61,366 bases of DNA, taken from the NCBI GenBank assembly GCA_947364045.1, contig CANARN010000005.1, forward strand, positions 1 through 61,366, in the 5' to 3' direction. The position numbers and the translations under genes are program-made. Under the pieces are notes generated by a model. It had not been told where the DNA came from. It saw only the letters and a program-made list of their open reading frames with translations, and searched no databases. The first letter of the stretch is position 1. Every line of letters starts with the position of its first letter. This DNA comes from an uncultured Clostridia bacterium (GTDB lineage: Bacteria; Bacillota; Clostridia; Oscillospirales; Acutalibacteraceae). Positions 1-61,366 of the stretch are shown here, piece after piece.

Positions 1-27
1 GAGTTCAGACGTGTGCTCTTCCGATCT
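1..27 (+). other. Illumina TruSeq read-2 adapter remnant
   Basis: The first 27 bases begin GAGTTCAGACGTG and end CTCTTCCGATCT. This is the 3' part of the standard Illumina TruSeq read-2 adapter, recalled from general knowledge. Genomic sequence starts at base 28, where the coding frame of the first gene is still open. The contig end is therefore an untrimmed library artefact and not a biological junction. Confidence 0.96.
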
Positions 28-966
28 CTTTTTGAGTATTACACCGGCAAGCGAAGACGGGACAAGGGTTAAAACGGCAGATTTTACTGATTTGGCGCCG
101 TTTTCGGTTAATTCGCGAATAAGACGCTGCTCAAGCTTCTCATTTGAAAGAGCAGGCTTTAAATCAATATGCAGAACATACCGTCCGCTTTCCAAATTTC
201 TAAGATGGGCGCTGCCCGAAAGAACCATCGGTCCCGAAACGCCCACATGGGTTATTAGCATTTCGCCGAAATCGGTATATATAATTTTTGACTTAACGGT
301 GTCCTCAATTTTAAGGGCGACATTTTTCAGAGAAAGCCCTGCCGCCCTCTCACACCAGCCCTCAATACATTTAAGACCTACCAATGAGGGGCGAAGCGAA
401 GTAACGTTATGGCCTGTTTTTTCGGCAAATTTATATCCGTCGCCCGTAGACCCCGTAAGCGAATAAGAAAGTCCGCCGGTTGCAACGACTACTGCATCGG
501 CATAATATGAACTGCCGTTTTCGGCTGTAACTCCTACAGCCTTTCCGTTCTCTGTTATTATATCTTTAACAGCCGAGTTAATAATGTTAACTCCTGTTCT
601 GTCGACATATCTTTTAAGAGCGTCAACAACATCTGCCGCTTTGTCGCTTTCGGGAAAAACACGGTTTCCGCGCTCAACCTTTAACGGTACGCCCATATCC
701 TCAAAAAACGTCATTATATCGCAGGGCATAAATTTTCCGAATGCGCTGTAAAGAAATTTTCCGTTTTCGGTGATGTTTTCGAGCAATTCCGAAACAGTTG
801 TGCAGTAATTGGTTACATTGCACCTGCCCTTACCCGTTATCATCAGTTTTCTGCCGACACGGCTGTTTTTTTCAAAAAGAGTGACAACGTGTCCTCTCTC
901 GGCGCATTTTCCCGCGCACATAAGTCCTGCGGCGCCCGCGCCGATTACAATTACTTTTTTACTCAT
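28..966 (-). CDS. NAD(P)/FAD-dependent oxidoreductase, HI0933/BaiN family (3' end missing)
   Basis: The minus-strand frame is open without a stop from the ATG at 966 down to the adapter junction at 28, giving 313 codons of a family that usually has about 400 residues. The N-terminus reads MSKKVIVIGAGAAGLMCAG, a dinucleotide-binding GxGxxG fold. It is followed by GRCNVTN and by TGSTGDGY near residue 150, both signatures of the HI0933-like flavoprotein family. That family includes BaiN, proposed to act in gut bile-acid dehydroxylation, but most members have no proven substrate. The C-terminal quarter is lost to the contig end. The gene begins 9 bases after the RpiR regulator stops and is probably co-transcribed with it. 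Confidence 0.88.
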
Positions 967-975
967 ACTGACAAA

Positions 976-1830
976 TTACGTATCATAGACCTGATATTCG
1001 TCCCAGATACGCTCCAATTCATTAAAATTATTATACGCTTCCTCACGACGTGAAAACGTAACTGCCGCAACAAGCGCGTTTATAAGGCTGAGCGGCGCTA
1101 CGAGCGAATCCGCAACAGACACAATACTGCTTTTTGCTACAAGCAGAATATCAGCCAATTTGGCTATGGGCGACTCGTCCGAATCGGTGATAGCAATTAT
1201 TTTTGCGCCTCTGTCGCCGACAAAACGGAGAGTGTTGATTGTTCTGTTGGAATAGCGCGGAAAGCTGAGAGCGACGCATATATCGTCCTCTCCTATTCTG
1301 AACATCTGCTCAAACATTTCTCCCTCGCTTGCCGCCTCAACCAAAACAACATTTTCAAATACGGGATTCAAATAGAAATACATAAAGCTGGCAAGAGCAG
1401 CTGAGCTTCTTACTCCTAAAATATAAATTCTTTTTGCGCTGTTAATTGCGCGGACCGCCTCATTAAATCCGTCCTGAGAAACAGTTTCGATAGTGTCACG
1501 AATAAGCCCGATGTCTGCATTCATCAGCTTTATTACCGCATTTTCGTCAGCAACCAAGCTGTCCGAAACCTCCATTCGCTGAACTGAGGTAAGCTTTGAT
1601 TTCAGCTTCCTTTGAAGTTCCTTTTGAAGCTCGGGATAGCCGTTAAACCCAACAATATTTGCAAACCTGACAACAGTCGATTCACTGACTCCGACCTTTT
1701 CTCCCAGCTTTGAAGCTGTCATAAAGGCCGCTTTATCATAATTCTCCGCAATATATTCAAAAAGCTTTTTATGTCCCTTAGACAATTTTAGCTTTGAAAC
1801 GTCGGTTTTGGCAAAAGCAAATTCTTTCAA
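976..1830 (-). CDS. MurR/RpiR family transcriptional regulator
   Basis: This 284-residue protein has an N-terminal helix-turn-helix of the RpiR type (about residues 15-80, including SESTVVRFANIVGFNGYPEL) and a C-terminal SIS phosphosugar-binding domain (about 125-255, including YILGVRSSAALASF). Such regulators sense phosphosugars and control sugar or amino-sugar genes. The start codon is TTG at 1830; the nearby ATG is followed at once by a stop in its own frame. A GGAG lies 8 bases upstream of the TTG. The gene has its own sigma-A-like promoter with a 15-bp dyad in the spacer, which suggests autoregulation. The flavoprotein gene follows directly. The inducer is not evident. Confidence 0.9.
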   Translation of the reverse strand: MKEFAFAKTDVSKLKLSKGHKKLFEYIAENYDKAAFMTASKLGEKVGVSESTVVRFANIVGFNGYPELQKELQRKLKSKLTSVQRMEVSDSLVADENAVIKLMNADIGLIRDTIETVSQDGFNEAVRAINSAKRIYILGVRSSAALASFMYFYLNPVFENVVLVEAASEGEMFEQMFRIGEDDICVALSFPRYSNRTINTLRFVGDRGAKIIAITDSDESPIAKLADILLVAKSSIVSVADSLVAPLSLINALVAAVTFSRREEAYNNFNELERIWDEYQVYDT

Positions 1831-1859
1831 AAAAACATCTCCGTAAAAATACTGCTACT

Positions 1860-1888
1860 ATAATATAATTTTTACCGTAAAAAATCAA
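1860..1888 (-). promoter_or_regulatory. Sigma-A-like promoter of the rpiR-type gene
   Basis: On the minus strand the -35 TTGATT (1888-1883) is separated by exactly 17 bp from the -10 TATTAT (1865-1860), about 30 bp upstream of the TTG start. The spacer carries the dyad listed separately. Confidence 0.7.
1869..1883. promoter_or_regulatory. Candidate operator, perfect 15-bp dyad
   Basis: TTTTTACCGTAAAAA is a perfect inverted repeat with 7-bp arms around one central base. It fills the spacer of the rpiR promoter. A further half-site TTTTTACGG lies just ahead of the start codon. The position is typical for an autoregulatory operator; the identity of the binding protein is inference. Confidence 0.5.
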
Positions 1889-1890
1889 GT

Positions 1891-1912
1891 ATTTGCAAGA
1901 AATCCTGCAAAT
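1891..1912 (-). terminator. Weak hairpin after tmcAL
   Basis: ATTTGCA (1891-1897) pairs with TGCAAAT (1906-1912) directly after the tmcAL stop. On the minus strand ACTTGATTTTTT follows. The stem is short and AT-rich, so termination may be partial. The hairpin abuts the -35 of the next promoter. Confidence 0.35.
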
Positions 1913-3103
1913 TTATTCAACAACTACGGGACTGTCCGTCATTTCCGTGCCGCAGTTTCTGATTTTCGGCAGTGTCAGGTTATAAATATCGGTTGACGTA
2001 CATTCAAGCTTATAACTTTGGCTTGCGACATAACCTAAATTTGAAATATCGCTGAGCCTTACAGCAATGGGAAGTGTTGCTGTTTTTACGGCATCATGCA
2101 AAAGACGTCTGCCGTTTTCTGAAAAGCCTAAAATATGAATATACGGCATACCGCATGCAATATGCGGTTTTTTTATCCCTAAAAATGCACAAAGAACTAT
2201 TCTGCGGATACGTGCGTGAGTATAACGTTTTGTCTTTGCCACGTCAAATACCTCTGAAAGTGTATTTGCATTGCGGACAGACGCAAGTATTCGATTTTCA
2301 ATACCCTCGGAAACATCGGGAACACCGATAAAATCTTTCGCTGTAGCTTTACGCAAAAATGCAAGAATCGGCATTTCGAGTTTACTGTAATCTGACGGTG
2401 CTTTCCCCTCTTCTGAGGCTTTTTTCAAAACCGCAAATGCTTTGTCGGGCATAAACTCACGGTAATCCTCTCCGTTCCTCATCTTTTCACGGATAAGCAT
2501 AGCTGAGGCAAAGGCTCCGTCGGACTTTTTACTGTTATGGGATATGCTCTTTCGGGAAACAGCCTGAGGTTTGATTTTTGAGCGTAATAGATTCAGTGCG
2601 GAAATGTACTCTACTCCGAGAATGTCATTGGGATTTTGCAATAAATCGGCAATTTCATCTCCGAATACTTTTCTGACAGCGTTTTCACGGGCGGCGGCAA
2701 AGGTTATGCCTGTTTGCATAAGGCTGTTAATTTCGTTTTGAACATTACTGTCATTTAAAGCTTTGGCAGCTTTTTTTAAGCTTTCTGTGTCGCCGCACTC
2801 ACTGCCGAAAGCGATTGTGTCAATACACCCCAAAGAATCAAGCAGCTTTACTCCGCCTCTCGCAAAGGTTTGAGCGCCCGAAACAGAAAAAGCAACCGGA
2901 AGCTCAATAAGTAAATCAGCGCCGCAGGAAAGAGCGGCTTTTGCTCTTATGCGTTTATCGGCAACAGCGCTTTCGCCTCTCTGAACAAAGTTTCCGCTCA
3001 TTACGCAAACTACAGTATCGCCGTCTTTTTTTACCGAATCAATTAAATATTTATGTCCGTTGTGAAAGGGGTTAAATTCACAAATAATACCGATTACGCT
3101 CAT
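1913..3103 (-). CDS. tmcAL: tRNA(Met) cytidine acetate ligase
   Basis: TmcAL (formerly YlbM, DUF795) makes N4-acetylcytidine at the wobble position of elongator tRNA-Met using acetate and ATP. The 396-residue protein opens with SVIGIICEFNPFHNGHKYLI, which holds the HxGH nucleotidyltransferase motif of this family, and then PSVxGNFVQRGE-type residues (VMSGNFVQRGESA, about residues 34-46). The length matches the family. The start overlaps the stop of the upstream DNA glycosylase gene by 4 bases (ATGA), so the two are translationally coupled. The acetate substrate fits an acetate-producing organism with ackA next door, but that link is only contextual. Confidence 0.93.
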   Translation of the reverse strand: MSVIGIICEFNPFHNGHKYLIDSVKKDGDTVVCVMSGNFVQRGESAVADKRIRAKAALSCGADLLIELPVAFSVSGAQTFARGGVKLLDSLGCIDTIAFGSECGDTESLKKAAKALNDSNVQNEINSLMQTGITFAAARENAVRKVFGDEIADLLQNPNDILGVEYISALNLLRSKIKPQAVSRKSISHNSKKSDGAFASAMLIREKMRNGEDYREFMPDKAFAVLKKASEEGKAPSDYSKLEMPILAFLRKATAKDFIGVPDVSEGIENRILASVRNANTLSEVFDVAKTKRYTHARIRRIVLCAFLGIKKPHIACGMPYIHILGFSENGRRLLHDAVKTATLPIAVRLSDISNLGYVASQSYKLECTSTDIYNLTLPKIRNCGTEMTDSPVVVE

Positions 3104-3600
3104 TTTTCTAAATCCTCTTTAATTATTTCCCAAGCCTTTACAAGTTTTTCTTTACTGAAAGCCGCATTTGCGGGACTCGTTGACGGCAACGCCGTTATTT
3201 CCCTGCCCGTTTGATTTAATAAATATTTATTATACAGCTTTTCGGCTGTTTTGCCGTTTGCATAAATAGTTTTAATATCCGCATTTTCAAGTATTATGCC
3301 TATATCATTCGGCTCAACATTTTTTATTGATGTGTCGGCCGAATTTGATATTTCACAGGAGCCTACTACGTCCCAAATTGCTATTTTATTTTCAATAAGC
3401 ATTCGCATCTTTTCAGGGATTGATTTCGGCGTTTCCGTTCCCAGTATTTCAGCTAAAACAGACCAAAATCTGTTTTGCGGATGACCGTAATAAAAGTTAT
3501 TTTCCCGTGATTTTACAGACGGAAATGTACCCAAAATTAAAATTTTTGAATTGCTGTCAAAAATCGGTTCAAATGTATGCGACTGAAATTCACGTTCCAT
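3100..3600 (-). CDS. DNA-deoxyinosine (hypoxanthine) glycosylase, UDG superfamily
   Basis: The 166-residue protein has ILILGTFPSVKSRE followed by FYYGHPQNRFW, the diagnostic N-terminal motif of the hypoxanthine-DNA glycosylase branch of the uracil-DNA glycosylase superfamily. It should excise hypoxanthine, from deaminated adenine, out of DNA. The later LPSTSPANA (about residues 138-146) corresponds to the second UDG motif. A strong ribosome site, GGGGGAG, lies 7 bases before the ATG at 3600. It overlaps tmcAL by 4 bases in an ATGA arrangement. Confidence 0.88.
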   Translation of the reverse strand: MEREFQSHTFEPIFDSNSKILILGTFPSVKSRENNFYYGHPQNRFWSVLAEILGTETPKSIPEKMRMLIENKIAIWDVVGSCEISNSADTSIKNVEPNDIGIILENADIKTIYANGKTAEKLYNKYLLNQTGREITALPSTSPANAAFSKEKLVKAWEIIKEDLEK

Positions 3601-3624
3601 TACTGCTCTCCCCCAAAAATGCGT

Positions 3625-3691
3625 TTAAGTTGCGGTTTCAGAGAAATGAGGGTATTTTAAACCATATCGGGTCCGACTTTCCTCAACTTAA
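3625..3691. repeat. Small inverted-repeat element related to the 50.7-kb MITE end
   Basis: TTAAGTTG (3625-3632) and CAACTTAA (3684-3691) form an inverted repeat, with GG continuing both arms. The complement of 3662-3690 matches the terminal repeat at the right end of the MITE-like element (50908-50936) at 22 of 29 positions without gaps, including AGTCG and CCCGATATG. I read it as a shrunken or decayed member of the same family, flanked by TA as expected. It lies between the glycosylase gene and the ackA promoter. Confidence 0.45.
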
Positions 3692-3694
3692 TAC

Positions 3695-3723
3695 TTGAAA
3701 ATCTCTGATATTAAGTATATAAT
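3695..3723 (+). promoter_or_regulatory. Sigma-A promoter of ackA
   Basis: TTGAAA (3695-3700), a 17-bp spacer and TATAAT (3718-3723), with transcription expected near 3730. The ribosome site GGAGG is at 3756-3760, 6 bases before the ATG. Confidence 0.82.
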
Positions 3724-3766
3724 ATTATCGTTTAAATTTCAATACATATAAAATCGGAGGATAATT

Positions 3767-4969
3767 ATGAAAATACTCGTTATTAACGCAGGCAGTTCAT
3801 CGCTTAAATATCAGTTAATTGATATGGAAAACGAAAATTTGCTTGCAAAGGGAATCTGCGAGCAAATCGGCGACGCTAACGCCACATTCACGCACAAGGT
3901 ACCCGCTTCACCCGAAAAAACAATTAAAAGCAGACCTCACCTTATGGCTGACCACGGAGAAGCTATTCAGTTAGTTCTTGACACGCTTGTAAGCGAAGAA
4001 AACGGCGTTATTAAATCAATGGATGAAATCGGAGCAGTAGGTCACAGAGTTCTTCACGGCGCTGAAAAGTTCTCTTCTTCCGTTCTTGTAACAGAAGAAA
4101 TGAAGGAAGCTGTTAAAGAGTGCTTTAAATTCGGTCCTCTTCACAATCCGGCAAACCTTAAGGGTATCGAGGCATGCGAAAAGATTATGGACGTGCCTCA
4201 GGTTGCTGTTTTTGACACAGGCTTCCACCAGACAATGCCCGACTTCGCATATATGTATGCTCTCCCCTATGAGTTCTACGAAAAAGACGGTATTAGAAAA
4301 TACGGCTTCCACGGCACATCTCACAGATATGTTGCAGGAAGATGCATAGAACTTCTCGGCGGAAAGGCAGAAGGCACTAAAATTGTTACCTGCCACCTTG
4401 GAAACGGTTCTTCAATTTCTGCTGTAAAAGACGGCAAATGCTTTGACACAACAATGGGTCTTACTCCTCTTGAGGGAATTATTATGGGTACGCGCTGCGG
4501 CTCAATTGACCCTGCAATTATCCCTGTTATTATGAAATCGCATAATCTTACGCCGGACGAAATGGACACTCTTATGAACAAAAAGAGCGGTATGCTCGGC
4601 ATTGCAGGCACAAGCGACAACAGAACTATTGAGCAAAGAGCAAAAGACGGCGATGAAAGAGCTAAGCTTGTTGAGTCAATGCTCTGCCATCAGCTTACAA
4701 AGTATATCGGCGGTTTTGCGGCTGCAATGGGCGGTGTTGACGCTGTTGTATTCACAGGCGGTATAGGTGAAAACAATCCTCAGTACAGAACAAGAGTTGC
4801 TGAAAACATTAAATTCCTCGGCACTGACATCGACGAAGAAAAGAACCACATCAGAGGCGAAGAGGTTGAAATTTCAGTTCCCGGCTCAAAGGTTCGTATG
4901 TTTGTTATTCCCACAAACGAAGAGCTTGTTATTGCAAGGGATACAATGGAAATTGTAAATTCTCTTTAA
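3767..4969 (+). CDS. ackA: Acetate kinase
   Basis: AckA converts acetyl phosphate and ADP to acetate and ATP, the energy-yielding last step of acetate fermentation. At 400 residues it has normal length. It carries the N-terminal phosphate loop LVINAGSSSLKYQL, the active-site arginine segment GHRVLHG, DTGFHQTMP (about residues 148-156), the second signature YGFHGTSHRYV and the ATP-site GGIGEN near residue 330. It is monocistronic here, with its own near-consensus promoter, an ideal ribosome site and a strong terminator. No phosphotransacetylase gene is present in the window, so acetyl phosphate must be made by a gene elsewhere. Confidence 0.97.
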   Translation: MKILVINAGSSSLKYQLIDMENENLLAKGICEQIGDANATFTHKVPASPEKTIKSRPHLMADHGEAIQLVLDTLVSEENGVIKSMDEIGAVGHRVLHGAEKFSSSVLVTEEMKEAVKECFKFGPLHNPANLKGIEACEKIMDVPQVAVFDTGFHQTMPDFAYMYALPYEFYEKDGIRKYGFHGTSHRYVAGRCIELLGGKAEGTKIVTCHLGNGSSISAVKDGKCFDTTMGLTPLEGIIMGTRCGSIDPAIIPVIMKSHNLTPDEMDTLMNKKSGMLGIAGTSDNRTIEQRAKDGDERAKLVESMLCHQLTKYIGGFAAAMGGVDAVVFTGGIGENNPQYRTRVAENIKFLGTDIDEEKNHIRGEEVEISVPGSKVRMFVIPTNEELVIARDTMEIVNSL

Positions 4970-4998
4970 TATTTAAAACGAAATACGGAAATACATCT

Positions 4999-5038
4999 AA
5001 AAGCTCCGGCAGTACATTCAGAAACTGTCGGAGCTTTT
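4999..5038 (+). terminator. Bidirectional terminator overlapping the GNAT 3' end
   Basis: AAAAGCTCCGGCAGT (4999-5013) pairs with ACTGTCGGAGCTTTT (5024-5038) as a 15-bp stem with one wobble and a 10-base loop, followed by T-rich sequence. It terminates ackA, and by symmetry the convergent GNAT gene. The right arm encodes the last codons of the GNAT protein. Confidence 0.88.
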
Positions 5039-5458
5039 TATGTCTTTCATAAATCTGATTTGCTGTTTTTCGTTATCATATCCTAAACAGCGATAAAAGG
5101 AATGGGCGATTTTTCGTGTACTGCCTGAATTCAGCCTTATTTTATTAATTCCTTTTTGTCTAGCCCACTCCTCTGCCGATTTCATAAGCTCACTTCCAAA
5201 GCCTTTCCTGCGGTATTTAGTTGACACTGCCAAGCCCTGAATATTAACAAGTGATTCAAAATAGAGAGTATTATAAATTTCACAGTGAACAAAGCCGACT
5301 GCCTTTTCATCACAAACTGCAACAAAAACAGCTTCGCGGTTGCCGTCAAGGTTTTCTATTCTGCTTTTCACAAGCATTTCGTCTGAATCATAGCCCAAAT
5401 CGTTTTTACAAATCCTTGCTATGTCTTTGTAATCAGAGCTTTTAACATTTCTAATCAT
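5018..5458 (-). CDS. GNAT family N-acetyltransferase
   Basis: A 146-residue single-domain acetyltransferase. The acetyl-CoA pyrophosphate loop is visible as RRKGFGSELM (about residues 92-101), with the preceding beta-strand IQGLAVSTKYR. The substrate cannot be inferred; GNAT proteins acetylate protein N-termini, antibiotics, polyamines and amino acids. The last codons and the stop lie inside the shared terminator hairpin with ackA. The folA terminator lies just upstream, so the gene may be read by leaky transcription from the thyA-folA operon or have its own weak promoter. Confidence 0.85.
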   Translation of the reverse strand: MIRNVKSSDYKDIARICKNDLGYDSDEMLVKSRIENLDGNREAVFVAVCDEKAVGFVHCEIYNTLYFESLVNIQGLAVSTKYRRKGFGSELMKSAEEWARQKGINKIRLNSGSTRKIAHSFYRCLGYDNEKQQIRFMKDIKSSDSF

Positions 5459-5484
5459 TGTTTATATTCCTTATTAAACAAAAT

Positions 5485-5508
5485 CAGGGCAGAAAAAAAT
5501 CCGCCCTG
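5485..5508 (-). terminator. Terminator-like hairpin after folA
   Basis: CAGGGCAG (5485-5492) pairs with CCGCCCTG (5501-5508) as an 8-bp stem with one wobble and an 8-base T-rich loop when read on the minus strand. The trailing ATTTTG is a weak T tract, so read-through into the GNAT gene is possible. Confidence 0.6.
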
Positions 5509-5515
5509 CTGCATA

Positions 5516-5992
5516 TTATTTTTTCGTATAAAGTATATGAGAAAAATGTATTCCATCGACGGTGAAATCAGTCAGTTTTTCCGCTGTATAAAGTAATTTG
5601 TCAAATTCGGGGAAAAACGTGTCTGCTTCGTAACACTCGCTGTCTATTTCGGTTAAATAGAGCTTATCGGCAACAGACAGAAACTCAGCGTAAATTTTAC
5701 CGCCGCCTATAATAAATACATTATCGTTTTTCGCTTTTTTCAAGGCTTCCCGAATGCCAGTCGCAACCTCTGCGCCGTCCGCAGCATAATCAGCATTTGA
5801 TGTAATAACAATATTCTGCCTGTTAGGGAGCGCGTGCGGCAGTGACTCAAAGGTTTTTCTGCCCATAATTACGGTGTTGCCCGTTGTAGTTTCACGGAAA
5901 AACTTCATATCCTCTTTAAAGTGCCATATTAAATCGTTATTTTTTCCAAGCTCTCGGTTTTTCCCGACAGCGGCTATCATTGAAACTGTCAT
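5516..5992 (-). CDS. folA: Dihydrofolate reductase
   Basis: DHFR reduces dihydrofolate to tetrahydrofolate with NADPH. The 158-residue protein shows the N-terminal strand SMIAAVGKNRELGKNNDLIW, with the Met20-type loop and the WHFKEDMKFF helix carrying the acidic substrate-binding residue. It also has the NADPH-binding GRKTFESLP and the C-terminal FIIGGGKIYAEFL. It starts 11 bases after thyA stops. The pairing is functional: thymidylate synthase oxidises methylene-tetrahydrofolate to dihydrofolate, which this enzyme recycles. Confidence 0.96.
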   Translation of the reverse strand: MTVSMIAAVGKNRELGKNNDLIWHFKEDMKFFRETTTGNTVIMGRKTFESLPHALPNRQNIVITSNADYAADGAEVATGIREALKKAKNDNVFIIGGGKIYAEFLSVADKLYLTEIDSECYEADTFFPEFDKLLYTAEKLTDFTVDGIHFSHILYTKK

Positions 5993-6003
5993 ATTTTACT
6001 CCG

Positions 6004-6906
6004 TTACTGCGCAATAGGGAAAGAAATTTTACCCATATGCTTATAGTCAATAAGCTTTATATCCTTACAATCCTTTGAATTGTCGAATTTAAAGAAATCG
6101 TCAATTTCAGGATTAAGCCAAAGCTTAGGCGCAGGAATATCTTCATTTTCATCCTGACGTTTAATCTGTTCTTTTATTCCATCAACCTGATTTACGTAAA
6201 TGTGAGCGTCCTTTATGCTCCAGTCAAGAGTTCCGGGCTTTAATCCGCTTGTCTTTGCCAGCATGCAGAGAAGCGCCGCATACTGCGTTACATTAAAAGG
6301 AAGTCCTAAAGGCACATCGCAGGAACGTTGATGAACCCAAGCGTTAAGTTTACCGTCAGTTACATCCCACTCGCTTGACCAAACGCATGACGGAAGAACG
6401 GCGGTGTCAAGGTAATCGTTCTGCCAAAGCGTCATTATCATTCGTCTGTCCTCAGGGTGATTTTTAATTTTATCAATTAAATTCTGAGTCATTTGAAATT
6501 TATTTACTATATATCCGTAGGCAGTGCCAATGGTGTGGGCATATTCCTTGCCGAAGTTCTTATGTACCTCGGTTTTTACAAGGTTTCCGTTTTTATCAGG
6601 CATCATTTGAACGGCATTCCACATACCGTTTTCATCTATTTCCCATTCGTTCCAAATGTTTACGTTTCGCTCCTGAAGCCAGCGCACGTCATTTGATTGC
6701 GCCTGATAAATCCACAGCATTTCGAGAACAGCCTGACGGATAAACAACTGCTTTGTTGTTAAAACGGGAAATTCCTCAGACAAGTCGAAGTGAAAATGAT
6801 GCGACGGAATTTTTATTGTATTTATTCCTGTCCTGTTTTCAACCTCTGTCCCCTCTGACAGAATTTTCCTGCATAAATCAAGATAATCTTTATCCCACTT
6901 TGACAT
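6004..6906 (-). CDS. thyA: Thymidylate synthase (ThyA type)
   Basis: ThyA methylates dUMP to dTMP using methylene-tetrahydrofolate. The 300-residue sequence contains the phosphate-binding arginine region (GTEVENRTGINT), the catalytic cysteine in LPSCVWSSEWDV with the RRMIMTLWQND segment before it, the dUMP-binding QRSCDVPLGLPFNVTQYA, and a C-terminal DYKHMGKISFPIAQ close to the family consensus. It is upstream of folA in the same operon and 24 bases downstream of the Na/Pi transporter gene. Confidence 0.96.
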   Translation of the reverse strand: MSKWDKDYLDLCRKILSEGTEVENRTGINTIKIPSHHFHFDLSEEFPVLTTKQLFIRQAVLEMLWIYQAQSNDVRWLQERNVNIWNEWEIDENGMWNAVQMMPDKNGNLVKTEVHKNFGKEYAHTIGTAYGYIVNKFQMTQNLIDKIKNHPEDRRMIMTLWQNDYLDTAVLPSCVWSSEWDVTDGKLNAWVHQRSCDVPLGLPFNVTQYAALLCMLAKTSGLKPGTLDWSIKDAHIYVNQVDGIKEQIKRQDENEDIPAPKLWLNPEIDDFFKFDNSKDCKDIKLIDYKHMGKISFPIAQ

Positions 6907-6930
6907 AATACCACCTAAAATCTTTTTAAT

Positions 6931-8559
6931 TTAATCCGGCTTTTTTAAAACCGCCCAAGCAATGTTAGTTGCGTGGTCGCCCACTCTTTCAAAATCGGTA
7001 ATTGTATTAACAAACAGCATACCCGCCTTTGTGTCGCAGGAACGGTCATTTAAGCGGTCGATGTGCAGCTGTTCAAAGGATTCCTGCATTTGATCGATAG
7101 ATGCCTCTAAAGAATTAACCTTACTTGCTCCTTCAAAGGTGATTTCCTGATTTGTGAAAGAGTCAACAGCGGCATCAATAAGGTCAAGCGCGGTTTCATA
7201 CATACATTTAAGCTCAGATTCAGCCTCAGATGAAAACTGAATATTATCATTAACTCTTGACTGCGCCGCTTCGGAAAGATTTTGCGCATGGTCGCCGATA
7301 CGTTCAATATCGTTTATGACATGGAAAACACGACCTATGTATTTTGCATCGTTATAAGATAAATCAAGCGAATTAATCTTAACCAGAATAGGCGTTATAT
7401 TATGATTTAAATAGTTAATTAAATCTTCGTTGTGCTGAATTTCGTCAAAATGCTCTGTCGTATTATTCAGCAAATCCTGCGCAGCCAAGCTGAAATTGTT
7501 ACGCGCGATTAAAGCCATACGGTGAACCTCTTTTGCAACCTGAGCCACTGCAAAGGGAGGTGTTTTAAGCATAAGAGAATCAACATACTGCATTCTGAAA
7601 TCGTCTTCGCCCTCTTCGTTTTTGTCGGGAATAATAATGCAGGAAAGCTTTACGAGAATCTTTGCAAACGGGAACATTATAACGGTTGAAACAACATTGA
7701 AAATGATATGAACCATTGAAAGCTGCATCATGGTGTTGTCTCCGCAAAGCTGTTCAATCCACCTTGTGTAAGGTATAAACTGTGATGCCGCAATGAAAAA
7801 TACCGTTCCAAATACATTAAAAAGAATATGCATAACTGCGGTACGCTTTGAATTTTTCTTTGTGCCTATTGCCGAAATAAGAGCCGTAATACACGTACCT
7901 ATATTCTGACCGTAAATTACGAAAACAGCAAAATTTAACGGAATAAGCCCTTTTGAAGCCAACGCCTGCAAAATGCCGATACTTGCCGCCGAAGAATGAA
8001 GAACAGCGGCAGTAACAGCGCCAATAACAATTGCGAGTACATAATTGTTCTCAGCGCTTAAAATCCAGTTTTTAAAAATTTCAGATTCCGCCAACGGACT
8101 CATTGAGGTTTTCATCAGTGACATTCCGAGGAAAAGCATACCGAAGCCCGTGACGGCAAGACCTAAATGCTTATGTAAATTCTTTTTAGCAAGCATCGAC
8201 CAAAAAGCGCCGATACCTATCGCAATCGGAGCGTATTTTCCGATGTCAAGAGAAACAAGGACGCTGGTTGTCGTTGTACCGATATTTGCGCCCATAATAA
8301 CGCCGATAGCCTGCGTCAAATTCATAATACCCGTGTTAACAAAACCGACAACCATAACCGTAGTTGCAGTTGAACTCTGAATAAGAGTGGTAATTATGAA
8401 GCCTACAAGAACGGCAAAGAAGCGGTTTTTTGTCATTCTCTCAAGCAGCGTTTTAAGCTTCGCTCCTGCGGCAAGCTCTAAGCCCTCGCCCAAAATTTTA
8501 ATTCCGTAAAGCAAAAGCCCCATACCGCTTAAAAGCATTGCTATATTTTCAAATCCCAT
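6931..8559 (-). CDS. Na+/phosphate cotransporter family protein with PhoU-like tail
   Basis: A 542-residue membrane protein with two Na/Pi-cotransporter repeats in the first 310 residues. Each carries the QSSTATT-type motif (TTLIQSSTATTVMVVGF near 57 and the related LHSSAASIGILQAL near 190). A cytoplasmic PhoU-like helical domain occupies about 340-540, with ERIGDHAQN and ERVGDHATN in its two repeats. The family imports phosphate with sodium. Glycerophosphodiesterase in the same operon would release glycerol phosphate, so a shared phosphate-scavenging theme is plausible but inferred. A ribosome site AGAGGTGG precedes the ATG. Confidence 0.9.
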   Translation of the reverse strand: MGFENIAMLLSGMGLLLYGIKILGEGLELAAGAKLKTLLERMTKNRFFAVLVGFIITTLIQSSTATTVMVVGFVNTGIMNLTQAIGVIMGANIGTTTTSVLVSLDIGKYAPIAIGIGAFWSMLAKKNLHKHLGLAVTGFGMLFLGMSLMKTSMSPLAESEIFKNWILSAENNYVLAIVIGAVTAAVLHSSAASIGILQALASKGLIPLNFAVFVIYGQNIGTCITALISAIGTKKNSKRTAVMHILFNVFGTVFFIAASQFIPYTRWIEQLCGDNTMMQLSMVHIIFNVVSTVIMFPFAKILVKLSCIIIPDKNEEGEDDFRMQYVDSLMLKTPPFAVAQVAKEVHRMALIARNNFSLAAQDLLNNTTEHFDEIQHNEDLINYLNHNITPILVKINSLDLSYNDAKYIGRVFHVINDIERIGDHAQNLSEAAQSRVNDNIQFSSEAESELKCMYETALDLIDAAVDSFTNQEITFEGASKVNSLEASIDQMQESFEQLHIDRLNDRSCDTKAGMLFVNTITDFERVGDHATNIAWAVLKKPD

Positions 8560-8577
8560 ATTCCACCTCTAACCTGT

Positions 8578-10158
8578 TCAGTCTTTCAGCGTTTCGTTGT
8601 ATTTATACTCGTTTCCTTTAACCCCCAGATGATAGCAGGAAACGTTTTTAATACCTAATTTTTTCTTTTCAAGACGTGAATAGTTAATGTTCTTAGATTT
8701 CATATAAAGCTTAAAGAAGTCCAATCTCTTATAAAAATCCTTGAAATTTTTATATTTTTCTTTTGTCCACGCAATTTCAGCCAAAGCAAACATACGAGGA
8801 TAAATTGAAAATTCAAGAGTTCCTCTGTCGGTTATCCATTCAGTCCAAGCTTCAAACTCAACGCCTAAAACAGAACTGTCATTTGTAATCCCGAATTTTG
8901 ACTCGTTAAATTTGTATGTCTTTTTTAACGGCATATGTGAATAAGACATATCAAAATAGAAATTTGTCACCGGAGAAAGAATGAATTTTCTCTTCTTTGA
9001 CTCCTTATTTACCCAAAGTGGATTTCTTAAAATCCAATAATGACACACTATGCCGCTGTCGGTTAAATCTGTCATACCGTCATTCCATGCAATGCAAGTT
9101 TTTCCCTTGGATTTAAGAAAAGCATTTATTCTGTTCATAAATACAGACTGTAATTCGGCAGGCGTTTTTACGCCGTTTTCCTCCATTGCCCTTTTACAGT
9201 CGGGACAGTCGTTTTTCCAAACCTTGTGACCGAGCTGTGCTTCATCTCCGCCTATATGAAAATACTCATACGGGAAAAGCTCGGTTACCTCTGAAAGAAG
9301 ATTTTCAACGAATTTATATGTACTCTCTTTGCCCGGACACAGAACGTTTTTAAATATACCGTTTTCAGTTACAACCTCACAAGCCTCTCCGCCGCAGACA
9401 AGCTCAGGATAAGCGGCTATCATACAAGAGGTGTGACCCGGAAGGTCAATTTCAGGAATAATATCAATATGAAGTCTTTTAGCGTAGGAAACAATCTCCC
9501 TGATTTCATCTTTGGTATAATAATGGAAATATTCGCTTTCTTCACTTTCGTGCTTGCATATTTTAGAAAGCGGCAAGTCCTTGCCCTGCAAATGCTCATA
9601 TTTTCTTTTACTGCCAACGGAATTTAAAAGCGGATAAACCTCGCTCTCAATTCTGTAGCCTTGGTCGTCGCTCAAATGCCAATGAAATTTGTTGAGCTTT
9701 AAAAGAGCCATATTGTCAAGTATTTGCTTAATGGTTTCCGAGCCGAAGAAATGACGGCTTTCATCAATCATACCGCCTCGGTACGAAAACCTCGGATAAT
9801 CGTAAATATCCGCGCCGAGAAGCGTCGCTTTACCGCTCTCTTTCTTGCTCTGCATAAGCATAATTTTAAGTGTAACAGCTCCGTAAAACGCTCCTGCACT
9901 GTCGGAAGCGGTAATTACAACTCCGTTTTCATCAATTCTCAGAGTATAACCCTCATTGAGAATTGAAGAATCTTTGTTAAATTTAATTGCACCGTCAGAT
10001 GCATTTGCCTTAGTCTTTAAATAATCCGTTAAAAACTTACCTGCCTCAACGAATTCGGGAACGCAAAGAACCTGTGTTTCGCTCGTTACCGTAAAGCTCG
10101 CGTCTACTGTGTCATACCTCTGCGGTTTCGGAATAATGCTGTATTTCGGTGCAATCAT
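8578..10158 (-). CDS. Beta-N-acetylhexosaminidase, GH20
   Basis: This glycoside hydrolase releases terminal GlcNAc or GalNAc from glycans or peptidoglycan fragments. An N-terminal GH20b-type domain (about residues 1-115) precedes the catalytic barrel, which begins with YRGGMIDESRHFF. The catalytic Asp-Glu pair is in FHIGGDEAQLG. There is no signal peptide, so it appears to be cytoplasmic, acting on imported chito-oligosaccharides or muropeptides. I choose the ATG at 10158 over the in-frame one at 10185: GGAGG lies 7 bases before it and the codon overlaps the gdpD stop as ATGA. The product is 526 residues. Confidence 0.93.
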   Translation of the reverse strand: MIAPKYSIIPKPQRYDTVDASFTVTSETQVLCVPEFVEAGKFLTDYLKTKANASDGAIKFNKDSSILNEGYTLRIDENGVVITASDSAGAFYGAVTLKIMLMQSKKESGKATLLGADIYDYPRFSYRGGMIDESRHFFGSETIKQILDNMALLKLNKFHWHLSDDQGYRIESEVYPLLNSVGSKRKYEHLQGKDLPLSKICKHESEESEYFHYYTKDEIREIVSYAKRLHIDIIPEIDLPGHTSCMIAAYPELVCGGEACEVVTENGIFKNVLCPGKESTYKFVENLLSEVTELFPYEYFHIGGDEAQLGHKVWKNDCPDCKRAMEENGVKTPAELQSVFMNRINAFLKSKGKTCIAWNDGMTDLTDSGIVCHYWILRNPLWVNKESKKRKFILSPVTNFYFDMSYSHMPLKKTYKFNESKFGITNDSSVLGVEFEAWTEWITDRGTLEFSIYPRMFALAEIAWTKEKYKNFKDFYKRLDFFKLYMKSKNINYSRLEKKKLGIKNVSCYHLGVKGNEYKYNETLKD

Positions 10159-10898
10159 TTCATATCCTCCAAAATATTTCTGCAAAAATCGGGTACATTT
10201 GTAATCAAAGCGTCACAGCCCATACGTGTTAGGCTGACTATTTCGTCATACTCGTTTACTGTCCACGGATTTACTGCCATTCCCTCTCTGTGAAGCGAGT
10301 CAACCTCTTCTTTTGTTATAAGAATTTTTTCGGGATGAGCGGCATCCGCCTTTAACTCTTTGCAGTATTTGGCTACACCGTATTTTCTTACCTCATCGGC
10401 TAAATCGCCCGTTTCATATAAAAATCCTGTTTTTATTTCGGGAGCAATTTCCTTTGAAAGTCGGATACATTCCGGGTCAAAGCAGGAAATTATTACGTTT
10501 TCCTCCAGCCCGAATTTATGTACCTCGTCAAGCGTTCGCTTAACAAGGTCATTTGCCTTTTTAGGCGGTTTAATTTCAATATTGACCATTGTCATTTTCT
10601 TTACAATCGGGAGAAGCTCTGAAAGAGCCGGAATTAAAGTTCCGCTGAAATCCGAGCTGAAATAAGAGCCGAAATCAAGTTTACGCAATTCGGAAAAAGT
10701 CATATCGTCAATAAGTCCCTTACCGTTTGACGTTGCGTCTACCGTGTAGTTATGGCAAATAACTATTTCTCCGTCCTTCGACAGATGAACATCGGTTTCG
10801 ATTCCGTCCGACAAAAGCTCAACTGCTTTTGAAAAGGCGGGAAGTGTGTTCTGAGGCGCATATTTATTTGCTCCTCTGTGTGAAATAATAAGCGGCAT
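10155..10898 (-). CDS. Glycerophosphodiester phosphodiesterase
   Basis: A 247-residue GDPD-family enzyme that hydrolyses deacylated phospholipid diesters to glycerol 3-phosphate and an alcohol. Family signatures are ISHRGANKYAPQNT with the catalytic His, GIETDVHLSKDGEIVICHN with the metal-binding Glu and Asp and the second His, and the C-terminal VNPWTVNE. It lacks a signal peptide and is probably cytoplasmic. It is the first gene of the gdpD - GH20 - Na/Pi transporter - thyA - folA operon, with its own promoter and a dyad over the -35 box. Confidence 0.94.
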   Translation of the reverse strand: MPLIISHRGANKYAPQNTLPAFSKAVELLSDGIETDVHLSKDGEIVICHNYTVDATSNGKGLIDDMTFSELRKLDFGSYFSSDFSGTLIPALSELLPIVKKMTMVNIEIKPPKKANDLVKRTLDEVHKFGLEENVIISCFDPECIRLSKEIAPEIKTGFLYETGDLADEVRKYGVAKYCKELKADAAHPEKILITKEEVDSLHREGMAVNPWTVNEYDEIVSLTRMGCDALITNVPDFCRNILEDMK

Positions 10899-10946
10899 AA
10901 TGTATTACCTTCCGTTTCATTATTAAGGCGAATAACGCCGAATATT

Positions 10947-10975
10947 ATTTTATTAAATTTTTTACAAGTTGTAAA
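10947..10975 (-). promoter_or_regulatory. Promoter of the gdpD operon
   Basis: On the minus strand TTTACA (10975-10970), a 17-bp spacer and TAAAAT (10952-10947). The leader also carries a small GGCG/CGCC hairpin at about 10927-10939. Confidence 0.65.
10961..10975. promoter_or_regulatory. 15-bp dyad over the gdpD -35 box (candidate operator)
   Basis: TTTACAAGTTGTAAA is a perfect inverted repeat (7-bp arms, one central base) that includes the -35 hexamer of the gdpD promoter. Binding of a dimeric repressor here would block transcription. No regulator gene is adjacent, so its identity is unknown. The same sequence lies just past the spoIIR stop, but without a T tract it is a poor terminator. 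Confidence 0.5.
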
Positions 10976-10978
10976 TAC

Positions 10979-11617
10979 TTATTTGAACTTTTCTGAAATT
11001 TTTTCATATATTTCGACAATTTTAAATTTGAATCGGTAGCGGCTGCCCCCTGTAGCGATTTCGGTTTCGCCTTCATCAAGCACGTCGGATATTTCACATT
11101 CCTTTGAAGCCGCAGGCAAGCACATAGGAGGAAACATTACGCACCACCAGTTATGACCCTTACCCTCGCCTATTATCACCTTAACCGCTGTGTAATACCC
11201 TGCCGGCAGAGTTACAGAACTGTCATAGGTTCTTGTATTAAAATATTCATTTTCGACCGTTATTTTTACATCATATTCAAATCCTTCATTTTCAATAACT
11301 TTAAGCGCTGCTTTTCGGAGCCGCTCTGTTTCGGGAAGAATTTTATCCTTTGCATCTTCGGCAGTTACCGACCCGTCAAAAATCTCTTTTCCTTCAGAAA
11401 GAACGGCATCACGCACCTTCAGCTTAAGCGCTTGGTCTTCTTCGGAATCCGAATTTGCAATTACGTGCATACGAAGCATTTTTTCACGTATGTTACTGCA
11501 TTTTTCCGAAAATGAAGAGATATTAAGAACGCAGCAAATAAGCAGACTTGCCAAAATCGACGCTTCAAGTTTAATTATTTTTCTTTTTGCATTTTCTCTT
11601 TTATTATTTTCTTTCAT
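10979..11617 (-). CDS. spoIIR: Stage II sporulation protein R
   Basis: SpoIIR is made in the forespore and secreted into the intermembrane space, where it activates SpoIIGA to process pro-sigma-E in the mother cell. The 212-residue protein has a basic N-terminus, one membrane or signal segment (about 17-32, SILASLLICCVLNISSF) and the family core starting LRMHVIANSDSEEDQALK. GHNWWCVMFPPMCLP near residue 165 is the most conserved block. It is direct evidence that the organism belongs to a spore-forming lineage. Its ribosome site is fully paired in a hairpin, listed separately. Confidence 0.95.
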   Translation of the reverse strand: MKENNKRENAKRKIIKLEASILASLLICCVLNISSFSEKCSNIREKMLRMHVIANSDSEEDQALKLKVRDAVLSEGKEIFDGSVTAEDAKDKILPETERLRKAALKVIENEGFEYDVKITVENEYFNTRTYDSSVTLPAGYYTAVKVIIGEGKGHNWWCVMFPPMCLPAASKECEISDVLDEGETEIATGGSRYRFKFKIVEIYEKISEKFK

Positions 11618-11625
11618 AAAAATTC

Positions 11626-11651
11626 ACTCCTTTTCTGAAATCAAAAGGAGT
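11626..11651 (-). promoter_or_regulatory. Hairpin sequestering the spoIIR ribosome-binding site
   Basis: Read on the minus strand, ACTCCTTTT (11651-11643), an 8-base loop and AAAAGGAGT (11634-11626) form a perfect 9-bp stem. The second arm contains the only Shine-Dalgarno sequence of spoIIR, GGAG, 9 bases before the ATG. Folding would hide the ribosome site. A following GAATTTTT could also make the hairpin an attenuator. That it regulates is inference. Confidence 0.6.
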
Positions 11652-11731
11652 GTTGACAGCATTTTTTTATATAATACATATCTGTTTCGGAAATTCAGGC
11701 AGAAAAGATTACAGATGATATGCTTCTGAAT

Positions 11732-11930
11732 CAAAAAAAATCCCCCGCAAAGTCGGTTACGGTTAATAATAACCTGCGTGTAAGCAGGTGGGTGTCATCT
11801 CAGCGCTTGCGTGCTCCCTTCGTCCGTAAAAATACGGGAGGTCTGCTCCTCGGCGCCGAAGTCCTGACTCCCTTTAATAGTTTGTTGGGTTAATATTTAC
11901 CGTAGTTGTCGGGCTTCGCAGGGTTATTAA
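11732..11930 (-). ncRNA. ssrS: 6S-like RNA (SsrS)
   Basis: The minus strand holds a structured, non-coding stretch of about 190 bases. Its ends, CCCTGCGAAG (11923-11914) and CTTTGCGGGG (11752-11743), pair as a 10-bp closing stem. The downstream arm is followed by a run of T, making an intrinsic terminator. Inside are a purine-rich GGGAGTCAGGACTTCGGCGCC, a strong CCTGC/GCAGG hairpin and the segment GAGATGACACCCACC. I recognise this as typical of clostridial 6S RNA, which mimics an open promoter and binds RNA polymerase in stationary phase. The long-closing-stem architecture agrees. The exact 5' end is uncertain, and the family assignment rests on recall rather than a covariance-model search. 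Confidence 0.75.
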
Positions 11931-11946
11931 ATTTATATTGGGATTC

Positions 11947-12258
11947 TCAATTTAAAATTACATCATCTGTCTCAGCTTCCCAAAGCTCTGCAAGACGCTC
12001 TTCAAAAATTGCGCTTATCTCTGCATACTCATTGTCATCTTCAATCTGAACAAGATATGTTTCGCCGTCCTCCTCGCTTACTTTAAGTACTATTACCTCG
12101 CCGTCATCCTCAAGCATTTCTTCGGGATTCTCAAAATAAGGCAAAAGCGCAACGTAACGCGCGGTATCGGTTTCAATTCTGTCAAGCTCTTCAAAAATAT
12201 GCTCGTTACCCTCATCGTCTGTAACTGTTACTAAATCGGGATTATATTCTTCATTCAT
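11947..12258 (-). CDS. DUF1292 domain-containing protein
   Basis: A very acidic 103-residue protein. VTVTDDEGNEHIFEELDRIE and, later, EVIVLKVSEEDGETYLVQI match the DUF1292 (YrzB-like) family found throughout Firmicutes, whose function is unknown. It starts 34 bases after the propeller-like gene and ends just before the 6S-like RNA; all three are read in the same direction. No catalytic residues or membrane segments are visible. Confidence 0.85.
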   Translation of the reverse strand: MNEEYNPDLVTVTDDEGNEHIFEELDRIETDTARYVALLPYFENPEEMLEDDGEVIVLKVSEEDGETYLVQIEDDNEYAEISAIFEERLAELWEAETDDVILN

Positions 12259-12292
12259 AATTATACTCCTAAACTTTTAAATTATTATAGCC

Positions 12293-12964
12293 TTATAAAA
12301 TATATATTCCTGATTCAAGCCATACAATTTCTCTTCCGCAGGAACGCAGATATTTTAAAACCGGCTCGTCAAAAATACGGAAATCCTTAACCGAATAGTC
12401 TTTTAAACTTATTACTCTTACTTTTTTTGACGCTTCATTGCAAATGTAAAGCTCATCATTATATTTTGACAGCGAAACAGGCTTTTGAAATGAGTCGGAC
12501 TCTTTTGAGCCAATCCGCATACTGAATTTTTTATGTGAAAGCGAATAGCTTACAACGCAATTTTCCTCGGGAACAACGCTCCAAATAAAGCGTCCGTCAC
12601 AAACAACCCCCGAAATTTCACTTTCGTGGTAGCGCAAATCGCTTGACCAAGCCATAGAGCCGTCCTGAGAAAAAATTCCCGTTTCACCGCTGGGATAAAC
12701 AACAATTACCTGTTTTGACTCAGACAAATCGGCATCACAGGAAACGTAATCCCCTAACTGCTCCGCAATTTTTTTATACTCCGCGCCGTATTTATTAAGC
12801 AAATAAACACTCTTGGTTACAGGAGTTTTCTGCATTCTTTTGATATCATAACCGTAAAAATTAACACGGACTGCTCCGCTTTGAGTTTCACTTTTTTTGG
12901 TATATATAACACCGTTGGAGAATGCAATTATATCAACAATATCAGTATCAGCAATCTTCTGCAT
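12293..12964 (-). CDS. Hypothetical protein, probable beta-propeller-like repeats
   Basis: I do not recognise this 223-residue protein as a named family. Short recurring strands such as GVIYTKKSE, GETGIFSQDGSMAW, GRFIWSVVPEENCVV, DELYICNEASKKVRVI and CGREIVWLESGIYIL suggest repeated beta-sheet blades of the kind seen in NHL or WD-like propellers. There is no signal peptide or membrane segment. A near-consensus promoter drives it and the DUF1292 gene. The ribosome site is modest: GGTGAG 4 bases before the ATG. Confidence 0.6.
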   Translation of the reverse strand: MQKIADTDIVDIIAFSNGVIYTKKSETQSGAVRVNFYGYDIKRMQKTPVTKSVYLLNKYGAEYKKIAEQLGDYVSCDADLSESKQVIVVYPSGETGIFSQDGSMAWSSDLRYHESEISGVVCDGRFIWSVVPEENCVVSYSLSHKKFSMRIGSKESDSFQKPVSLSKYNDELYICNEASKKVRVISLKDYSVKDFRIFDEPVLKYLRSCGREIVWLESGIYIL

Positions 12965-12992
12965 ATTCTCACCGTAAAATCCGTTTTTATTT

Positions 12993-13021
12993 ATTATACT
13001 TGTTTTTTATTCTGCGGTCAA
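12993..13021 (-). promoter_or_regulatory. Promoter of the propeller-like/DUF1292 genes
   Basis: On the minus strand TTGACC (13021-13016), 17 bp, TATAAT (12998-12993), about 30 bp before the ATG at 12964. Confidence 0.78.
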
Positions 13022-13108
13022 TACACTAAAATTGAATTTTTCTTTAACATTGGCAGTATATTTTCCCATTTCCATTAATAATTATAAATAAAGACAAGGA
13101 GTGATAGT

Positions 13109-13378
13109 GTGAATTCAGGAAAAATAATCTTGATTTTACTGTTCGGTATTTTGTTTACCGCCCAAACAGTACTGCTGTTAAAAAACAAAAAATTTATATT
13201 ATGTACATTTTTAACCGCTGTTCAAGGATTATGCGCACTTTTGGCGGTTAACCTCATAGGAAGCTTTATGAATGTACGCATACCCCTTAATTTTTGGTCA
13301 ATAGGATGCTCTTCGCTGTTTGGAATTACGGGAGTAATTATTTTGCTTTTTGTAAATGTTCTATTCTTGACACATTGA
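13109..13378 (+). CDS. Pro-sigma-K processing inhibitor BofA family protein
   Basis: This 89-residue protein has three hydrophobic segments and starts with GTG, with AAGGAG 7 bases upstream. Its C-terminal half, ALLAVNLIGSFMNVRIPLN followed by a Gly-Ile-rich helix ending VIILLFVNVLF, aligns well with the end of Bacillus BofA (VNMFGG then VPINL then GIPG then a hydrophobic tail). BofA holds the SpoIVFB protease inactive in the outer forespore membrane until pro-sigma-K must be cleaved. BofA-like proteins also occur in clostridia whose sigma-K control differs, so the exact role is uncertain. The 3' end overlaps the promoter of the next gene. Confidence 0.75.
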   Translation: MNSGKIILILLFGILFTAQTVLLLKNKKFILCTFLTAVQGLCALLAVNLIGSFMNVRIPLNFWSIGCSSLFGITGVIILLFVNVLFLTH

Positions 13379-13395
13379 TTTTGCTGTGTTACTAT
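13367..13395 (+). promoter_or_regulatory. Promoter of the histidine phosphatase gene, inside the bofA 3' end
   Basis: TTGACA (13367-13372), 17 bp, TACTAT (13390-13395). The -35 lies within the last codons of the BofA-like gene. Confidence 0.75.
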
Positions 13396-13416
13396 GACAG
13401 AAAAAGCGTAAAGGAT

Positions 13417-13437
13417 TGATACAAAAGCCTTGTATCA
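13417..13437 (+). promoter_or_regulatory. Leader hairpin before the histidine phosphatase
   Basis: TGATACAA (13417-13424) and TTGTATCA (13430-13437) form a perfect 8-bp inverted repeat with a 5-base loop. It lies 15-20 bases after the expected transcription start and 11 bases before the ATG at 13449. It could be an operator or a leader hairpin; no function is known. Confidence 0.5.
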
Positions 13438-13448
13438 AAATAAAGGTT

Positions 13449-14165
13449 ATGAAAATATTGATTGTTCGCCACGGCGACCCGAATTATGCAATTGATTCTC
13501 TTACACAAAAAGGTAAATCCGAAGCTAAGCATTTATCAAAAAAGCTTTGCCGAATTAATGCCGATTATTACTACTGCTCACCGCTCGGCAGAGCGAAGAA
13601 AACCGCCTCTTACACCTTGAAGCCGCTGAAAAAGAAGGCCGAAACACTGCCTTGGCTCAGAGAATTTGAGGGAAAGGTAAAATACCATGACGGAAAAACG
13701 GTGAGCTGTTGGGACAGACTGCCATCGGAATGGACAAGGGAACCCCTCCATTACACTGACAAGTGGTGTGACAGCCCTCTTATGAGCTCATATAATGTAA
13801 AAGAAGAATACTGCAAAGTCGCTGACGGTTTAGACGAGCTTCTCTCAAAGCACGGATATATTCACGACGGAAAAATTTTTCGCGTTGAGAACGGAAATCA
13901 CGATACTATTGTTTTATTTTGCCATTTCGGTGTAGAATGTGTAATTCTTGCGCATCTTCTCGGAACATCTCCCATGGTTTTCTGGCACAACTTTGTAGCT
14001 CTTCCCTCTTCAGTCACCGAAATTGTAACCGAAGAACGTGAAAAAGGTATTGCCTCATTCAGAATAATGTCTTTCGGAGACACGGGCCATCTTTATAAAG
14101 CAAACGAAAAACCATCGTTTGCTGCAAGATTTTGCGAATGCTTTGAAGACAGCACAAGGCATTGA
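13449..14165 (+). CDS. Histidine phosphatase family protein
   Basis: This belongs to the phosphoglycerate-mutase-like phosphatases. The catalytic motif LIVRHGDP sits at residues 4-11, the second arginine in YCSPLGRAKKTA, and the second catalytic His in VLFCHFGVECV near 163. The substrate is unknown. I choose the ATG at 13449, which puts RHG at its usual place; an upstream in-frame TTG at 13416 has no spaced ribosome site. The chosen start has only AAAGG, 2 bases upstream, so translation may be weak. The product is 238 residues. Confidence 0.85.
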   Translation: MKILIVRHGDPNYAIDSLTQKGKSEAKHLSKKLCRINADYYYCSPLGRAKKTASYTLKPLKKKAETLPWLREFEGKVKYHDGKTVSCWDRLPSEWTREPLHYTDKWCDSPLMSSYNVKEEYCKVADGLDELLSKHGYIHDGKIFRVENGNHDTIVLFCHFGVECVILAHLLGTSPMVFWHNFVALPSSVTEIVTEEREKGIASFRIMSFGDTGHLYKANEKPSFAARFCECFEDSTRH

Positions 14166-14182
14166 GAGGGAAAGGGAAAAAT

Positions 14183-14830
14183 ATGGATGTAATACAGGGG
14201 ATTTCAATTATAATCGAATACGTGGGTATAGTTGCTTTTTCGGTTTCGGGAGCGATGATTGCTATTCGCAGAAAAACCGACCTTTTCGGAGTGCTGCTCC
14301 TCGGAATAATAACATCATTCGGCGGCGGACTTACACGTGATGTAATCTTAGGCATTTCGCCCCCTGTAATGTTCAGTAATAACCTTGAGCTGATACTTTC
14401 GCTTTCGGTTTCACTCATTGTGTTTTTGATTGCAAAGTCTTTCAGCAAAAATTATCTTAAAGAAGAAGCAAAGATTGAACACATAAATGATGTTTTTGAC
14501 GCCTTGGGTCTTGGGCTGTTTGTTGTTATCGGCGCTAAGGTGGCAATTGATAACGGGTATCTTGGAAATCCTGTCATTGTAATTTCCGACGGACTGATAA
14601 CAGGGGTCTGCGGAGGTCTTCTCCGAGATGTTCTGACAATGTCCGTTCCGTTTATTCTGATAAAAAGAATATATGCCGTTGCTGCGATTTTAGGCTCAGC
14701 CTCATACTGTTTTCTCATTAAATACGGAATCGGCGAAAGCATATCAATGCTCACAGGCGCCGCAATTACATTTTCACTCAGAATACTCGCAATGACATTT
14801 AAATGGAATTTTCCGAAAGCAATTTATTGA
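14183..14830 (+). CDS. TRIC-type channel / UPF0126 family membrane protein
   Basis: A 215-residue integral membrane protein with about seven helices and two repeats. Each repeat carries the glycine-rich signature of this family: GGGLTRDVILG near residue 50 and GGLLRDVLT near 145. Bacterial members related to YicG are homologous to trimeric intracellular cation channels, and some bacterial members conduct K+ or have been linked to amino-acid uptake. The ATG at 14183 is preferred over an upstream TTG because AAAGGG lies 6 bases ahead. It follows the histidine phosphatase gene closely, probably in the same transcript. Confidence 0.88.
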   Translation: MDVIQGISIIIEYVGIVAFSVSGAMIAIRRKTDLFGVLLLGIITSFGGGLTRDVILGISPPVMFSNNLELILSLSVSLIVFLIAKSFSKNYLKEEAKIEHINDVFDALGLGLFVVIGAKVAIDNGYLGNPVIVISDGLITGVCGGLLRDVLTMSVPFILIKRIYAVAAILGSASYCFLIKYGIGESISMLTGAAITFSLRILAMTFKWNFPKAIY

Positions 14831-14841
14831 AATCGCAAAAC

Positions 14842-14869
14842 AAAGCCGATACGAAAAGTACCGGCTTTT
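14842..14869 (+). terminator. Terminator between convergent genes
   Basis: AAAGCCGATAC (14842-14852) pairs with GTACCGGCTTT (14859-14869) with a single mismatch, followed by TTATTATT. It serves the TRIC-type gene, and weakly the convergent membrane-protein gene. Confidence 0.7.
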
Positions 14870-14880
14870 ATTATTGGTTA

Positions 14881-15558
14881 TTATTCAGTTGTATTTTCAG
14901 GCTTTTCAGTATCGGCTGTATCGGAATTAAAATCAGTTTTCTTTTTTGAAGATATAACAACATCAATCGGTTTATTCTCATCAGCCTTCTGTTTTCTTTC
15001 CTTTGCAACCTTTGCCTTTTTCTTATTATGCTCTTCTTCATTCAGTCTCAAAGTTTCCTCAAGCTTTGAAGCGACCTTTTTAGCGCTTGAAAATTTACCG
15101 CCTATTCTTATCATAAAAGCATTGTAGTCGGCAGGAGTAATTGCAACGTACTTTTTTACCTTTTTAAGTTTTTTTGCCTTACGGTCAGGCACTTCGGCAT
15201 AAAAACCTATAACTATTATTTTATTTGTAAAGCCGTATTTCTTTTTATATTTCTTTTCTGCGTCTTCAGGAAAAACATTATCAATAATAAAAATGTCGTT
15301 ATAATAGATTTTAAGTCTTGCAAAAGGCCACTGAAACACAAATAAATATGTATCTTCAAGGGAATAATATGTATTAAATATAAGCGGCAAAAGGAAAACA
15401 GCATCAACAGCCAAAAGCATAAACGCATACCACGTTGTTACATCACGCCAAAGGAATCTGTTAATAATGAAGGGAATAATTATCATTATGTGGTAAACAG
15501 CAAGAGCAGCAAAAATAGATTTATTCAAGCCGCTTTTAAATTTATTGTTTTTTTTCAC
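14881..15558 (-). CDS. Membrane protein with a PH-like cytoplasmic domain, unknown function
   Basis: A 225-residue protein starting with GTG, with GGAGG upstream. Two adjacent helices (about 14-34 and 41-62) are followed by a strand-rich region: SLEDTYLFVFQWPFARLKI, DIFIIDNVF, IIVIGFYAEVP and KYVAITPADYNAFM. That pattern resembles the bacterial PH-domain membrane proteins. The last 60 residues are charged and low in complexity, rich in Lys and Glu, and probably disordered. I cannot assign a function. It is divergent from the split TSUP pair. Confidence 0.6.
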   Translation of the reverse strand: MKKNNKFKSGLNKSIFAALAVYHIMIIIPFIINRFLWRDVTTWYAFMLLAVDAVFLLPLIFNTYYSLEDTYLFVFQWPFARLKIYYNDIFIIDNVFPEDAEKKYKKKYGFTNKIIVIGFYAEVPDRKAKKLKKVKKYVAITPADYNAFMIRIGGKFSSAKKVASKLEETLRLNEEEHNKKKAKVAKERKQKADENKPIDVVISSKKKTDFNSDTADTEKPENTTE

Positions 15559-15590
15559 ACTAATAAACCTCCGAAAGAAGAGTGAACAAA

Positions 15591-15941
15591 ATGAACAATC
15601 TTAAAAAGTTTTTTTCGGGAATAGCAATAGGGATTGTAAATGTCACATTAGGCGCAGGCGGCGGAATGCTCACCGTTCCGCTTTACAAAAAATGCGGATT
15701 TGACCAAAAAAGCGCACAAATCAATGCCGTTTCCACAATACTTCCTATAACATTTATCAGCTTTATTATATATCTTTTGAACGGCAATGTCAACTTGAGT
15801 GAAACCTATTCATATATTGTTTTTGGCTTGCCGGGCGCAATACTCGGTACATTCGTTATAAAAAAAACTTCAAATAAACTGCTTAAATCAGTCTTTGCCG
15901 TATTTATGATTTGGGCAGGAGTCAGGATGATTATGAAATGA
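15591..15941 (+). CDS. TSUP (TauE/SafE) family half-transporter, first half
   Basis: This 116-residue protein has four predicted helices and the TSUP signature GIVNVTLGAGGGMLTVPLY at the start. It corresponds to the N-terminal half of a normal 250-residue sulfite-exporter-type permease. The neighbouring gene supplies the other half, overlapping by 4 bases (ATGA), so the two products are probably made in equal amounts and assemble as a heterodimer. A GTG at 15582 is an alternative start; I prefer the ATG at 15591. The substrate is unknown; the family exports or imports sulfur compounds and organic anions. Confidence 0.82.
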   Translation: MNNLKKFFSGIAIGIVNVTLGAGGGMLTVPLYKKCGFDQKSAQINAVSTILPITFISFIIYLLNGNVNLSETYSYIVFGLPGAILGTFVIKKTSNKLLKSVFAVFMIWAGVRMIMK

Positions 15942-16315
15942 ATACTGTTATTAAAGCAATTGCCTCTTTTCTTGCTGGGCTTGTCGGCTCAATGGGCTTC
16001 GGAGGCGGCGGAGTTCTCATTATATATCTTGTAATATTTTCTGATATGCCGCAAATTAAATCACAAGGCATAAATCTTGCTTTTTTCATTCCCTGCGCCG
16101 TAATATCCACCGTAATCTATACAATAAAAAAGCAAGTCAAATACAAAGAAATATATCCTGTTATTTTAGGCGGCTGCATCGGCGCGGTTTTTGCGGGATT
16201 TTTTCTTAAGTCGCTGAAAACAGAATATCTTTCTTATGCTTTTGCCGCATTTTTAATAATTACGGGAATTTTAACATTTTTCGGAGGAAAAAAAGAAAAA
16301 AATAATGAAGAATGA
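15938..16315 (+). CDS. TSUP (TauE/SafE) family half-transporter, second half
   Basis: A 125-residue protein with four helices, the glycine motif SMGFGGGGVLI near residue 17 and INLAFFIPCAVIST. It matches the C-terminal half of TSUP permeases. It starts with the ATG of the ATGA overlap at 15938; the longer frame start at 15911 lies inside the first gene and lacks a ribosome site. A frameshift in one long gene is unlikely: each half has its own clean start and stop and its own copy of the family motif. Confidence 0.82.
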   Translation: MNTVIKAIASFLAGLVGSMGFGGGGVLIIYLVIFSDMPQIKSQGINLAFFIPCAVISTVIYTIKKQVKYKEIYPVILGGCIGAVFAGFFLKSLKTEYLSYAFAAFLIITGILTFFGGKKEKNNEE

Positions 16316-16343
16316 CAAAATTTTAACATGTTTGTAAATTTAC

Positions 16344-16372
16344 TTGAAAAAAAATCGAATACGTGATAAAAT
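16344..16372 (+). promoter_or_regulatory. Promoter of the oad operon
   Basis: TTGAAA (16344-16349), 17 bp, TAAAAT (16367-16372), with an extended -10 TG at 16364-16365. The leader is about 65 bases, and GGAGG lies 8 bases before the ATG at 16446. Confidence 0.75.
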
Positions 16373-16445
16373 CAAACTGCAATTTTAAAATGGAGAAATT
16401 TGGATTTAAATTAGTATATGATATTTTTATGCGGAGGTTTAATAT

Positions 16446-17828
16446 ATGAAAGTACAGTTTACTGAAACCGTATTGAGAGACGCTAACCAATCGCTCATGG
16501 CGACGAGAATGCCCTTCTCTGACTTTGAGCCGATACTTGAAACACTCAATAAGGCGGGTTACTATTCTCTTGAATGCTGGGGCGGCGCAACCTTTGACTC
16601 ATGTCTGCGCTATCTTGACGAAGACCCGTGGGAAAGGCTCAGAAAAATTAAAGCAAAATGCCCCGATACACGTCTTCAAATGCTGCTGCGTGGTCAAAAT
16701 CTTCTCGGATACAAGCATTATCCTGACGATGTTGTCAGAATGTTTGTTAAAAAGAGCATTGAAAACGGAATAGATGTTATCAGAATTTTCGACGCACTTA
16801 ACGACACAAGAAATATTAGAGTTGCAGTTGATGAAACAATAAAGAACGGCGCTGTTGCATCGGGTGCAATCTCTTACACAACAAGCCCCGTTCATACTCT
16901 CAAAAAATATGTTGAGCTTGTAAGAGAAATGAAAGAAATGGGTTGCTCAACAATATGTATTAAGGATATGGCAGGCGTTATGACACCCATCGAGGCAAAA
17001 GAGCTTGTAAGCGCTATTAAAGACGCAATGCCCGAAATGCCCGTTATTCTTCACACACACTGCACAACGGGAATGGCATATATGACCGCTCTTAAAGCAG
17101 TTGAGGCAGGATGCGATATTATTGACACTGCAACCTCCTGCTTCTCGGGCGGCACTTCACAGCCTGCAACTGAAACTTTGCATGACGCACTTACAGGACT
17201 CGGCTATGAAACAGGACTTGACAGAACAGTGTTAAAAAAAGTAAACGACCATTTCAAGCCGCTTCGTGACGGTTATCTTTCAGCAGGTCTTTTGAAGCCG
17301 AAAGCTCTTGTGACAGACACAGACGCGCTGACATACAAAGTTCCCGGCGGAATGCTTTCAAATATGATTGCAAATCTTGAGGATATGCACGCTCTGGGTA
17401 AAATGGAAGAAGCGCTTATTGAAATTCCGAGAGTACGTGAGGATATGGGGTATCCCCCTCTTGTAACTCCTTTGAGCCAAATGGTCGGCAACCAAGCCGT
17501 TACAAATGTGCTTGTCGGCGAAAGATATAAAAATATTTCAAAGGAGATTAAGGCTTATATCAAAGGTGAATACGGCAAAGCTCCCGGTGAAATTAACGCT
17601 GACCTTCAAAAGAGGGTGTTGGGTGACGACGAGCCGATTACCTGCCGATTCGCAGACACGCTCGAGGACGGATTTGAAAAAGGTAAAGCCGAAATCGGAG
17701 AAAAAGCAAAATCGGACGAAGATGTTCTTTCTTACATTGCCTTCCCACAGCAGGCAGAGGCTTTCTTTGAAAAGCGTGAAGAAAAAGCAAAGAACACATT
17801 CAAATATTCTATTAAAAGAATTGACTGA
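16446..17828 (+). CDS. oadA: Oxaloacetate decarboxylase alpha subunit (carboxyltransferase)
   Basis: OadA moves the carboxyl group from oxaloacetate to biotin on the carrier protein, leaving pyruvate. The 460-residue protein opens with VQFTETVLRDANQSLMATRM, the metal-site Asp region shared with pyruvate carboxylase. Next come LECWGGATFDSCLRYLDEDP, the substrate arginine in MLLRGQNLLGY, the carboxylated lysine region ICIKDMAGVMTP and the metal-binding LHTHCTTGMA. The C-terminal biotin domain found in many OadA proteins is absent; a separate carrier gene follows. It heads a four-gene operon encoding a Na+ pump. Confidence 0.95.
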   Translation: MKVQFTETVLRDANQSLMATRMPFSDFEPILETLNKAGYYSLECWGGATFDSCLRYLDEDPWERLRKIKAKCPDTRLQMLLRGQNLLGYKHYPDDVVRMFVKKSIENGIDVIRIFDALNDTRNIRVAVDETIKNGAVASGAISYTTSPVHTLKKYVELVREMKEMGCSTICIKDMAGVMTPIEAKELVSAIKDAMPEMPVILHTHCTTGMAYMTALKAVEAGCDIIDTATSCFSGGTSQPATETLHDALTGLGYETGLDRTVLKKVNDHFKPLRDGYLSAGLLKPKALVTDTDALTYKVPGGMLSNMIANLEDMHALGKMEEALIEIPRVREDMGYPPLVTPLSQMVGNQAVTNVLVGERYKNISKEIKAYIKGEYGKAPGEINADLQKRVLGDDEPITCRFADTLEDGFEKGKAEIGEKAKSDEDVLSYIAFPQQAEAFFEKREEKAKNTFKYSIKRID

Positions 17829-17839
17829 GAGGTAACGAT

Positions 17840-18223
17840 ATGACAAACACGCTGTTAAAGCAAACCATTTCAATGGGCGAAGCGCTCAGCGTTTCGGTAA
17901 CGGGAATAATCGTTGTTATGATTATTTTGGCTCTCCTTGCGGTGATAGTTGTTTTACTCTCAAAAGCGATACGCACAGTTGAAAGCAAAGCACGTAAAAA
18001 AACTGCAAGCGCGACTGATGAAAAGATTTTGAATCCCGTTAATAAAGAGCAGAAAAACAGTAACGGATTAAAGGCTCTTCCGGAAACGCAGTCCATAGGC
18101 TCGCTTGACCTTTACAAAACAGACGAAAAAACTGCCGCAATTATTATGGCAATTGTTTCAAATGAAAGCGGTATTCCGCTTAACAGACTACAGTTTAACT
18201 CAATAAAGCTCATTGAAGAATAA
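17840..18223 (+). CDS. Oxaloacetate decarboxylase gamma-like small membrane subunit
   Basis: A 127-residue protein with one transmembrane helix (about 20-45, SVTGIIVVMIILALLAVIVV) and a soluble tail ending in a helix-rich segment (DEKTAAIIMAIVSNESGIP). This layout and the position between oadA and the biotin carrier are typical of OadG/MmdD, which anchors the alpha subunit to the membrane beta subunit and assists in assembly. AGAGG lies 7 bases before the start. Confidence 0.85.
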   Translation: MTNTLLKQTISMGEALSVSVTGIIVVMIILALLAVIVVLLSKAIRTVESKARKKTASATDEKILNPVNKEQKNSNGLKALPETQSIGSLDLYKTDEKTAAIIMAIVSNESGIPLNRLQFNSIKLIEE

Positions 18224-18235
18224 GGGAGAAAAAAT

Positions 18236-18622
18236 ATGAAATACATTGTTACATTAAACGGTAAAAATTATGAGGTAGACGTTACGGAAACCGAAGAAGC
18301 TATTGTTACAAACATTTCCGACGCAGCGGCTGCGCCCGCTATGCCCGTTGCCGCTGCGGCTCCTGCCCCCGTTCAGTCAGCGCCCGCAGCACCTGTTATT
18401 ACAGGAAACGGCACACAGATTAAATCGCCCATGCCGGGTTCAATACTTAAAGTAAATGCTTCACAGGGACAGACAGTAAAAGAAGGCGACGTTCTTTTCA
18501 TTCTTGAAGCAATGAAAATGGAAAATGAAATTGTTGCCTCCGCTTCAGGCACTGTTTCGCAAGTCCTTGTTACAAAAGGTCAGACAGTTGAAACCGACGC
18601 TGTTCTTGCCGTTATTGGTTAA
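18236..18622 (+). CDS. Biotin carrier protein of the decarboxylase
   Basis: A 128-residue biotinyl carrier. A short N-terminal segment ([20 protein letters not shown]) is followed by an Ala-Pro-rich flexible linker (about 32-60) and a C-terminal biotinyl domain. The biotinylated lysine is in EAMKMEN near residue 87. It shuttles carboxylate from OadA to OadB. A ribosome site GGGAG precedes it, and gaps to the neighbours are only 12 bases. Confidence 0.95.
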
Positions 18623-18634
18623 GGGGGAACAGGT

Positions 18635-19831
18635 ATGCAGATTATTGACGCTCTTGTAAGCCTGTTTCAAGAATCGGGCTTTGCACATCTTGCGTGGCAA
18701 AACTGGGTAATGATTGTAATTTCTTTCGGATTGCTTTACCTTGCCATTGTTAAAAAATATGAGCCGTTACTCCTTTTGCCCATTGCATTCGGAATGTTGC
18801 TTGTTAACATTTATCCCGATATAATGTATGACCCGCTGGCTATTGCCACCCCCGGCGGAGAGGTTATTGACGCTTCGGCGCATTGGTACGATTCGGGTGT
18901 TTTAAGACTTATTTACTGCGGTGTTAAATCGAGTATATTCCCCTGCCTTATCTTTTTGGGCGTAGGCGCAATGACAGATTTCGGTCCGCTTCTCGCTAAC
19001 CCCTCAAGCCTTCTTTTAGGCGCGGCGGCACAGCTCGGTATTTATGTTGCATTCTTAATTGCCTGTGCAACTAATCTTATCCCCGGTTACGAAGGCTTTA
19101 CAGCGCTTGAGGCTGCGGCAATCGCTATCATCGGCGGTGCTGACGGTCCGACGGCAATTTACCTTACAGGCAAGCTTGCGCCTCACCTTTTAGGTCCTAT
19201 CGCAGTTGCGGCGTATTCGTATATGGCGCTTATCCCCCTTATTCAGCCGCCGATTATGAAGCTTCTCACAACAGAAAAAGAGCGCAAGGTTAAAATGGAA
19301 CAGCTCAGAACGGTCAGCAAGGCTGAGAAAATCATTTTCCCGATAGTTGTTACCGTTATTTGCGTTCTTGTTATTCCGTCAACCGCTCCGCTTATCGGTA
19401 TGCTGATGCTCGGTAACCTGTTTAAGGAATCCGGTGTTACAGACAGGCTTTCAGACACTGCGCAGAACGCACTTTGCAACATTGTTACAATTATGCTCGG
19501 CGTAACAGTCGGCGCTACCGCAGAGGGCAAAACTTTCCTTGCATTTAAAACGGTTCTCGTTGTTGTAATCGGTCTTATTGCGTTTATGTTCTCAACGGCG
19601 GGCGGTGTACTCTTCGCAAAGCTTATGAATGTTATCACTAAGGGCAGAGTAAATCCCCTTATCGGCTCAGCAGGCGTTTCGGCGGTTCCTATGGCGGCGC
19701 GTGTTTCTCAGGTTGAGGGCAGAAAATACAATCCCTCAAACTTCCTGCTTATGCACGCTATGGGTCCGAACGTTGCAGGCGTTATCGGTTCGGCTGTTGC
19801 GGCAGGTTTCCTGCTTTCAAGATTCGGTTAA
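18635..19831 (+). CDS. oadB: Na+-translocating decarboxylase beta subunit
   Basis: The 398-residue integral membrane subunit decarboxylates carboxybiotin and couples this to Na+ export. About eleven helices are visible, with the conserved [11 protein letters not shown] (about residues 168-178) and the sodium-site region [14 protein letters not shown] near 290. The C-terminal [15 protein letters not shown] and [19 protein letters not shown] are hallmarks of OadB/MmdB/GcdB. The presence of a pyruvate-carboxylase-like alpha subunit, rather than a methylmalonyl-CoA or glutaconyl-CoA carboxyltransferase, identifies the substrate as oxaloacetate. A strong terminator follows. Confidence 0.95.
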
Positions 19832-19859
19832 TTAAAAACAAACAATATAAAACAAAAAA

Positions 19860-19893
19860 AATCGGAGACGGGTTTATTTTTCCGTTTCCGATT
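19860..19893 (+). terminator. Bidirectional terminator between oadB and sfsA
   Basis: AATCGGAGACGG (19860-19871) pairs with CCGTTTCCGATT (19882-19893) as a 12-bp stem with one wobble, flanked by A-rich and T-rich sequence on either side. It serves both convergent genes. Confidence 0.88.
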
Positions 19894-19899
19894 TATTAA

Positions 19900-20574
19900 T
19901 TACAAAACTACCTTTACTTTATTTTGAATTTTAATTTCTTCAGGTGTAACAGTGCAATTGTATGCTAAAACTGTTACGCCGTTTTTTTGAGCATTTTTAA
20001 GCTCTTCGGCAAATTCAGGGTGAGTTTCTTTGTTCGGCTCAAAGTGTGAAATATTATCCATTTGAATTACAAACAGCACAAATGCTTTATAACCTTCTGC
20101 AATTGCTTTTTGCAATTCTTTAAGATGTTTCACTCCCCTTTCGGTCGGTGCGTCGGGAAAACGCGCAACACCGTCTTTTTCAAGTGTTACACCCTTACAC
20201 TCAATGAAAATCTTGTCATTTTTTGTTTCAAGATAAATATCAAAACGTGAATTGCCGTATTTACATTCAGGCTTTATAAGACTAATATCGTCAAATAAAG
20301 CAGGCATATATTCGAGAGCAACGCTGTTTACTATTTGACTGTCAATATTTATGAGCCTGTCGCCCTTTTGGACAGCTATCAAATCGTACAAGGTTTTACG
20401 TTTCGGATTGTCAGACTTTTGCAGATAGACCGTTGCACCTTCTACGAAGAGTTCCTTGCATCTGCCTGTATTTTTTACGTGGCAAATCTGAGATTCTCCG
20501 TTAATTTCACAGTTTGCAATAAAACGGTTCAGACGACTGATAAAAGTACCCTTTGCAACATTACTGTATTTCAT
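19900..20574 (-). CDS. sfsA: DNA/RNA nuclease SfsA (sugar fermentation stimulation protein family)
   Basis: The 224-residue protein shows the SfsA core: GTFISRLNRFIANCEI, the NTGRCKELFVEG block and the nuclease-like SRFDIYLETKNDKIFIECKGVT, with conserved Asp, Glu and Lys of a PD-(D/E)XK type site. EPNKETHPEFAEELKNA is near the end. SfsA was first found to affect maltose metabolism in E. coli and was later described as a nuclease; the biological role in clostridia is unclear. Terminators lie on both sides, so it is probably monocistronic. Confidence 0.92.
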   Translation of the reverse strand: MKYSNVAKGTFISRLNRFIANCEINGESQICHVKNTGRCKELFVEGATVYLQKSDNPKRKTLYDLIAVQKGDRLINIDSQIVNSVALEYMPALFDDISLIKPECKYGNSRFDIYLETKNDKIFIECKGVTLEKDGVARFPDAPTERGVKHLKELQKAIAEGYKAFVLFVIQMDNISHFEPNKETHPEFAEELKNAQKNGVTVLAYNCTVTPEEIKIQNKVKVVL

Positions 20575-20594
20575 ATTATATTAAAAAATCCTCC

Positions 20595-20633
20595 AAAAAA
20601 GCAGTGAAAGCCTAAGCTCACACTGCTTTTTTT
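20595..20633 (-). terminator. Terminator after the GPH-type symporter gene
   Basis: AAAAAAGCAGTG (20595-20606) and CACTGCTTTTTTT (20621-20633) form a 12-bp stem with T runs in both directions. It lies just past the stop of the symporter gene on the minus strand. Confidence 0.85.
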
Positions 20634-20653
20634 AATAAATAAATTTAATTAAA

Positions 20654-22213
20654 TCAATCCTCAGATTTTGCGGCACGTCTTTCAATAAGTTCATTAAGAA
20701 TTCTTGTGTGCTCTTTGTCTGTAAGAGAATATTTAATAGTCGGAATAGCTGAAAGAAGCATACCGATTGCAGGCGGTACGGAAATAAGCAGGAACATTGC
20801 CATAGCATATTTGCCGTCATTTGCCTCAAAGAAGTGGTATTTACCTTCAGCAAGGTCTGTGTTAAGTATTTCAATATACTTGTCGGTATAATGAACTGCA
20901 CTATAAATAAAGCCTGAAATAAGCGATGAAACGCCCATTGAAAGCTTTGTGATAAAGGACTGACCTGAGAAGAACACACCGTCAGTACGGACACCGTTCT
21001 TATACTCCTCATAGTCAACGCAGTCTGCAATCATAATTGACTGAAGGATATTGATTGAACCCATTGCCCAAGATGATGCAAACATCATAACAGCCATAAG
21101 TACAACATAAGCCATACTCTTCATAAGGTTACCGCCGGCAAGCTTGTAAACAGCAAATATTAAGAAATACGGAACAGCGCCTGCTATTGAATAGAAATTG
21201 TAGAGCTGTTTTTTACCGAATTTGCCTGTAAGTTTAGGTGTAACGGCAGTACCGATAATCATACCGCCCAAAATACCTAATGCCATAAGTAAAAGCTGAA
21301 CGATTTTTATAATCTGGAGCTTGCCGTCAACAACAAGATTTGCGAGGTTGTTGTCGAAGAAATAGTACATAACAAGCGACAAGCCTACGATTGAAAGAAG
21401 CTGAATGGGGCTTCTTAAAATACCCGAAATAAGAAGTCTTCTGAACGGGTCATTTGAGAACATTATTTTAAAGTTCTCTTTCATTGTATATTTCTTTTCA
21501 GACTGCTGAACGCGCTCTTTTACAGAAAGACCTGCAAATTGGAAGAGAATTGTTGCAAAAATTGTAAGAATTACTGCAATTATGATGTAAGATGTTTTAT
21601 CGGCATGAATAATATCCATACCCTTATTCTGGAAAGCAGGAGAAAGAGCTTTACCTGCAAAGGTAATAAGCATACCGATAGCGCCTGCGTTTGCTACAAT
21701 ACGTGCAAGTGACAAAGCCTTTGCCCTGTCTTTTTCGTCATCGGTCATAAGAGATGTTACGCCCCAAAGCGGAATATCGCCGACAGTATACATCATACCC
21801 CAAAGGATATAAGAAACAGCCGCCCAAGCAATAATTAAAGCGTGCATACTTGTTGATGAATAATCAGTATAAGTTCCGTTGCAGAAAGTGAGTATTGTTA
21901 TAATACCAACAGGAATCGGAACAAACATAAGGTAAGGCTTACATTTACCCCATTTTGACCTTGTATGGTCAACTATTGAACCCATCATCGGGTCATTTAT
22001 AGCGTCCCAAACACGGGCAATAAAGAAAATTGTGGAAATAGCCATTGCCGGCAGGAAAATAATTGACTGCCAATAATACTGAAGTCCGCCGGAAATAATG
22101 TTGTAAATAATATTTTGTCCTGCAAGTCCTACCAAATAACCCGTAAGCTCTTTACCGGTGTATGTATTGTGTTTGATAGCATTTGAAGGGACAGAGTTAC
22201 TATTTTTACTCAT
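20654..22213 (-). CDS. MFS transporter, glycoside-pentoside-hexuronide (GPH) cation symporter family
   Basis: A 519-residue transporter with about twelve helices. The GPH signature is clear after helix 2: AINDPMMGSIVDHTRSKWGK followed by CKPYLMF, as in melibiose and xyloside symporters. The central loop and the YEEYKNGVRTDG segment also fit, and the C-terminal tail is charged. It probably imports a glycoside or oligosaccharide with H+ or Na+, but no hydrolase is adjacent to reveal which. I choose the ATG at 22213, preceded by GGAGAG; the longer frame would extend through the promoter. It has its own strong promoter and terminator. Confidence 0.88.
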   Translation of the reverse strand: MSKNSNSVPSNAIKHNTYTGKELTGYLVGLAGQNIIYNIISGGLQYYWQSIIFLPAMAISTIFFIARVWDAINDPMMGSIVDHTRSKWGKCKPYLMFVPIPVGIITILTFCNGTYTDYSSTSMHALIIAWAAVSYILWGMMYTVGDIPLWGVTSLMTDDEKDRAKALSLARIVANAGAIGMLITFAGKALSPAFQNKGMDIIHADKTSYIIIAVILTIFATILFQFAGLSVKERVQQSEKKYTMKENFKIMFSNDPFRRLLISGILRSPIQLLSIVGLSLVMYYFFDNNLANLVVDGKLQIIKIVQLLLMALGILGGMIIGTAVTPKLTGKFGKKQLYNFYSIAGAVPYFLIFAVYKLAGGNLMKSMAYVVLMAVMMFASSWAMGSINILQSIMIADCVDYEEYKNGVRTDGVFFSGQSFITKLSMGVSSLISGFIYSAVHYTDKYIEILNTDLAEGKYHFFEANDGKYAMAMFLLISVPPAIGMLLSAIPTIKYSLTDKEHTRILNELIERRAAKSED

Positions 22214-22244
22214 TTTATCTCTCCTTTTCATAAAATACTTATAT

Positions 22245-22273
22245 AGTATATCATAAGACAATATAATTTTCAA
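22245..22273 (-). promoter_or_regulatory. Promoter of the GPH-type symporter gene
   Basis: On the minus strand TTGAAA (22273-22268), 17 bp, TATACT (22250-22245), with an extended -10 TG. Transcription should begin near 22238, about 25 bases before the ATG. Confidence 0.8.
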
Positions 22274-22324
22274 CAAATATTCAAAATATTTTCTATACCT
22301 TTTTATAAAATACACATAAAATTT

Positions 22325-22362
22325 AAAAATCCCACTAACAAATTGATGTCAGCGGGATTTTT
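22325..22362 (-). terminator. Terminator after the M28 peptidase gene
   Basis: AAAAATCCCACT (22325-22336) pairs with AGCGGGATTTTT (22351-22362) with one mismatch. It ends in T runs on both strands and lies just downstream of the M28 stop. Confidence 0.8.
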
Positions 22363-22381
22363 AATAGTTTATTTAATAAAA

Positions 22382-23599
22382 TTACTGCTTAGCGCCGTTA
22401 TCGAACATCTCAAGAGCCTTAACGGAAGCGGCAAAGCAAGTGGCAAGGCACTCTTTATTAAGCGCATCGGGAGTGTCAAGTCTTGTATGGTAGAAATCAG
22501 GGAGCGCATGGCTGAGGGCTGTAACGCCCGTAGCTCTAAGCCCTGCCTGAGCAAATGCTGCTGAATCGGTCGCTCCTCCGAGAGGCGGAACCATACCCTT
22601 TTTACACGGGATTTTAAGTTCTTCGCAAGCTTCATAGAACAAATCGGATACATCCTTGTCAACCTTTACCGTTCCGTTAAGGTCACGGTAGTTAATCATA
22701 AGCTCTTCTGACTGAGCAATTGTATCATAAGAAATTATAAAGGTAGGTACATCGTTCATTTCGTCCTTGTGTGCCTCGCACCAAGCCTTTGCACCGCGAA
22801 GCCCCGCCTCCTCAGAGCCTGAAAGAACTACGCCGATTTCGGTATTTTCGAATTCAATGCCTTCATCTTTAAGCATTTTAAGAATTGCAATACCCATATA
22901 ACAGCCTGTAAGGTTATCGTTAGCACCGCCTACAATTCTCTTTTCATTCCACATAAAGTAAAGACCGAACCAGAATGGAACAAAAACAAGAGCAACAAGA
23001 CCGAGCTTTAATGCAAGGCTTCCTGTAATTACGCCTGCCAATTTAAGTATTGCAATTGCAAGCGTGTAAAATGCGCCTACAAAACAAATTCCCATATGTA
23101 TATCAAATCCAAGATAAGTAAACTTGTACTTGAAGGGCCATTCCCAAGCAGCGTCAGGGTGACCGTTAAATATTATTCTGCGTTTAACTTCACCTGTGGG
23201 CTTTTTAAAGCCGGTCGCATTATGACCGATTTTTTCCTTAAAAAGCTTGTCAACAGTCTTTTTGTAAAGACCGAACTGTAAAAAACAAATTACAAGTCCT
23301 ATTGCAATAAAAATTATTGAAAGGACAGGTGCAAAAAAGTAAGACGCAAATGCCAAAAAGCAACAAGAAATCGTTAAGTAAATCCACCCGAAGAATGAGC
23401 CGGGATTCTCTTTAAAGCCTTCAACGAATGTTCTGTCGCATCCAAGCTCTTTCATTGTATCCGCCGCATACTGACAAGCCTGCTCCTCACCCTTTGTGCC
23501 GGGGCTTCTTGTTTCAAAGTCATTGCAGATATGAGTGATTTCATCAATCATATACTGCGCGGCTTCATCTTTTCTGCTGATAATTTTAGATAAATCCAT
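22382..23599 (-). CDS. M28 family zinc aminopeptidase with four internal membrane helices
   Basis: This 405-residue protein has the zinc ligands of the M28 peptidases: His in FNGHPDAA (147), Asp in GGANDNLTG (228), the Glu pair in SGSEEAGLRG (263-264), Asp in IISYDTIA and the last His in FYHTRLDTPD. Helices at about 70-90 and 91-111 precede the first His. Helices at about 166-188 and 192-216 lie between the first and second metal ligands, which is unusual for a normally compact fold. The ATG at 23599 follows AGGAGG by 8 bases; the longer frame start lies upstream of the promoter. It has its own promoter and terminator. Confidence 0.85.
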   Translation of the reverse strand: MDLSKIISRKDEAAQYMIDEITHICNDFETRSPGTKGEEQACQYAADTMKELGCDRTFVEGFKENPGSFFGWIYLTISCCFLAFASYFFAPVLSIIFIAIGLVICFLQFGLYKKTVDKLFKEKIGHNATGFKKPTGEVKRRIIFNGHPDAAWEWPFKYKFTYLGFDIHMGICFVGAFYTLAIAILKLAGVITGSLALKLGLVALVFVPFWFGLYFMWNEKRIVGGANDNLTGCYMGIAILKMLKDEGIEFENTEIGVVLSGSEEAGLRGAKAWCEAHKDEMNDVPTFIISYDTIAQSEELMINYRDLNGTVKVDKDVSDLFYEACEELKIPCKKGMVPPLGGATDSAAFAQAGLRATGVTALSHALPDFYHTRLDTPDALNKECLATCFAASVKALEMFDNGAKQ

Positions 23600-23630
23600 A
23601 AAAATAACCTCCTCAAAATTATATAAAAGT

Positions 23631-23659
23631 ATTCTACCACCATTTTCATAAAAACGCAA
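23631..23659 (-). promoter_or_regulatory. Promoter of the M28 peptidase gene
   Basis: On the minus strand TTGCGT (23659-23654), 17 bp, TAGAAT (23636-23631), with an extended -10 TG. Confidence 0.65.
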
Positions 23660-23726
23660 TATATAACTGTAATATTCCGCGACTCGTATCATGGCAAACC
23701 ACAGGCGAAAGTATAAAAAATATGTT

Positions 23727-25178
23727 TTACTGCACCCGATAATTTGTCAAAAAGTGTTTATAGAATTTAACGCAGTCCGCGACAGCGCTAAGGTCAATAT
23801 TTTCATTTTCTGAATGAACGGAGTCAAGCTGCTGTTTTGACAGCTTTATCGGCGCAAATCTAAGTACACAGTCGCAAACGTCCGTAAGCGTTCTTGCGTC
23901 TGTTCCCGCAGGCAGAATAAACGGAGAAACCGGATACTGAGGGAAAATGTCAGTTACGCATTTTTTGAGATACTCAAACGCGGGCTTCTCCATATCGGCA
24001 GGAGCGTGATATTCGCTCGTTTTGTCAAGCTCCAGCTCTATGCCGTACTTTTCTGCTGTGTTCTTAAATGCTTCTATATCCTTTTTAAAATTTTCTTCAC
24101 TGACAGGTCTTAAAAATGCTCTTGCAGTACAGATTTTATTTGACGTATCGCCCTCAATTTTACCGAATGAACAGGTTGTGCCTATAAGTCCGCCTGCCTG
24201 CGCGTTAATTTTGGGCATAAGCTTTTTAAGAACGGGACTGAACAGCCAAAGATTTGAAAATATAATATTCATCGGCAATGAGCTGTACGGCGCTAAATGC
24301 TCAAGCATCGCACGCACTTGCGGATTTATTTCTCTTATGAAAATATTCCCGTTAGTTGTTTCATTTATAAAAGCAGTCATTCGCTCAATTACATTGAGAT
24401 TGTTGGCGCTTGTAAGGCTTGCGTGCGCATTTTCCGCCTTTGCGGTGCAATTGAAATAGTATCTGCCTTTTTCGTGAACAGCTATCATTGCGCATTTTTC
24501 GCATTTCATTCCGCTGAGGGGAGGCTCAATTATTGCGCCACCCTCGTCAAGAATAACATCGAATCTTATTCCGTTTTCTTTAAAATATTCGTTAGCTTTC
24601 GGCATTCCGTCACCGCCGATTTCTTCATTATGCGACGAGCCGATGTAAACATTGCAAGGAAACTCAAAGTCCTCGGACAGAAGCTCTTCAATTGCGGAAA
24701 GCTCTGCAAAAAGCGGAGTTTTTGTGTCAACAGTTCCCCTGCCCCAGATTTTTCCGTCAGCTATCTCACCCGAAAACTGCTCGTGTAACCATTTTCCGTC
24801 AGCCGCGACAACGTCATGGTGAGACATAAGCATAATATTGTGTGCTGTGTCTGCACCTGTAATTTTGTAAATCCAGCAGTCATCGCTGAATGTCATTTTC
24901 TCGCTTTTTTCTGAGAAGAGCGGGAACAATTCCTCGACCGCATCCCTAAGCTTTTGGAATTCGGTATCGTCAAAGCTGTCCTTTTGTGAAACAGTTTTGC
25001 ACTGAATCATTTTTTGAAGTCTTAACGCATATTCTGCTATTTGTTCGTCTGTAAAACAGCTTTTACCCTCTGAAAGCTTAGGCCTTTTTGCGCTGTTTTT
25101 CAATAAATTTGAATAAAGCACCGCAGCACCCGCGCCCACTGCACTCAAAGCTGTAATTATCGGTTTAGCTTTTTTCAT
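23727..25178 (-). CDS. M20 family metallopeptidase (carboxypeptidase S / PM20D1-like)
   Basis: The 483-residue protein has an N-terminal hydrophobic helix (about 5-24) and the M20 zinc site: His in LMSHHDVVAADGKW, bridging Asp in WGRGTVDTKTPLF, catalytic Glu pair in SSHNEEIGGDG and a later Asp in LDEGGAI. The final metal His is probably in LDSVHSENENI. The organisation resembles carboxypeptidase S and PM20D1, which cleave or condense N-acyl amino acids or dipeptides. The ATG at 25178 has AAGGG 8 bases upstream; the GTG 9 bases earlier has no room for a ribosome site. It lies upstream of the M28 gene but is separated from it by a promoter. Confidence 0.87.
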   Translation of the reverse strand: MKKAKPIITALSAVGAGAAVLYSNLLKNSAKRPKLSEGKSCFTDEQIAEYALRLQKMIQCKTVSQKDSFDDTEFQKLRDAVEELFPLFSEKSEKMTFSDDCWIYKITGADTAHNIMLMSHHDVVAADGKWLHEQFSGEIADGKIWGRGTVDTKTPLFAELSAIEELLSEDFEFPCNVYIGSSHNEEIGGDGMPKANEYFKENGIRFDVILDEGGAIIEPPLSGMKCEKCAMIAVHEKGRYYFNCTAKAENAHASLTSANNLNVIERMTAFINETTNGNIFIREINPQVRAMLEHLAPYSSLPMNIIFSNLWLFSPVLKKLMPKINAQAGGLIGTTCSFGKIEGDTSNKICTARAFLRPVSEENFKKDIEAFKNTAEKYGIELELDKTSEYHAPADMEKPAFEYLKKCVTDIFPQYPVSPFILPAGTDARTLTDVCDCVLRFAPIKLSKQQLDSVHSENENIDLSAVADCVKFYKHFLTNYRVQ

Positions 25179-25200
25179 ATAATTCACCCTTCCAAAATTT

Positions 25201-25229
25201 AGTGTATTACAAAATTTTTGTTAAAGCAA
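25201..25229 (-). promoter_or_regulatory. Promoter of the M20 peptidase gene
   Basis: On the minus strand TTGCTT (25229-25224), 17 bp, TACACT (25206-25201). The spacer contains an AT-rich dyad, ACAAAAATTTTGT, which may be chance. Confidence 0.55.
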
Positions 25230-25399
25230 TCATATTAGACAAAAATTCGCCATCTATTGATAACGAATTTTCAGTTTAAACATATTTTAATATTTTATCT
25301 AAAAGAAAAAGAAACTACATTCTTCGATAGAGGATTGTCGTTTCTTTTTGTCTGTGGGGTACAAAAAAGATGTATCTTAAACGTGTGCTGCGAATTATC

Positions 25400-25439
25400 A
25401 AAAAAGAAAAGAGTCCGAACGCGGATTGCGTCCAGACTC
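25400..25439 (-). terminator. Terminator of the tRNA-Leu gene
   Basis: On the minus strand a 12-bp stem (25439-25428 with 25422-25411, two wobbles, 5-base loop) is followed by a T-rich run at 25410-25400. It begins 5 bases after the tRNA CCA end. Confidence 0.9.
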
Positions 25440-25443
25440 AGTC

Positions 25444-25530
25444 TGGTGCCGGTGACCGGACTCGAACCGGTACGCTGTCGCCAGCGGTGGATTTTGAGTC
25501 CACTACGTCTGCCAATTCCATCACACCGGC
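25444..25530 (-). tRNA. tRNA-Leu (CAA anticodon)
   Basis: An 87-base gene with a 7-bp acceptor stem GCCGGTG/CACCGGC, discriminator A and encoded CCA. The anticodon stem-loop is GTGGA-CTCAAAA-TCCAC, reading anticodon CAA for UUG codons. The long variable arm (CGCTGGCGACAGCG) and the T-loop GGTTCGAGTCC confirm a class II leucine tRNA. It stands alone between a perfect promoter and a strong terminator. Confidence 0.98.
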
Positions 25531-25547
25531 ATATGTGTGACTAAAAT

Positions 25548-25576
25548 ATTATATGAAAAAATCTTATACTTGTCAA
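25548..25576 (-). promoter_or_regulatory. Consensus promoter of tRNA-Leu
   Basis: On the minus strand TTGACA (25576-25571), exactly 17 bp, TATAAT (25553-25548). Both hexamers match the sigma-A consensus perfectly, as expected for a tRNA gene. Confidence 0.93.
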
Positions 25577-25618
25577 GAGAAAGAAGTAATATTTCTATAT
25601 ATTTCTTAAATGTGATTT

Positions 25619-26422
25619 TTATTTAAAAATACAGCCCCATTTTTTGCTTCGCCGCATTGAAAAATATTCTTTTCCGTTACCCATAATTATATGGTCACTG
25701 ATACGTATTCCCACGCCTTTCATTGCAGAAATAAGGTTTGAAGTAAATACAATATCCTGTGATGATGGCGCGACGATTCCCGAAACGTGATTATGTACAA
25801 CAATTACATTTGTCGCATTAGTGCTGAAAACTTGCTCTGCAATATTTCTGTAGCTTACAGAAACCTTATCAACCTCTCCGGTACCCAGCTTTATACATTT
25901 CAAAAGATGGCATGCGCCGTCAAGGCAGATAACATACAACTCTTCACGGTTCACTCCGAAATAAATTCCTGACATATACTCGGCAATTTTCTCAGGCTCA
26001 TCATAAACAGCGTCATTCGCCGAAACCTTCCCCTGCTCATAACGCCTTGCCATTGCGGGCAGAAGCTTGATAAGAGAAGCGGAATATTCAGATATTCCTT
26101 TTACCTTACACAAATCCTCATATCGCGCGTCAAACACTGCCGAAAGCGAGCCGAACTCGTTAATTAAATTATGAGCTAAATCATTTACATCACGGTTTGG
26201 GATTGCATAAAACAGAAAAAGCTCTAAGGCGTTGTGGTCTTCAAAGGAGTCAAGTCCGTTTTCGACAAAACGGGTTCTCAGTCTTTGTCTGTGACCTGCG
26301 TGGACATTTTTCGGTTTGTTTTTCGGATTTTCGTTTTTTTGAACGTCGGAAAGCCTTACTACATTGCCTTCGGTATGCATTTTTTCATCGCTGTTTAATT
26401 TATTATCTTCGGTAATATCCAT
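25619..26422 (-). CDS. radC: DNA repair protein RadC / JAB-domain protein
   Basis: A 267-residue RadC homologue. A charged, disordered N-terminus (about 1-40) is followed by a helix-hairpin-helix region (LINEFGSLSAVFDAR, KVKGISEYSASLI) and the MPN/JAMM domain. The metal motif is VHNHVSGIVAPSSQDIVFT; most RadC proteins have HNHPSG, so the Pro is replaced by Val while the His pair, Ser and Asp remain. RadC's function is unsettled despite its name. It follows the small membrane-protein gene with no spacing, so it is probably in the DUF5685 operon. Confidence 0.92.
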   Translation of the reverse strand: MDITEDNKLNSDEKMHTEGNVVRLSDVQKNENPKNKPKNVHAGHRQRLRTRFVENGLDSFEDHNALELFLFYAIPNRDVNDLAHNLINEFGSLSAVFDARYEDLCKVKGISEYSASLIKLLPAMARRYEQGKVSANDAVYDEPEKIAEYMSGIYFGVNREELYVICLDGACHLLKCIKLGTGEVDKVSVSYRNIAEQVFSTNATNVIVVHNHVSGIVAPSSQDIVFTSNLISAMKGVGIRISDHIIMGNGKEYFSMRRSKKWGCIFK

Positions 26423-26968
26423 TTACTTCAGCAACCTCTTAACATATTTTTGCCATTTGTAAATATAAAGGGTTACCACTCGGGTAAAAGCGACATCGTA
26501 AACAAAAAACGCAACATTTCCCGAACCCCACAAAAACAGCAAGGTAAACTTTCCTAAAAAACCGATTTCATCATAAGGGATATTCAAAAGCTTAGCGCAA
26601 ATTAAATAGCCGACTATTATTGCAATATTAAATATTAAGTATTTAACCATCCACGCAAAAGCGCCCTTTATTCTGCTTTCAATAAAGCCCTTTAAGATAG
26701 GATAAACTCCGAAAAACAGGGCATAAAACACTGCCGCCTCTTTATTGGGTACAACCGCCAATGCCAAAACCGAAACAGCCAAATAAAGCGCAAATGCAAA
26801 TTTTGAACCGAATTCAATAACGGAAAAGGCTATAAATATTCCGCAAAAAACAGGCGCAGCATAGGTCATTGACGGAAATGCGCCGAAAACCGCCATAATT
26901 ATTAAAGACAACGCGGCGGATATTCCGCCGAAAGAGGCTTTAAAGGATTTTTCTTTAATTCTATTCAT
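26423..26968 (-). CDS. Multi-pass membrane protein of the DUF5685 operon
   Basis: A 181-residue protein with about six hydrophobic segments, starting MNRIKEKSFKASFGG. I chose the ATG at 26968 because it overlaps the J-like gene's stop by one base (TGATG); the longer frame would run well into that gene. The even spacing of helices and the SMTYAAPVFCGIFIAFSVIE segment recall ECF-type substrate-binding (S) components, but no vitamin-binding motif or ECF ATPase is nearby. Function unknown. Its position between the J-like protein and RadC is its main clue. Confidence 0.6.
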   Translation of the reverse strand: MNRIKEKSFKASFGGISAALSLIIMAVFGAFPSMTYAAPVFCGIFIAFSVIEFGSKFAFALYLAVSVLALAVVPNKEAAVFYALFFGVYPILKGFIESRIKGAFAWMVKYLIFNIAIIVGYLICAKLLNIPYDEIGFLGKFTLLFLWGSGNVAFFVYDVAFTRVVTLYIYKWQKYVKRLLK

Positions 26969-27600
26969 CAGCAACACCCGCAAAGATCTCCGCCGAAGCA
27001 TTCACAAATGTTGTCGCAGCACCAAAGCGCGCAAAGGTCATCAAGACAACCTCCCGAGCAGCCACAGCAGTCACAGCAATCAAGACAGCCTGAGCGGTCG
27101 TTATTATCAAGCTTATATCCGCCGTGCGCTTTTTTTGAAAGGGACTCATAAGCTTTTCTGTATTCCTCATTAGAAGGGTCAAGAGAAACAGCTTGTTCAA
27201 AATAATCGTGTGCCTCGTTAAGCCAGCCGCGGCTTCGGTAAATAAGCCCTTTTAAATAGTACCACTCAGCAGAACACATATTCTGCGGGATACCGTCAAG
27301 TATGGTTTCGGCATCGTCAAGCCTGCCCTCAGCTATCTGACGGCGGACATCGGGGAACTGTGACGTATATTCCGAATAAGACGATGAGCTGTGATAAGAT
27401 GAAGCCCCTGTATTTCCCGTTCCTCTTTTTTCATTGAAAATATAGTCAAAGGCTGAATCTAATTCTGCCATTTTAGCCTGCTTTTCATTTTGCGGTAAAT
27501 CAGAGCTTTCAATTGCAAAAGCCTTTGTTCTGTAAGCCTTTTTAATTGTATCCTCGCTGTCGCTTTGCAAAACGCCTAAAACGGAATAAGGATTATTCAT
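26968..27600 (-). CDS. J-domain-like protein with TPR region and Cys-rich tail
   Basis: A 210-residue protein with three parts. The N-terminus NPYSVLGVLQSDSEDTIKKA looks like a J domain, but the essential His-Pro-Asp motif is missing (the region reads IESSDLPQNEK), so it may not stimulate an Hsp70. A central TPR-like pair of helices follows (about 85-155, AEWYYLKGLIYRSRGWLNEA). The last 40 residues hold 15 cysteines in a CCDCC-type pattern, suitable for metal or Fe-S binding. The ATG at 27600 has AGAGG 8 bases upstream and overlaps the DUF5685 gene by 8 bases. Confidence 0.75.
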   Translation of the reverse strand: MNNPYSVLGVLQSDSEDTIKKAYRTKAFAIESSDLPQNEKQAKMAELDSAFDYIFNEKRGTGNTGASSYHSSSSYSEYTSQFPDVRRQIAEGRLDDAETILDGIPQNMCSAEWYYLKGLIYRSRGWLNEAHDYFEQAVSLDPSNEEYRKAYESLSKKAHGGYKLDNNDRSGCLDCCDCCGCSGGCLDDLCALWCCDNICECFGGDLCGCC

Positions 27601-28426
27601 CTTTCTCACCTCTCTTTTTCATTACAATTTTTTTGCATTTATACGGAAGCCCTTCAAACACAATGTTATAAATAATATCGCGAAATTTAAAAAACTCGGT
27701 TTTATTTATATATTCCGCAAGCTCACCTATTGACATATTAACGGCAAAGCCTGCATCCTTAATTATATTATCCGTATTTTTAAACGGATTAAACGAATTT
27801 GATTTAATATCCTTTTCGTAATCGTCAAATGCGTCCAACAAATATACCGTTCTGCCTAAGAAATAGCCGATTTTAAAGCTGTCTGAATTTACGTTTCCGT
27901 CCGAGAGAATGTATCCTAAAGCATTTCCCGTCGGGTCTGCCGATAAATCCACGCCTTTAAGCTCTTTTTCGGTTTCATTCTGCTTTTTCATATAGTTTTC
28001 AACAGCAGAAAACATATCGGGATATTTCTTTTGAGCGCATCTTGCAATATGTTTAAAATAAGGCTTTATGAGCTTACAAAACGTACGCTTCAAAAATCCG
28101 CTGTCTGAAATGCTGTCGCAAAGCTTAAAATATGACAGAATAACGGTTATTCCGGCAGCTTTTTTGAAAATTTCTTCGTCGGACTCAATTTTCAAGCATT
28201 TTTTACAGAGAGAAAAGCTGCAATGAGATTTTGATATTTCCGCAGAAGCTTTAGAAATCCCCATTCGGTACAGCACGTAAAATACAGCGTCATAGCTCAA
28301 AAGAAAGCGTGAAAAAAAGCCATATTCTTTTTGCAACTGCTTACAAAGGGTGCAGTACACACCCTTGTAAACCTCATAATCTTTAATTTTTAATTCGGGT
28401 TTATAAACAGTTACATAGCCGAACAA
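27593..28426 (-). CDS. DUF5685 family protein
   Basis: This 277-residue protein opens LFGYVTVYKPELKIKDYEVY and continues with GVYCTLCKQL, the start signature I recall for DUF5685, in which members begin MFGYV. I therefore place the start at the TTG at 28426, with GAGG 9 bases upstream, rather than the GTG at 28441. Cysteines come as CxxC near residue 26 and as CxxxxCxxC near 68 (SHCSFSLCKKC). A later acidic helix, LLDAFDDYEKDIKSNSFNPF, has the DxxDDxxxD look of prenyl-chain synthases such as phytoene synthase. Whether it has such activity is unknown. It heads the J-like/membrane/radC cluster. Confidence 0.75.
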   Translation of the reverse strand: MFGYVTVYKPELKIKDYEVYKGVYCTLCKQLQKEYGFFSRFLLSYDAVFYVLYRMGISKASAEISKSHCSFSLCKKCLKIESDEEIFKKAAGITVILSYFKLCDSISDSGFLKRTFCKLIKPYFKHIARCAQKKYPDMFSAVENYMKKQNETEKELKGVDLSADPTGNALGYILSDGNVNSDSFKIGYFLGRTVYLLDAFDDYEKDIKSNSFNPFKNTDNIIKDAGFAVNMSIGELAEYINKTEFFKFRDIIYNIVFEGLPYKCKKIVMKKRGEKDE

Positions 28427-28513
28427 AATATGATACCTCACAAAATTTTCTATTATGATAATACCATATTTAAAGTTTTAACGCAAGAAATACCAAAAAA
28501 GTTAAAAGATTGT

Positions 28514-30730
28514 TTACTTTTTAAGAAGGGATTTATCGGAAAGCAAGTCAAATTTACCCTTTTTGCAGATAACGGTGTCTTTGCCGTAAGGCTTTATGCG
28601 GGTAATTGTTTCGCCGATAAATCTTACATCAATTGGACAGCGTTTTTCGCAAAGCTCACAAACGGTAATTTTACTGTTTTCCTTTACTACAAGCGCTTTT
28701 TCAGCTCCGCTCTTTTCACGCAAAGCACCTGTAGGACATTTGTCAACGCACATTCCGCAGAAGGTGCAGTCGGTTTCAGCCAGTTTTTTGCCGAATTCAG
28801 TAATAACCGACGTGCCGAAGCCACGGTCAACAAGTCCTATTGCTGATTTGCCCACAACCTTATCGCAAATTCGGACACATAGTCCGCAAAGCACGCATTT
28901 GTCGGCATTACGACTAATAAGCTCGTTTCTGTCCTCGGTATTGCGAGAATGCTTTTCGCCGCAAAGACGTTTATATGAAACATCATTTTCATCGGCATAT
29001 TTTACAAGCTTACATTCGTAATAATCGTGACAGCCACATTCAAGGCATCGGTTTGCCTCTGCCTTTGCCTGTTCATCGGTAAAGCCTTTATTTACCTCCG
29101 CGAAAGAATTCTTACGCTCGTCAGGCAACAACTGAGGCATAATTGCTCTTGCAGATTTTTCAAAGGTCGAATAATCAATTTCACTGTCGTCACGCTCAAC
29201 CAAAAACGGTCTTCTGTATTCAGTCTTTTCTCCGCGCAAATAGGCATCAATTACCTTAGCCGCTTTTTCCGCCTCGCCTATTGCGGCAATTGCAATGTCA
29301 GCGCCCTTGTTTGAAACGTCGCCTATTGCAAATACGCCCTCTTCAGATGTTGCAAAGCTATTCTCGGACGCGGCAACAGTTCCTCTTCTTGTTTGCTCAA
29401 GAGCTTCAAATCCGCTGAGATTCGGTGCTTGACCGATTGCCATAATGACAGAGTCAAGCTCAATAGCTTCGGTTTCACCTTCAATCGGTTCGGGACGGCG
29501 TCTGCCGCTCTCGTCAGGCTCGCCAAGCTTCATTTTTTGAAGAACAACGCCTGAAACGTGTCCGTTTAACTCAGTAAACTCAATCGGATTAGTAAGATAT
29601 TTATAAATTACGCCTTCTTCTTCCGATTCAAGAATCTCCTGCGGGTCGGCAGGCATTTCATCTTTAGTTCTTCTGTAAATTACATAAACATTTTCCGCGC
29701 CGAGCCGTACTGCCGTTCTGCAAGCGTCCATTGCGGTATTACCGCCGCCGCAAACAGCTACATTTTTTCCGATTTGCGGTTTATTTCCCAAGCTAACCTC
29801 TCTGAGAAAATCTATTCCGCCGAAAATGCCGTCTAAATCCTCACCCTGAACACGCATTTTAGTGCTTTTCCAAGCGCCTGCGGCAACTATTACAGCGTCA
29901 TAATCTTTCTTTATGTCAGCGAAGAAAATATCCTTACCGATATTTACGTTATTTTTAAATGTTATTCCCGCTGCTTTAATAAATTCAATTTCTTTATCGA
30001 GAACAGCCTTAGGTAAACGGTATTCGGGTATACCGTAACGCAGCATTCCGCCCATTTTAGGCATCTGCTCAAATACTGTTACACTATGGCCTTTAAGAGA
30101 AAGGAAATAAGCCGCAGTAAGTCCTGCGGGACCGCCGCCGATTACAGCAACGCTCTTTCCGCTTTTCTCAGCCTTTTTAGGTAAAAGAGCAGTATCACCC
30201 AAATATTTATCTGCGGCAAAGCTTTTCAGAAAAGCTATTGAAATTGAGGAATCAACATACTGTCTGCGGCAAGCCTTTTCACAAGGATGAGGACAAACCC
30301 TGCCGATAGACGACGGAAAAGGTACTTTTTCTCTGATTAACTTTACAGCCTCTTCAAATTCGCCGTTAGCGATTAAGCCCACATACCCCTGACAGTCAGT
30401 TCCTGCGGGGCAAGCCTTTGTGCAAGGCGCTTTACAGTCGCCCGTGTGGTCAGATAAAAGAAGTTCCAATGCAACCTTGCGTGACTGTTTGACTCTGTCG
30501 GAATCGGTGTGTATAACCATTCCGTCAGAGGGCTTTGTTGCGCAGGCACGTAAAAGCTTCGGAACGCCCTCAGCCTCAACGGTGCAAAGTCCGCAGCCTC
30601 CGTAAGCCTCAACAAGCGGGTCATAGCACATATTAGGGATGTTTATTCCGTTCTCCGCCGCAATATCAAGAATTGATTTATCTGAATCGGCAACAATTTC
30701 TTTACCGTCAATTATAATTTTAATCTGCAT
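28514..30730 (-). CDS. Fe-S flavoprotein subunit of a Stn-like transhydrogenase (GltD/NfnB-like with ferredoxin domains)
   Basis: A 738-residue multi-cofactor protein. The N-terminus is a plant-type 2Fe-2S domain (about 1-75, MCYDPLVEAYGGCGLC) followed by a His/Cys cluster region. A GltD/NfnB-like module with two Rossmann folds follows (VAVIGGGPAGLTAAYFLS and VAVCGGGNTAMDACRTA), covering about 110-530. The C-terminus carries further Cys groups, including two 4Fe-4S motifs: CVLCGLCVRICDKVV and CTFCGMCVDKCPTGAL. It starts at 30730 with GGAGG 7 bases upstream and a TAATG overlap with the NuoF-like gene. The set resembles StnA of the Sporomusa-type Nfn, an electron-bifurcating transhydrogenase. 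No hydrogenase H-cluster domain is present. Confidence 0.8.
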   Translation of the reverse strand: MQIKIIIDGKEIVADSDKSILDIAAENGINIPNMCYDPLVEAYGGCGLCTVEAEGVPKLLRACATKPSDGMVIHTDSDRVKQSRKVALELLLSDHTGDCKAPCTKACPAGTDCQGYVGLIANGEFEEAVKLIREKVPFPSSIGRVCPHPCEKACRRQYVDSSISIAFLKSFAADKYLGDTALLPKKAEKSGKSVAVIGGGPAGLTAAYFLSLKGHSVTVFEQMPKMGGMLRYGIPEYRLPKAVLDKEIEFIKAAGITFKNNVNIGKDIFFADIKKDYDAVIVAAGAWKSTKMRVQGEDLDGIFGGIDFLREVSLGNKPQIGKNVAVCGGGNTAMDACRTAVRLGAENVYVIYRRTKDEMPADPQEILESEEEGVIYKYLTNPIEFTELNGHVSGVVLQKMKLGEPDESGRRRPEPIEGETEAIELDSVIMAIGQAPNLSGFEALEQTRRGTVAASENSFATSEEGVFAIGDVSNKGADIAIAAIGEAEKAAKVIDAYLRGEKTEYRRPFLVERDDSEIDYSTFEKSARAIMPQLLPDERKNSFAEVNKGFTDEQAKAEANRCLECGCHDYYECKLVKYADENDVSYKRLCGEKHSRNTEDRNELISRNADKCVLCGLCVRICDKVVGKSAIGLVDRGFGTSVITEFGKKLAETDCTFCGMCVDKCPTGALREKSGAEKALVVKENSKITVCELCEKRCPIDVRFIGETITRIKPYGKDTVICKKGKFDLLSDKSLLKK

Positions 30731-32472
30731 TATTCCACCTCCACTGCGCCGAAACGGCAAGCTGATAAACAGCTTCCGCAGCCAATGCACTTCTCACTGT
30801 CAATTTTATGAGCCGATTTAACCGCACCCGAAATCGCCCCTACAGGACATTTTCTTGCGCAGGCAGTACAGCCTCGGCAAGCGTCGGGATTGATTTTATA
30901 TTTACGAAGCTTGGCACATTCATGAGCCGTGCAGTGTTTATTTTCAATATGGTCCGTATATTCGTCACGGAAATATTTAAGTGTTGTAAGAACGGGGTTA
31001 GGCGCCGTCTGACCGAGTCCGCACAACGCGCCGTCTTTAATAGAATAGCAAAGCTCCTCAAGAAGCTCGATATCCTCTTCTTTACCCTCGCCCTCCGTTA
31101 TTCTTGTAAGAATTTCAAGCATACGCTTTGTGCCTATACGGCAGTGCGTACATTTTCCGCAGGACTCCTTTGCGGTAAAATCAAGGAAGAATTTTGCCAT
31201 TCCCACCATACAGGTGCTTTCGTCCATAACGACCATTCCGCCCGAGCCCATAATTGCGCCGGTTGCAGAGAGCGCTTTATAATCGATAACTGTATCAAGA
31301 AGACTTTCGGGAATACATCCTCCTGAAGGTCCGCCCATTTGAACAGCCTTAAACTTTTTGCCGCCGCGTATTCCGCCGCCTATGCCGAAAATAACGTCAC
31401 GAAGAGTTTTGCCCATTGGAATTTCAACAAGACCGCCTTTGCTAACCTTACCTGTAAGAGCAAAAACCTTTGTACCTTTGCTGGTTTCCGTTCCCATCTC
31501 GGCAAACTTTTCGCCGCCGTTTTTTATTATCCAAGCAACATTTGCAAAGGTTTCAACATTGTTTATGTTTGACGGCTTATGCAAAAAGCCTGACTGCGCA
31601 GGGAAGGGCGGCTTTAAACGAGGCATTCCTCTTGAGCCTTCAAGAGATTCGATAAGCGCTGTTTCCTCACCGCAGACAAATGCGCCTGCGCCTGCCTTGA
31701 TTTTAAAATCGCAGGAAAATTCAGTACCGAAAATATTTTCGCCCACAAAGCCTCTTTCTCTTGCCTGATTTATAGCTTTTTTAAGGCGTTTTACCGCCAG
31801 AGGATACTCAGCGCGGACATAAACGATTGCCTGCTTTGCGCCTATAGCATAAGCGCCTATGAGCATTCCCTCAATCAGCGTGTGAGGGTCGCTTTCAATA
31901 ACCGCTCTGTCCATAAATGCGCCGGGGTCGCCCTCGTCCGCATTGCAGATAAGATATTTTTCATTACCCTCGGAATTTTTTGCGGCATTCCACTTAAACC
32001 ACGTGGGAAAGCCTGCGCCGCCACGCCCGGCAAGACCTGAGATTTTTATCTCTTCAATAACCTCTTCGGGAGTCATTTGCGTAACGCATTTTTTTATAGC
32101 CTCATAGCCGCTGTCTTCTATATAATCCTCTATTTTTTCGGGATTTATTATACCGCAATGACGAAGCGCAATTCTTGTCTGAGAAGAAAGAAAAGCCTTG
32201 TCATCTTCGGATATTTCATATTCAGCCGATAATGAAAAATCACCGCTGTTTACAGCCTTTGCTATTTTTTCGGCAATTTCGGGGGTAACGCGCACAAACC
32301 TGTGAAGCTCATTTTCATTATAAACATCAACTATTGGCTCAAGATAGCACATACCTATACAGCCTGTAAAGGTAAGTTCATTTTTACTGTTCAGCTTTTG
32401 CTCTAAAACGTCATAAGCCTTTAAAGCGCCTGCGGCAATTCCGCAGCTGCCCTGACCCACTGCAATCTTCAT
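30730..32472 (-). CDS. NuoF/HydB-like NADH-binding Fe-S flavoprotein
   Basis: This 580-residue subunit oxidises NAD(P)H with FMN. It has a thioredoxin-like 2Fe-2S domain at the N-terminus (FTGCIGMCYLEP near 35), then the FMN/NADH core with GLAGRGGAGFPTWFKW, YLICNADEGDPGAFMDR and the EETALIESLEG segment. The 4Fe-4S site CGKCTHCRIGTKRM and two ferredoxin-type 4Fe-4S motifs at the end (CRGCTACARKCP, CIGCGSCLSACRFGA) follow. The layout matches HydB/HndC of bifurcating hydrogenases and StnB. It overlaps both neighbours by one base (TAATG), so all three subunits are co-translated. Confidence 0.9.
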   Translation of the reverse strand: MKIAVGQGSCGIAAGALKAYDVLEQKLNSKNELTFTGCIGMCYLEPIVDVYNENELHRFVRVTPEIAEKIAKAVNSGDFSLSAEYEISEDDKAFLSSQTRIALRHCGIINPEKIEDYIEDSGYEAIKKCVTQMTPEEVIEEIKISGLAGRGGAGFPTWFKWNAAKNSEGNEKYLICNADEGDPGAFMDRAVIESDPHTLIEGMLIGAYAIGAKQAIVYVRAEYPLAVKRLKKAINQARERGFVGENIFGTEFSCDFKIKAGAGAFVCGEETALIESLEGSRGMPRLKPPFPAQSGFLHKPSNINNVETFANVAWIIKNGGEKFAEMGTETSKGTKVFALTGKVSKGGLVEIPMGKTLRDVIFGIGGGIRGGKKFKAVQMGGPSGGCIPESLLDTVIDYKALSATGAIMGSGGMVVMDESTCMVGMAKFFLDFTAKESCGKCTHCRIGTKRMLEILTRITEGEGKEEDIELLEELCYSIKDGALCGLGQTAPNPVLTTLKYFRDEYTDHIENKHCTAHECAKLRKYKINPDACRGCTACARKCPVGAISGAVKSAHKIDSEKCIGCGSCLSACRFGAVEVE

Positions 32473-32966
32473 TATTTCTCCTCCTTTTCAGCCAAGTCCT
32501 TCAGTATATTTACGGCTTTTTCGGGAGTTAAAGAGCCGTATGTGTCATCGTTCACCATCATTACGGGTGACAGACTGCAACACCCAAGACACGCAACACA
32601 CTTAACGGTAAACAAGCCGTCCTCAGTCGTTTCGCCGTCGGTTATATTCAAATACTCGCTGATAGCCTCATAAATGCCGTCCGCACCGTTAACGTGACAG
32701 GCAGTTCCCTTGCAAAGCATAATAAGATATTTGCCGATAGGCGTTAATCTGAACTGTGAATAAAAGGTTGCAACGCCTATTATTTTTGTTATCGGAACAC
32801 ACATCCGCTTAGAAATATATATAATTACATCTGTAGGCAAATAGCCGTAAATTTCCTGCGCCGACTGCAAAACGGTGATAAGGTTTTCGGCTTCATCGCC
32901 GTATTCTTCCAAAGTCGGTTCAAGAAGTGTTAAATCGGAATCTGTTTTACTGTTATAAAAATTCAT
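32472..32966 (-). CDS. NuoE/HydC-like 2Fe-2S subunit
   Basis: A 164-residue thioredoxin-like 2Fe-2S protein. Its cluster ligands are in LCKGTACHVNGADG near residue 90 and KCVACLGCCSLSPVMMVND near 130. The helical N-terminal domain includes ITVLQSAQEIYGYLP, typical of the NuoE family. It passes electrons between the NuoF-like subunit and further clusters. The ATG at 32966 has GGAGGG close upstream; the longer frame start at 33014 lies on the promoter. It is the first gene of the three-gene Stn-like operon. Confidence 0.9.
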   Translation of the reverse strand: MNFYNSKTDSDLTLLEPTLEEYGDEAENLITVLQSAQEIYGYLPTDVIIYISKRMCVPITKIIGVATFYSQFRLTPIGKYLIMLCKGTACHVNGADGIYEAISEYLNITDGETTEDGLFTVKCVACLGCCSLSPVMMVNDDTYGSLTPEKAVNILKDLAEKEEK

Positions 32967-32985
32967 ACTATCCCTCCAAATGTAT

Positions 32986-33014
32986 ATAATAATACAAAAT
33001 TCGATTTTTTTCAA
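32986..33014 (-). promoter_or_regulatory. Promoter of the Stn-like operon
   Basis: On the minus strand TTGAAA (33014-33009), 17 bp, TATTAT (32991-32986). It is back to back with the PHP promoter, 22 bp apart. Confidence 0.75.
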
Positions 33015-33036
33015 TCAAAAGTTCAACTAAATTATA

Positions 33037-33065
33037 TTGTGAAATAAAGTAATTTATGTTAAAAT
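33037..33065 (+). promoter_or_regulatory. Promoter of the PHP-domain gene
   Basis: TTGTGA (33037-33042), 17 bp, TAAAAT (33060-33065), with an extended -10 TG. Confidence 0.65.
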
Positions 33066-33094
33066 AAACTATTAAAAAACGAGAAGGTTTAATT

Positions 33095-33781
33095 ATGGAA
33101 AAATTTGTTTGCGAAATGCACGCTCACACGTCCAATACAAGCAGATGCGCGCATATTAAAGCTGAAGATATGATAAAGGATTACATTAAAGCCGGCTATG
33201 ACGGAATTGTCATTACAGACCATTTAAGTCCGTCTACCTTTGCGCGTTTTGAGGGTAAGGCAGTATCGTGGAAAGAGAAAATTGATTTCTTTCTTCGCGG
33301 CTACAATGCGGCAAAAAAAGCGGCGAACGAGGAAATTAATGTTTTTCTCGGAATGGAAATAAGATTTTACTTTCCCGAAGACGCAAATATGAACGATTAC
33401 CTTGTTTACGGGGTTACTGAAAAATTTCTTTATGACAATGTTGATATTGACCGTATGCGCATATCTGAATTTTCCGAGCTTGTTCACAAAAACGGTATGG
33501 CAATTTTTCAGGCGCACCCGTTCAGAATCGGTATGACCGTTACTAACCCAAAACATCTTGACGGAATTGAGGTTTACAACGGCTGTCCGAGACACAATTC
33601 GCACAACGCAATTGCGAATATGTGGGCAGACGAAAATTCGCTGTTAAAAATGAGCGGTTCTGATTACCATAAGCACGAAGACACCGCACGTGGCGGACTG
33701 ATATTTGACCGTAAAATTGCCGACAACAAGGATTTAGTAAAAGCGCTTTTAGAGACAACACCCGAAATAATCAGGAGATAA
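33095..33781 (+). CDS. PHP-domain phosphoesterase
   Basis: A 228-residue metal-dependent phosphoesterase of the polymerase-and-histidinol-phosphatase family. Metal ligands appear in CEMHAHTSNTSRC (residues 6-18), VITDHLS near 45, the Glu in FLGMEIRFYFP, the His in FQAHPFRIG near 141 and SGSDYHKHED near 187. The family includes 3',5'-nucleoside bisphosphate phosphatases and histidinol phosphatases; this one has no closer assignment, and its substrate is unknown. It is transcribed away from the Stn-like operon. Confidence 0.88.
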   Translation: MEKFVCEMHAHTSNTSRCAHIKAEDMIKDYIKAGYDGIVITDHLSPSTFARFEGKAVSWKEKIDFFLRGYNAAKKAANEEINVFLGMEIRFYFPEDANMNDYLVYGVTEKFLYDNVDIDRMRISEFSELVHKNGMAIFQAHPFRIGMTVTNPKHLDGIEVYNGCPRHNSHNAIANMWADENSLLKMSGSDYHKHEDTARGGLIFDRKIADNKDLVKALLETTPEIIRR

Positions 33782-33890
33782 AAATGTTGCTTACGCGCGA
33801 ACTTTATATATGTTTATTTTTCAAATTGCAATGACTCCAAAAGACCGGTTAAGAAATTGCCGGCAAGATTATAAGATAAAACAAAAAATT

Positions 33891-33913
33891 AAGGGACTTT
33901 GAACAAGCCCCTT
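33891..33913 (+). terminator. Bidirectional terminator between PHP gene and membrane-protein gene
   Basis: AAGGGACTT (33891-33899) pairs with AAGCCCCTT (33905-33913) as a 9-bp stem with one wobble, followed by T-rich sequence on the plus strand and on the minus strand. Confidence 0.8.
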
Positions 33914-33919
33914 TTTTAT

Positions 33920-34603
33920 TTATTTTTTATTTCCTTTTTTGCCTTCATCTATCGTACCGAAATCCAATATCCCATCAAGAATATCACCTTCAGTTATAAT
34001 GAATACCACTACTAATGCAACAACAATGAATATTCCAAAGCTGCCAAAGGAAATATCTCTAAAAACTACATGCTCATTATTGTTCACGGTTACCGCATTA
34101 ACTACCACATAAAATAGTGTAAACACTGTATTGAAAAATACAAAACTATAAAACTCATATCCGTTTTTTATCCACAAAACAGCAAATGCAATAAGCATTA
34201 AGACTGTAGCAATCGTCGATGCAGTAAGAATAATTTTTTTGATTTTAGGAAAAATTCTTATAAGCAAGTATGTGACTAATGAAACCAACGCAGGTATTAA
34301 CATTGGTAAAAACATACTTTCAGCAATTATGTTAAATCCTTTTTCAAGATAATAAGCGGAAGCAGCAAAACCGCTGCCAACTGTATTTAAAGCAAAACTT
34401 AAAATGTAAAAGGGTTTAGATTTTTTTGCTAAAATATGTGCAGGAACAGCTAAAGCCATAAGAATTGCACCTATAATAAGCCCGTACCATTCTTTACATA
34501 CAGAAACTGCAAAAAGAGTTGAAAGTGCAAATAGAACATACGCAATTATTGAAAAAAGAAAAACTATAAACGACTTGCCTTTACCTTTTGAAAAATAATT
34601 CAA
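33920..34603 (-). CDS. Hypothetical multi-pass membrane protein
   Basis: A 227-residue protein with about seven hydrophobic helices beginning FIVFLFSIIAYVLFALST and a short charged cytoplasmic tail (FGTIDEGKKGNKK). I recognise no family. The start is TTG at 34603 with GAGGTG upstream. It stands alone between a bidirectional terminator and the palindromic element at 34651-34732. Its AT-rich codon use and low-complexity hydrophobic composition differ somewhat from the neighbouring housekeeping genes, which may indicate a later-acquired gene, though this is only an impression. Confidence 0.55.
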   Translation of the reverse strand: MNYFSKGKGKSFIVFLFSIIAYVLFALSTLFAVSVCKEWYGLIIGAILMALAVPAHILAKKSKPFYILSFALNTVGSGFAASAYYLEKGFNIIAESMFLPMLIPALVSLVTYLLIRIFPKIKKIILTASTIATVLMLIAFAVLWIKNGYEFYSFVFFNTVFTLFYVVVNAVTVNNNEHVVFRDISFGSFGIFIVVALVVVFIITEGDILDGILDFGTIDEGKKGNKK

Positions 34604-34650
34604 AATAAAAACACCTCACTTATAAGCTTATTACAATAAATGATGCTAAC

Positions 34651-34732
34651 GGCGGGAGCAATTACTCGACTCCCGCCTCTGTCGTTGCTTCTGCTTTGCA
34701 GAGGTCTCCGTCGGAGACCCGCAACCCCCCGC
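34651..34732. repeat. Composite palindromic intergenic element
   Basis: A GC-rich stretch between AT-rich flanks with several nested stems. GGCGGGAG (34651-34658) pairs with CTCCCGCC (34670-34677). GTTGC (34684-34688) pairs with GCAAC (34721-34725), enclosing two hairpins: CTGC-TTT-GCAG (34691-34701) and GGTCTCC-GTC-GGAGACC (34703-34719). The result looks like a single hairpin plus a three-way junction. It lies 7 bases past the transketolase stop. It may be a REP-like repeat or a transcript-end structure; other copies would have to be sought outside this window. Confidence 0.65.
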
Positions 34733-34738
34733 ACTACT

Positions 34739-35689
34739 TTATTTATTTTTTAAATCAACTGCTTCTTTTGCCTTGACAGCGATGTTGTCAGCGTCAAGCC
34801 CAAATTCGTGGAGAAGCTCCACAGCAGGACCTGATTTGCCGAAGGTATCGTTAACGCCGACTCTGAGTACAGGAACGGGAACGGTTTCGCAAACTACCTC
34901 TGCAACGGCTGAACCGAGTCCGCCAATAATATTATGCTCCTCAGCTGTAACAATAACGCCTGTTTTCTTGGCTGAGTCAATAATTATGTCTCTGTCAATC
35001 GGCTTGATTGTTGCCATATTTACAACTCTTGCCGAAACGCCCTCGTCTGCGAGCTTTTCTGCCGCCATAAGAGCCTCATTTACCATAAGACCTGTTGCAA
35101 TAATTGTTACGTCAGTGCCCTCTTTAAGAACAGCGCCTTTTCCAATTTCAAATTTATAGCTTTCGTCAAAAACTCTCGGAACTGCAAGTCTTCCGAAACG
35201 CATATAAACAGGACCGTCATGCTCTGCGGCGGCAAGAACGCACAATCTTGCTTCAATGTCGTCCGCAGGATTAAGAATTACCATACCGGGAATTGTTCTC
35301 ATAAGACCTATATCCTCACAGCACTGGTGGCTTGCGCCGTCCTCACCTACGGAAATGCCTGCGTGAGTAGCGCCGATTTTAACATTAAGATGAGGATAGC
35401 CTATTGAATTTCTCACCTGTTCAAATGCTCTGCCTGCCGCAAACATAGCGAAAGACGAAGCAAATACTGTATATCCCGAAGCCGCAAGACCTGCCGCAAC
35501 ACCCATCATATTACCCTCTGCAATGCCGCAGTCAACAAACTTTTCGGGATGCGCCTTTTTAAACATACCCGTTTTTGTTGCAGCTGCAAGGTCAGCGTCA
35601 AGAACGATAATTTTTTTGTCGGTATCGCCAAGCTCAATAAGAGCCTTGCCGTATGCATCACGTGTAGCCGTTTTAATTATTTCACTCAT
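34739..35689 (-). CDS. Transketolase, C-terminal subunit
   Basis: A 316-residue protein corresponding to the pyrimidine-binding and C-terminal domains of transketolase. IVLDADLAAATKTGMF, the catalytic Glu segment VDCGIAEGNMMGVAAGLA, GATHAGISVGEDGASHQCCEDI and the C-terminal VVTAEEHNIIGGLGSAVAE are typical. It must join the product of the gene immediately upstream (3 bases apart) to form the active site. Split transketolases are common in Firmicutes and archaea and link pentose phosphates with glycolysis. Confidence 0.93.
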   Translation of the reverse strand: MSEIIKTATRDAYGKALIELGDTDKKIIVLDADLAAATKTGMFKKAHPEKFVDCGIAEGNMMGVAAGLAASGYTVFASSFAMFAAGRAFEQVRNSIGYPHLNVKIGATHAGISVGEDGASHQCCEDIGLMRTIPGMVILNPADDIEARLCVLAAAEHDGPVYMRFGRLAVPRVFDESYKFEIGKGAVLKEGTDVTIIATGLMVNEALMAAEKLADEGVSARVVNMATIKPIDRDIIIDSAKKTGVIVTAEEHNIIGGLGSAVAEVVCETVPVPVLRVGVNDTFGKSGPAVELLHEFGLDADNIAVKAKEAVDLKNK

Positions 35690-35692
35690 TGT

Positions 35693-36535
35693 TTACGCCT
35701 CCAATTCTTTAAGAGCGGCTGTAAGCTCCCCAACTGCAACATTGTAAAGCTCTTCATTCGGAGCCGCGCCGTGCCAGTTAACTGCATTTTCCATATAAGA
35801 AACGCCCTTGCCCTTAACACACTTTGCAATAACAGCGGTGGGCTTACCCTTAAATTCCTTTGCCCGCTTAACAGCATCTTCAATCTCGTCAAAATTATTG
35901 CCGTCAATAGCTATTGTATTAAAGCCGAAAGCCTCAAATTTTTCAAAAATAGGATAAGGAGAATTTACCTCTTCAACAGTACCGTCAATCTGAAGATTAT
36001 TATTGTCAACAATAACAAGAAGATTGTCAAGACCCTTTGCGGAAGCAAACATTGCGGCTTCCCAAACCTCTCCCTCTTCAATTTCACCGTCGCCGAGTAT
36101 TGTGTAAACTCTGTAATCTTTACCGTCAAGCTTTGCGGCAAGAGCCATTCCCGCTGCTGCGGAAATTCCCTGACCCAGCGAGCCTGTACTCATATCAACA
36201 CCCGGAACCTTATTCATACTCGGGTGACCCTGAAGATACGAATCTGATTTACGGAGAGTTTTTATGTCATCTGTAGGGAAAAAGCCTTTAAGCGCGAGCG
36301 TTGCATAAAGCGCAGGTGCCGCATGGCCCTTTGAAAGAACAAATCTGTCACGGTTGGGGTCTTTCGGGTTTTCAGGGTCAACCTTCATCTCAACATTATA
36401 AAGATAAGCGAGAAGCTCTGCTATTGAAAGCGAGCCGCCCGGGTGACCTGCTTTTGCATTGAAAATACCCTCCATCAGTAAAAGTCTTTCTTTTACCGCA
36501 AAGATTTCAAGCTGTTTTTTAAGTGATGCGTCCAT
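35693..36535 (-). CDS. Transketolase, N-terminal subunit
   Basis: The 280-residue thiamine-pyrophosphate-binding half. It shows GHPGGSLSIAELLAYLY, the SKGHAAPALYATLALKGF block and the TPP motif LGDGEIEEGEVWEAA, ending in DNNNLQIDGT about 27 residues later, plus GKGVSYMENAVNWHGAAP near the end. It precedes the C-terminal half with a 3-base gap. The HAD-phosphatase gene lies 26 bases upstream on the same strand. Confidence 0.94.
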   Translation of the reverse strand: MDASLKKQLEIFAVKERLLLMEGIFNAKAGHPGGSLSIAELLAYLYNVEMKVDPENPKDPNRDRFVLSKGHAAPALYATLALKGFFPTDDIKTLRKSDSYLQGHPSMNKVPGVDMSTGSLGQGISAAAGMALAAKLDGKDYRVYTILGDGEIEEGEVWEAAMFASAKGLDNLLVIVDNNNLQIDGTVEEVNSPYPIFEKFEAFGFNTIAIDGNNFDEIEDAVKRAKEFKGKPTAVIAKCVKGKGVSYMENAVNWHGAAPNEELYNVAVGELTAALKELEA

Positions 36536-36561
36536 TATATTTCCTCCTTGTAATTGATAAA

Positions 36562-37410
36562 TTAAACCTCGGTTTTCTCTTCGCTCGGCTGTTTGTCCAT
36601 TATGTATTCAAGCAAATCTCCGACCGCGCCCTTATTGCAATGGCAGGCGTGATATTTTGAGATTTCTTTAAGTCCTTTCGGAGCCTGACCGCAGCAAGCG
36701 GAGAGATAAACCGTTTTAAGCATATCGTAATCATTAAAATAGTCGCCTATGGCGGCGGTGTGCTTATAAGGAATACCGTACATTTCCGCAATTTCCATAG
36801 CGCCTACACCCTTGTGTACGCCCTCTTCAAGCATTTCAAAGGAAGCTATTGAGCTTGACATAAAATTAGCCTTTTTGTCGGGTATTGCGTCAATAAACTT
36901 TCTTACCTCGGTAATAAGCCCAGGCACTCCGAGAAATATTACTTTACCCCAATTCTCTTTAGGAAGCTGGGAAAAGCGTTTAAAATCCGTATGGTTAAGC
37001 TTATCCGCCCGAACCATTACGGGACAAAAGATTTTTGAATTAAGCGTATAAATGGTTTTGTCGGTGAGAACCTCTATTTCAACTGACGGAAAACGCTCAA
37101 AAACCTGTCTGACAATGTCGGCAGCCAAAGGGTTTATAGGTGAAAAACGCACCATTTTTTCTTTGCTGTAATCGTAAACTCCCGCGCCGTTAAGCACCAC
37201 GGCAGGCGTTTCCGAAATGGGCAGTTTTTCAAAGTGCTTTCTAAGCGACTGGACATTTCTGCCCGATGCCAACGTAAAATGGCCGCCGCACTCCAGCACA
37301 AATCGATTTATAGCTTCCAAATTTCTCTTTGGGAGCTGACGAAGCTTGTTATTAAGTGTTCCGTCAATATCGGAAACAACAAGCCAGTCTGAAAAGTCTT
37401 TTTTTAACAT
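36562..37410 (-). CDS. Cof-type HAD phosphatase
   Basis: A 282-residue haloacid-dehalogenase phosphatase with motif I VVSDIDGTLNNKLRQLP, motif II FTLASGRNVQSLRKHF, a lysine of motif III in GVHKGVGAMEIAE and motif IV in AAIGDYFNDYDML. The large C2 cap between motifs II and III is typical of the Cof subfamily, which dephosphorylates sugar phosphates, pyridoxal phosphate or FMN. The substrate is not evident. It is 10 bases downstream of the RluD-like gene in the long minus-strand run. Confidence 0.9.
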   Translation of the reverse strand: MLKKDFSDWLVVSDIDGTLNNKLRQLPKRNLEAINRFVLECGGHFTLASGRNVQSLRKHFEKLPISETPAVVLNGAGVYDYSKEKMVRFSPINPLAADIVRQVFERFPSVEIEVLTDKTIYTLNSKIFCPVMVRADKLNHTDFKRFSQLPKENWGKVIFLGVPGLITEVRKFIDAIPDKKANFMSSSIASFEMLEEGVHKGVGAMEIAEMYGIPYKHTAAIGDYFNDYDMLKTVYLSACCGQAPKGLKEISKYHACHCNKGAVGDLLEYIMDKQPSEEKTEV

Positions 37411-37420
37411 AATTACCTCT

Positions 37421-38332
37421 TTAAGATATTTTATTTAAGAACTCTTTGAAATACTGAGGCAAATCAGTAGTGAATTCTAAATACTCATTAGTTATAGGAT
37501 GAACAAACCCTATTTTTATTGCATGCAGGCACTGACCGCCGAGATACGCGCTGAATTTGTCATTGCCGTAAACGCTGTCCCCTGCAACAGAATGTCCCAA
37601 ATGCGCCATATGGACTCTTATTTGGTGAGTCCTACCCGTTTCAAGCTTTAATGAAATATGAGAATATTTTTCATATTCTTTAATCACGGTGTAATGTGTA
37701 ACGGCATTTTTTGAATTTTGCGCAGTTACACACATTTTTTTACGGTCTTTAGAGCTTCTTCCGATAGGTGCGTTCACTGTACCGCTTTGCTCCTTAAGAT
37801 GACCGCATATAACCGCATTATATTCTCTTGTAAAGGAATGCTCTTTAATTTGTTCGGCTAACCCCAAATGCGCTTTGTCTGTTTTTGCTACGATTAAAAG
37901 TCCGCTTGTGTCCTTGTCAATTCTGTGAACAATTCCCGGCCGCAAAACGCCGTTTATTCCGGAAAGAGAGTCTTTGCAATGGTAAAGCAAAGCGTTTACA
38001 AGCGTTCCGCTGTAATTACCCGGTGCCGGGTGAACCACCATTCCCCTCGGCTTATTAACAACAAGCAAATATTCGTCCTCAAAAACAATATCAAGCGGAA
38101 TATTCTCAGGCTCGGCGTCAATTGGCTTTAACTCGGTTTCAAGTAATTTTATTTCGTCGCCGATTTGAACTTTATATTTTTTATTGGTTTGCGCTCCGTT
38201 TACAAGCACACTGCCGTTTTCAATCGATTTTTGTATTGATGTACGGGAGCAGTCGGCAACCAAGACGGACAAAAATTTGTCTATCCGCTCTCCCTCATTT
38301 TCACCATTAACCTCAATTATCAGTTCTTTCAT
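37421..38332 (-). CDS. RluA/RluD family 23S rRNA pseudouridine synthase
   Basis: The 303-residue protein has an N-terminal S4 RNA-binding domain (GERIDKFLSVLVADCSRTSI and following) and the pseudouridine synthase core. The catalytic Asp is in GIVHRIDKDTSGLLIVAKT. NKPRGMVVHPAPGNYSGTLV and LETGRTHQIRVHMAHLGH complete the family signature. RluD-type enzymes modify helix 69 of 23S rRNA, but the target here is not proven. It overlaps lspA by 20 bases, an order seen widely in Firmicutes (lspA-rluD). Confidence 0.93.
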   Translation of the reverse strand: MKELIIEVNGENEGERIDKFLSVLVADCSRTSIQKSIENGSVLVNGAQTNKKYKVQIGDEIKLLETELKPIDAEPENIPLDIVFEDEYLLVVNKPRGMVVHPAPGNYSGTLVNALLYHCKDSLSGINGVLRPGIVHRIDKDTSGLLIVAKTDKAHLGLAEQIKEHSFTREYNAVICGHLKEQSGTVNAPIGRSSKDRKKMCVTAQNSKNAVTHYTVIKEYEKYSHISLKLETGRTHQIRVHMAHLGHSVAGDSVYGNDKFSAYLGGQCLHAIKIGFVHPITNEYLEFTTDLPQYFKEFLNKIS

Positions 38333-38813
38333 CAGCTTTATCCGCTCTCGTTTTGAAAAAATCCTTTACTATATCCTTTATAAGCCAAATTATTAAAAGC
38401 ACTGCTCCGCAAGTTACAAGTATATCGGCAAAATTGAAAACAGCAAAATCTATAAACAACGGTTCAATATAGTCAATCACAAATCCTCGGAAAACTCTGT
38501 CTATAAGATTGCCGACGCCGCCGGACATAACCATAAGAATACAAATATATTCAAAACCGAATTTAATTTTTTCACTTAACAGATAGTAAAATCCGACTAT
38601 TACCGCTAAAAGCGTTATAATTGACAAAATTGCCGTATGACTGCTGAAAGAACCAAAAGCAGCCCCTGTGTTTTCAACGTAATTCAAACGTAAAAATCCG
38701 TTTACAACACTAAGACTGCCGATAGGTTTAAGGCGCGCAATCACAAGCAGTTTTATAAGCTGGTCGGCAACAACTAAGAAAATAGCAGATAAAACTGTAA
38801 TTATTCGACGCAT
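38313..38813 (-). CDS. lspA: Lipoprotein signal peptidase (signal peptidase II)
   Basis: LspA cleaves signal peptides of prolipoproteins after diacylglyceryl attachment. The 166-residue protein has four helices and the catalytic aspartates in GNLIDRVFRGFVIDYI and FAVFNFADILVTCG. NYVENTGAAFGSF is the conserved loop near residue 52. The window contains likely clients, such as the lipoprotein metallophosphoesterase at 56.7 kb. It lies 13 bases after divIVA and overlaps the pseudouridine synthase gene. Confidence 0.95.
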   Translation of the reverse strand: MRRIITVLSAIFLVVADQLIKLLVIARLKPIGSLSVVNGFLRLNYVENTGAAFGSFSSHTAILSIITLLAVIVGFYYLLSEKIKFGFEYICILMVMSGGVGNLIDRVFRGFVIDYIEPLFIDFAVFNFADILVTCGAVLLIIWLIKDIVKDFFKTRADKADERTDN

Positions 38814-38826
38814 TATTTACCCTCAA

Positions 38827-39855
38827 TTATTTTTTTCTGAAGAAATTCTTAAATGATACGGGAGCCTCGCCGTCATCTTCCCCGTCGTCTGCTTCAACGC
38901 TCTTTTCATCTAACGGTTCAACATCGGGAGCAGTAACCGCTGTTTCTTCTTCATCTTCATCGTCGTCTGAAAAGTCTATTTTGCTTAAATCAAGCTTAAA
39001 GGGATTTTCCTCTTTAACAGGCTCAGCCTCAACTGTTTCAGCAGGCTTTGCCGAGTCGGAATACACGTCCTCAAAAACAGGTTCTTCCTCTTCCGTCTGA
39101 GCTGCAGGCTCGCTTATCGGTTCAACTTCAGTTTCTGCAACGATATTTACATCTGCCGAAGCGGTTTCAACCGGCTTTACTTCATCAGCTTCAACTGGTT
39201 CAGTTTCTTCTGCCTCAGCTTTAACCTCAGGCTCGGAAGCAGGCGCCGACGCAGCCTCATCAAGCTGTTCGTCAACAATATCGGGAAGCTGATTTATAAG
39301 GTTGATATGCTCTTTATACATAGCGACAAGCTTACATTTAAACTCAGCCGCCTCTTTCTTTGTCATATCAAACACCAAGGTTTCGTGAGTTACCTTACGG
39401 TTGATATTACCGAGAATGTCATCGGACTTTTTATTTGCTTCGGCAATAATACGCTCCGCTTCCGCCCTTGCGCTGTCAATAATAGCGGCAGACTCTCTTT
39501 TGCTGTTTGCCGAAAGCTCCTCAGCCTCTGCTTTTGCGTCCGCAAGCTGTTTTTCGGCAGCAGCAGCTGAATCCGCATAATCCTTTTCGGATTTTTCTTT
39601 TGCTTCCGCAACAATTTGGTCAGCGAGCTTCTGCGCATTTAAAAGAGCAAGCTTTAAGCTTTCTTCATCCGCACGGTACTCTTCTACTTTTTTAGCAAGA
39701 ATGCTTATTTTACGGATAAGGTCGCCGTTTTCTTTAAACATTTGCTCATAAGAAGCAGAAACCTCATTCATAAATACGTCTACATCGTCAGCGCGGTAAG
39801 ACCCCCTGCCTGACGACTGGAACTGTTTTTCTTTTATTTTATCAGGTGTAAGCAT
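38827..39855 (-). CDS. divIVA: DivIVA domain-containing protein
   Basis: A 342-residue protein with the DivIVA N-terminal membrane-curvature domain (LTPDKIKEKQFQSSGRGSYR, then DVDVFMNEV). A coiled coil covers about 35-165, rich in Ala, Glu and Lys. After NINRKVTHETLVFDMTKKEA comes a long acidic, low-complexity tail of about 140 residues rich in Glu, Pro and Val, ending in FKNFFRKK. DivIVA marks poles and septa and organises division. The acidic tail is much longer than in Bacillus DivIVA and is probably disordered. A GGCAGA/TCTGCC hairpin (39891-39908) lies in the gap before it. Confidence 0.9.
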   Translation of the reverse strand: MLTPDKIKEKQFQSSGRGSYRADDVDVFMNEVSASYEQMFKENGDLIRKISILAKKVEEYRADEESLKLALLNAQKLADQIVAEAKEKSEKDYADSAAAAEKQLADAKAEAEELSANSKRESAAIIDSARAEAERIIAEANKKSDDILGNINRKVTHETLVFDMTKKEAAEFKCKLVAMYKEHINLINQLPDIVDEQLDEAASAPASEPEVKAEAEETEPVEADEVKPVETASADVNIVAETEVEPISEPAAQTEEEEPVFEDVYSDSAKPAETVEAEPVKEENPFKLDLSKIDFSDDDEDEEETAVTAPDVEPLDEKSVEADDGEDDGEAPVSFKNFFRKK

Positions 39856-39930
39856 AAGTTTCCTTCCTATTCTTGCCCGCAGGCTATTTCGGCAGAGTTG
39901 TTTCTGCCTAAAGTTAATTTAAAATTTTAA

Positions 39931-40404
39931 TCAAAAGAACATACCGTTATTCTCAAGCTCTTCCATAAGGTCGCCCATAACGTCAACATTATACGGAGTT
40001 ATGATAAAGGTGCTGTTTGCAACACGCTTAAGCTGACCGTTGTTGGCATAAGCAACGCCCGAAAGAAAATCAATAAGTCTGCGTGCAGTTTCCTTATTGA
40101 CAGATTCAAGGTTAAGAACAACTGTTCTTTTTTCATTAAGGTTATCCGCTATACCGGAAACCTCATCAAATTTTTCAGGCTTTGCAAGCACAACCTGAAG
40201 CTGTGCCGTAGTATGAATATTAACAACCTTGTCCTGCTCAGATTGACGCTGAGTTCTGTGATAAGCTGTTTTAGGTGTTCTTTCCTCACCTGACTCAAAG
40301 AAACGGTCGTTGGAGCCGTAATCTGCTTCCTGCGGATCGTCATCAGGATAGTAACCGTCCTCGTCAACATTTACGATATTTTTGATCTTGTCTAAAAAGC
40401 TCAT
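39931..40404 (-). CDS. sepF: Cell division protein SepF
   Basis: The 157-residue protein has an N-terminal amphipathic membrane-binding helix (FLDKIKNIVNV), a disordered linker and the SepF core (about 75-155) with VVNIHTTAQLQVVLAKPEKF and RTVVLNLESVNKETARRLID. SepF polymerises into rings and tethers FtsZ to the membrane. It is preceded by yggS and followed by divIVA; the ylmG and ylmH genes that usually sit between sepF and divIVA are absent here. Confidence 0.95.
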   Translation of the reverse strand: MSFLDKIKNIVNVDEDGYYPDDDPQEADYGSNDRFFESGEERTPKTAYHRTQRQSEQDKVVNIHTTAQLQVVLAKPEKFDEVSGIADNLNEKRTVVLNLESVNKETARRLIDFLSGVAYANNGQLKRVANSTFIITPYNVDVMGDLMEELENNGMFF

Positions 40405-40416
40405 AATTTAAACCTC

Positions 40417-41142
40417 CTAATATATTCTCGGGCCGAAAATTGCAGAACCAATTCTTACAAGCTCCGAACCGCATAAAATTGCTTTTTCGTAATCTCCGGA
40501 CATACCCATCGACAGTATTTGCATATTTATATTATCTATCTTTTTGCCTTTAATGTCAACATATATATTGTATATATTTTCAAAAAATTTACAAAGTATT
40601 GTATCATTTTCGCAAATAGGCGGCACAGACATAAGCCCTTTTACGTGAATTCCGCCGATTTCGGCAATTTCATACACACTTTCGGTAAATTCGCCTACAT
40701 CAAAGCCTGTTTTATTTTCTTCCGCGCCGATATTTATTTCAAGTAAAACATCTGTTTCAATTCCTTTTTTTAATGACTGCTTGGCTATTTCCTTTACAAT
40801 TTTCACGGAGTCTACCGACTGAATCATATCGGCAACACCCACAATCTGACCTGCCTTATTCGTCTGCAAATGTCCGATAAGATGTTTTTCTACGCCGTCC
40901 AAATGAAGCTCGTCCTTCTTTTTCAAAAGTTCCTGCACCCTGTTTTCTCCGATAAGCTTTACACCGTGGTCAAGCGCAAAGTTAATAAACAAAGGGTCAA
41001 CCGTTTTCGTAACAGCCATAAGCCTTACGTCTTCGGGGCGTCTGCCTGATTTTATTGCCGCTTCGGCAATTTTTTCGCTGATAACATCAAGATTATAACA
41101 GATGTCAGCTCTGCGGCTTTCAAGAAATGACTTTTCCGTCAT
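40417..41142 (-). CDS. YggS family PLP-homeostasis protein (YlmE type)
   Basis: A 241-residue single-domain PLP-binding barrel protein that regulates pyridoxal phosphate supply. The PLP lysine lies in LMAVTKTVDP. Other signatures are LIGENRVQELLKK, HLIGHLQTNKAG, VDVLLEINIGAEENKTGF-type residues and the C-terminal MGMSGDYEKAILCGSELVRI. The ATG at 41142 has GGGAG 9 bases upstream; the TTG at 41151 adjoins the ribosome site and is less likely. It overlaps the HlyD-like gene by 23 bases. Confidence 0.93.
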   Translation of the reverse strand: MTEKSFLESRRADICYNLDVISEKIAEAAIKSGRRPEDVRLMAVTKTVDPLFINFALDHGVKLIGENRVQELLKKKDELHLDGVEKHLIGHLQTNKAGQIVGVADMIQSVDSVKIVKEIAKQSLKKGIETDVLLEINIGAEENKTGFDVGEFTESVYEIAEIGGIHVKGLMSVPPICENDTILCKFFENIYNIYVDIKGKKIDNINMQILSMGMSGDYEKAILCGSELVRIGSAIFGPRIY

Positions 41143-42355
41143 ATAAATCAACTCCCTGTGTAACTACTGTGTCATACTGACGAATAAACGAAGAATCGTC
41201 AGAAACGCTTTCTATTATTGAATATTCCTCCGAAGAGAAAATAATATTTACCTTTTTAAACTGGACCGTATTTCCTCTTAAAACATAAACGCCCTTTTGG
41301 GAGTTAACCTCTCGTATTGCGTCATTGGAAATTCTGAAGCCCATAAACTCATCGGTAATAATTTGAATATCCGTAATTCTCAGCTTTGCGACGTCACGGT
41401 TCATAAGTCCGCATTTCAAAACTACGGAAATGCTGTCCCCTTCCTTGTCGCCCTTTTGCTCAACGGTACATTCAACCGTTCCCGAGGACATATTCGGAAT
41501 TTTAACCTTAACCGTTTTTCCTACCTCTAAAGAGCCTGAGCTGTCATACGGCACAACGCAGAGTATATACCAGTTGAATGCGTCAACCAGCTTGCCCATT
41601 ACATTTTCAGGCGGTTTTGAGGAAGAGGAAGAGAGCAAAGAGTTAATTGACTCAACATTCATTTTCAGAACATCGCTGTATTTTACTGCGTTTTCATATC
41701 CGTCAACCGCGCCAATGTAATAGCCCGGTCTCGGCGAAGCAATTGACGTGTACCCCGAGGCCTTGTCCTGAAGACCTAAAAGCTCCGCCTGCAAAGCCGC
41801 AAGCTTTTCGTCTACGGAAATAACCTTTCCGACAGCGAGCTGCTTTGTTGTAATTGCATCTCTTAAATCGCCCAATGCATCGTCAAAATCACTGCCTATT
41901 TCGGACTTTGAGGATGTAATATATTTAATACAAGCGGAATTTATCATATTGTTGTATGAGGACGGGGAATTTGTGCCGGCGCCTACCTTATTTTTGAGCT
42001 GAGTGTAATAATCTATTTCAGAATTCAGCTCATTGATTTTTACATAAATTGCGGCGCTTTCGGGAGTTTTAAAGGAAATTGCGACAGTTTCGCCGTTTCC
42101 TACTCTTTTTCCGTCCTCTGCAATTGAAACTATTGTCCCGTTGGGGTCAGAGGCTGTAAGGTAAGTTTCGTCACGTACCACAAAGCCTTTGGTGTCTATT
42201 GTATTCTGAATTTTCCGCTGAATTGCCGTTTCGGTTTTATACGGCTCTGAGTTCATTTGGATTACCTGATAAACGAAATATACAATAATTAATACACCGA
42301 GAACAGTGCAGATTATATATTTAACGCTGTTTTTATTTAGCTTTAATTTACTCAT
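41120..42355 (-). CDS. HlyD-like membrane-anchored protein
   Basis: The 411-residue protein has one N-terminal helix (about 12-32, YIICTVLGVLIIVYFVYQVI) followed by an extracytoplasmic region. This has a biotinyl-lipoyl-like hairpin (TYLTASDPNGTIVSIAEDGK, then VGNGETVAIS), a helical coiled section (about 105-210) and beta-barrel segments such as VKVKIPNMSSGTVECTV. This resembles adaptor proteins of the HlyD family, though no partner pump is adjacent. A gene of this kind upstream of yggS-sepF recurs in clostridia, as I recall, which suggests a role at the envelope. The ATG at 42355 follows AAGGAG by 8 bases and overlaps miaA's stop. Confidence 0.75.
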   Translation of the reverse strand: MSKLKLNKNSVKYIICTVLGVLIIVYFVYQVIQMNSEPYKTETAIQRKIQNTIDTKGFVVRDETYLTASDPNGTIVSIAEDGKRVGNGETVAISFKTPESAAIYVKINELNSEIDYYTQLKNKVGAGTNSPSSYNNMINSACIKYITSSKSEIGSDFDDALGDLRDAITTKQLAVGKVISVDEKLAALQAELLGLQDKASGYTSIASPRPGYYIGAVDGYENAVKYSDVLKMNVESINSLLSSSSSKPPENVMGKLVDAFNWYILCVVPYDSSGSLEVGKTVKVKIPNMSSGTVECTVEQKGDKEGDSISVVLKCGLMNRDVAKLRITDIQIITDEFMGFRISNDAIREVNSQKGVYVLRGNTVQFKKVNIIFSSEEYSIIESVSDDSSFIRQYDTVVTQGVDLYDGKVIS

Positions 42356-43304
42356 TTTCACTGCTCCTTAAAAAATTTTCAACTGTGCTTATAACACTGT
42401 CTGTCATTTCATCCGAATTTTCAAAATCGTCAGGGTAAATCCAAATTATATTTTCGTTCCGTCTGAACCAAGTAAGCTGTCTTTTAGCGTAACGGCGGGT
42501 TTCTCTTTTAAGATTTTCCGTACATTCGGAAAGCGTTAATTCGCCTCTGAAATACGGCGCTAATTCTTTATGCCCTATTGCCTGCGACGCGGTAGTGTCA
42601 CGGCTTAGATTAAAATATTTCTCCGCTTCATCCAAAAGTCCGTTTGCGAGCATAAGGTCGACACGTTTATTTATACGTTCGTAAAGCTTTTCTCTGTCGC
42701 GGTAATTAATTCCGATGTAAAGCACATTGTAAGGTGACGGAGAAAGCCTTGAATTTTCATACTGCTGAGTCATTGTCATTCCTGTCGATTCAAAAAGTGC
42801 CAGCGCTCTGACAATACGGCTTTTGTCTGACGGATGAAGCCTTGCCGCTGTTTCTCCGTCAATTTTTCTCAGCCTTGAAAGCATTTCTTCTCCGCCCAAG
42901 TCGTCATATTCACCGCTTATTCTTTTCCGCAGATTTTCATCTGTTTTTTGCGGACAGAAGGATATATTCTGCAAAAGCGAGTCAACATAAAGCCCTGTTC
43001 CGCCTGCAACTATCGGTAAAAATCCGTCATTGTGTATCTGCAATATGCATTTTTGCGCCGAAGAAACAAAATCCGCCACACTGAATCTGACATCAGGCGG
43101 TAAAAAGTCCATTAGAAAATGCTTTATTCCGCCCATTTCACTCGCTGTCGGCTTAGCGGTCGCAATATTCATTCCCTTGTAAATCTGCATTGAATCAGCC
43201 GACACAATCCGGCCGTTAAATTTTTGAGCAATTTTAACCGCGAGAGCTGTTTTGCCCGAAGCGGTGGGGCCTACAACGGCGATTACGGGGATTTTTTTCA
43301 TCAT
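42348..43304 (-). CDS. miaA: tRNA dimethylallyltransferase
   Basis: MiaA adds a dimethylallyl group to A37 of tRNAs reading UNN codons. The 318-residue protein begins with a P-loop, VVGPTASGKTALAVKIAQ, then VSADSMQIYKGMNIATAKPT, GGTGLYVDSLLQN and the KRQLTWFRRNENIIWI segment at the end. It overlaps mutL by 4 bases in an ATGA arrangement, with AAGG ahead of the start. MiaB, which acts on its product, is encoded further upstream in the same run. Confidence 0.96.
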   Translation of the reverse strand: MMKKIPVIAVVGPTASGKTALAVKIAQKFNGRIVSADSMQIYKGMNIATAKPTASEMGGIKHFLMDFLPPDVRFSVADFVSSAQKCILQIHNDGFLPIVAGGTGLYVDSLLQNISFCPQKTDENLRKRISGEYDDLGGEEMLSRLRKIDGETAARLHPSDKSRIVRALALFESTGMTMTQQYENSRLSPSPYNVLYIGINYRDREKLYERINKRVDLMLANGLLDEAEKYFNLSRDTTASQAIGHKELAPYFRGELTLSECTENLKRETRRYAKRQLTWFRRNENIIWIYPDDFENSDEMTDSVISTVENFLRSSENE

Positions 43305-45145
43305 TGTATCCTTCCGAACTGTTTTTCAAGCTCGCTTTTGGTAATTTCAATCATTACGGGTCTTCCATGGGGACAAAATCTCACTTCTTTATCGTTAATT
43401 ACGGTTTTAACAAGCTCATTAAGCTCCGAAGGGCTTGATTTATCCCCTGCCTTTATTGCGCTGCGGCAGGCAACATTATGGTAAATCCAGTCAAGATGCT
43501 CGTTTTCAAGGTCCTTTCTGTTTTTTAAAAGATAGCCTGCAAGCTCGCTGATTAAAGAAGAAATTTCCTGACTGTCAAGAGGTGTGGGACAACTTCTCAC
43601 TATTACCGAACCGTTGCCGAAATCCTCTGCGTCAAAGCCCGCGTGTTTTATTAAATCAAGATTTTCTAACACAGCGGAATATTCCTCCTGACTCAAGGTT
43701 ACTGACACAGGCTCAATAAGAAGCTGACTGCCGATATTATGCTCGGTGTTTTTCAGTTTATTGAAATTTATTCTTTCATGAGCGGCGTGCTTGTCGATTA
43801 CAAAAACCGAGCCGTTCATCTCAACAAAAATATATGTTTTAAAGGCTTCGCCCAATATTTTAAACTCCGCCCTTGGTGTGTCCGATGTAAAATCGCTCTT
43901 TATTTCCGCTTTAACCGTTTCTGTTTTTTGCGCGGCGGGAAATTCTATTTCAATTCCGTTTCCGTCACCTTCAGTATGATAAACGTCTGCATTTTTCACT
44001 GCGTCAAACACGGTAAAAATCCTGTCAATTGAAGCTTTTGACGGCTGAGAAATAACCGTTTGCTCTGCGGCTTTAGGTTCTTCAAAAACGCTTGCTTTTT
44101 GAAAAATTTGAGGCCTTACGCTTTGCGGCTGTGAAATTTTCGCCTGTTTAAAGCTGTCAATACCGTCAAGCTCGGATTTTACTGCGTGATATACTGAATC
44201 AAACAGCGAACGCTCATCGGAAAATCTTACCTCAATTTTTGACGGGTGAACATTCACATCAATTCTTTCGGGATTTATTTCAATGAAAAGCACACCGCCG
44301 GGAAATTTACCGACCATAACCGTATTTTTATAAGCAGCTTCAAAAGCGGCAGTTACTGTTGAATTGCGAATACTTCTGCCGTTCACAAAAAAGTACTGCA
44401 TTCCCCTTGACCCTCTTGAATTATACGGCGGCGTTACAAGACCGTGAACACGTATTCCGTTAAACTGCGAATCAACGGGAATAAGTCCGTCGCAAAAATC
44501 TCTGCCGAATGCCGAATAGCAAACATTTTTTAAGTTACCGTCGCCCGATGTTGTAAAAACATTTTTGCCGTCACGGATAAATCTTACTGACACAGCAGGG
44601 TTTGCCAGCGCTGTTTTTTCAACAGCGGCGGCAACAAAATTGCCCTCGCTCACATCTTTTTTGAGAAATTTCATTCTTGCAGGCGTATTGTAAAAAAGCT
44701 CACGTACTATAAATGTTGTGCCGACAGCGCAGCCTGCGTCAAAAATATCCGTTATTTCGCCGCCCTCAATATTAAGGCTTGTGCCGAATTCTTCGCCTTC
44801 TGTTCTTGTAATCAGATTAACCTTAGACACCGCCGCAATTGAGGGAAGCGCTTCACCTCGAAAGCCCAAGGTCATTATTGAATTTAAGTCGTCAGCGCTT
44901 GAAATTTTGCTTGTGGCGTGGCTTTGGAAGGCTGTTTCAACATCCTCACGCGCAATTCCGCAGCCGTTGTCCGTAATCCTTATGAATCTTATTCCGCCGT
45001 TCTGAATTTCAACGGTTATAGAGGTAGCTCCTGCGTCAACAGCATTTTCCATAAGCTCTTTTACAACGCTGGCGGGACGTTCAACAACCTCGCCTGCGGC
45101 TATTAAATTGGAAATTTCGGTGGGAAGCTTATTTATTTTTGCCAT
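43301..45145 (-). CDS. mutL: DNA mismatch repair protein MutL
   Basis: A 614-residue MutL with the GHKL ATPase domain: ELMENAVDAGATSI, ITDNGCGIAREDVE, and TLGFRGEALPSIAAV. The C-terminal dimerisation/endonuclease domain contains DKHAAHERINF and FCPHGRPVMIE. The classical endonuclease metal motif is DQHA(X)2E(X)4E; here the second Glu position is Asn (HERINFN), so endonuclease activity may be altered. A variable linker occupies about 335-425. It follows mutS by 36 bases. Confidence 0.97.
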   Translation of the reverse strand: MAKINKLPTEISNLIAAGEVVERPASVVKELMENAVDAGATSITVEIQNGGIRFIRITDNGCGIAREDVETAFQSHATSKISSADDLNSIMTLGFRGEALPSIAAVSKVNLITRTEGEEFGTSLNIEGGEITDIFDAGCAVGTTFIVRELFYNTPARMKFLKKDVSEGNFVAAAVEKTALANPAVSVRFIRDGKNVFTTSGDGNLKNVCYSAFGRDFCDGLIPVDSQFNGIRVHGLVTPPYNSRGSRGMQYFFVNGRSIRNSTVTAAFEAAYKNTVMVGKFPGGVLFIEINPERIDVNVHPSKIEVRFSDERSLFDSVYHAVKSELDGIDSFKQAKISQPQSVRPQIFQKASVFEEPKAAEQTVISQPSKASIDRIFTVFDAVKNADVYHTEGDGNGIEIEFPAAQKTETVKAEIKSDFTSDTPRAEFKILGEAFKTYIFVEMNGSVFVIDKHAAHERINFNKLKNTEHNIGSQLLIEPVSVTLSQEEYSAVLENLDLIKHAGFDAEDFGNGSVIVRSCPTPLDSQEISSLISELAGYLLKNRKDLENEHLDWIYHNVACRSAIKAGDKSSPSELNELVKTVINDKEVRFCPHGRPVMIEITKSELEKQFGRIQ

Positions 45146-45181
45146 TTTCGCACCTGCCTTTATATAAATTAAATAATAAAA

Positions 45182-47791
45182 TTACTGCTTTGCCTCGCTT
45201 GAAAGCTCATTCAGAATACTCATAGCCTCAATCGGAGTAAGCACATTTACATCAAGCGATTTAAGACGCTCAATTATACTTTCGTTCCTGCCGTCATCAA
45301 AAGAAATCTGCATATCCTCCGGCACATCGTTTTCTGTCGGAATATCCATATTCGGCTTCATTAAGTCATTATCCTCAAGAGCGCGTAAAATCACCTTTGC
45401 TCTGCTTATTACCGCATCGGGAACACCTGCCAGCTTTGCAACCTCAATACCGTAGCTGCTGTCTGCGCCGCCGGGGATTATTCTGCGTAAAAATGTTAAA
45501 TCGTCCCCGCGTTTTTTTACTGCTACATTATAATTCTTTACTCCGCCCACTTGCTTTTCAAGCTCAGACAGCTCATGATAATGGGTTGCAAACAGAGTTT
45601 TAGCACCTATTTTCTTTTTATCAGCCAAAAACTCAACAACTGCGCGCGCAATACTCATTCCGTCAAAAGTCGAAGTACCTCTGCCTATTTCATCAAGTAT
45701 AACGAGGCTGTCAGATGTGGCAAAAGATAAAATCTCCGCAACCTCGTTCATTTCAACCATAAAGGTTGACTGACCTGATGCTAAGTCGTCAGACGCGCCC
45801 ACACGGGTGAAAATTGCATCGACAATGCCGATATCCGCTGAACGCGCAGGAACAAACGAACCCATTTGTGCCATTAAAACTATGATGGCAATCTGTCGCA
45901 TAAAGGTAGATTTACCTGCCATATTGGGACCTGTAATTATCATCATTCTGTTGTCGGATTTGTTAAGAAGAGCATCATTCGGAACAAAAACACTGCCTTT
46001 TTGGAGTGCCTCAACCACAGGGTGACGCCCCTCAGAAATGCGAATAACGCCCTTATCGTTAATTTCGGGTCTGGTATAGTTGTTCTGCACCGCAACAAAT
46101 GCGAGAGAACAGATTACATCTAAAAGAGCGAGCGAGTGTGATGTTATTTGCGTTCTTATGTATTCGCCTGCGATTTTTTTTCGTATTGAATTGAGAATTT
46201 CATATTCAAGGCTTATTATTCTTTCCTGCGCGCCGAGAACCTTTGTTTCAAGAGCTTTAAGCTCTTCGGTTATGTAGCGTTCACAGTTAGTAAGAGTTTG
46301 CTTGCGTATATAATGCTCGGGAACTAACTCTTTATAGGAATTAAGCACCTCAAAGAAATATCCGAACACCTTGTTATAACCGATTTTAAGCTTTTTAATT
46401 CCCGTTTTTTCCTGCTCCTCAGCCTCAAGCTTTGCGAGAATGTCGCGCCCGCCGTTTACTATGCTGCGAAGCTCGTCTAATTCCTTATTAAAACCGTCTT
46501 TTATCATACCGCCCTCACGGACAGAAAACGGAGCGTCCTCGGAAATTGAAACTTCAATAAGCGAGCAAACATCTTCAAGAACATCCATTTCATTATAAAC
46601 GGATTTTAAAAGACTGCATTCACTGTTTACCAAATTCGCTTTAATTTCCGGCAGCCTTTTAAGCGTCGACATTAGAGAAAGCAATTCTTTGGCGTTTGCA
46701 GTATTGTAAACAACGCGGGTCATAAGCCGTTCAATGTCATAAACACCGGAAAGCAGCTTCATTTCGCTTTCACGGATTTCGGTTTTGGAATAAAGCTCAT
46801 CTACTGCGTTAAGCCTTCTTGAAATTTCAGCGCAGTCATAAAGAGGACGTTCAAGGAAAGAACGAAGCATTCTTTTTCCCATTGCGGTTTTGGTTTTATC
46901 CAGCACCCACAAAAGCGACCCTTTAGCGTTTCGGTCACGCATTGTTTCAATAAGCTCAAGGTTTCTCACGGCGGAAACGCCCAGCTTCATAAATTTGGCG
47001 TCAGTATAAAAATTCACATTTTTTATATTGTCAAGCTCTCTTTTTTGAGTTGCTTTTAAATAAAGAAGAGCAGCTCCGAGAGCTTTTGCCGCGCTCTCCC
47101 TGCCGTTCAGAGCAAGAGAAGATAAATCATTTGTATCAAAATGATTTTTTATTTCGTCCGAAGCTTTTTCAAAATCAAATTCATCGGTTAATATTTCAAC
47201 GGATGCTTCAAGCTTTTTGGATATAAATTCACTGAGTTTAGGAAAAGAGAGAGCTTCTTTATTCAGAATTAACTCAGACGGATTATATCTGCCGATTTCG
47301 TTTATTGCCCGTTGCTCAGTATTTTCGGAAAATTCGGTAAGATTGACCTCACCTGTTGAAATATCAACAAAGCCCAAGCCCACCTTACCGTCAAAGGAGC
47401 AGACAGAGGCTAAATAATTATTCTTTGACTCGTCAAGCATTGAGCTTTCAATGACTGTTCCCGGAGTTACAATTCTTATTACATCACGTTTAACTATTCC
47501 TTTTGCTGTTGCAGGGTCTTCGGTTTGCTCGCATATTGCGACTTTATATCCGCCTGAAACTAATTTTGCTATGTAAGAATCAACGCTGTGGAACGGAACG
47601 CCGCACATAGGCGCGCGCTCCTCCTGTCCGCAGTCTCTGCCGGTTAAAACCAAGTCAAGCTCTTTTGACGCTATTTTCGCATCGTCAAAGAACATTTCGT
47701 AAAAATCGCCGAGACGGAACATAAGAATAGCGTCCTTATAATTTTCTTTAATTTCAAAGTACTGTTTCATCATAGGTGAAAGCTCTGCCAT
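45182..47791 (-). CDS. mutS: DNA mismatch repair protein MutS
   Basis: This 869-residue MutS1-type protein has the mismatch-reading N-terminus with FRLGDFYEMFFDDA (the Phe-x-Glu motif), then the connector, core and clamp domains. The ATPase includes MIITGPNMAGKSTFMRQIA (Walker A), LVILDEIGRGTSTFDGMSIA (Walker B) and TLFATHYHELSELE. It is full-length and heads the mutS-mutL-miaA order typical of Firmicutes. It is 29 bases after the YlbF-like gene. Confidence 0.98.
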   Translation of the reverse strand: MAELSPMMKQYFEIKENYKDAILMFRLGDFYEMFFDDAKIASKELDLVLTGRDCGQEERAPMCGVPFHSVDSYIAKLVSGGYKVAICEQTEDPATAKGIVKRDVIRIVTPGTVIESSMLDESKNNYLASVCSFDGKVGLGFVDISTGEVNLTEFSENTEQRAINEIGRYNPSELILNKEALSFPKLSEFISKKLEASVEILTDEFDFEKASDEIKNHFDTNDLSSLALNGRESAAKALGAALLYLKATQKRELDNIKNVNFYTDAKFMKLGVSAVRNLELIETMRDRNAKGSLLWVLDKTKTAMGKRMLRSFLERPLYDCAEISRRLNAVDELYSKTEIRESEMKLLSGVYDIERLMTRVVYNTANAKELLSLMSTLKRLPEIKANLVNSECSLLKSVYNEMDVLEDVCSLIEVSISEDAPFSVREGGMIKDGFNKELDELRSIVNGGRDILAKLEAEEQEKTGIKKLKIGYNKVFGYFFEVLNSYKELVPEHYIRKQTLTNCERYITEELKALETKVLGAQERIISLEYEILNSIRKKIAGEYIRTQITSHSLALLDVICSLAFVAVQNNYTRPEINDKGVIRISEGRHPVVEALQKGSVFVPNDALLNKSDNRMMIITGPNMAGKSTFMRQIAIIVLMAQMGSFVPARSADIGIVDAIFTRVGASDDLASGQSTFMVEMNEVAEILSFATSDSLVILDEIGRGTSTFDGMSIARAVVEFLADKKKIGAKTLFATHYHELSELEKQVGGVKNYNVAVKKRGDDLTFLRRIIPGGADSSYGIEVAKLAGVPDAVISRAKVILRALEDNDLMKPNMDIPTENDVPEDMQISFDDGRNESIIERLKSLDVNVLTPIEAMSILNELSSEAKQ

Positions 47792-47820
47792 ATCTTATGC
47801 CCCCTCTCTTTCCGAAAATA

Positions 47821-48252
47821 TTATTCGTGATTATGGTCGCAGTCGCCGCCGCAGCAAGAGCAGTCGCCGCTGCAGCCTTCATCGTGTGCAGTGGGGTCGC
47901 AGGTTGCGGGGTCGTCGCCGTTTACGCAAAGCGCAAGAATACCTGTAAGATAGTTCATCATATCGTCAATATCTTTTCTTGCCATTTCATAGTTGCGCAT
48001 ATTTTTATTCTGCATAATTTCGGTATAAACGCCTCTGAACTCCTCGTCATAAGCCTTAAGCTTACCCTCGTCGGCATTTTCCTTTGCAGCCTCATGCTGA
48101 TAAGAAATCTGAATAAGCTGAATTTTACCCATAAGCTCGCCGAGAGCTGCATCCTTGTCATTTGCCTCTTTAGCGGCAATAAATTTGAGATAGCGCTCGT
48201 CCTTTTGAATTTCTGCGCCAAGCTCTCTTGTAAGTTTTTCAAGATTGTCCAT
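47821..48252 (-). CDS. YlbF family protein with Cys-rich C-terminus
   Basis: A 143-residue helical protein. The body (about 5-110, including RYLKFIAAKEANDKDAALGE and NKNMRNYEMARKDIDDMMNY) matches the YlbF/YmcA family, which in Bacillus forms an Fe-S complex with YaaT controlling development and mRNA processing. The C-terminal tail has seven cysteines in 35 residues and ends CSGDCSCCGGDCDHNHE, suitable for metal or Fe-S binding. It sits directly downstream of miaB, as ymcA does in Bacillus, which supports the family call. The tail is longer and richer in Cys than I would expect. Confidence 0.8.
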   Translation of the reverse strand: MDNLEKLTRELGAEIQKDERYLKFIAAKEANDKDAALGELMGKIQLIQISYQHEAAKENADEGKLKAYDEEFRGVYTEIMQNKNMRNYEMARKDIDDMMNYLTGILALCVNGDDPATCDPTAHDEGCSGDCSCCGGDCDHNHE

Positions 48253-48282
48253 TGTTTTACTCCTTAATTAAAAAATATTAAA

Positions 48283-49695
48283 CTAATTATTTACAAGCTC
48301 GCCTCTGACTATCCAGTTAAGCGGCTCTGTAACCGTAACACGACAAAATTTGCCGATGAGCGAACGCTCGCCCTTAAATTCAATAATAACATTACCGTCT
48401 GTTCTGCCCGCAAGAAGTTCGGGGTTATTTTTGCTTTCTCCCTCGCAAAGCACACGGTAAGTTTTACCCTTCATTTTTGCATTATTCTGTGACGCAATTG
48501 ACTCCTGCAAATCGCAAAGCTCTTTAAACCATTTTGCCTTTTCGCTGTGAGGCACGGGGTCAGGCATCTTTTCTGCCTTAGTACCCTTTCTCCGTGAGAA
48601 AATGAAAGTGAAAAGAGATGTAAACTCAACTTCCTTTACAAGAGAAAGCGTATCGCAAAATTCCTCATAGGTTTCGCCCGGAAAGCCTACGATAACGTCG
48701 CTCGTCAGCGACAGACCTTCGATTTTTTCTTTTGCGTAATTTATAAGCTCAAGATATTTTTCTCTTGTGTAACGGCGGTTCATTTCAGAAAGCACTCTGT
48801 TGTTTCCTGACTGGAACGGCAAATGAATATGCTTTGACGCCTTTTCGCATTCTGCAATTGTGTCAATAAGCTCATGCGTGCAATCCTTCGGGTGCGAGGT
48901 CATAAAACGGATTGTAAAATCGCCCGGAAGCGCGTTAATTTTTCGCAACAGCTCTGAGAAATTGATATTTTCTTCCAAGCCCTTGCCGTAGGAATTGACG
49001 TTTTGACCCAAGAGAGTAATATCCTTATACCCCTCTGCTATTATTTGCTTTGCTTCGGCTATTATGTCCTCAGATTTTCGGCTTCGCTCTCTGCCTCGGA
49101 CAAACGGCACAACGCAGTAACTGCAAAAATTGTCGCAGCCGTACATTATGGGCAGCCACGCCTTTGCAGTTCTGTCACGGTAAACGGGCAAGCCCTCGAA
49201 GATTTCTCCGTCTGTATCAAACGCAGAAACTACACGCTTTTTGCGTGTTAAATACCGCTTTAAAAGCTCAGGTAAAAGATAATGGGCATGCGTGCCGAAA
49301 ACAATATCGACAAACGGATAGCTGTTATAAATCTTCTCTCTGATATGCGCCTGCTGCATCATACATCCGCAAAGCGCAATTATACGCTCGGGCTTTTCTT
49401 TTTTTAACTTTTTAATCGCGCCCACATTGCCGAACACTCTGTCCTCTGCATGTTCGCGTATAGCGCAGGTGTTATAAAGAATTAAGTCTGCCTCAGCGAT
49501 TTCATCTGTCATTTGAAAACCCATCTGAACAAGCATTCCCTTAATTCGCTCGCTGTCCGAAACATTGCCCTGACAACCGTATGTATGAACAAAAGCGAGA
49601 GGAATCCTGCCGAAACGAAGCAGTAAAAGCTCCTTTACGCTTTCGGCAATTTCCATCTGCTCTGTTATTTTTTCCTTTGCAACAAACTGTGTCAA
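48283..49695 (-). CDS. miaB: tRNA-2-methylthio-N6-dimethylallyladenosine synthase
   Basis: MiaB is a radical-SAM methylthiotransferase acting on A37 after MiaA. The 470-residue protein has the UPF0004 domain with TYGCQGNVSDSERIKGML and cluster cysteines in ILYNTCAIREHAED and IALCGCMMQ. The radical-SAM core CxxxCxxC is in MYGCDNFCSYCVVPFVRG, and a TRAM domain (about 400-465) is at the end. It starts just 13 bases from the hydrolase stop. Confidence 0.96.
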   Translation of the reverse strand: MTQFVAKEKITEQMEIAESVKELLLLRFGRIPLAFVHTYGCQGNVSDSERIKGMLVQMGFQMTDEIAEADLILYNTCAIREHAEDRVFGNVGAIKKLKKEKPERIIALCGCMMQQAHIREKIYNSYPFVDIVFGTHAHYLLPELLKRYLTRKKRVVSAFDTDGEIFEGLPVYRDRTAKAWLPIMYGCDNFCSYCVVPFVRGRERSRKSEDIIAEAKQIIAEGYKDITLLGQNVNSYGKGLEENINFSELLRKINALPGDFTIRFMTSHPKDCTHELIDTIAECEKASKHIHLPFQSGNNRVLSEMNRRYTREKYLELINYAKEKIEGLSLTSDVIVGFPGETYEEFCDTLSLVKEVEFTSLFTFIFSRRKGTKAEKMPDPVPHSEKAKWFKELCDLQESIASQNNAKMKGKTYRVLCEGESKNNPELLAGRTDGNVIIEFKGERSLIGKFCRVTVTEPLNWIVRGELVNN

Positions 49696-49707
49696 ATTAA
49701 GTTCTCC

Positions 49708-50646
49708 TTACCCGATTTTGTAGCATGACTGAATAAATTCAAGTATATCGCTGTAAATTCTGCTGTTATCCTCTTCATTAAGAATTTCGTGGCGAAGTCC
49801 CGGATAAAGCACCACCTCAGGCTCAATGCCTGCGTCAACAAGATTATCGGCAACAGCCAAAACGCCTCTGCCCTTTGACCCGACAGGGTCATTTGCGCCC
49901 GAAATTATGAAAATCGGCAGATTTTGCGGCAGCTTGTAAGCCCACGTATCCTCGCAAGCCTCGCAGATTACCGCGAACATATCACGGTAGCCCCGAAGAG
50001 TATATGTAAATCCGCAAAGTCCGTCGTTAGAAAACGCCAGCCTGTTCTCAGCGTCAACAGAAAGCCATGCGAGAGGGTTGTCCTTTTCACCGACAATTAA
50101 AGACGCTCCCTTATTCAGAAAATCGCTTATTTTATCAACGCGAAGCTTTTCACCGTACTTATCGCAAACCGCGTCCATAACTCCCAGAAGCGCTGAGGAA
50201 ATGTCGGGGATTTCACCCGTTCCGCAAAGAATAAGTCCTTGTATTTCCTCACCGAAATGAGCGGCATAAACCCTTGCGCAGAAAGAACCCATACTGTGAC
50301 CGAAAAGGAAATAAGGCAAATCGGGATTTCTCTTTTTCATAATTTTAGTTAAAATGTGCATATCGTCAACAAGACGTTTGTCGCCGTTCACGTGGGCGAA
50401 ATATCCGATTTCCGAACGGTCGTTTATGCTCTTTCCGTGACCTATGTGGTCATTGCCGCAAACGATAAATCCGTTTGACGCCATAAAGCGTGCGAAAGAG
50501 TCATAACGGTCAATATGCTCCGCCATTCCGTGTGTTAGCTGTAAAATGCCTATCGGAGCTGCTGAGTCATCCTCCCAAATTAAAGTATGTACCCTATTCA
50601 CACCGTTTGAAGAATTAAAATAAGCCTCTTTTTTGACAATTGCCAT
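49708..50646 (-). CDS. Alpha/beta hydrolase, monoacylglycerol-lipase-like
   Basis: A 312-residue serine hydrolase of the Hydrolase_4 family. The oxyanion-hole segment is in LQLTHGMAEHIDRYDSFARF, the nucleophile Ser in FLFGHSMGSFCARVYAAHFG, the acid in IISGANDPVG and the catalytic His in YPGLRHEILNEEDN. Such enzymes split monoacylglycerols or lysophospholipids; the native substrate is unknown. Its ribosome site, GGAGGG at 50653-50658, is directly next to the MITE-like element, which occupies the leader between promoter and gene. It is first in the long minus-strand run that leads to miaB and mutSL. Confidence 0.9.
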   Translation of the reverse strand: MAIVKKEAYFNSSNGVNRVHTLIWEDDSAAPIGILQLTHGMAEHIDRYDSFARFMASNGFIVCGNDHIGHGKSINDRSEIGYFAHVNGDKRLVDDMHILTKIMKKRNPDLPYFLFGHSMGSFCARVYAAHFGEEIQGLILCGTGEIPDISSALLGVMDAVCDKYGEKLRVDKISDFLNKGASLIVGEKDNPLAWLSVDAENRLAFSNDGLCGFTYTLRGYRDMFAVICEACEDTWAYKLPQNLPIFIISGANDPVGSKGRGVLAVADNLVDAGIEPEVVLYPGLRHEILNEEDNSRIYSDILEFIQSCYKIG

Positions 50647-50662
50647 AGTTTTCCCTCCGATA

Positions 50663-50934
50663 AGGCGAGGAGAGCCGAACCGGGTATGGTTTTAATCGGC
50701 AAATTCCCGCCTGAACTTCGTTAAAATTTTTAAAATACGGCAGTATTCCTGCTTCTTTTGCCTTGCTCAGACAAAAATTTGCTCGGTTAAAACTGCTTCC
50801 ACCGTAAATACTTGATATTCGGATGCGTTTTTGTTTTTGAGACCGCAGATTTGCTGACGCAAATCAAGGGCGAAAGGACGAAAACACGCCGAAGAGATGT
50901 ATTTACGGCATATCGGGGTCGACTCCCCTCGCCT
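50663..50934. mobile_element. MITE-like element (272 bp) in the leader of the hydrolase-miaB-mutSL run
   Basis: The ends are imperfect terminal inverted repeats of about 28 bp. The left reads TAAGGCGAGGAGAGCCGA and the complement of the right TAAGGCGAGGGGAGTCGA, agreeing at 16 of 18 positions, with scattered matches to about base 28 including TATG. TA lies at each boundary (50661-50662 and 50935-50936), as for Tc1/mariner or IS630-type insertion. The interior has a 10-bp stem, CCGTAAATAC (50802-50811) with GTATTTACGG (50899-50908), enclosing a perfect GATTTGC-TGAC-GCAAATC hairpin (50848-50865). There is no transposase gene. A 75-codon frame inside (50767-50994) is not convincing as a gene. 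Confidence 0.7.
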
Positions 50935-50962
50935 TAAACATAATAACTCATAGTAATAAAAT

Positions 50963-50991
50963 ATTATACTATATTTAATTAAGTTTGTCAC
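50963..50991 (-). promoter_or_regulatory. Promoter upstream of the MITE, for the hydrolase-miaB-mutSL run
   Basis: On the minus strand GTGACA (50991-50986), 17 bp, TATAAT (50968-50963). Transcription should begin near 50956, about 20 bases before the MITE. No terminator is evident between them. Confidence 0.8.
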
Positions 50992-51175
50992 CACTATTTT
51001 ATAAAAAAGTTAAATTTTAAAGTAGAAAATCAAAATAATAAATTTTATACAAATCACTATTTAACGGCGCTTAATTTTGTTATTTTTTATATACTTTTAT
51101 TGTAAATTATGTAAAATATGACTAAAAATTCAGGATTTTGAGCGATTTTGCATCTGATTTTTGATATACGCAAAT

Positions 51176-51204
51176 TTGCAAATACAATTAAACTGTGATA
51201 AACT
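51176..51204 (+). promoter_or_regulatory. Promoter of the SCP2-domain gene
   Basis: TTGCAA (51176-51181), 17 bp, TAAACT (51199-51204), with an extended -10 TG. The 180 bp between this and the hydrolase promoter is AT-rich and shows nothing else. Confidence 0.65.
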
Positions 51205-51233
51205 GATAAAAAAATGAACGGAAGTGATTTTTA

Positions 51234-51557
51234 ATGACATATGAACAGATAGTTGCCAAGGTAAAGGATAAGTTTGCAGAGGCTGACGCATCACAGATTG
51301 ACGGTGTTGTTGCTTTGCAGATTAACCTTGAGGGCAAAAATGCAAACGGTATTTTCTATATCGAGGTTAAGGAGCATAAGGTAAATGTTGAGCCTTATGA
51401 CTACCACGACAGAAGCGCTCTTGTTACCGTTAACCCCACCAACCTTTTAAAGCTTCTTGACGGCAAGCTTGACCCTGTTGAAGCGTACAACAAGGGTAAG
51501 GTTCAAATTGACGGCGACGCAGGCGCAGTGCTTGCAGTTATCAATTTGGCAAAATAA
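51234..51557 (+). CDS. SCP2 sterol-binding domain protein
   Basis: The 107-residue protein is a single SCP2 domain. VVALQINLEGKNANGIFYIE, DRSALVTVNPTNLLKLLDGK and the GKVQIDGDAGAVLAVINLA ending are typical. SCP2 domains have a hydrophobic tunnel that binds lipids or acyl chains; bacterial stand-alone copies have no established role. It has its own promoter and terminator and codon usage like highly expressed genes (many GTT, AAG and CTT codons), which suggests abundant expression. Confidence 0.92.
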   Translation: MTYEQIVAKVKDKFAEADASQIDGVVALQINLEGKNANGIFYIEVKEHKVNVEPYDYHDRSALVTVNPTNLLKLLDGKLDPVEAYNKGKVQIDGDAGAVLAVINLAK

Positions 51558-51574
51558 GTTTTCCACAAAAAAAC

Positions 51575-51597
51575 AAGGCGGACTTTGCGTCCGCTTT
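51575..51597 (+). terminator. Terminator of the SCP2-domain gene
   Basis: AAGGCGGAC (51575-51583) pairs with GTCCGCTTT (51589-51597), and a long T-rich run follows. Confidence 0.85.
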
Positions 51598-51692
51598 ATT
51601 TTTTTTAAATTATGCGGACAGCCGAGTCGCTGTCTCTGCAATTCGATATATAAAATGTGATATATAAATGGTTTATTGATAAAAACTATTCT

Positions 51693-52322
51693 TTATTTTG
51701 TGCCGAAAATTCTGTCGCCTGCGTCGCCCAGACCCGGAACAATATAGCCAACCTCATTGAGCTTTTCGTCAAGAGCGGATACAAAAATGTCAACATCGGG
51801 GTGAGCGGTTTTGAGCGCCTCAATTCCCTCGGGAGCGGCAATAATGCCCATAAACTTAATCGATTTCGGTTTAAATTCCTTTACCTTGTCAATAGCATCA
51901 ATAGCTGAACCGCCCGTAGCGAGCATTGGGTCGATAACAAAAACTTCTCTTTCGGAAATGTCTGCGGGGAGCTTGCAGTAATAAGTGACGGGTTTTAAGG
52001 TTTCGTGGTCACGGTAAAGACCGATGTGCCCTACCTTTGCAGATGGTACAAGCTCAAGAACACCTTCAAGCATACCTGTGCCTGCACGAAGTATTGGGAC
52101 AAATGCAAGCTTTTTGCCTGAAATCACCTTTGCATTGCACATTCCCATAGGAGTTTCGACTGTTTTGTCCTCAAGGGGTAAATCACGTGTTGCCTCATAA
52201 CAAAGAAGCATTGTGATTTCCTGAATTAAAGCACGGAATTCTTTTGTACCTGTTTTAACATCACGAAGAATTGAGAGCTTGTGCTGAATGAGCGGATGGT
52301 CCGCAATAAATATTTTTGCCAT
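51693..52322 (-). CDS. upp: Uracil phosphoribosyltransferase
   Basis: Upp salvages uracil to UMP with PRPP. The 209-residue protein shows [40 protein letters not shown], the PRPP-binding [20 protein letters not shown] and the C-terminal uracil-binding [18 protein letters not shown]. It follows rpiB with a 64-base gap. Both sit downstream of the tsaE-tsaB pair. Confidence 0.97.
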
Positions 52323-52386
52323 TTTTATATTCCTCTCTTTTTAAATATAATATAATTTAAGCGAATTAAGGCTTCGCAAGAATTAT

Positions 52387-52824
52387 TTACATATTTTCGA
52401 TTTCGGCTATCTGGTCTATTCTGCGCTGATGACGTCCGCCCTCAAACTCAGTATCAAGGAAAACGTCAACAAGCTCGAGAGCCAGTCCAATACCTATAAC
52501 TCTGCCGCCGAGACACAGAGCGTTTGCATCATTATGAAGTCTTGTGTACTTTGCACCGAAATAATTGGAACAACAAGCCGCACGGATTCCCTTGACTTTA
52601 TTTGCCGCCATTGAAATGCCGATTCCCGTGCCGCAGCAAAGAATTGCCTTCTCGCACTCGCCGCTCGTTACCTTTTGACAGGTCTTTAAAGCTATGGGAG
52701 CGTAATCCACAGATTCCTCAGAATATGTTCCGCAGTCAATATACTCGATTTTTCTTTCGTCGAGATGCTTTTTTATAGCTTCCTTTAATTCAAATCCGCC
52801 GTGATCTGCACCTAATGCTATCAT
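52387..52824 (-). CDS. rpiB: Ribose-5-phosphate isomerase B
   Basis: RpiB interconverts ribose 5-phosphate and ribulose 5-phosphate. The 145-residue protein has MIALGADHGGFELKEAIKKH with the substrate-binding Asp-His, the catalytic Cys in KAILCCGTGIGISMAANKVK and NDANALCLGGRVIG. It is in the salvage set with upp, downstream by 30 bases from tsaB. Confidence 0.96.
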   Translation of the reverse strand: MIALGADHGGFELKEAIKKHLDERKIEYIDCGTYSEESVDYAPIALKTCQKVTSGECEKAILCCGTGIGISMAANKVKGIRAACCSNYFGAKYTRLHNDANALCLGGRVIGIGLALELVDVFLDTEFEGGRHQRRIDQIAEIENM

Positions 52825-52854
52825 TTGTTTATCTCCTTTTATTTTTATAAAATA

Positions 52855-53544
52855 TTATGCTTTTTTTGCTTTTAACTCTCTTTCCGCCTGAGGAAGTCTC
52901 AGATAAAACGGGAGCAATTTTTCAGATTTAACGGTATTTTTGCCTTGCTTTAATTTTTCATCAGCCAAAAATCCTATATTCGAGGCGTGCACAAGCCTGA
53001 TGTTTTCGTCTGCAACGGAAATGCCACCTATTTCGTCTTTAAGTTTTTGCAAGCATAACAATGCTCCGTCGCCGATTAAAACAATATCTCTTTTTTCGTT
53101 TTTGAGTTCTTCCGAAAGCTCCGAAATCAGTATCGCCCTGTCCTCGGTTTCACGGTGTCCCTTGTAAAATGAGGCTGTATAAACCTGATTACAGCGTGCG
53201 TCCATAACAGAAACAGCAAGCACATTTTGTGAGCACAAGGGCTTTGCAAGAGCTTCAAGCGTTGAAACGACAAAGCACGGAATATTTGCCGCATCGCAAA
53301 TCCCCTTTGCAGACGCAATGCCTATCCGCACTCCCGTAAATGAACCGGGGCCGTTGGTTATTGCAAGCACATCGACATCGGAAACAGCCGTTTCGCTGTC
53401 CTTTAATACCTTATCGATAATAGGCATAAGAGTTACACTGTGAGTGTAGCCGTTATTCACAAACTCTTCCGCAAGAATTTTTCCGTCCTCGGTAACAGCC
53501 GCTGACGCGCTGACAGAAGTTGAATCAATTGAAAGTATTTTCAT
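52855..53544 (-). CDS. tsaB: tRNA threonylcarbamoyladenosine biosynthesis protein TsaB
   Basis: TsaB works with TsaD and TsaE to place the threonylcarbamoyl group on A37 of ANN-decoding tRNAs. The 229-residue ASKHA-fold protein has ILSIDSTSVSASAAV, the HSVTLMPIIDKVL helix and TNGPGSFTGVRIGIASAKGI. It overlaps tsaE by 4 bases (ATGA). TsaD, the catalytic partner, is not in the window. Confidence 0.95.
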   Translation of the reverse strand: MKILSIDSTSVSASAAVTEDGKILAEEFVNNGYTHSVTLMPIIDKVLKDSETAVSDVDVLAITNGPGSFTGVRIGIASAKGICDAANIPCFVVSTLEALAKPLCSQNVLAVSVMDARCNQVYTASFYKGHRETEDRAILISELSEELKNEKRDIVLIGDGALLCLQKLKDEIGGISVADENIRLVHASNIGFLADEKLKQGKNTVKSEKLLPFYLRLPQAERELKAKKA

Positions 53545-53969
53545 ATTTCTTCGCCTCCGTCAATAGTAATAACACGTTCCGTATCGGTTTTTCCGCGTTC
53601 AAAAACCACACGCACAGTATTTTCGGGCAGAGCGTTTTCAATATTTTCGCTCCACTCCACAGCTAACACCCCGCCGCTTTCGTAATAGTCGAAAAAGCCG
53701 CTTGAATAAAGGTCGTCCCAGCTCTCTACTCGGTACATATCAAAATGATACAACGGCGGCTCTCCGCCGTAATCGTTTACAATTGCAAATGTGGGGCTGG
53801 AAACGCTCCTTACTGCGCCCAGTCCTTTGGCAATCCCCCTTGTAAAAGCGGTCTTGCCCATACCGAGTCCGCCGAAGAAAGCCACAACAGTTCCGCCTTT
53901 TACGGTTTTTGCCAATTTTTCGCCCAAAAGGACAGTTTCATTTTCATTTTTCGTAATAAATGTCTGCAT
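53541..53969 (-). CDS. tsaE: tRNA threonylcarbamoyladenosine biosynthesis ATPase TsaE
   Basis: A 142-residue P-loop ATPase. The Walker A motif FFGGLGMGKTAFTRGIAKGL is at about 30-49, SSPTFAIVNDY near 59-69 corresponds to switch I, and YHFDMYRVESWDDL carries the Walker B Asp. It pairs with TsaB, encoded directly downstream. The gene has a promoter divergent from gdhA. Confidence 0.96.
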   Translation of the reverse strand: MQTFITKNENETVLLGEKLAKTVKGGTVVAFFGGLGMGKTAFTRGIAKGLGAVRSVSSPTFAIVNDYGGEPPLYHFDMYRVESWDDLYSSGFFDYYESGGVLAVEWSENIENALPENTVRVVFERGKTDTERVITIDGGEEI

Positions 53970-54001
53970 TAAAATTACACCAAATTATTATTGTTATTTA
54001 A

Positions 54002-54030
54002 ATTTTAACACAAAAATAACCGTTAGTAAA
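54002..54030 (-). promoter_or_regulatory. Promoter of tsaE-tsaB-rpiB-upp
   Basis: On the minus strand TTTACT (54030-54025), 17 bp, TAAAAT (54007-54002), with an extended -10 TG. Confidence 0.65.
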
Positions 54031-54086
54031 CAAAAAATATACAAAAACAGATAATATTTTTATCTTTCAGTTGTATTAAAAATCAA

Positions 54087-54115
54087 TTGAAAAAACAGTA
54101 TTTTAGTGGTATTAT
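54087..54115 (+). promoter_or_regulatory. Promoter of gdhA
   Basis: TTGAAA (54087-54092), 17 bp, TATTAT (54110-54115), with an extended -10 TG. AAGGAGG lies upstream of the ATG at 54158. Divergent from the tsaE promoter by about 56 bp. Confidence 0.8.
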
Positions 54116-54157
54116 TATCCTGTTATGATTCTAACTTAATAAGGAGGTTCATTTTAG

Positions 54158-55504
54158 ATGAACGAGTACATTCAAAGTGTCATTGATTCTGTAAAAATGC
54201 GTGACGGTGACAAGCCTGAATTTATCCAGACTGTTACTGAAGTTTTCGGTTCTCTTGAAAAGGTAATCGAACAGCGCCCCGACTATGTTGAAAAAGACAT
54301 TCTCGGCAGAATGGTTAACCCCGACCGCTTTATTTCTTTCAGAGTTGTTTGGGTTGATGATAACGGCAAAACTCAGGTAAACCGCGGATACAGAGTTCAG
54401 TTTAACTCTGCAATAGGTCCGTACAAGGGCGGTTTGCGTTTTCAGGCAAATGTTAACCCATCGGTAATTTGGTTTTTGGGCTTCGAGCAGGTATTTAAAA
54501 ACAGCCTGACAGGTCTTCCTATGGGCGGCGGCAAGGGCGGTTCCGACTTTGACCCCGCAGGCAAGAGCGATGATGAAATTATGCGTTTCTGCCAGAGCTT
54601 TATGACTGAGCTTTACAGACACATCGGTCCTGACGTTGACGTTCCCGCAGGAGATATGGGCGTAGGCGGAAGAGAAATCGGCTACCTTTTCGGTCAGTAC
54701 AAGAGAATCAGAAACGCTTACGAAAACGGCGTTCTTACAGGTAAAGGTCTTTCATTCGGCGGCTCGCTTATCCGTCCTGAAGCTACAGGCTACGGCGCAA
54801 TTTACTATGCAAGCGAGGTTTTTGCTCATGACGGCGAGTCAATCAAGGGCAAGACCTTTGCAGTATCAGGCTTCGGCAATGTTGCATGGGGCGCTGTTAA
54901 GAAAATTGCAGAGCTCGGCGGTAAAGCTGTTACAATAAGCGGTCCGGACGGTTATATTTATGACCCCGACGGCATTACAACAGATGAGAAAATCGACTAT
55001 ATGTTAGAGCTTCGTGCAAGCGGCAAAAACATTGTTGAGCCTTATGCCGAAAAATTCGGCGTAGAGTTCCACAAAGGTGAAAAGCCGTGGGGCGTTAAGG
55101 CTGACGTTATGCTCCCCTGCGCTACTCAAAACGAAGTTCGCATGGAAGAGGCAGAAAAAATTGTTGCCAACGGCGTTAAATACTACATAGAGGTTTCAAA
55201 TATGCCCACAACAAATGAGGCTCTTGCTTTCCTTATGGACAACGGCGTTATTGTTGCTCCGTCAAAGGCTGTTAACGCAGGCGGCGTTTGCACATCAGGT
55301 CTTGAAATGAGCCAGAACTCAATGCGTCTTGCCTGGACTGCTGAAGAGGTTGACGAAAAGCTTCACAACGCTATGGTTAACATCTACAAAAATTCAGTTG
55401 CGGCGGCAGAGCGTTACGGTCTTGGCTATAACCTTGTTGCAGGCGCTAACATTGCAGGCTTTGAAAAGGTTGCAGACGCAATGATGGCTGAGGGTATTTA
55501 TTGA
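54158..55504 (+). CDS. gdhA: NADP-specific glutamate dehydrogenase
   Basis: GdhA assimilates ammonia by reducing 2-oxoglutarate to glutamate. The 448-residue protein is of the hexameric small type. It has VDDNGKTQVNRGYRVQFN, the substrate lysine in GPYKGGLRF, catalytic Lys in LPMGGGKGGSDFDPAGKSD, MGVGGREIGYLFGQYKRI and the Rossmann motif AVSGFGNVAWGAVKKI. The overall length and the PAGDMGVGGREIG block fit the NADP-dependent group. It is monocistronic with a strong promoter and terminator. Confidence 0.96.
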   Translation: MNEYIQSVIDSVKMRDGDKPEFIQTVTEVFGSLEKVIEQRPDYVEKDILGRMVNPDRFISFRVVWVDDNGKTQVNRGYRVQFNSAIGPYKGGLRFQANVNPSVIWFLGFEQVFKNSLTGLPMGGGKGGSDFDPAGKSDDEIMRFCQSFMTELYRHIGPDVDVPAGDMGVGGREIGYLFGQYKRIRNAYENGVLTGKGLSFGGSLIRPEATGYGAIYYASEVFAHDGESIKGKTFAVSGFGNVAWGAVKKIAELGGKAVTISGPDGYIYDPDGITTDEKIDYMLELRASGKNIVEPYAEKFGVEFHKGEKPWGVKADVMLPCATQNEVRMEEAEKIVANGVKYYIEVSNMPTTNEALAFLMDNGVIVAPSKAVNAGGVCTSGLEMSQNSMRLAWTAEEVDEKLHNAMVNIYKNSVAAAERYGLGYNLVAGANIAGFEKVADAMMAEGIY

Positions 55505-55543
55505 TTATAAATTACAGCAAATCAAACTGAATATAGCGTTAAA

Positions 55544-55575
55544 AAAGCTCTGATGTGAATTTACATCAGAGCTTT
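55544..55575 (+). terminator. Bidirectional terminator after gdhA
   Basis: AAAGCTCTGATGT (55544-55556) and ACATCAGAGCTTT (55563-55575) form a perfect 13-bp stem. It also ends the convergent membrane-protein gene, whose stop is 3 bases away. Confidence 0.92.
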
Positions 55576-55578
55576 ATT

Positions 55579-56670
55579 TTATTCGGCTTGTAAATAACCG
55601 AGCTTATAAAGAATGGAGTTAATTTCATCCAATCCGCTTTCGGAATAAGCATAAACTACGGTATTATCTCTGTAAATACAAAACTGATATACGCCGTATA
55701 TAAGTGCCGTGAAAATTTTGTTGCCGTCAGGAAGCCGAGTTTCATACTGTTCCCGTTCTGACGGCTCCATATCACTTGAAACAGAATAAATAATACTGTT
55801 ATATACAAGGTCAGTTGTTTCGCCGTCAATGTATTCGTAATACTCAAACTTAATATCACCCTTCACCCCTGCGCACACATACATAAGCTTTTCTTCGTCC
55901 TCACGCCAATAGGTTGTGGGGATATTTGCCGTTTCAAAGCCTCTTTCGGTAAGCTCTTCGTGCACTTTTTCGCGGTTTATTTGTACCTTTGGCGTGACGG
56001 GCAGTGTGACTTGCTGTACCTGATGATTTTGCTGTGAAAATACACCCGCCATGCTCAAATTAACGTAAATCATTCCCCCGAAAAATAAGAGTCCGACTAT
56101 AATATAAACAATAATATTTCTGACGCGTTCTCTTTTTCCGTTTTCTTTCTCCTCAGCACGCTTTGAACGGAGCTTTTCTGAAATTCTTTCATCAAGCGGA
56201 TGCCTATTCCTGTAAATTTTGCCTGCAATAAGCAATCCGATATTCAAAATAATAAGCAAAATATTGCCGATTAAAGCAAATTTAAGCTTATCGGGATTTC
56301 TTGAAATTGCTGTGTACTGGGAAAGCAGCAACGCTGCAAATCCTATAAAAGAACATTCGGCATACGCCTTTGCCAAGCGCAAAGACCGCTTGGGGTCAGA
56401 GCTGTAACCTTTAAGGAAAAACAAAAATTCACGCTGAGAACCTTTCATTCTTATGGTTTTCTTTGATAGCTCTATATCCTCAGGGTCGGTAAACACGGGC
56501 GGTTCTGTCAGTTCAAGCTCTTCCTGCTCCTGACGGCGTTTCAGCTCCCAATATTCACGAAGGGTCATACCAGTAAGGCTCATAGCTTCCTTTAACATCC
56601 ACGCCCCGCAAAATAAACTTACGGGGAACAGAACAGTTGAAAGAACTATATTGAAAATTAACTCACTCAT
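55579..56670 (-). CDS. Hypothetical membrane protein with an extracytoplasmic C-terminal domain
   Basis: I do not recognise this 363-residue protein. It has a helix at the N-terminus (about 4-24), a charged stretch, two helices at about 108-122 and 132-150, a basic segment and a fourth helix at about 185-207 (NIIVYIIVGLLFFGGMIYV). The remaining 150 residues are soluble, with features such as VHEELTERGFETANIPTTYW and KFEYYEYIDGETTDLVYN. It is the last gene of the operon that begins with the TIM-barrel isomerase gene, 43 bases after the metallophosphoesterase. Confidence 0.6.
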   Translation of the reverse strand: MSELIFNIVLSTVLFPVSLFCGAWMLKEAMSLTGMTLREYWELKRRQEQEELELTEPPVFTDPEDIELSKKTIRMKGSQREFLFFLKGYSSDPKRSLRLAKAYAECSFIGFAALLLSQYTAISRNPDKLKFALIGNILLIILNIGLLIAGKIYRNRHPLDERISEKLRSKRAEEKENGKRERVRNIIVYIIVGLLFFGGMIYVNLSMAGVFSQQNHQVQQVTLPVTPKVQINREKVHEELTERGFETANIPTTYWREDEEKLMYVCAGVKGDIKFEYYEYIDGETTDLVYNSIIYSVSSDMEPSEREQYETRLPDGNKIFTALIYGVYQFCIYRDNTVVYAYSESGLDEINSILYKLGYLQAE

Positions 56671-56713
56671 ATCTATTTACCTTTCGCTGAGAAAAATAAG
56701 ACAGGTGCAATAT

Positions 56714-57742
56714 CTAAAATGCAATTTCCGTAAAATCGTACATATCCTTTGTTTCTTTCGCATCTGTATGAATTGTAATCAGTGTACAGCCTGCGTTTTT
56801 TGTAACCGCCTGCCCTGCGGCACGGGTTACATGGTAATATGTATTATTATAAAAGCTGCAATAATTGGTTTTTGGGTGAATGTGACCTATTGACACAAGA
56901 CCTACATTGCCGAGGGCTTCGGTCATTTCATCAAAGGTCTTATTTCCGTCTATGCCCTCATAAAAATCGGCAGGCACGGGGTTATAATCGGCAGAGCCTT
57001 TATATACTACTCCGTTTTTGCCCGATGCCGCAAAATTCGGCGTGTTCATATGGAAGAAAAAGCTAAAGAATATATCGGGATTTTCCTGTATTTTACCCTC
57101 TGCCGTGGCTTTAGCCCATTCAATTTGGTCATTCTTCATATAATCGTATTTATGATTTTTATCACGTGCAAGGGAGTCAAGAAAAATAAGGGAATGTACC
57201 GTTTTTCCGTCCGAATTTTTTAAATCGACTGAATACTGCACGGCACCTGTAAGATTTTTCTCATTGCTTAAAATGCAGTGCTCATACTGGGACAGAAATG
57301 CGGCTACATCCGCAGTTGTTCCCATAAGCTCTCCGTCATTATTACCGGGCACATAAGCCCAATACTGCTTCAGCTCTTCAAACATATTGCCGATTGTTTC
57401 AAGGGCTGTTTTTTTATTAAACTTGCTGTTTTTGTTGTTACCCTCAACCATATCGCCCGAAACAACAACCAATTGAGGCTTATTCTTTTCAATTTGCGTG
57501 CGGATATTTTCAAGTGCTTTTTTATCCTTTTTCGTTGAACCGCTTATAATATGAGTATCGCTGACTTGCAGTATATTAAAATCTGCGCTGTCGCTCAAAG
57601 TAAATACAGGAACTTCTCTGCCTATTATGCTCACCTTTGACGCATATCCTGTAATGTCCCCGTCAGGCGACGGCTTACCGCAGGAAGTCAGCAATAAAGC
57701 TAACATCAAAACAACTGCAAAAACCGATATAATTTTTTTCAT
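56714..57742 (-). CDS. Calcineurin-like metallophosphoesterase, lipoprotein
   Basis: The 342-residue protein has a lipoprotein signal peptide ending LLLTSCGK, so LspA should process it and anchor it on the outer face of the membrane. The metal sites of the calcineurin fold are visible: Asp-x-His in NILQVSDTHIISGST, Gly-Asp in VVSGDMVEGNN, GNND in YVPGNNDGE (usually GNHD/E), His in FFFHMNTPNF and GHxH in SIGHIHPKTNYC. The substrate is unknown. The ATG at 57742 (or 57745) follows GAGGGG; the upstream in-frame ATG at 57781 lies inside the NUDIX gene. Confidence 0.85.
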   Translation of the reverse strand: MKKIISVFAVVLMLALLLTSCGKPSPDGDITGYASKVSIIGREVPVFTLSDSADFNILQVSDTHIISGSTKKDKKALENIRTQIEKNKPQLVVVSGDMVEGNNKNSKFNKKTALETIGNMFEELKQYWAYVPGNNDGELMGTTADVAAFLSQYEHCILSNEKNLTGAVQYSVDLKNSDGKTVHSLIFLDSLARDKNHKYDYMKNDQIEWAKATAEGKIQENPDIFFSFFFHMNTPNFAASGKNGVVYKGSADYNPVPADFYEGIDGNKTFDEMTEALGNVGLVSIGHIHPKTNYCSFYNNTYYHVTRAAGQAVTKNAGCTLITIHTDAKETKDMYDFTEIAF

Positions 57743-57759
57743 CATTATCCCCTCTTGTT

Positions 57760-58239
57760 TTATCTGTATATTATCCCCCATGGATTAGGTTTGCTTAAAT
57801 CAGGGTTCATACCGTCATTCCATGAGCAATAAGCTTCGGAATATTTATCCTCTAAAAACATCGGCAGATACTCCCGGAAATTCGGTGAAAGCTCCATATT
57901 ATAAAGCTTCTCAAGCGAGGTCCAAAACACCTTACCCTCTTCGGTTTCAGTAAACATTTCGCCCGAATAATCTGTTGTTTTATAAAGATGAACGAAATAT
58001 CTGTCGCCTGTTTTATTGTTAAACCAATAGATTATTCCGCAGTATTTAAGATTTGAAACAGTAAGCCCCGTTTCCTCTTTGATTTCACGTACAGCGCTGT
58101 CATAAATGCTTTCGCCGTCTTCTGCGTGACCGCCCGGAAATGAAATTCCGCACCAGCTTTTTATTCTCTCCTGAACAATAACCTCTCCCGTATCGGTGTT
58201 TTGCACCATTACCATATTAGTTGTTTCGAGTTTAGACAT
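57760..58239 (-). CDS. NUDIX hydrolase (8-oxo-dGTP diphosphatase-like)
   Basis: A 159-residue NUDIX protein. The box GGHAEDGESIYDSAVREIKE continues with ETGL, matching GX5EX7REUXEEXGU. The N-terminus TTNMVMVQNTDTGEVIVQER and the tail NPWGIIYR recall the MutT-like clostridial 8-oxo-dGTP diphosphatase family. It may clean oxidised nucleotides from the pool. The ATG at 58239 has AAAGGA upstream and overlaps the TIM-barrel gene's end by 8 bases. Confidence 0.9.
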   Translation of the reverse strand: MSKLETTNMVMVQNTDTGEVIVQERIKSWCGISFPGGHAEDGESIYDSAVREIKEETGLTVSNLKYCGIIYWFNNKTGDRYFVHLYKTTDYSGEMFTETEEGKVFWTSLEKLYNMELSPNFREYLPMFLEDKYSEAYCSWNDGMNPDLSKPNPWGIIYR

Positions 58240-59023
58240 TTTTTGTATTCCTTTCAATCCACTCCGCAGATTTTTTCAGTCCATCCACCGTCTTTGTTTC
58301 CAAAACAATGCGGCAATTATTTTTCTCGGCTAAATTCAAATATTTCGGTAAATCAATTTCACCCGTGCCGAGCGCCAAATGGTTTTTACCGTTGCTGTTT
58401 GCATCGTGCATATGCATATGGCAAAGTTTCCTGCCGTAATTCAGTATTACGATTTCATCACGCCCGCCTATGCAATAATCATGACCTATGTCAAACGTTA
58501 AGGCAAATACGGGGCTTTTCATAAAAAGAGTTAAAGCCTCAAGGTGGAAATCCTTAAAACCGTCTGTATTTTCAAGACAAATTTTAATCGGACTGTCTTT
58601 TATTGCGCTTTCGCATAAATTTATAAAGTGTTTTATACTTTCAAGGTAAATATCCTTGTATTCACTGAAAAGATAAACCTTTTTGTCGGGCAAAGTGAAA
58701 TAAACGCCTTTTGACAAGTGCATATTTAAAACGGGAACTCGGAGAATTTTGGCAATTTCTATTGTTTCAAGCACCGTTTTGGTGTAAGACTCGGAAATAT
58801 ATCTGTTAAAATCACTGGTATTTAAGTTTTCATCAAGGTGAATTGTGCAATAAATTCCGTATTTTTCAGATATTTGCAGGAATTTTTCCGTATCGATTTT
58901 ATTTATCTGATACTGCGGAAGATTCATATTAAGTTCAATAAACTGCAAGCCGAGTTCTTTACAAAGACAGGCACAATCTTCAAGATTTGCCTTTTCTATT
59001 AAAGTCGGCATACCGAAATCCAT
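58232..59023 (-). CDS. Sugar phosphate isomerase/epimerase-like TIM-barrel protein
   Basis: A 263-residue xylose-isomerase-like TIM-barrel protein. Metal-binding and barrel motifs include IELNMNLPQYQIN, YCTIHLDENLNT, VLNMHLSKGVYF, ICLENTDGFKDF, LTFDIGHDYC, MHMHDANSNGKNH and the final IVLETKTVDGLKKS. The family includes isomerases, epimerases and endonuclease IV relatives; the exact substrate is unknown. It is the first gene of a four-gene operon (with NUDIX, metallophosphoesterase and membrane protein) and has its own promoter. Confidence 0.88.
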   Translation of the reverse strand: MDFGMPTLIEKANLEDCACLCKELGLQFIELNMNLPQYQINKIDTEKFLQISEKYGIYCTIHLDENLNTSDFNRYISESYTKTVLETIEIAKILRVPVLNMHLSKGVYFTLPDKKVYLFSEYKDIYLESIKHFINLCESAIKDSPIKICLENTDGFKDFHLEALTLFMKSPVFALTFDIGHDYCIGGRDEIVILNYGRKLCHMHMHDANSNGKNHLALGTGEIDLPKYLNLAEKNNCRIVLETKTVDGLKKSAEWIERNTKNV

Positions 59024-59056
59024 TTTAATCCCCTCTTTCCGAAAATGATTATTCTC

Positions 59057-59085
59057 AATATATCACAAGTGAACTATAATGTCAA
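59057..59085 (-). promoter_or_regulatory. Promoter of the isomerase-NUDIX-metallophosphoesterase operon
   Basis: On the minus strand TTGACA (59085-59080), 17 bp, TATATT (59062-59057), with an extended -10 TG. Confidence 0.85.
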
Positions 59086-59100
59086 TGATTTTATAAAATT

Positions 59101-59128
59101 AACTCCCGTGGACTGCTTCACAGGAGTT
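59101..59128 (-). terminator. Terminator of the ACT-tautomerase-secreted protein operon
   Basis: AACTCCCGTG (59101-59110) pairs with CACAGGAGTT (59119-59128) as a 10-bp stem with one wobble, with AT-rich tails on both sides. Confidence 0.8.
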
Positions 59129-59149
59129 TTTCATATAAAAATATTTGAT

Positions 59150-59752
59150 TTAATGCAAAACGCATTTTTTACACGGAGTCAAGCCCATTTTCTTTGCTTT
59201 CGCCAAAGTTGTGGGAAAATAATCACCTTTACCGCACGGATTTTTATAATGATAGCGCTTACCTGTCTTTGTGTAATATACCGTCATTTGTTCACTGTCA
59301 TCTGACGGAGTTTTTACAGGCTGAGTCGGCTTACGGGTCGCCGTTTCTTTGGGCGCTTGAGACGCGGTTGTTTTTTCGGTTGGTCTCGGCGCTGTCGTTA
59401 TAAGATTTTTAGTAGTATTTTCTGTTTTAGAAACGGTAGACGAGGGTGTTTTACTGATTTCGGCGCCTTCCTTTTCAGAAACATATGAATTTGTCGCACT
59501 TTCAGACTCAGTAGCTTCCGTATGCTCATCAGAAACAGCTTCTTCGCTTTCGCTTAAATCAGTTTCACTGAAAAGTGAAGCAGAATCCTCCGAAGCAACC
59601 GTATTGCTGTTGTAGTTAACAACGGTATCAGAGGCTTTAGCTGCGTCGGTTCTGATATTATTATTCGGTTTTGAAACAGCTATCGCAAACATAACAGTCA
59701 ATATAGCCGCAACACAAAACAGAAACGCCTTAACCGATTTCATAGATTTCAT
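59150..59752 (-). CDS. Secreted or membrane-anchored protein with Ada-like C-terminal Cys domain
   Basis: The 200-residue protein has an N-terminal helix (about 8-26, FLFCVAAILTVMFAIAV) followed by a 120-residue Ser/Thr/Glu-rich linker that should be extended outside the cell. The C-terminus reads VYYTKTGKRYHYKNPCGKGD and ends GLTPCKKCVLH. That is the small Ada-like metal-binding fold with three to four cysteines found at the end of many secreted Firmicute proteins. Its function is unknown; the fold often accompanies nuclease or peptidase domains, which are absent here. Confidence 0.8.
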   Translation of the reverse strand: MKSMKSVKAFLFCVAAILTVMFAIAVSKPNNNIRTDAAKASDTVVNYNSNTVASEDSASLFSETDLSESEEAVSDEHTEATESESATNSYVSEKEGAEISKTPSSTVSKTENTTKNLITTAPRPTEKTTASQAPKETATRKPTQPVKTPSDDSEQMTVYYTKTGKRYHYKNPCGKGDYFPTTLAKAKKMGLTPCKKCVLH

Positions 59753-59785
59753 TTAATTTCACACCCGCAATTTTCAACTTAAAGC

Positions 59786-60130
59786 TTAGAACATAAAGCC
59801 ATTATATCCCCACATATCAGAAAATTCAAATTTCACATATACCCTGTCAGACGGTATCCCTGCCGAATTTTCAAGGATATTGCAGATTTCGGCAGTTAAT
59901 TTTTCACAGTTTGCTTTTGAGGTTTCACCGAAAATGCTCACATTTACAAAAGCGGTATTTTTATTATCATTACCCTTAAAATAAAGATTGCAGTTATCTG
60001 TGATATTCACCATCAGCCAATTTTCGCTCTTACCGGGGATTAAAGAAATGGCTTTGCCGAGATCTGATTTAATTCTTTCAATCTTCTCATCGTTAAATTT
60101 ACACGAGGTCTTAACATCAATAAACGGCAT
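59786..60130 (-). CDS. MIF-like phenylpyruvate tautomerase
   Basis: This 114-residue protein belongs to the macrophage migration inhibitory factor/tautomerase superfamily. It starts MPFIDVKTS, leaving the catalytic N-terminal proline after Met removal, and has a lysine at the place of MIF Lys32/33 (IPGKSENWLMVNIT). It ends IPSDRVYVKFEFSDMWGYNG, very close to the SPDRVYINYYDMN and GWNNSTF end of vertebrate MIF. MIF-length bacterial tautomerases are less common than the 60-residue 4-oxalocrotonate type. Its host role, if any, is speculative. It follows the ACT-domain gene by 20 bases. Confidence 0.87.
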   Translation of the reverse strand: MPFIDVKTSCKFNDEKIERIKSDLGKAISLIPGKSENWLMVNITDNCNLYFKGNDNKNTAFVNVSIFGETSKANCEKLTAEICNILENSAGIPSDRVYVKFEFSDMWGYNGFMF

Positions 60131-60150
60131 ATAAAAAGCTCCTTATATAA

Positions 60151-60534
60151 TTAGTCGTTAAGAAAAGTATAACCGTTTGATTTTAAAACGGACACTGCTC
60201 TGTCAAAATTTTCGGTTTTTACAAGAATATAATCCGTATTATAAGTAGAAACAGCAAAAATTCCGACATTATTTTCAGATAAAACAGCGGAAATCTTTGC
60301 CAGAACGCCTATAAGAGAAAAATCCAGCGTTTCTTCAAAATAAAATCCACACCAGCCGTTGTCACGCGCAACTGCATCTGACGGTACATCCGCAGTTTTG
60401 CAGACAATAGATATTTCATCATCTGTCTTGGCAAGAAAATAAAAATCAAGAGTATATATAAAATCTACATCCAAACTATTATTCGGATTTAATTTGCAAA
60501 TGCTCAGCTCATAGGGCAAAATTTTCAGTTTCAT
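60151..60534 (-). CDS. ACT domain-containing protein
   Basis: A 127-residue protein with two ACT-like halves. The first (about 1-60) holds KLKILPYELSICKLNPN; the second includes LDFSLIGVLAKISAVLSENN and VGIFAVSTYNTDYILVKTEN, matching the aspartate-kinase-type ACT fold that binds amino acids. It is a stand-alone regulator or sensor, and the ligand is unknown. It is the first gene of the operon with the MIF-like tautomerase. Confidence 0.82.
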   Translation of the reverse strand: MKLKILPYELSICKLNPNNSLDVDFIYTLDFYFLAKTDDEISIVCKTADVPSDAVARDNGWCGFYFEETLDFSLIGVLAKISAVLSENNVGIFAVSTYNTDYILVKTENFDRAVSVLKSNGYTFLND

Positions 60535-60577
60535 AGCATTTAATATTATTAATATTATTATTTCGGTTAATAAAATT

Positions 60578-60606
60578 ATAATAGCACAAAAAAATTAAAA
60601 TAGCAA
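60578..60606 (-). promoter_or_regulatory. Promoter of the ACT-tautomerase operon
   Basis: On the minus strand TTGCTA (60606-60601), 17 bp, TATTAT (60583-60578), with an extended -10 TG. Confidence 0.65.
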
Positions 60607-60621
60607 TATAAATGTAAATAA

Positions 60622-61263
60622 TCAGTTCTTTTCTTTTAACAATGGATATATTGCTTTGCATATCCGTTGATGTAAAACGTTATTTTTTACAAGCTTACTT
60701 ATGTGCGCATTTATTGTATTTTTTGTTTTGAATTTAACATAAATCTGAGCAATTTTCTCAGAAAGTTCACTTGGGTCTAATCCGCACAAATCCAAATTGG
60801 CAATACAGTCGTAAATTGATTTCTGTAGCTTTTCAATTCCCGTTTCAGAATCATCAGATATTTCTTCTAATTGATTAGTTTTTGGATCAAGAAAGATTTT
60901 TAAATAATTGGTCAAATCCTCAACCCTCGATAATTTAGAATTATATTTATTTGCAATTTTAGATAAACAGTCATAGCCCTTATCCTTACTTACAATATAA
61001 ATATAACTATTCGGAGTTTCCTTTAAACATATACCTGCCTGCAATGAGAGTTGAAAATCCAAAGCATTTTTACCGCTTGACACATCAACCCGCATATATT
61101 CAATAGAAGCATTAGACTCACACAAGCGTTTATGTAACCCGAATGTCAATTTGTCTGCATTTTCTGAATAAAAAATATATAATTTAGCGTTAGCGTCTAA
61201 TTTTGATAAACCGTTTAAGCCGGAAACACCCACATTTTCATAATCAACTAAATAAATAATCAT
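60622..61263 (-). CDS. PIN-like (NYN/PIN7-type) nuclease-domain protein
   Basis: A 213-residue protein with the acidic residues of a PIN-like ribonuclease: Asp in YLVDYENVGVSGL (residue 7), Asp in NALDFQLSLQAGI near 68 and Asp in IVSKDKGYDCLSKIA near 94-98. This matches a PIN-like family sometimes found in defence contexts. The C-terminal half (about 135-213) is helical and resembles a winged-helix segment (TKNTINAHISKLVKNNVL). No antitoxin partner is visible in the window. Its base composition is more AT-rich than its neighbours. Confidence 0.75.
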   Translation of the reverse strand: MIIYLVDYENVGVSGLNGLSKLDANAKLYIFYSENADKLTFGLHKRLCESNASIEYMRVDVSSGKNALDFQLSLQAGICLKETPNSYIYIVSKDKGYDCLSKIANKYNSKLSRVEDLTNYLKIFLDPKTNQLEEISDDSETGIEKLQKSIYDCIANLDLCGLDPSELSEKIAQIYVKFKTKNTINAHISKLVKNNVLHQRICKAIYPLLKEKN

Positions 61264-61366
61264 AATAAAATCCCCAAAACAAAAAAGTCCTGCTATACAC
61301 AGGACTGATACAATACACCTTAAAAACTGAACAAAGGAGTGAAGAGGAAGAAATTGTAAAAGAAGT
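61264..61366. other. Gene-free right end of the contig
   Basis: The last 103 bases carry no gene. They hold the hairpin listed separately and then ACACCTTAAAAACTGAACA (61315-61333), which resembles the conserved CTTGAAAACTGAACA found near rRNA genes in Firmicutes. This could mean the contig stops at the edge of an rRNA operon, a common place for assembly to break. The resemblance is suggestive only. Confidence 0.3.
61286..61306 (-). terminator. Terminator of a minus-strand transcript from beyond the right edge
   Basis: On the minus strand AGTCCTG (61306-61300), a 7-base loop and CAGGACT (61292-61286) are followed by TTTTTTG. It points to a transcript entering from off the contig and ending just before the PIN-like gene. 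Confidence 0.72.

Follow-up and report, generated by a model that had tools for sequence, protein, structure and literature searches.

Introduction

Several families of short bacterial repeats come close to the element described here. ERIC is likewise an intergenic fold-back MITE with TA ends and target duplication that is co-transcribed with its neighbors, and RUP of Streptococcus pneumoniae is likewise a short non-coding repeat with terminal inverted repeats (TIRs) and a TA target, both according to the relevant passages of PMC2229807. In the case of Correia/NEMIS, excerpted accounts describe TIRs, TA and an RNA hairpin that can be cleaved by RNase III, and for QMITE2 of Coxiella burnetii they give TIRs of 23–29 bp and a transcript for which strong folding is predicted. 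For Correia and ERIC elements, effects on the mRNA that involve RNase III or RNase E are reported (PMC10969869, PMC2229807). The usual descriptions of MITEs, as far as the excerpted texts go, emphasize an origin in insertion sequences whose ends are related.

In this study, we describe an element in the leader of a hydrolase-miaB-mutS-mutL operon of an uncultured Clostridia bacterium. It lies in a stretch of 61,366 nucleotides, which was analyzed as a whole and is referred to as the window. A sequence-only reading of this DNA had proposed a MITE-like insertion, with a genuine cis-regulatory RNA as the alternative.

Results

Anatomy of the element at the hydrolase leader

The whole element, defined by copies elsewhere and by empty alleles, occupies positions 50661–50936 on the minus strand and measures 276 bp including one TA per side, or 272 bp between the TAs. 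Its promoter-side TIR, 5′ in hydrolase sense, is found at 50909–50936 and its gene-side TIR at 50661–50688, both on the minus strand; the arms are 28 nt long and 82% complementary, in agreement with the imperfect repeats of about 28 bp that the sequence-only reading had pointed out. The TA reported at both boundaries is also present, at 50935–50936 and 50661–50662, and the two represent the copies of a target duplication whose empty site, in genomes G018 and G019, has a single TA. Two internal hairpins, A (50802–50909) and B (50688–50796), again on the minus strand, are defined by the fold and by pair counts, and both covary across copies. The strong internal stems claimed earlier are reflected in the folding of the region, which reaches −110.5 kcal/mol as RNA (z = −8.6, with none of 200 shuffles as low) and z = −6.3 as DNA. 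No coding signal was detected in the element, and the idea that it forms a coding unit was dropped since the longest open frames (79.6 aa) are barely above those of shuffles (74.7 aa). A common TIR subtype, represented by window positions 50661–50680 and the aligned copies, contains GGGTTCGACTCCC, which we take to resemble a tRNA T-arm; this motif is absent from the other TIR subtypes.

The placement of the element, between the promoter GTGACA-N17-TATAAT (50991–50963, minus strand; genus-conserved, 11/12 matches) and the hydrolase ribosome site GGAGGG (50653–50658, minus strand; recognized by sequence, with a similar site in relatives), is as first read. Downstream, all on the minus strand, come the alpha/beta hydrolase (Hydrolase_4, 49708–50646), which is the first gene, miaB (48283–49695, TIGR01574 above cut-off), mutS (45182–47791, TIGR01070 above cut-off) and mutL (43301–45145, TIGR00585 above cut-off). 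The other side of the element faces a divergent SCP2-domain gene (51234–51554), located between upp and the hydrolase, and then upp itself. In G018, G019 and G032, the DNA directly upstream of the hydrolase resembles, by eye, the upp end instead.

Empty sites and target duplication

A hydrolase match was found in 38 of the 39 genus genomes, and the leaders of the 30 best-scoring ones were compared; among these, a contig end cuts G003 (145 bases) and G028 (189 bases) upstream, beyond the promoter. The leaders of G018 and G019 read TATGTTTAT(C/T)GGAGG at the point where the genome studied here carries the element between two TAs. The empty site is TATGTTTATCGGAGG in G018 and TATGTTTATTGGAGG in G019, to be compared in both cases with TATGTT-TA-AGGCG...CGCCT-TA-TCGGAGG in our genome. 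A single TA in these two relatives, as opposed to the two that flank the element here, means that one TA became two. A profile of 127 copies (see below), run against the 30 leaders, recovered element DNA only in our genome (G000, E 1.5e-65) and in G004 (E 3e-5), the former being the one leader with the whole element and the latter retaining a remnant there that has suffered an internal deletion. Element DNA is thus present upstream of 2 of 30 genus hydrolases, at odds with a leader conserved across genera, the arrangement that had been said to favor a riboswitch-like RNA. The hydrolase of G003 is the closest among the other 29 (94%), yet that genome has an empty site, and its DNA upstream of the gene does not resemble that of G000 and G004; G003 may have lost the element, or its leader may have another or older history.

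A second locus, on contig C18 of our genome, gives the same picture, G004 having one TA where the element sits, with a flank that is 94% identical. On C1, the element is absent in both G003 and G004, and the junction, which is less exact, is consistent with TA duplication. Element-free alleles were therefore found, when sought, at the hydrolase leader (G018 and G019) and at C18 (G004), and they show that the insertion duplicated its TA target.

A repeat family in the order

By BLAST, the genome of origin (2.01 Mb, 85 contigs) holds five near-full-length copies including the one in the window, the other four being 92, 90, 87 and 84% identical to it, together with smaller fragments and two long stretches of the element that are cut by contig ends; a profile search added two diverged copies with a different TIR type. 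Copies are located at or near the ends of contigs C77, C58, C9, C27 and C6, which suggests that the repeat interrupted the assembly and that its copy number is perhaps underestimated. A lone TIR at L014:1501–1528 (contig C10:20062) lies between two genes that look like obg and mrnC; the first gene ends at the first TAA of this TIR, and the second could begin with an ATG located 25 nt into it.

The search for further copies, which the sequence-only reading had suggested, was also rewarded outside this genome. Matches occur in 24 of the 39 genus genomes (E ≤ 0.001) and in 61 of the 197 genomes of an order sample, representing 34 of 111 genera (E ≤ 1e-4), our own being counted in both, and in 6 of the 398 genomes of an even phylum sample, where one genome from outside the class (G061) has four full-length matches. 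A TIR-pattern scan of named species genomes returned at least 117 stretches. The titles among the matches listed are uncultured Clostridia, Clostridiales, Oscillospiraceae, Ruminococcaceae, Ruminococcus, Christensenellaceae and Christensenella, plus one given as Bacillota only. In G611, nine copies are 92–99% alike, have unrelated flanks and carry TA at both ends in all nine cases. Plasmids and phages gave no match to the window copy, and the viral contigs contained one stretch with the main TIR pattern and none with the G611 TIR type. That sole stretch in the collection, on IMG/VR contig L116, is a TIR match near an amidase-like gene.

A first alignment was made from copies of 255–300 bp matching a TIR pattern; 70 were found and 68 used, one overlapping end and one copy that could not be oriented being left out. 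Sixty further copies, taken independently of the TIR pattern, were chosen by hand from the matches in the order and phylum samples (nine from G611, one to five from each other genome) and required to show a TIR and a length of 230–310 bp; 59 were kept, for a total of 127. The 68 full-length copies come from many assemblies and can be aligned as a single family with a mean identity of 63%. Their consensus fold is a three-way structure, with an outer stem formed by the TIRs and two internal hairpins; at 60 of its 68 pairs both partners have changed and still match, and paired cells amount to 92.0%, compared with 72.3% after shuffling and 38.5–48.1% with slid partners. The length is 276–282 bp in 106 of the 127 aligned copies, a constancy that, as copies were selected by length, holds inside the limits of 255–300 and 230–310 bp; shorter derivatives of the element exist. 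Among 84 distinct copies scored for orientation, 20 lie at edges and 10 overlap an open reading frame of at least 150 aa; for the remaining 54, both flanking genes run along the element in 21 cases and against it in 13, with 20 in other arrangements. The element is a member of one family that is common in related bacteria of the order.

Promoter, leader and possible effect on the operon

A TGACA/TGTTT-to-TANAAT pattern is present in 28 of the 30 leaders, 27 of them usable since the match in G020 is misplaced; by eye, G005, G017 and G020 have TGACAAA followed by TATACT. The distance from the −10 box to the ATG is 33–66 nt in 24 of the 30 leaders, as compared with 316 nt here, 95 nt in G004 with its remnant and 93 nt in G032. 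As this conserved promoter lies outside the element, the insertion altered the leader and not the promoter, and, to judge from the aligned leaders, the promoter predates the insertion. In the leaders of several close relatives, the stretch that separates the −10 box from the ribosome site (window 50940–50960) carries a direct repeat resembling TATG-N-TTATTATG, which is perhaps an operator.

With transcription assumed to start 7 nt past the −10 box, the predicted leader to the ATG measures 310 nt, as opposed to 36 nt for a leader lacking the element, close to the earlier estimates of more than 300 and about 35 bases. In the modeled leader, GGAGGG is unpaired with a mean probability of 0.47 when the element is present and 0.14 when it is absent, the values for the ATG being 0.39 and 0.43, respectively; no terminator-like site was seen on the operon strand. 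Because predicted ribosome-site accessibility is not lowered and there is no such terminator-like site, a block of translation is not predicted. It is quite probable that the operon promoter reads through the element into the operon, and the chances that the insertion measurably affects expression are about even. Only slightly less than an even chance may be given to a neutral insertion, transcribed through without measurable effect, an idea that competes with the expression effect and not with the MITE assignment. The remnant in G004, internally deleted while the hydrolase was kept, speaks for neutrality, as do the predicted accessibility of the ribosome site, which is not reduced, and the lack of a terminator-like site on the operon strand. 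Against it, a stem-rich leader of 310 nt would be a likely RNase III substrate, as described in the excerpted accounts of Correia elements. RNase III processing of the long hairpin, or a change in stability, is possible by analogy with Correia and ERIC elements.

Search for the mobilizer

Neither DDE_3 nor the NCBI IS630 model NF033545 above its cut-off was matched in any of the 39 genus genomes, weaker, partial matches to the latter being present in 11 of them. No true long element with these TIRs was found among the loci examined in these draft genomes: at 233 loci, only two inward TIR pairs are spaced 0.6–4 kb apart. One pair spans an LCP-like gene and the other acetyltransferase-like and metalloprotease-like genes (all named by eye), and both were dropped as candidates for an autonomous parent. 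Eighteen TIR-like sites without a body were also found; 16 of them were examined inward and yielded no proteins in common between loci, three of the 16 having no open frame of 90 aa for comparison. Draft genomes and MAGs often lose multicopy insertion sequences, so a missing transposase is not proof of absence.

Inside the mobile-element explanation, two finer alternatives can be considered. The element may be an ordinary IS630-type MITE, in the manner of pneumococcal RUP, whose partner is lost or missing from the assemblies. The TA duplication and the TIRs fit this idea, the pairing of RUP with IS630-Spn1 offers a precedent (relevant passages of PMC2229807), and the breaking of contigs at copies indicates that repeats are under-assembled. 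The negative searches with DDE_3 and the IS630 model weigh against it, as does G034 (99% complete), apparently the same assembly as Lapin-022 bin52: it holds copies up to 98.6% alike on different contigs, and no IS630 match above cut-off. We regard an ordinary IS630-type MITE as a serious possibility, if one that falls short of even odds.

Conserved body and matched ends

The second alternative is a structure-recognized mobile DNA, in which the enzyme would read the three-way fold and the ends near TA instead of a fixed TIR sequence; if so, the TIRs would drift as matched pairs. In register, agreement between a left TIR and its own right TIR is 90%, as against 54% with the right TIR of another cluster (41 clusters) or 44% (the 25 clusters that were not TIR-selected), and all four Watson-Crick types are used at several TIR pairs. 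The conservation of the parts was compared by mean pairwise identity. For the representatives of the 25 clusters gathered irrespective of TIR pattern, it is 0.44 and 0.45 for the TIRs, 0.50 for hairpin A and 0.55 for hairpin B; among all 41 representatives, the values are 0.53 and 0.55, 0.49 and 0.55, respectively. In these alignments, the conservation of the body equals or exceeds that of the ends, whose sequences differ between lineages and change in matched pairs. The internal covariation across distant copies exceeds what an ordinary deletion-derived MITE needs. Several TIR types are also seen within one genome, namely in G584 (L276–L278 with L319–L320), in G489 (L273–L274) and in our own (L001 with L328–L329).

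Recognition of structure would account for the agreement of each TIR with its own partner, the free use of base-pair types, the differing TIR types within a genome and the narrow length range, and it is in line with the 39 genus genomes having yielded no known transposase partner. However, the TIR types could match different unseen transposases, multicopy insertion sequences being often lost from MAGs; TA duplication is ordinary for enzymes of the IS630/mariner type; and across the 41 clusters the TIRs are no more variable than the body. Recognition of the fold thus seems doubtful to us as the way in which the element is mobilized.

DNA-level or RNA-level fold

Were the stems maintained as RNA on a particular strand, G-U would be expected to exceed A-C at the changed pairs of that strand. 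In the sense fold, six helix groups have 98 G-U versus 116 A-C cells and two groups 214 versus 21, mostly from four columns; the middle stem of hairpin B is G-U rich on the hydrolase-sense strand (177 versus 20 A-C cells). At Watson-Crick-majority pairs, the weighted G-U share is 0.45 for the hydrolase-sense strand and 0.68 for the opposite-strand fold, and a 6S control, which covers 30 of the 35 genomes that have a match, gives 0.79, with 0.66 for its opposite strand. Of the 68 unclustered copies, 44 have the better fold on the opposite strand. The pairs common to both folds, likewise unclustered, count 54 G-U versus 108 A-C, a share of 0.32 (0.19–0.45) in a set that excludes G-U-majority columns by construction and for which the 6S control has only four informative cells. 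The unclustered counts therefore lean toward the opposite strand. With 16 clusters, there are 38 G-U versus 59 A-C cells (sign p 0.44, energy p 0.15); with 41 clusters, the hydrolase-sense strand has 1727 Watson-Crick, 52 G-U, 73 A-C and 93 other cells (sign p 0.10), and the folding energy favors the sense strand in 20 clusters and the other strand in 21. No strand preference survives clustering at either level. As the pair changes show no clear strand preference, the fold looks DNA-level, and the likelier cause of the covariation is DNA-level folding or the correction of imperfect palindromes during replication; a strand-specific RNA function is not established, though the opposite-strand RNA and the G-U rich stem may have a role.

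These results also bear on the covarying stems that the sequence-only reading had associated with a riboswitch: the stems do covary, but they do so across copies at unrelated loci, and the fold consequently belongs to the element and not to the hydrolase leader. A riboswitch-like, cis-regulatory leader of the hydrolase-miaB-mutS-mutL operon with incidentally paired ends, which the stable fold, the covariation, the position between promoter and ribosome site and the G-U rich middle stem of hairpin B might suggest, is largely refuted by the empty alleles and is very improbable, since the element is absent from 28 of 30 genus leaders and sits at many unrelated loci in both orientations towards genes, positions 50600–51000 have no Rfam match up to E 10, and the hydrolase-sense strand has no overall G-U excess.

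Discussion

Further copies, empty alleles and TA duplication at two loci favor a MITE over a riboswitch-like RNA, as first proposed for this locus, and we put the probability that the element is a non-autonomous, MITE-like fold-back mobile element at roughly 90%. According to this explanation, a fold-back element, probably moved in trans by some enzyme, inserted between the hydrolase ribosome site and a promoter already in place, at a TA that was thereby duplicated. The operon promoter would then read through it, giving an mRNA that begins with a long three-way hairpin, and this hairpin could be cut by RNase III or could alter the stability of the message. As the ribosome site is positioned immediately beyond the fold and should, by prediction, stay usable, a modest effect on expression would be expected rather than a switch.

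The empty alleles document how the leader of a mismatch-repair operon was rebuilt by a mobile element. Taken by itself, the insertion is an ordinary event, if at a possibly interesting location; less ordinary is the family, a repeat common in one Clostridia order that departs from the usual picture of MITEs in having a body at least as conserved as its ends. The stronger claim of a fold-recognized bacterial mobile DNA, i.e., a long-inherited three-way body of fixed length in Clostridia, with co-changing ends and a mobilizer that is not of the IS630 type, is in our estimation unlikely. The similar copies at many sites of G611 make the question of the mobilizer testable within the family.

The family was not found described in open-license PubMed Central full text with the terms used. 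As for the known systems, no IS630 partner above cut-off was found for the element in the 39 genus genomes, whereas RUP, according to the relevant passages, is 107 bp long and has TIRs that match IS630-Spn1. Correia/NEMIS elements, in the excerpted accounts, are 107 and 155 bp long and belong to Neisseria, and cleavage of our element by RNase III is proposed by analogy with them. QMITE2, from another host, is described in its source passages with direct repeats of 7–9 bp in place of TA. Finally, ERIC is an element of 127 bp from enterobacteria, and it is by length and host that our element is set apart from it: the Clostridia element measures about 278 bp and contains two large internal hairpins.
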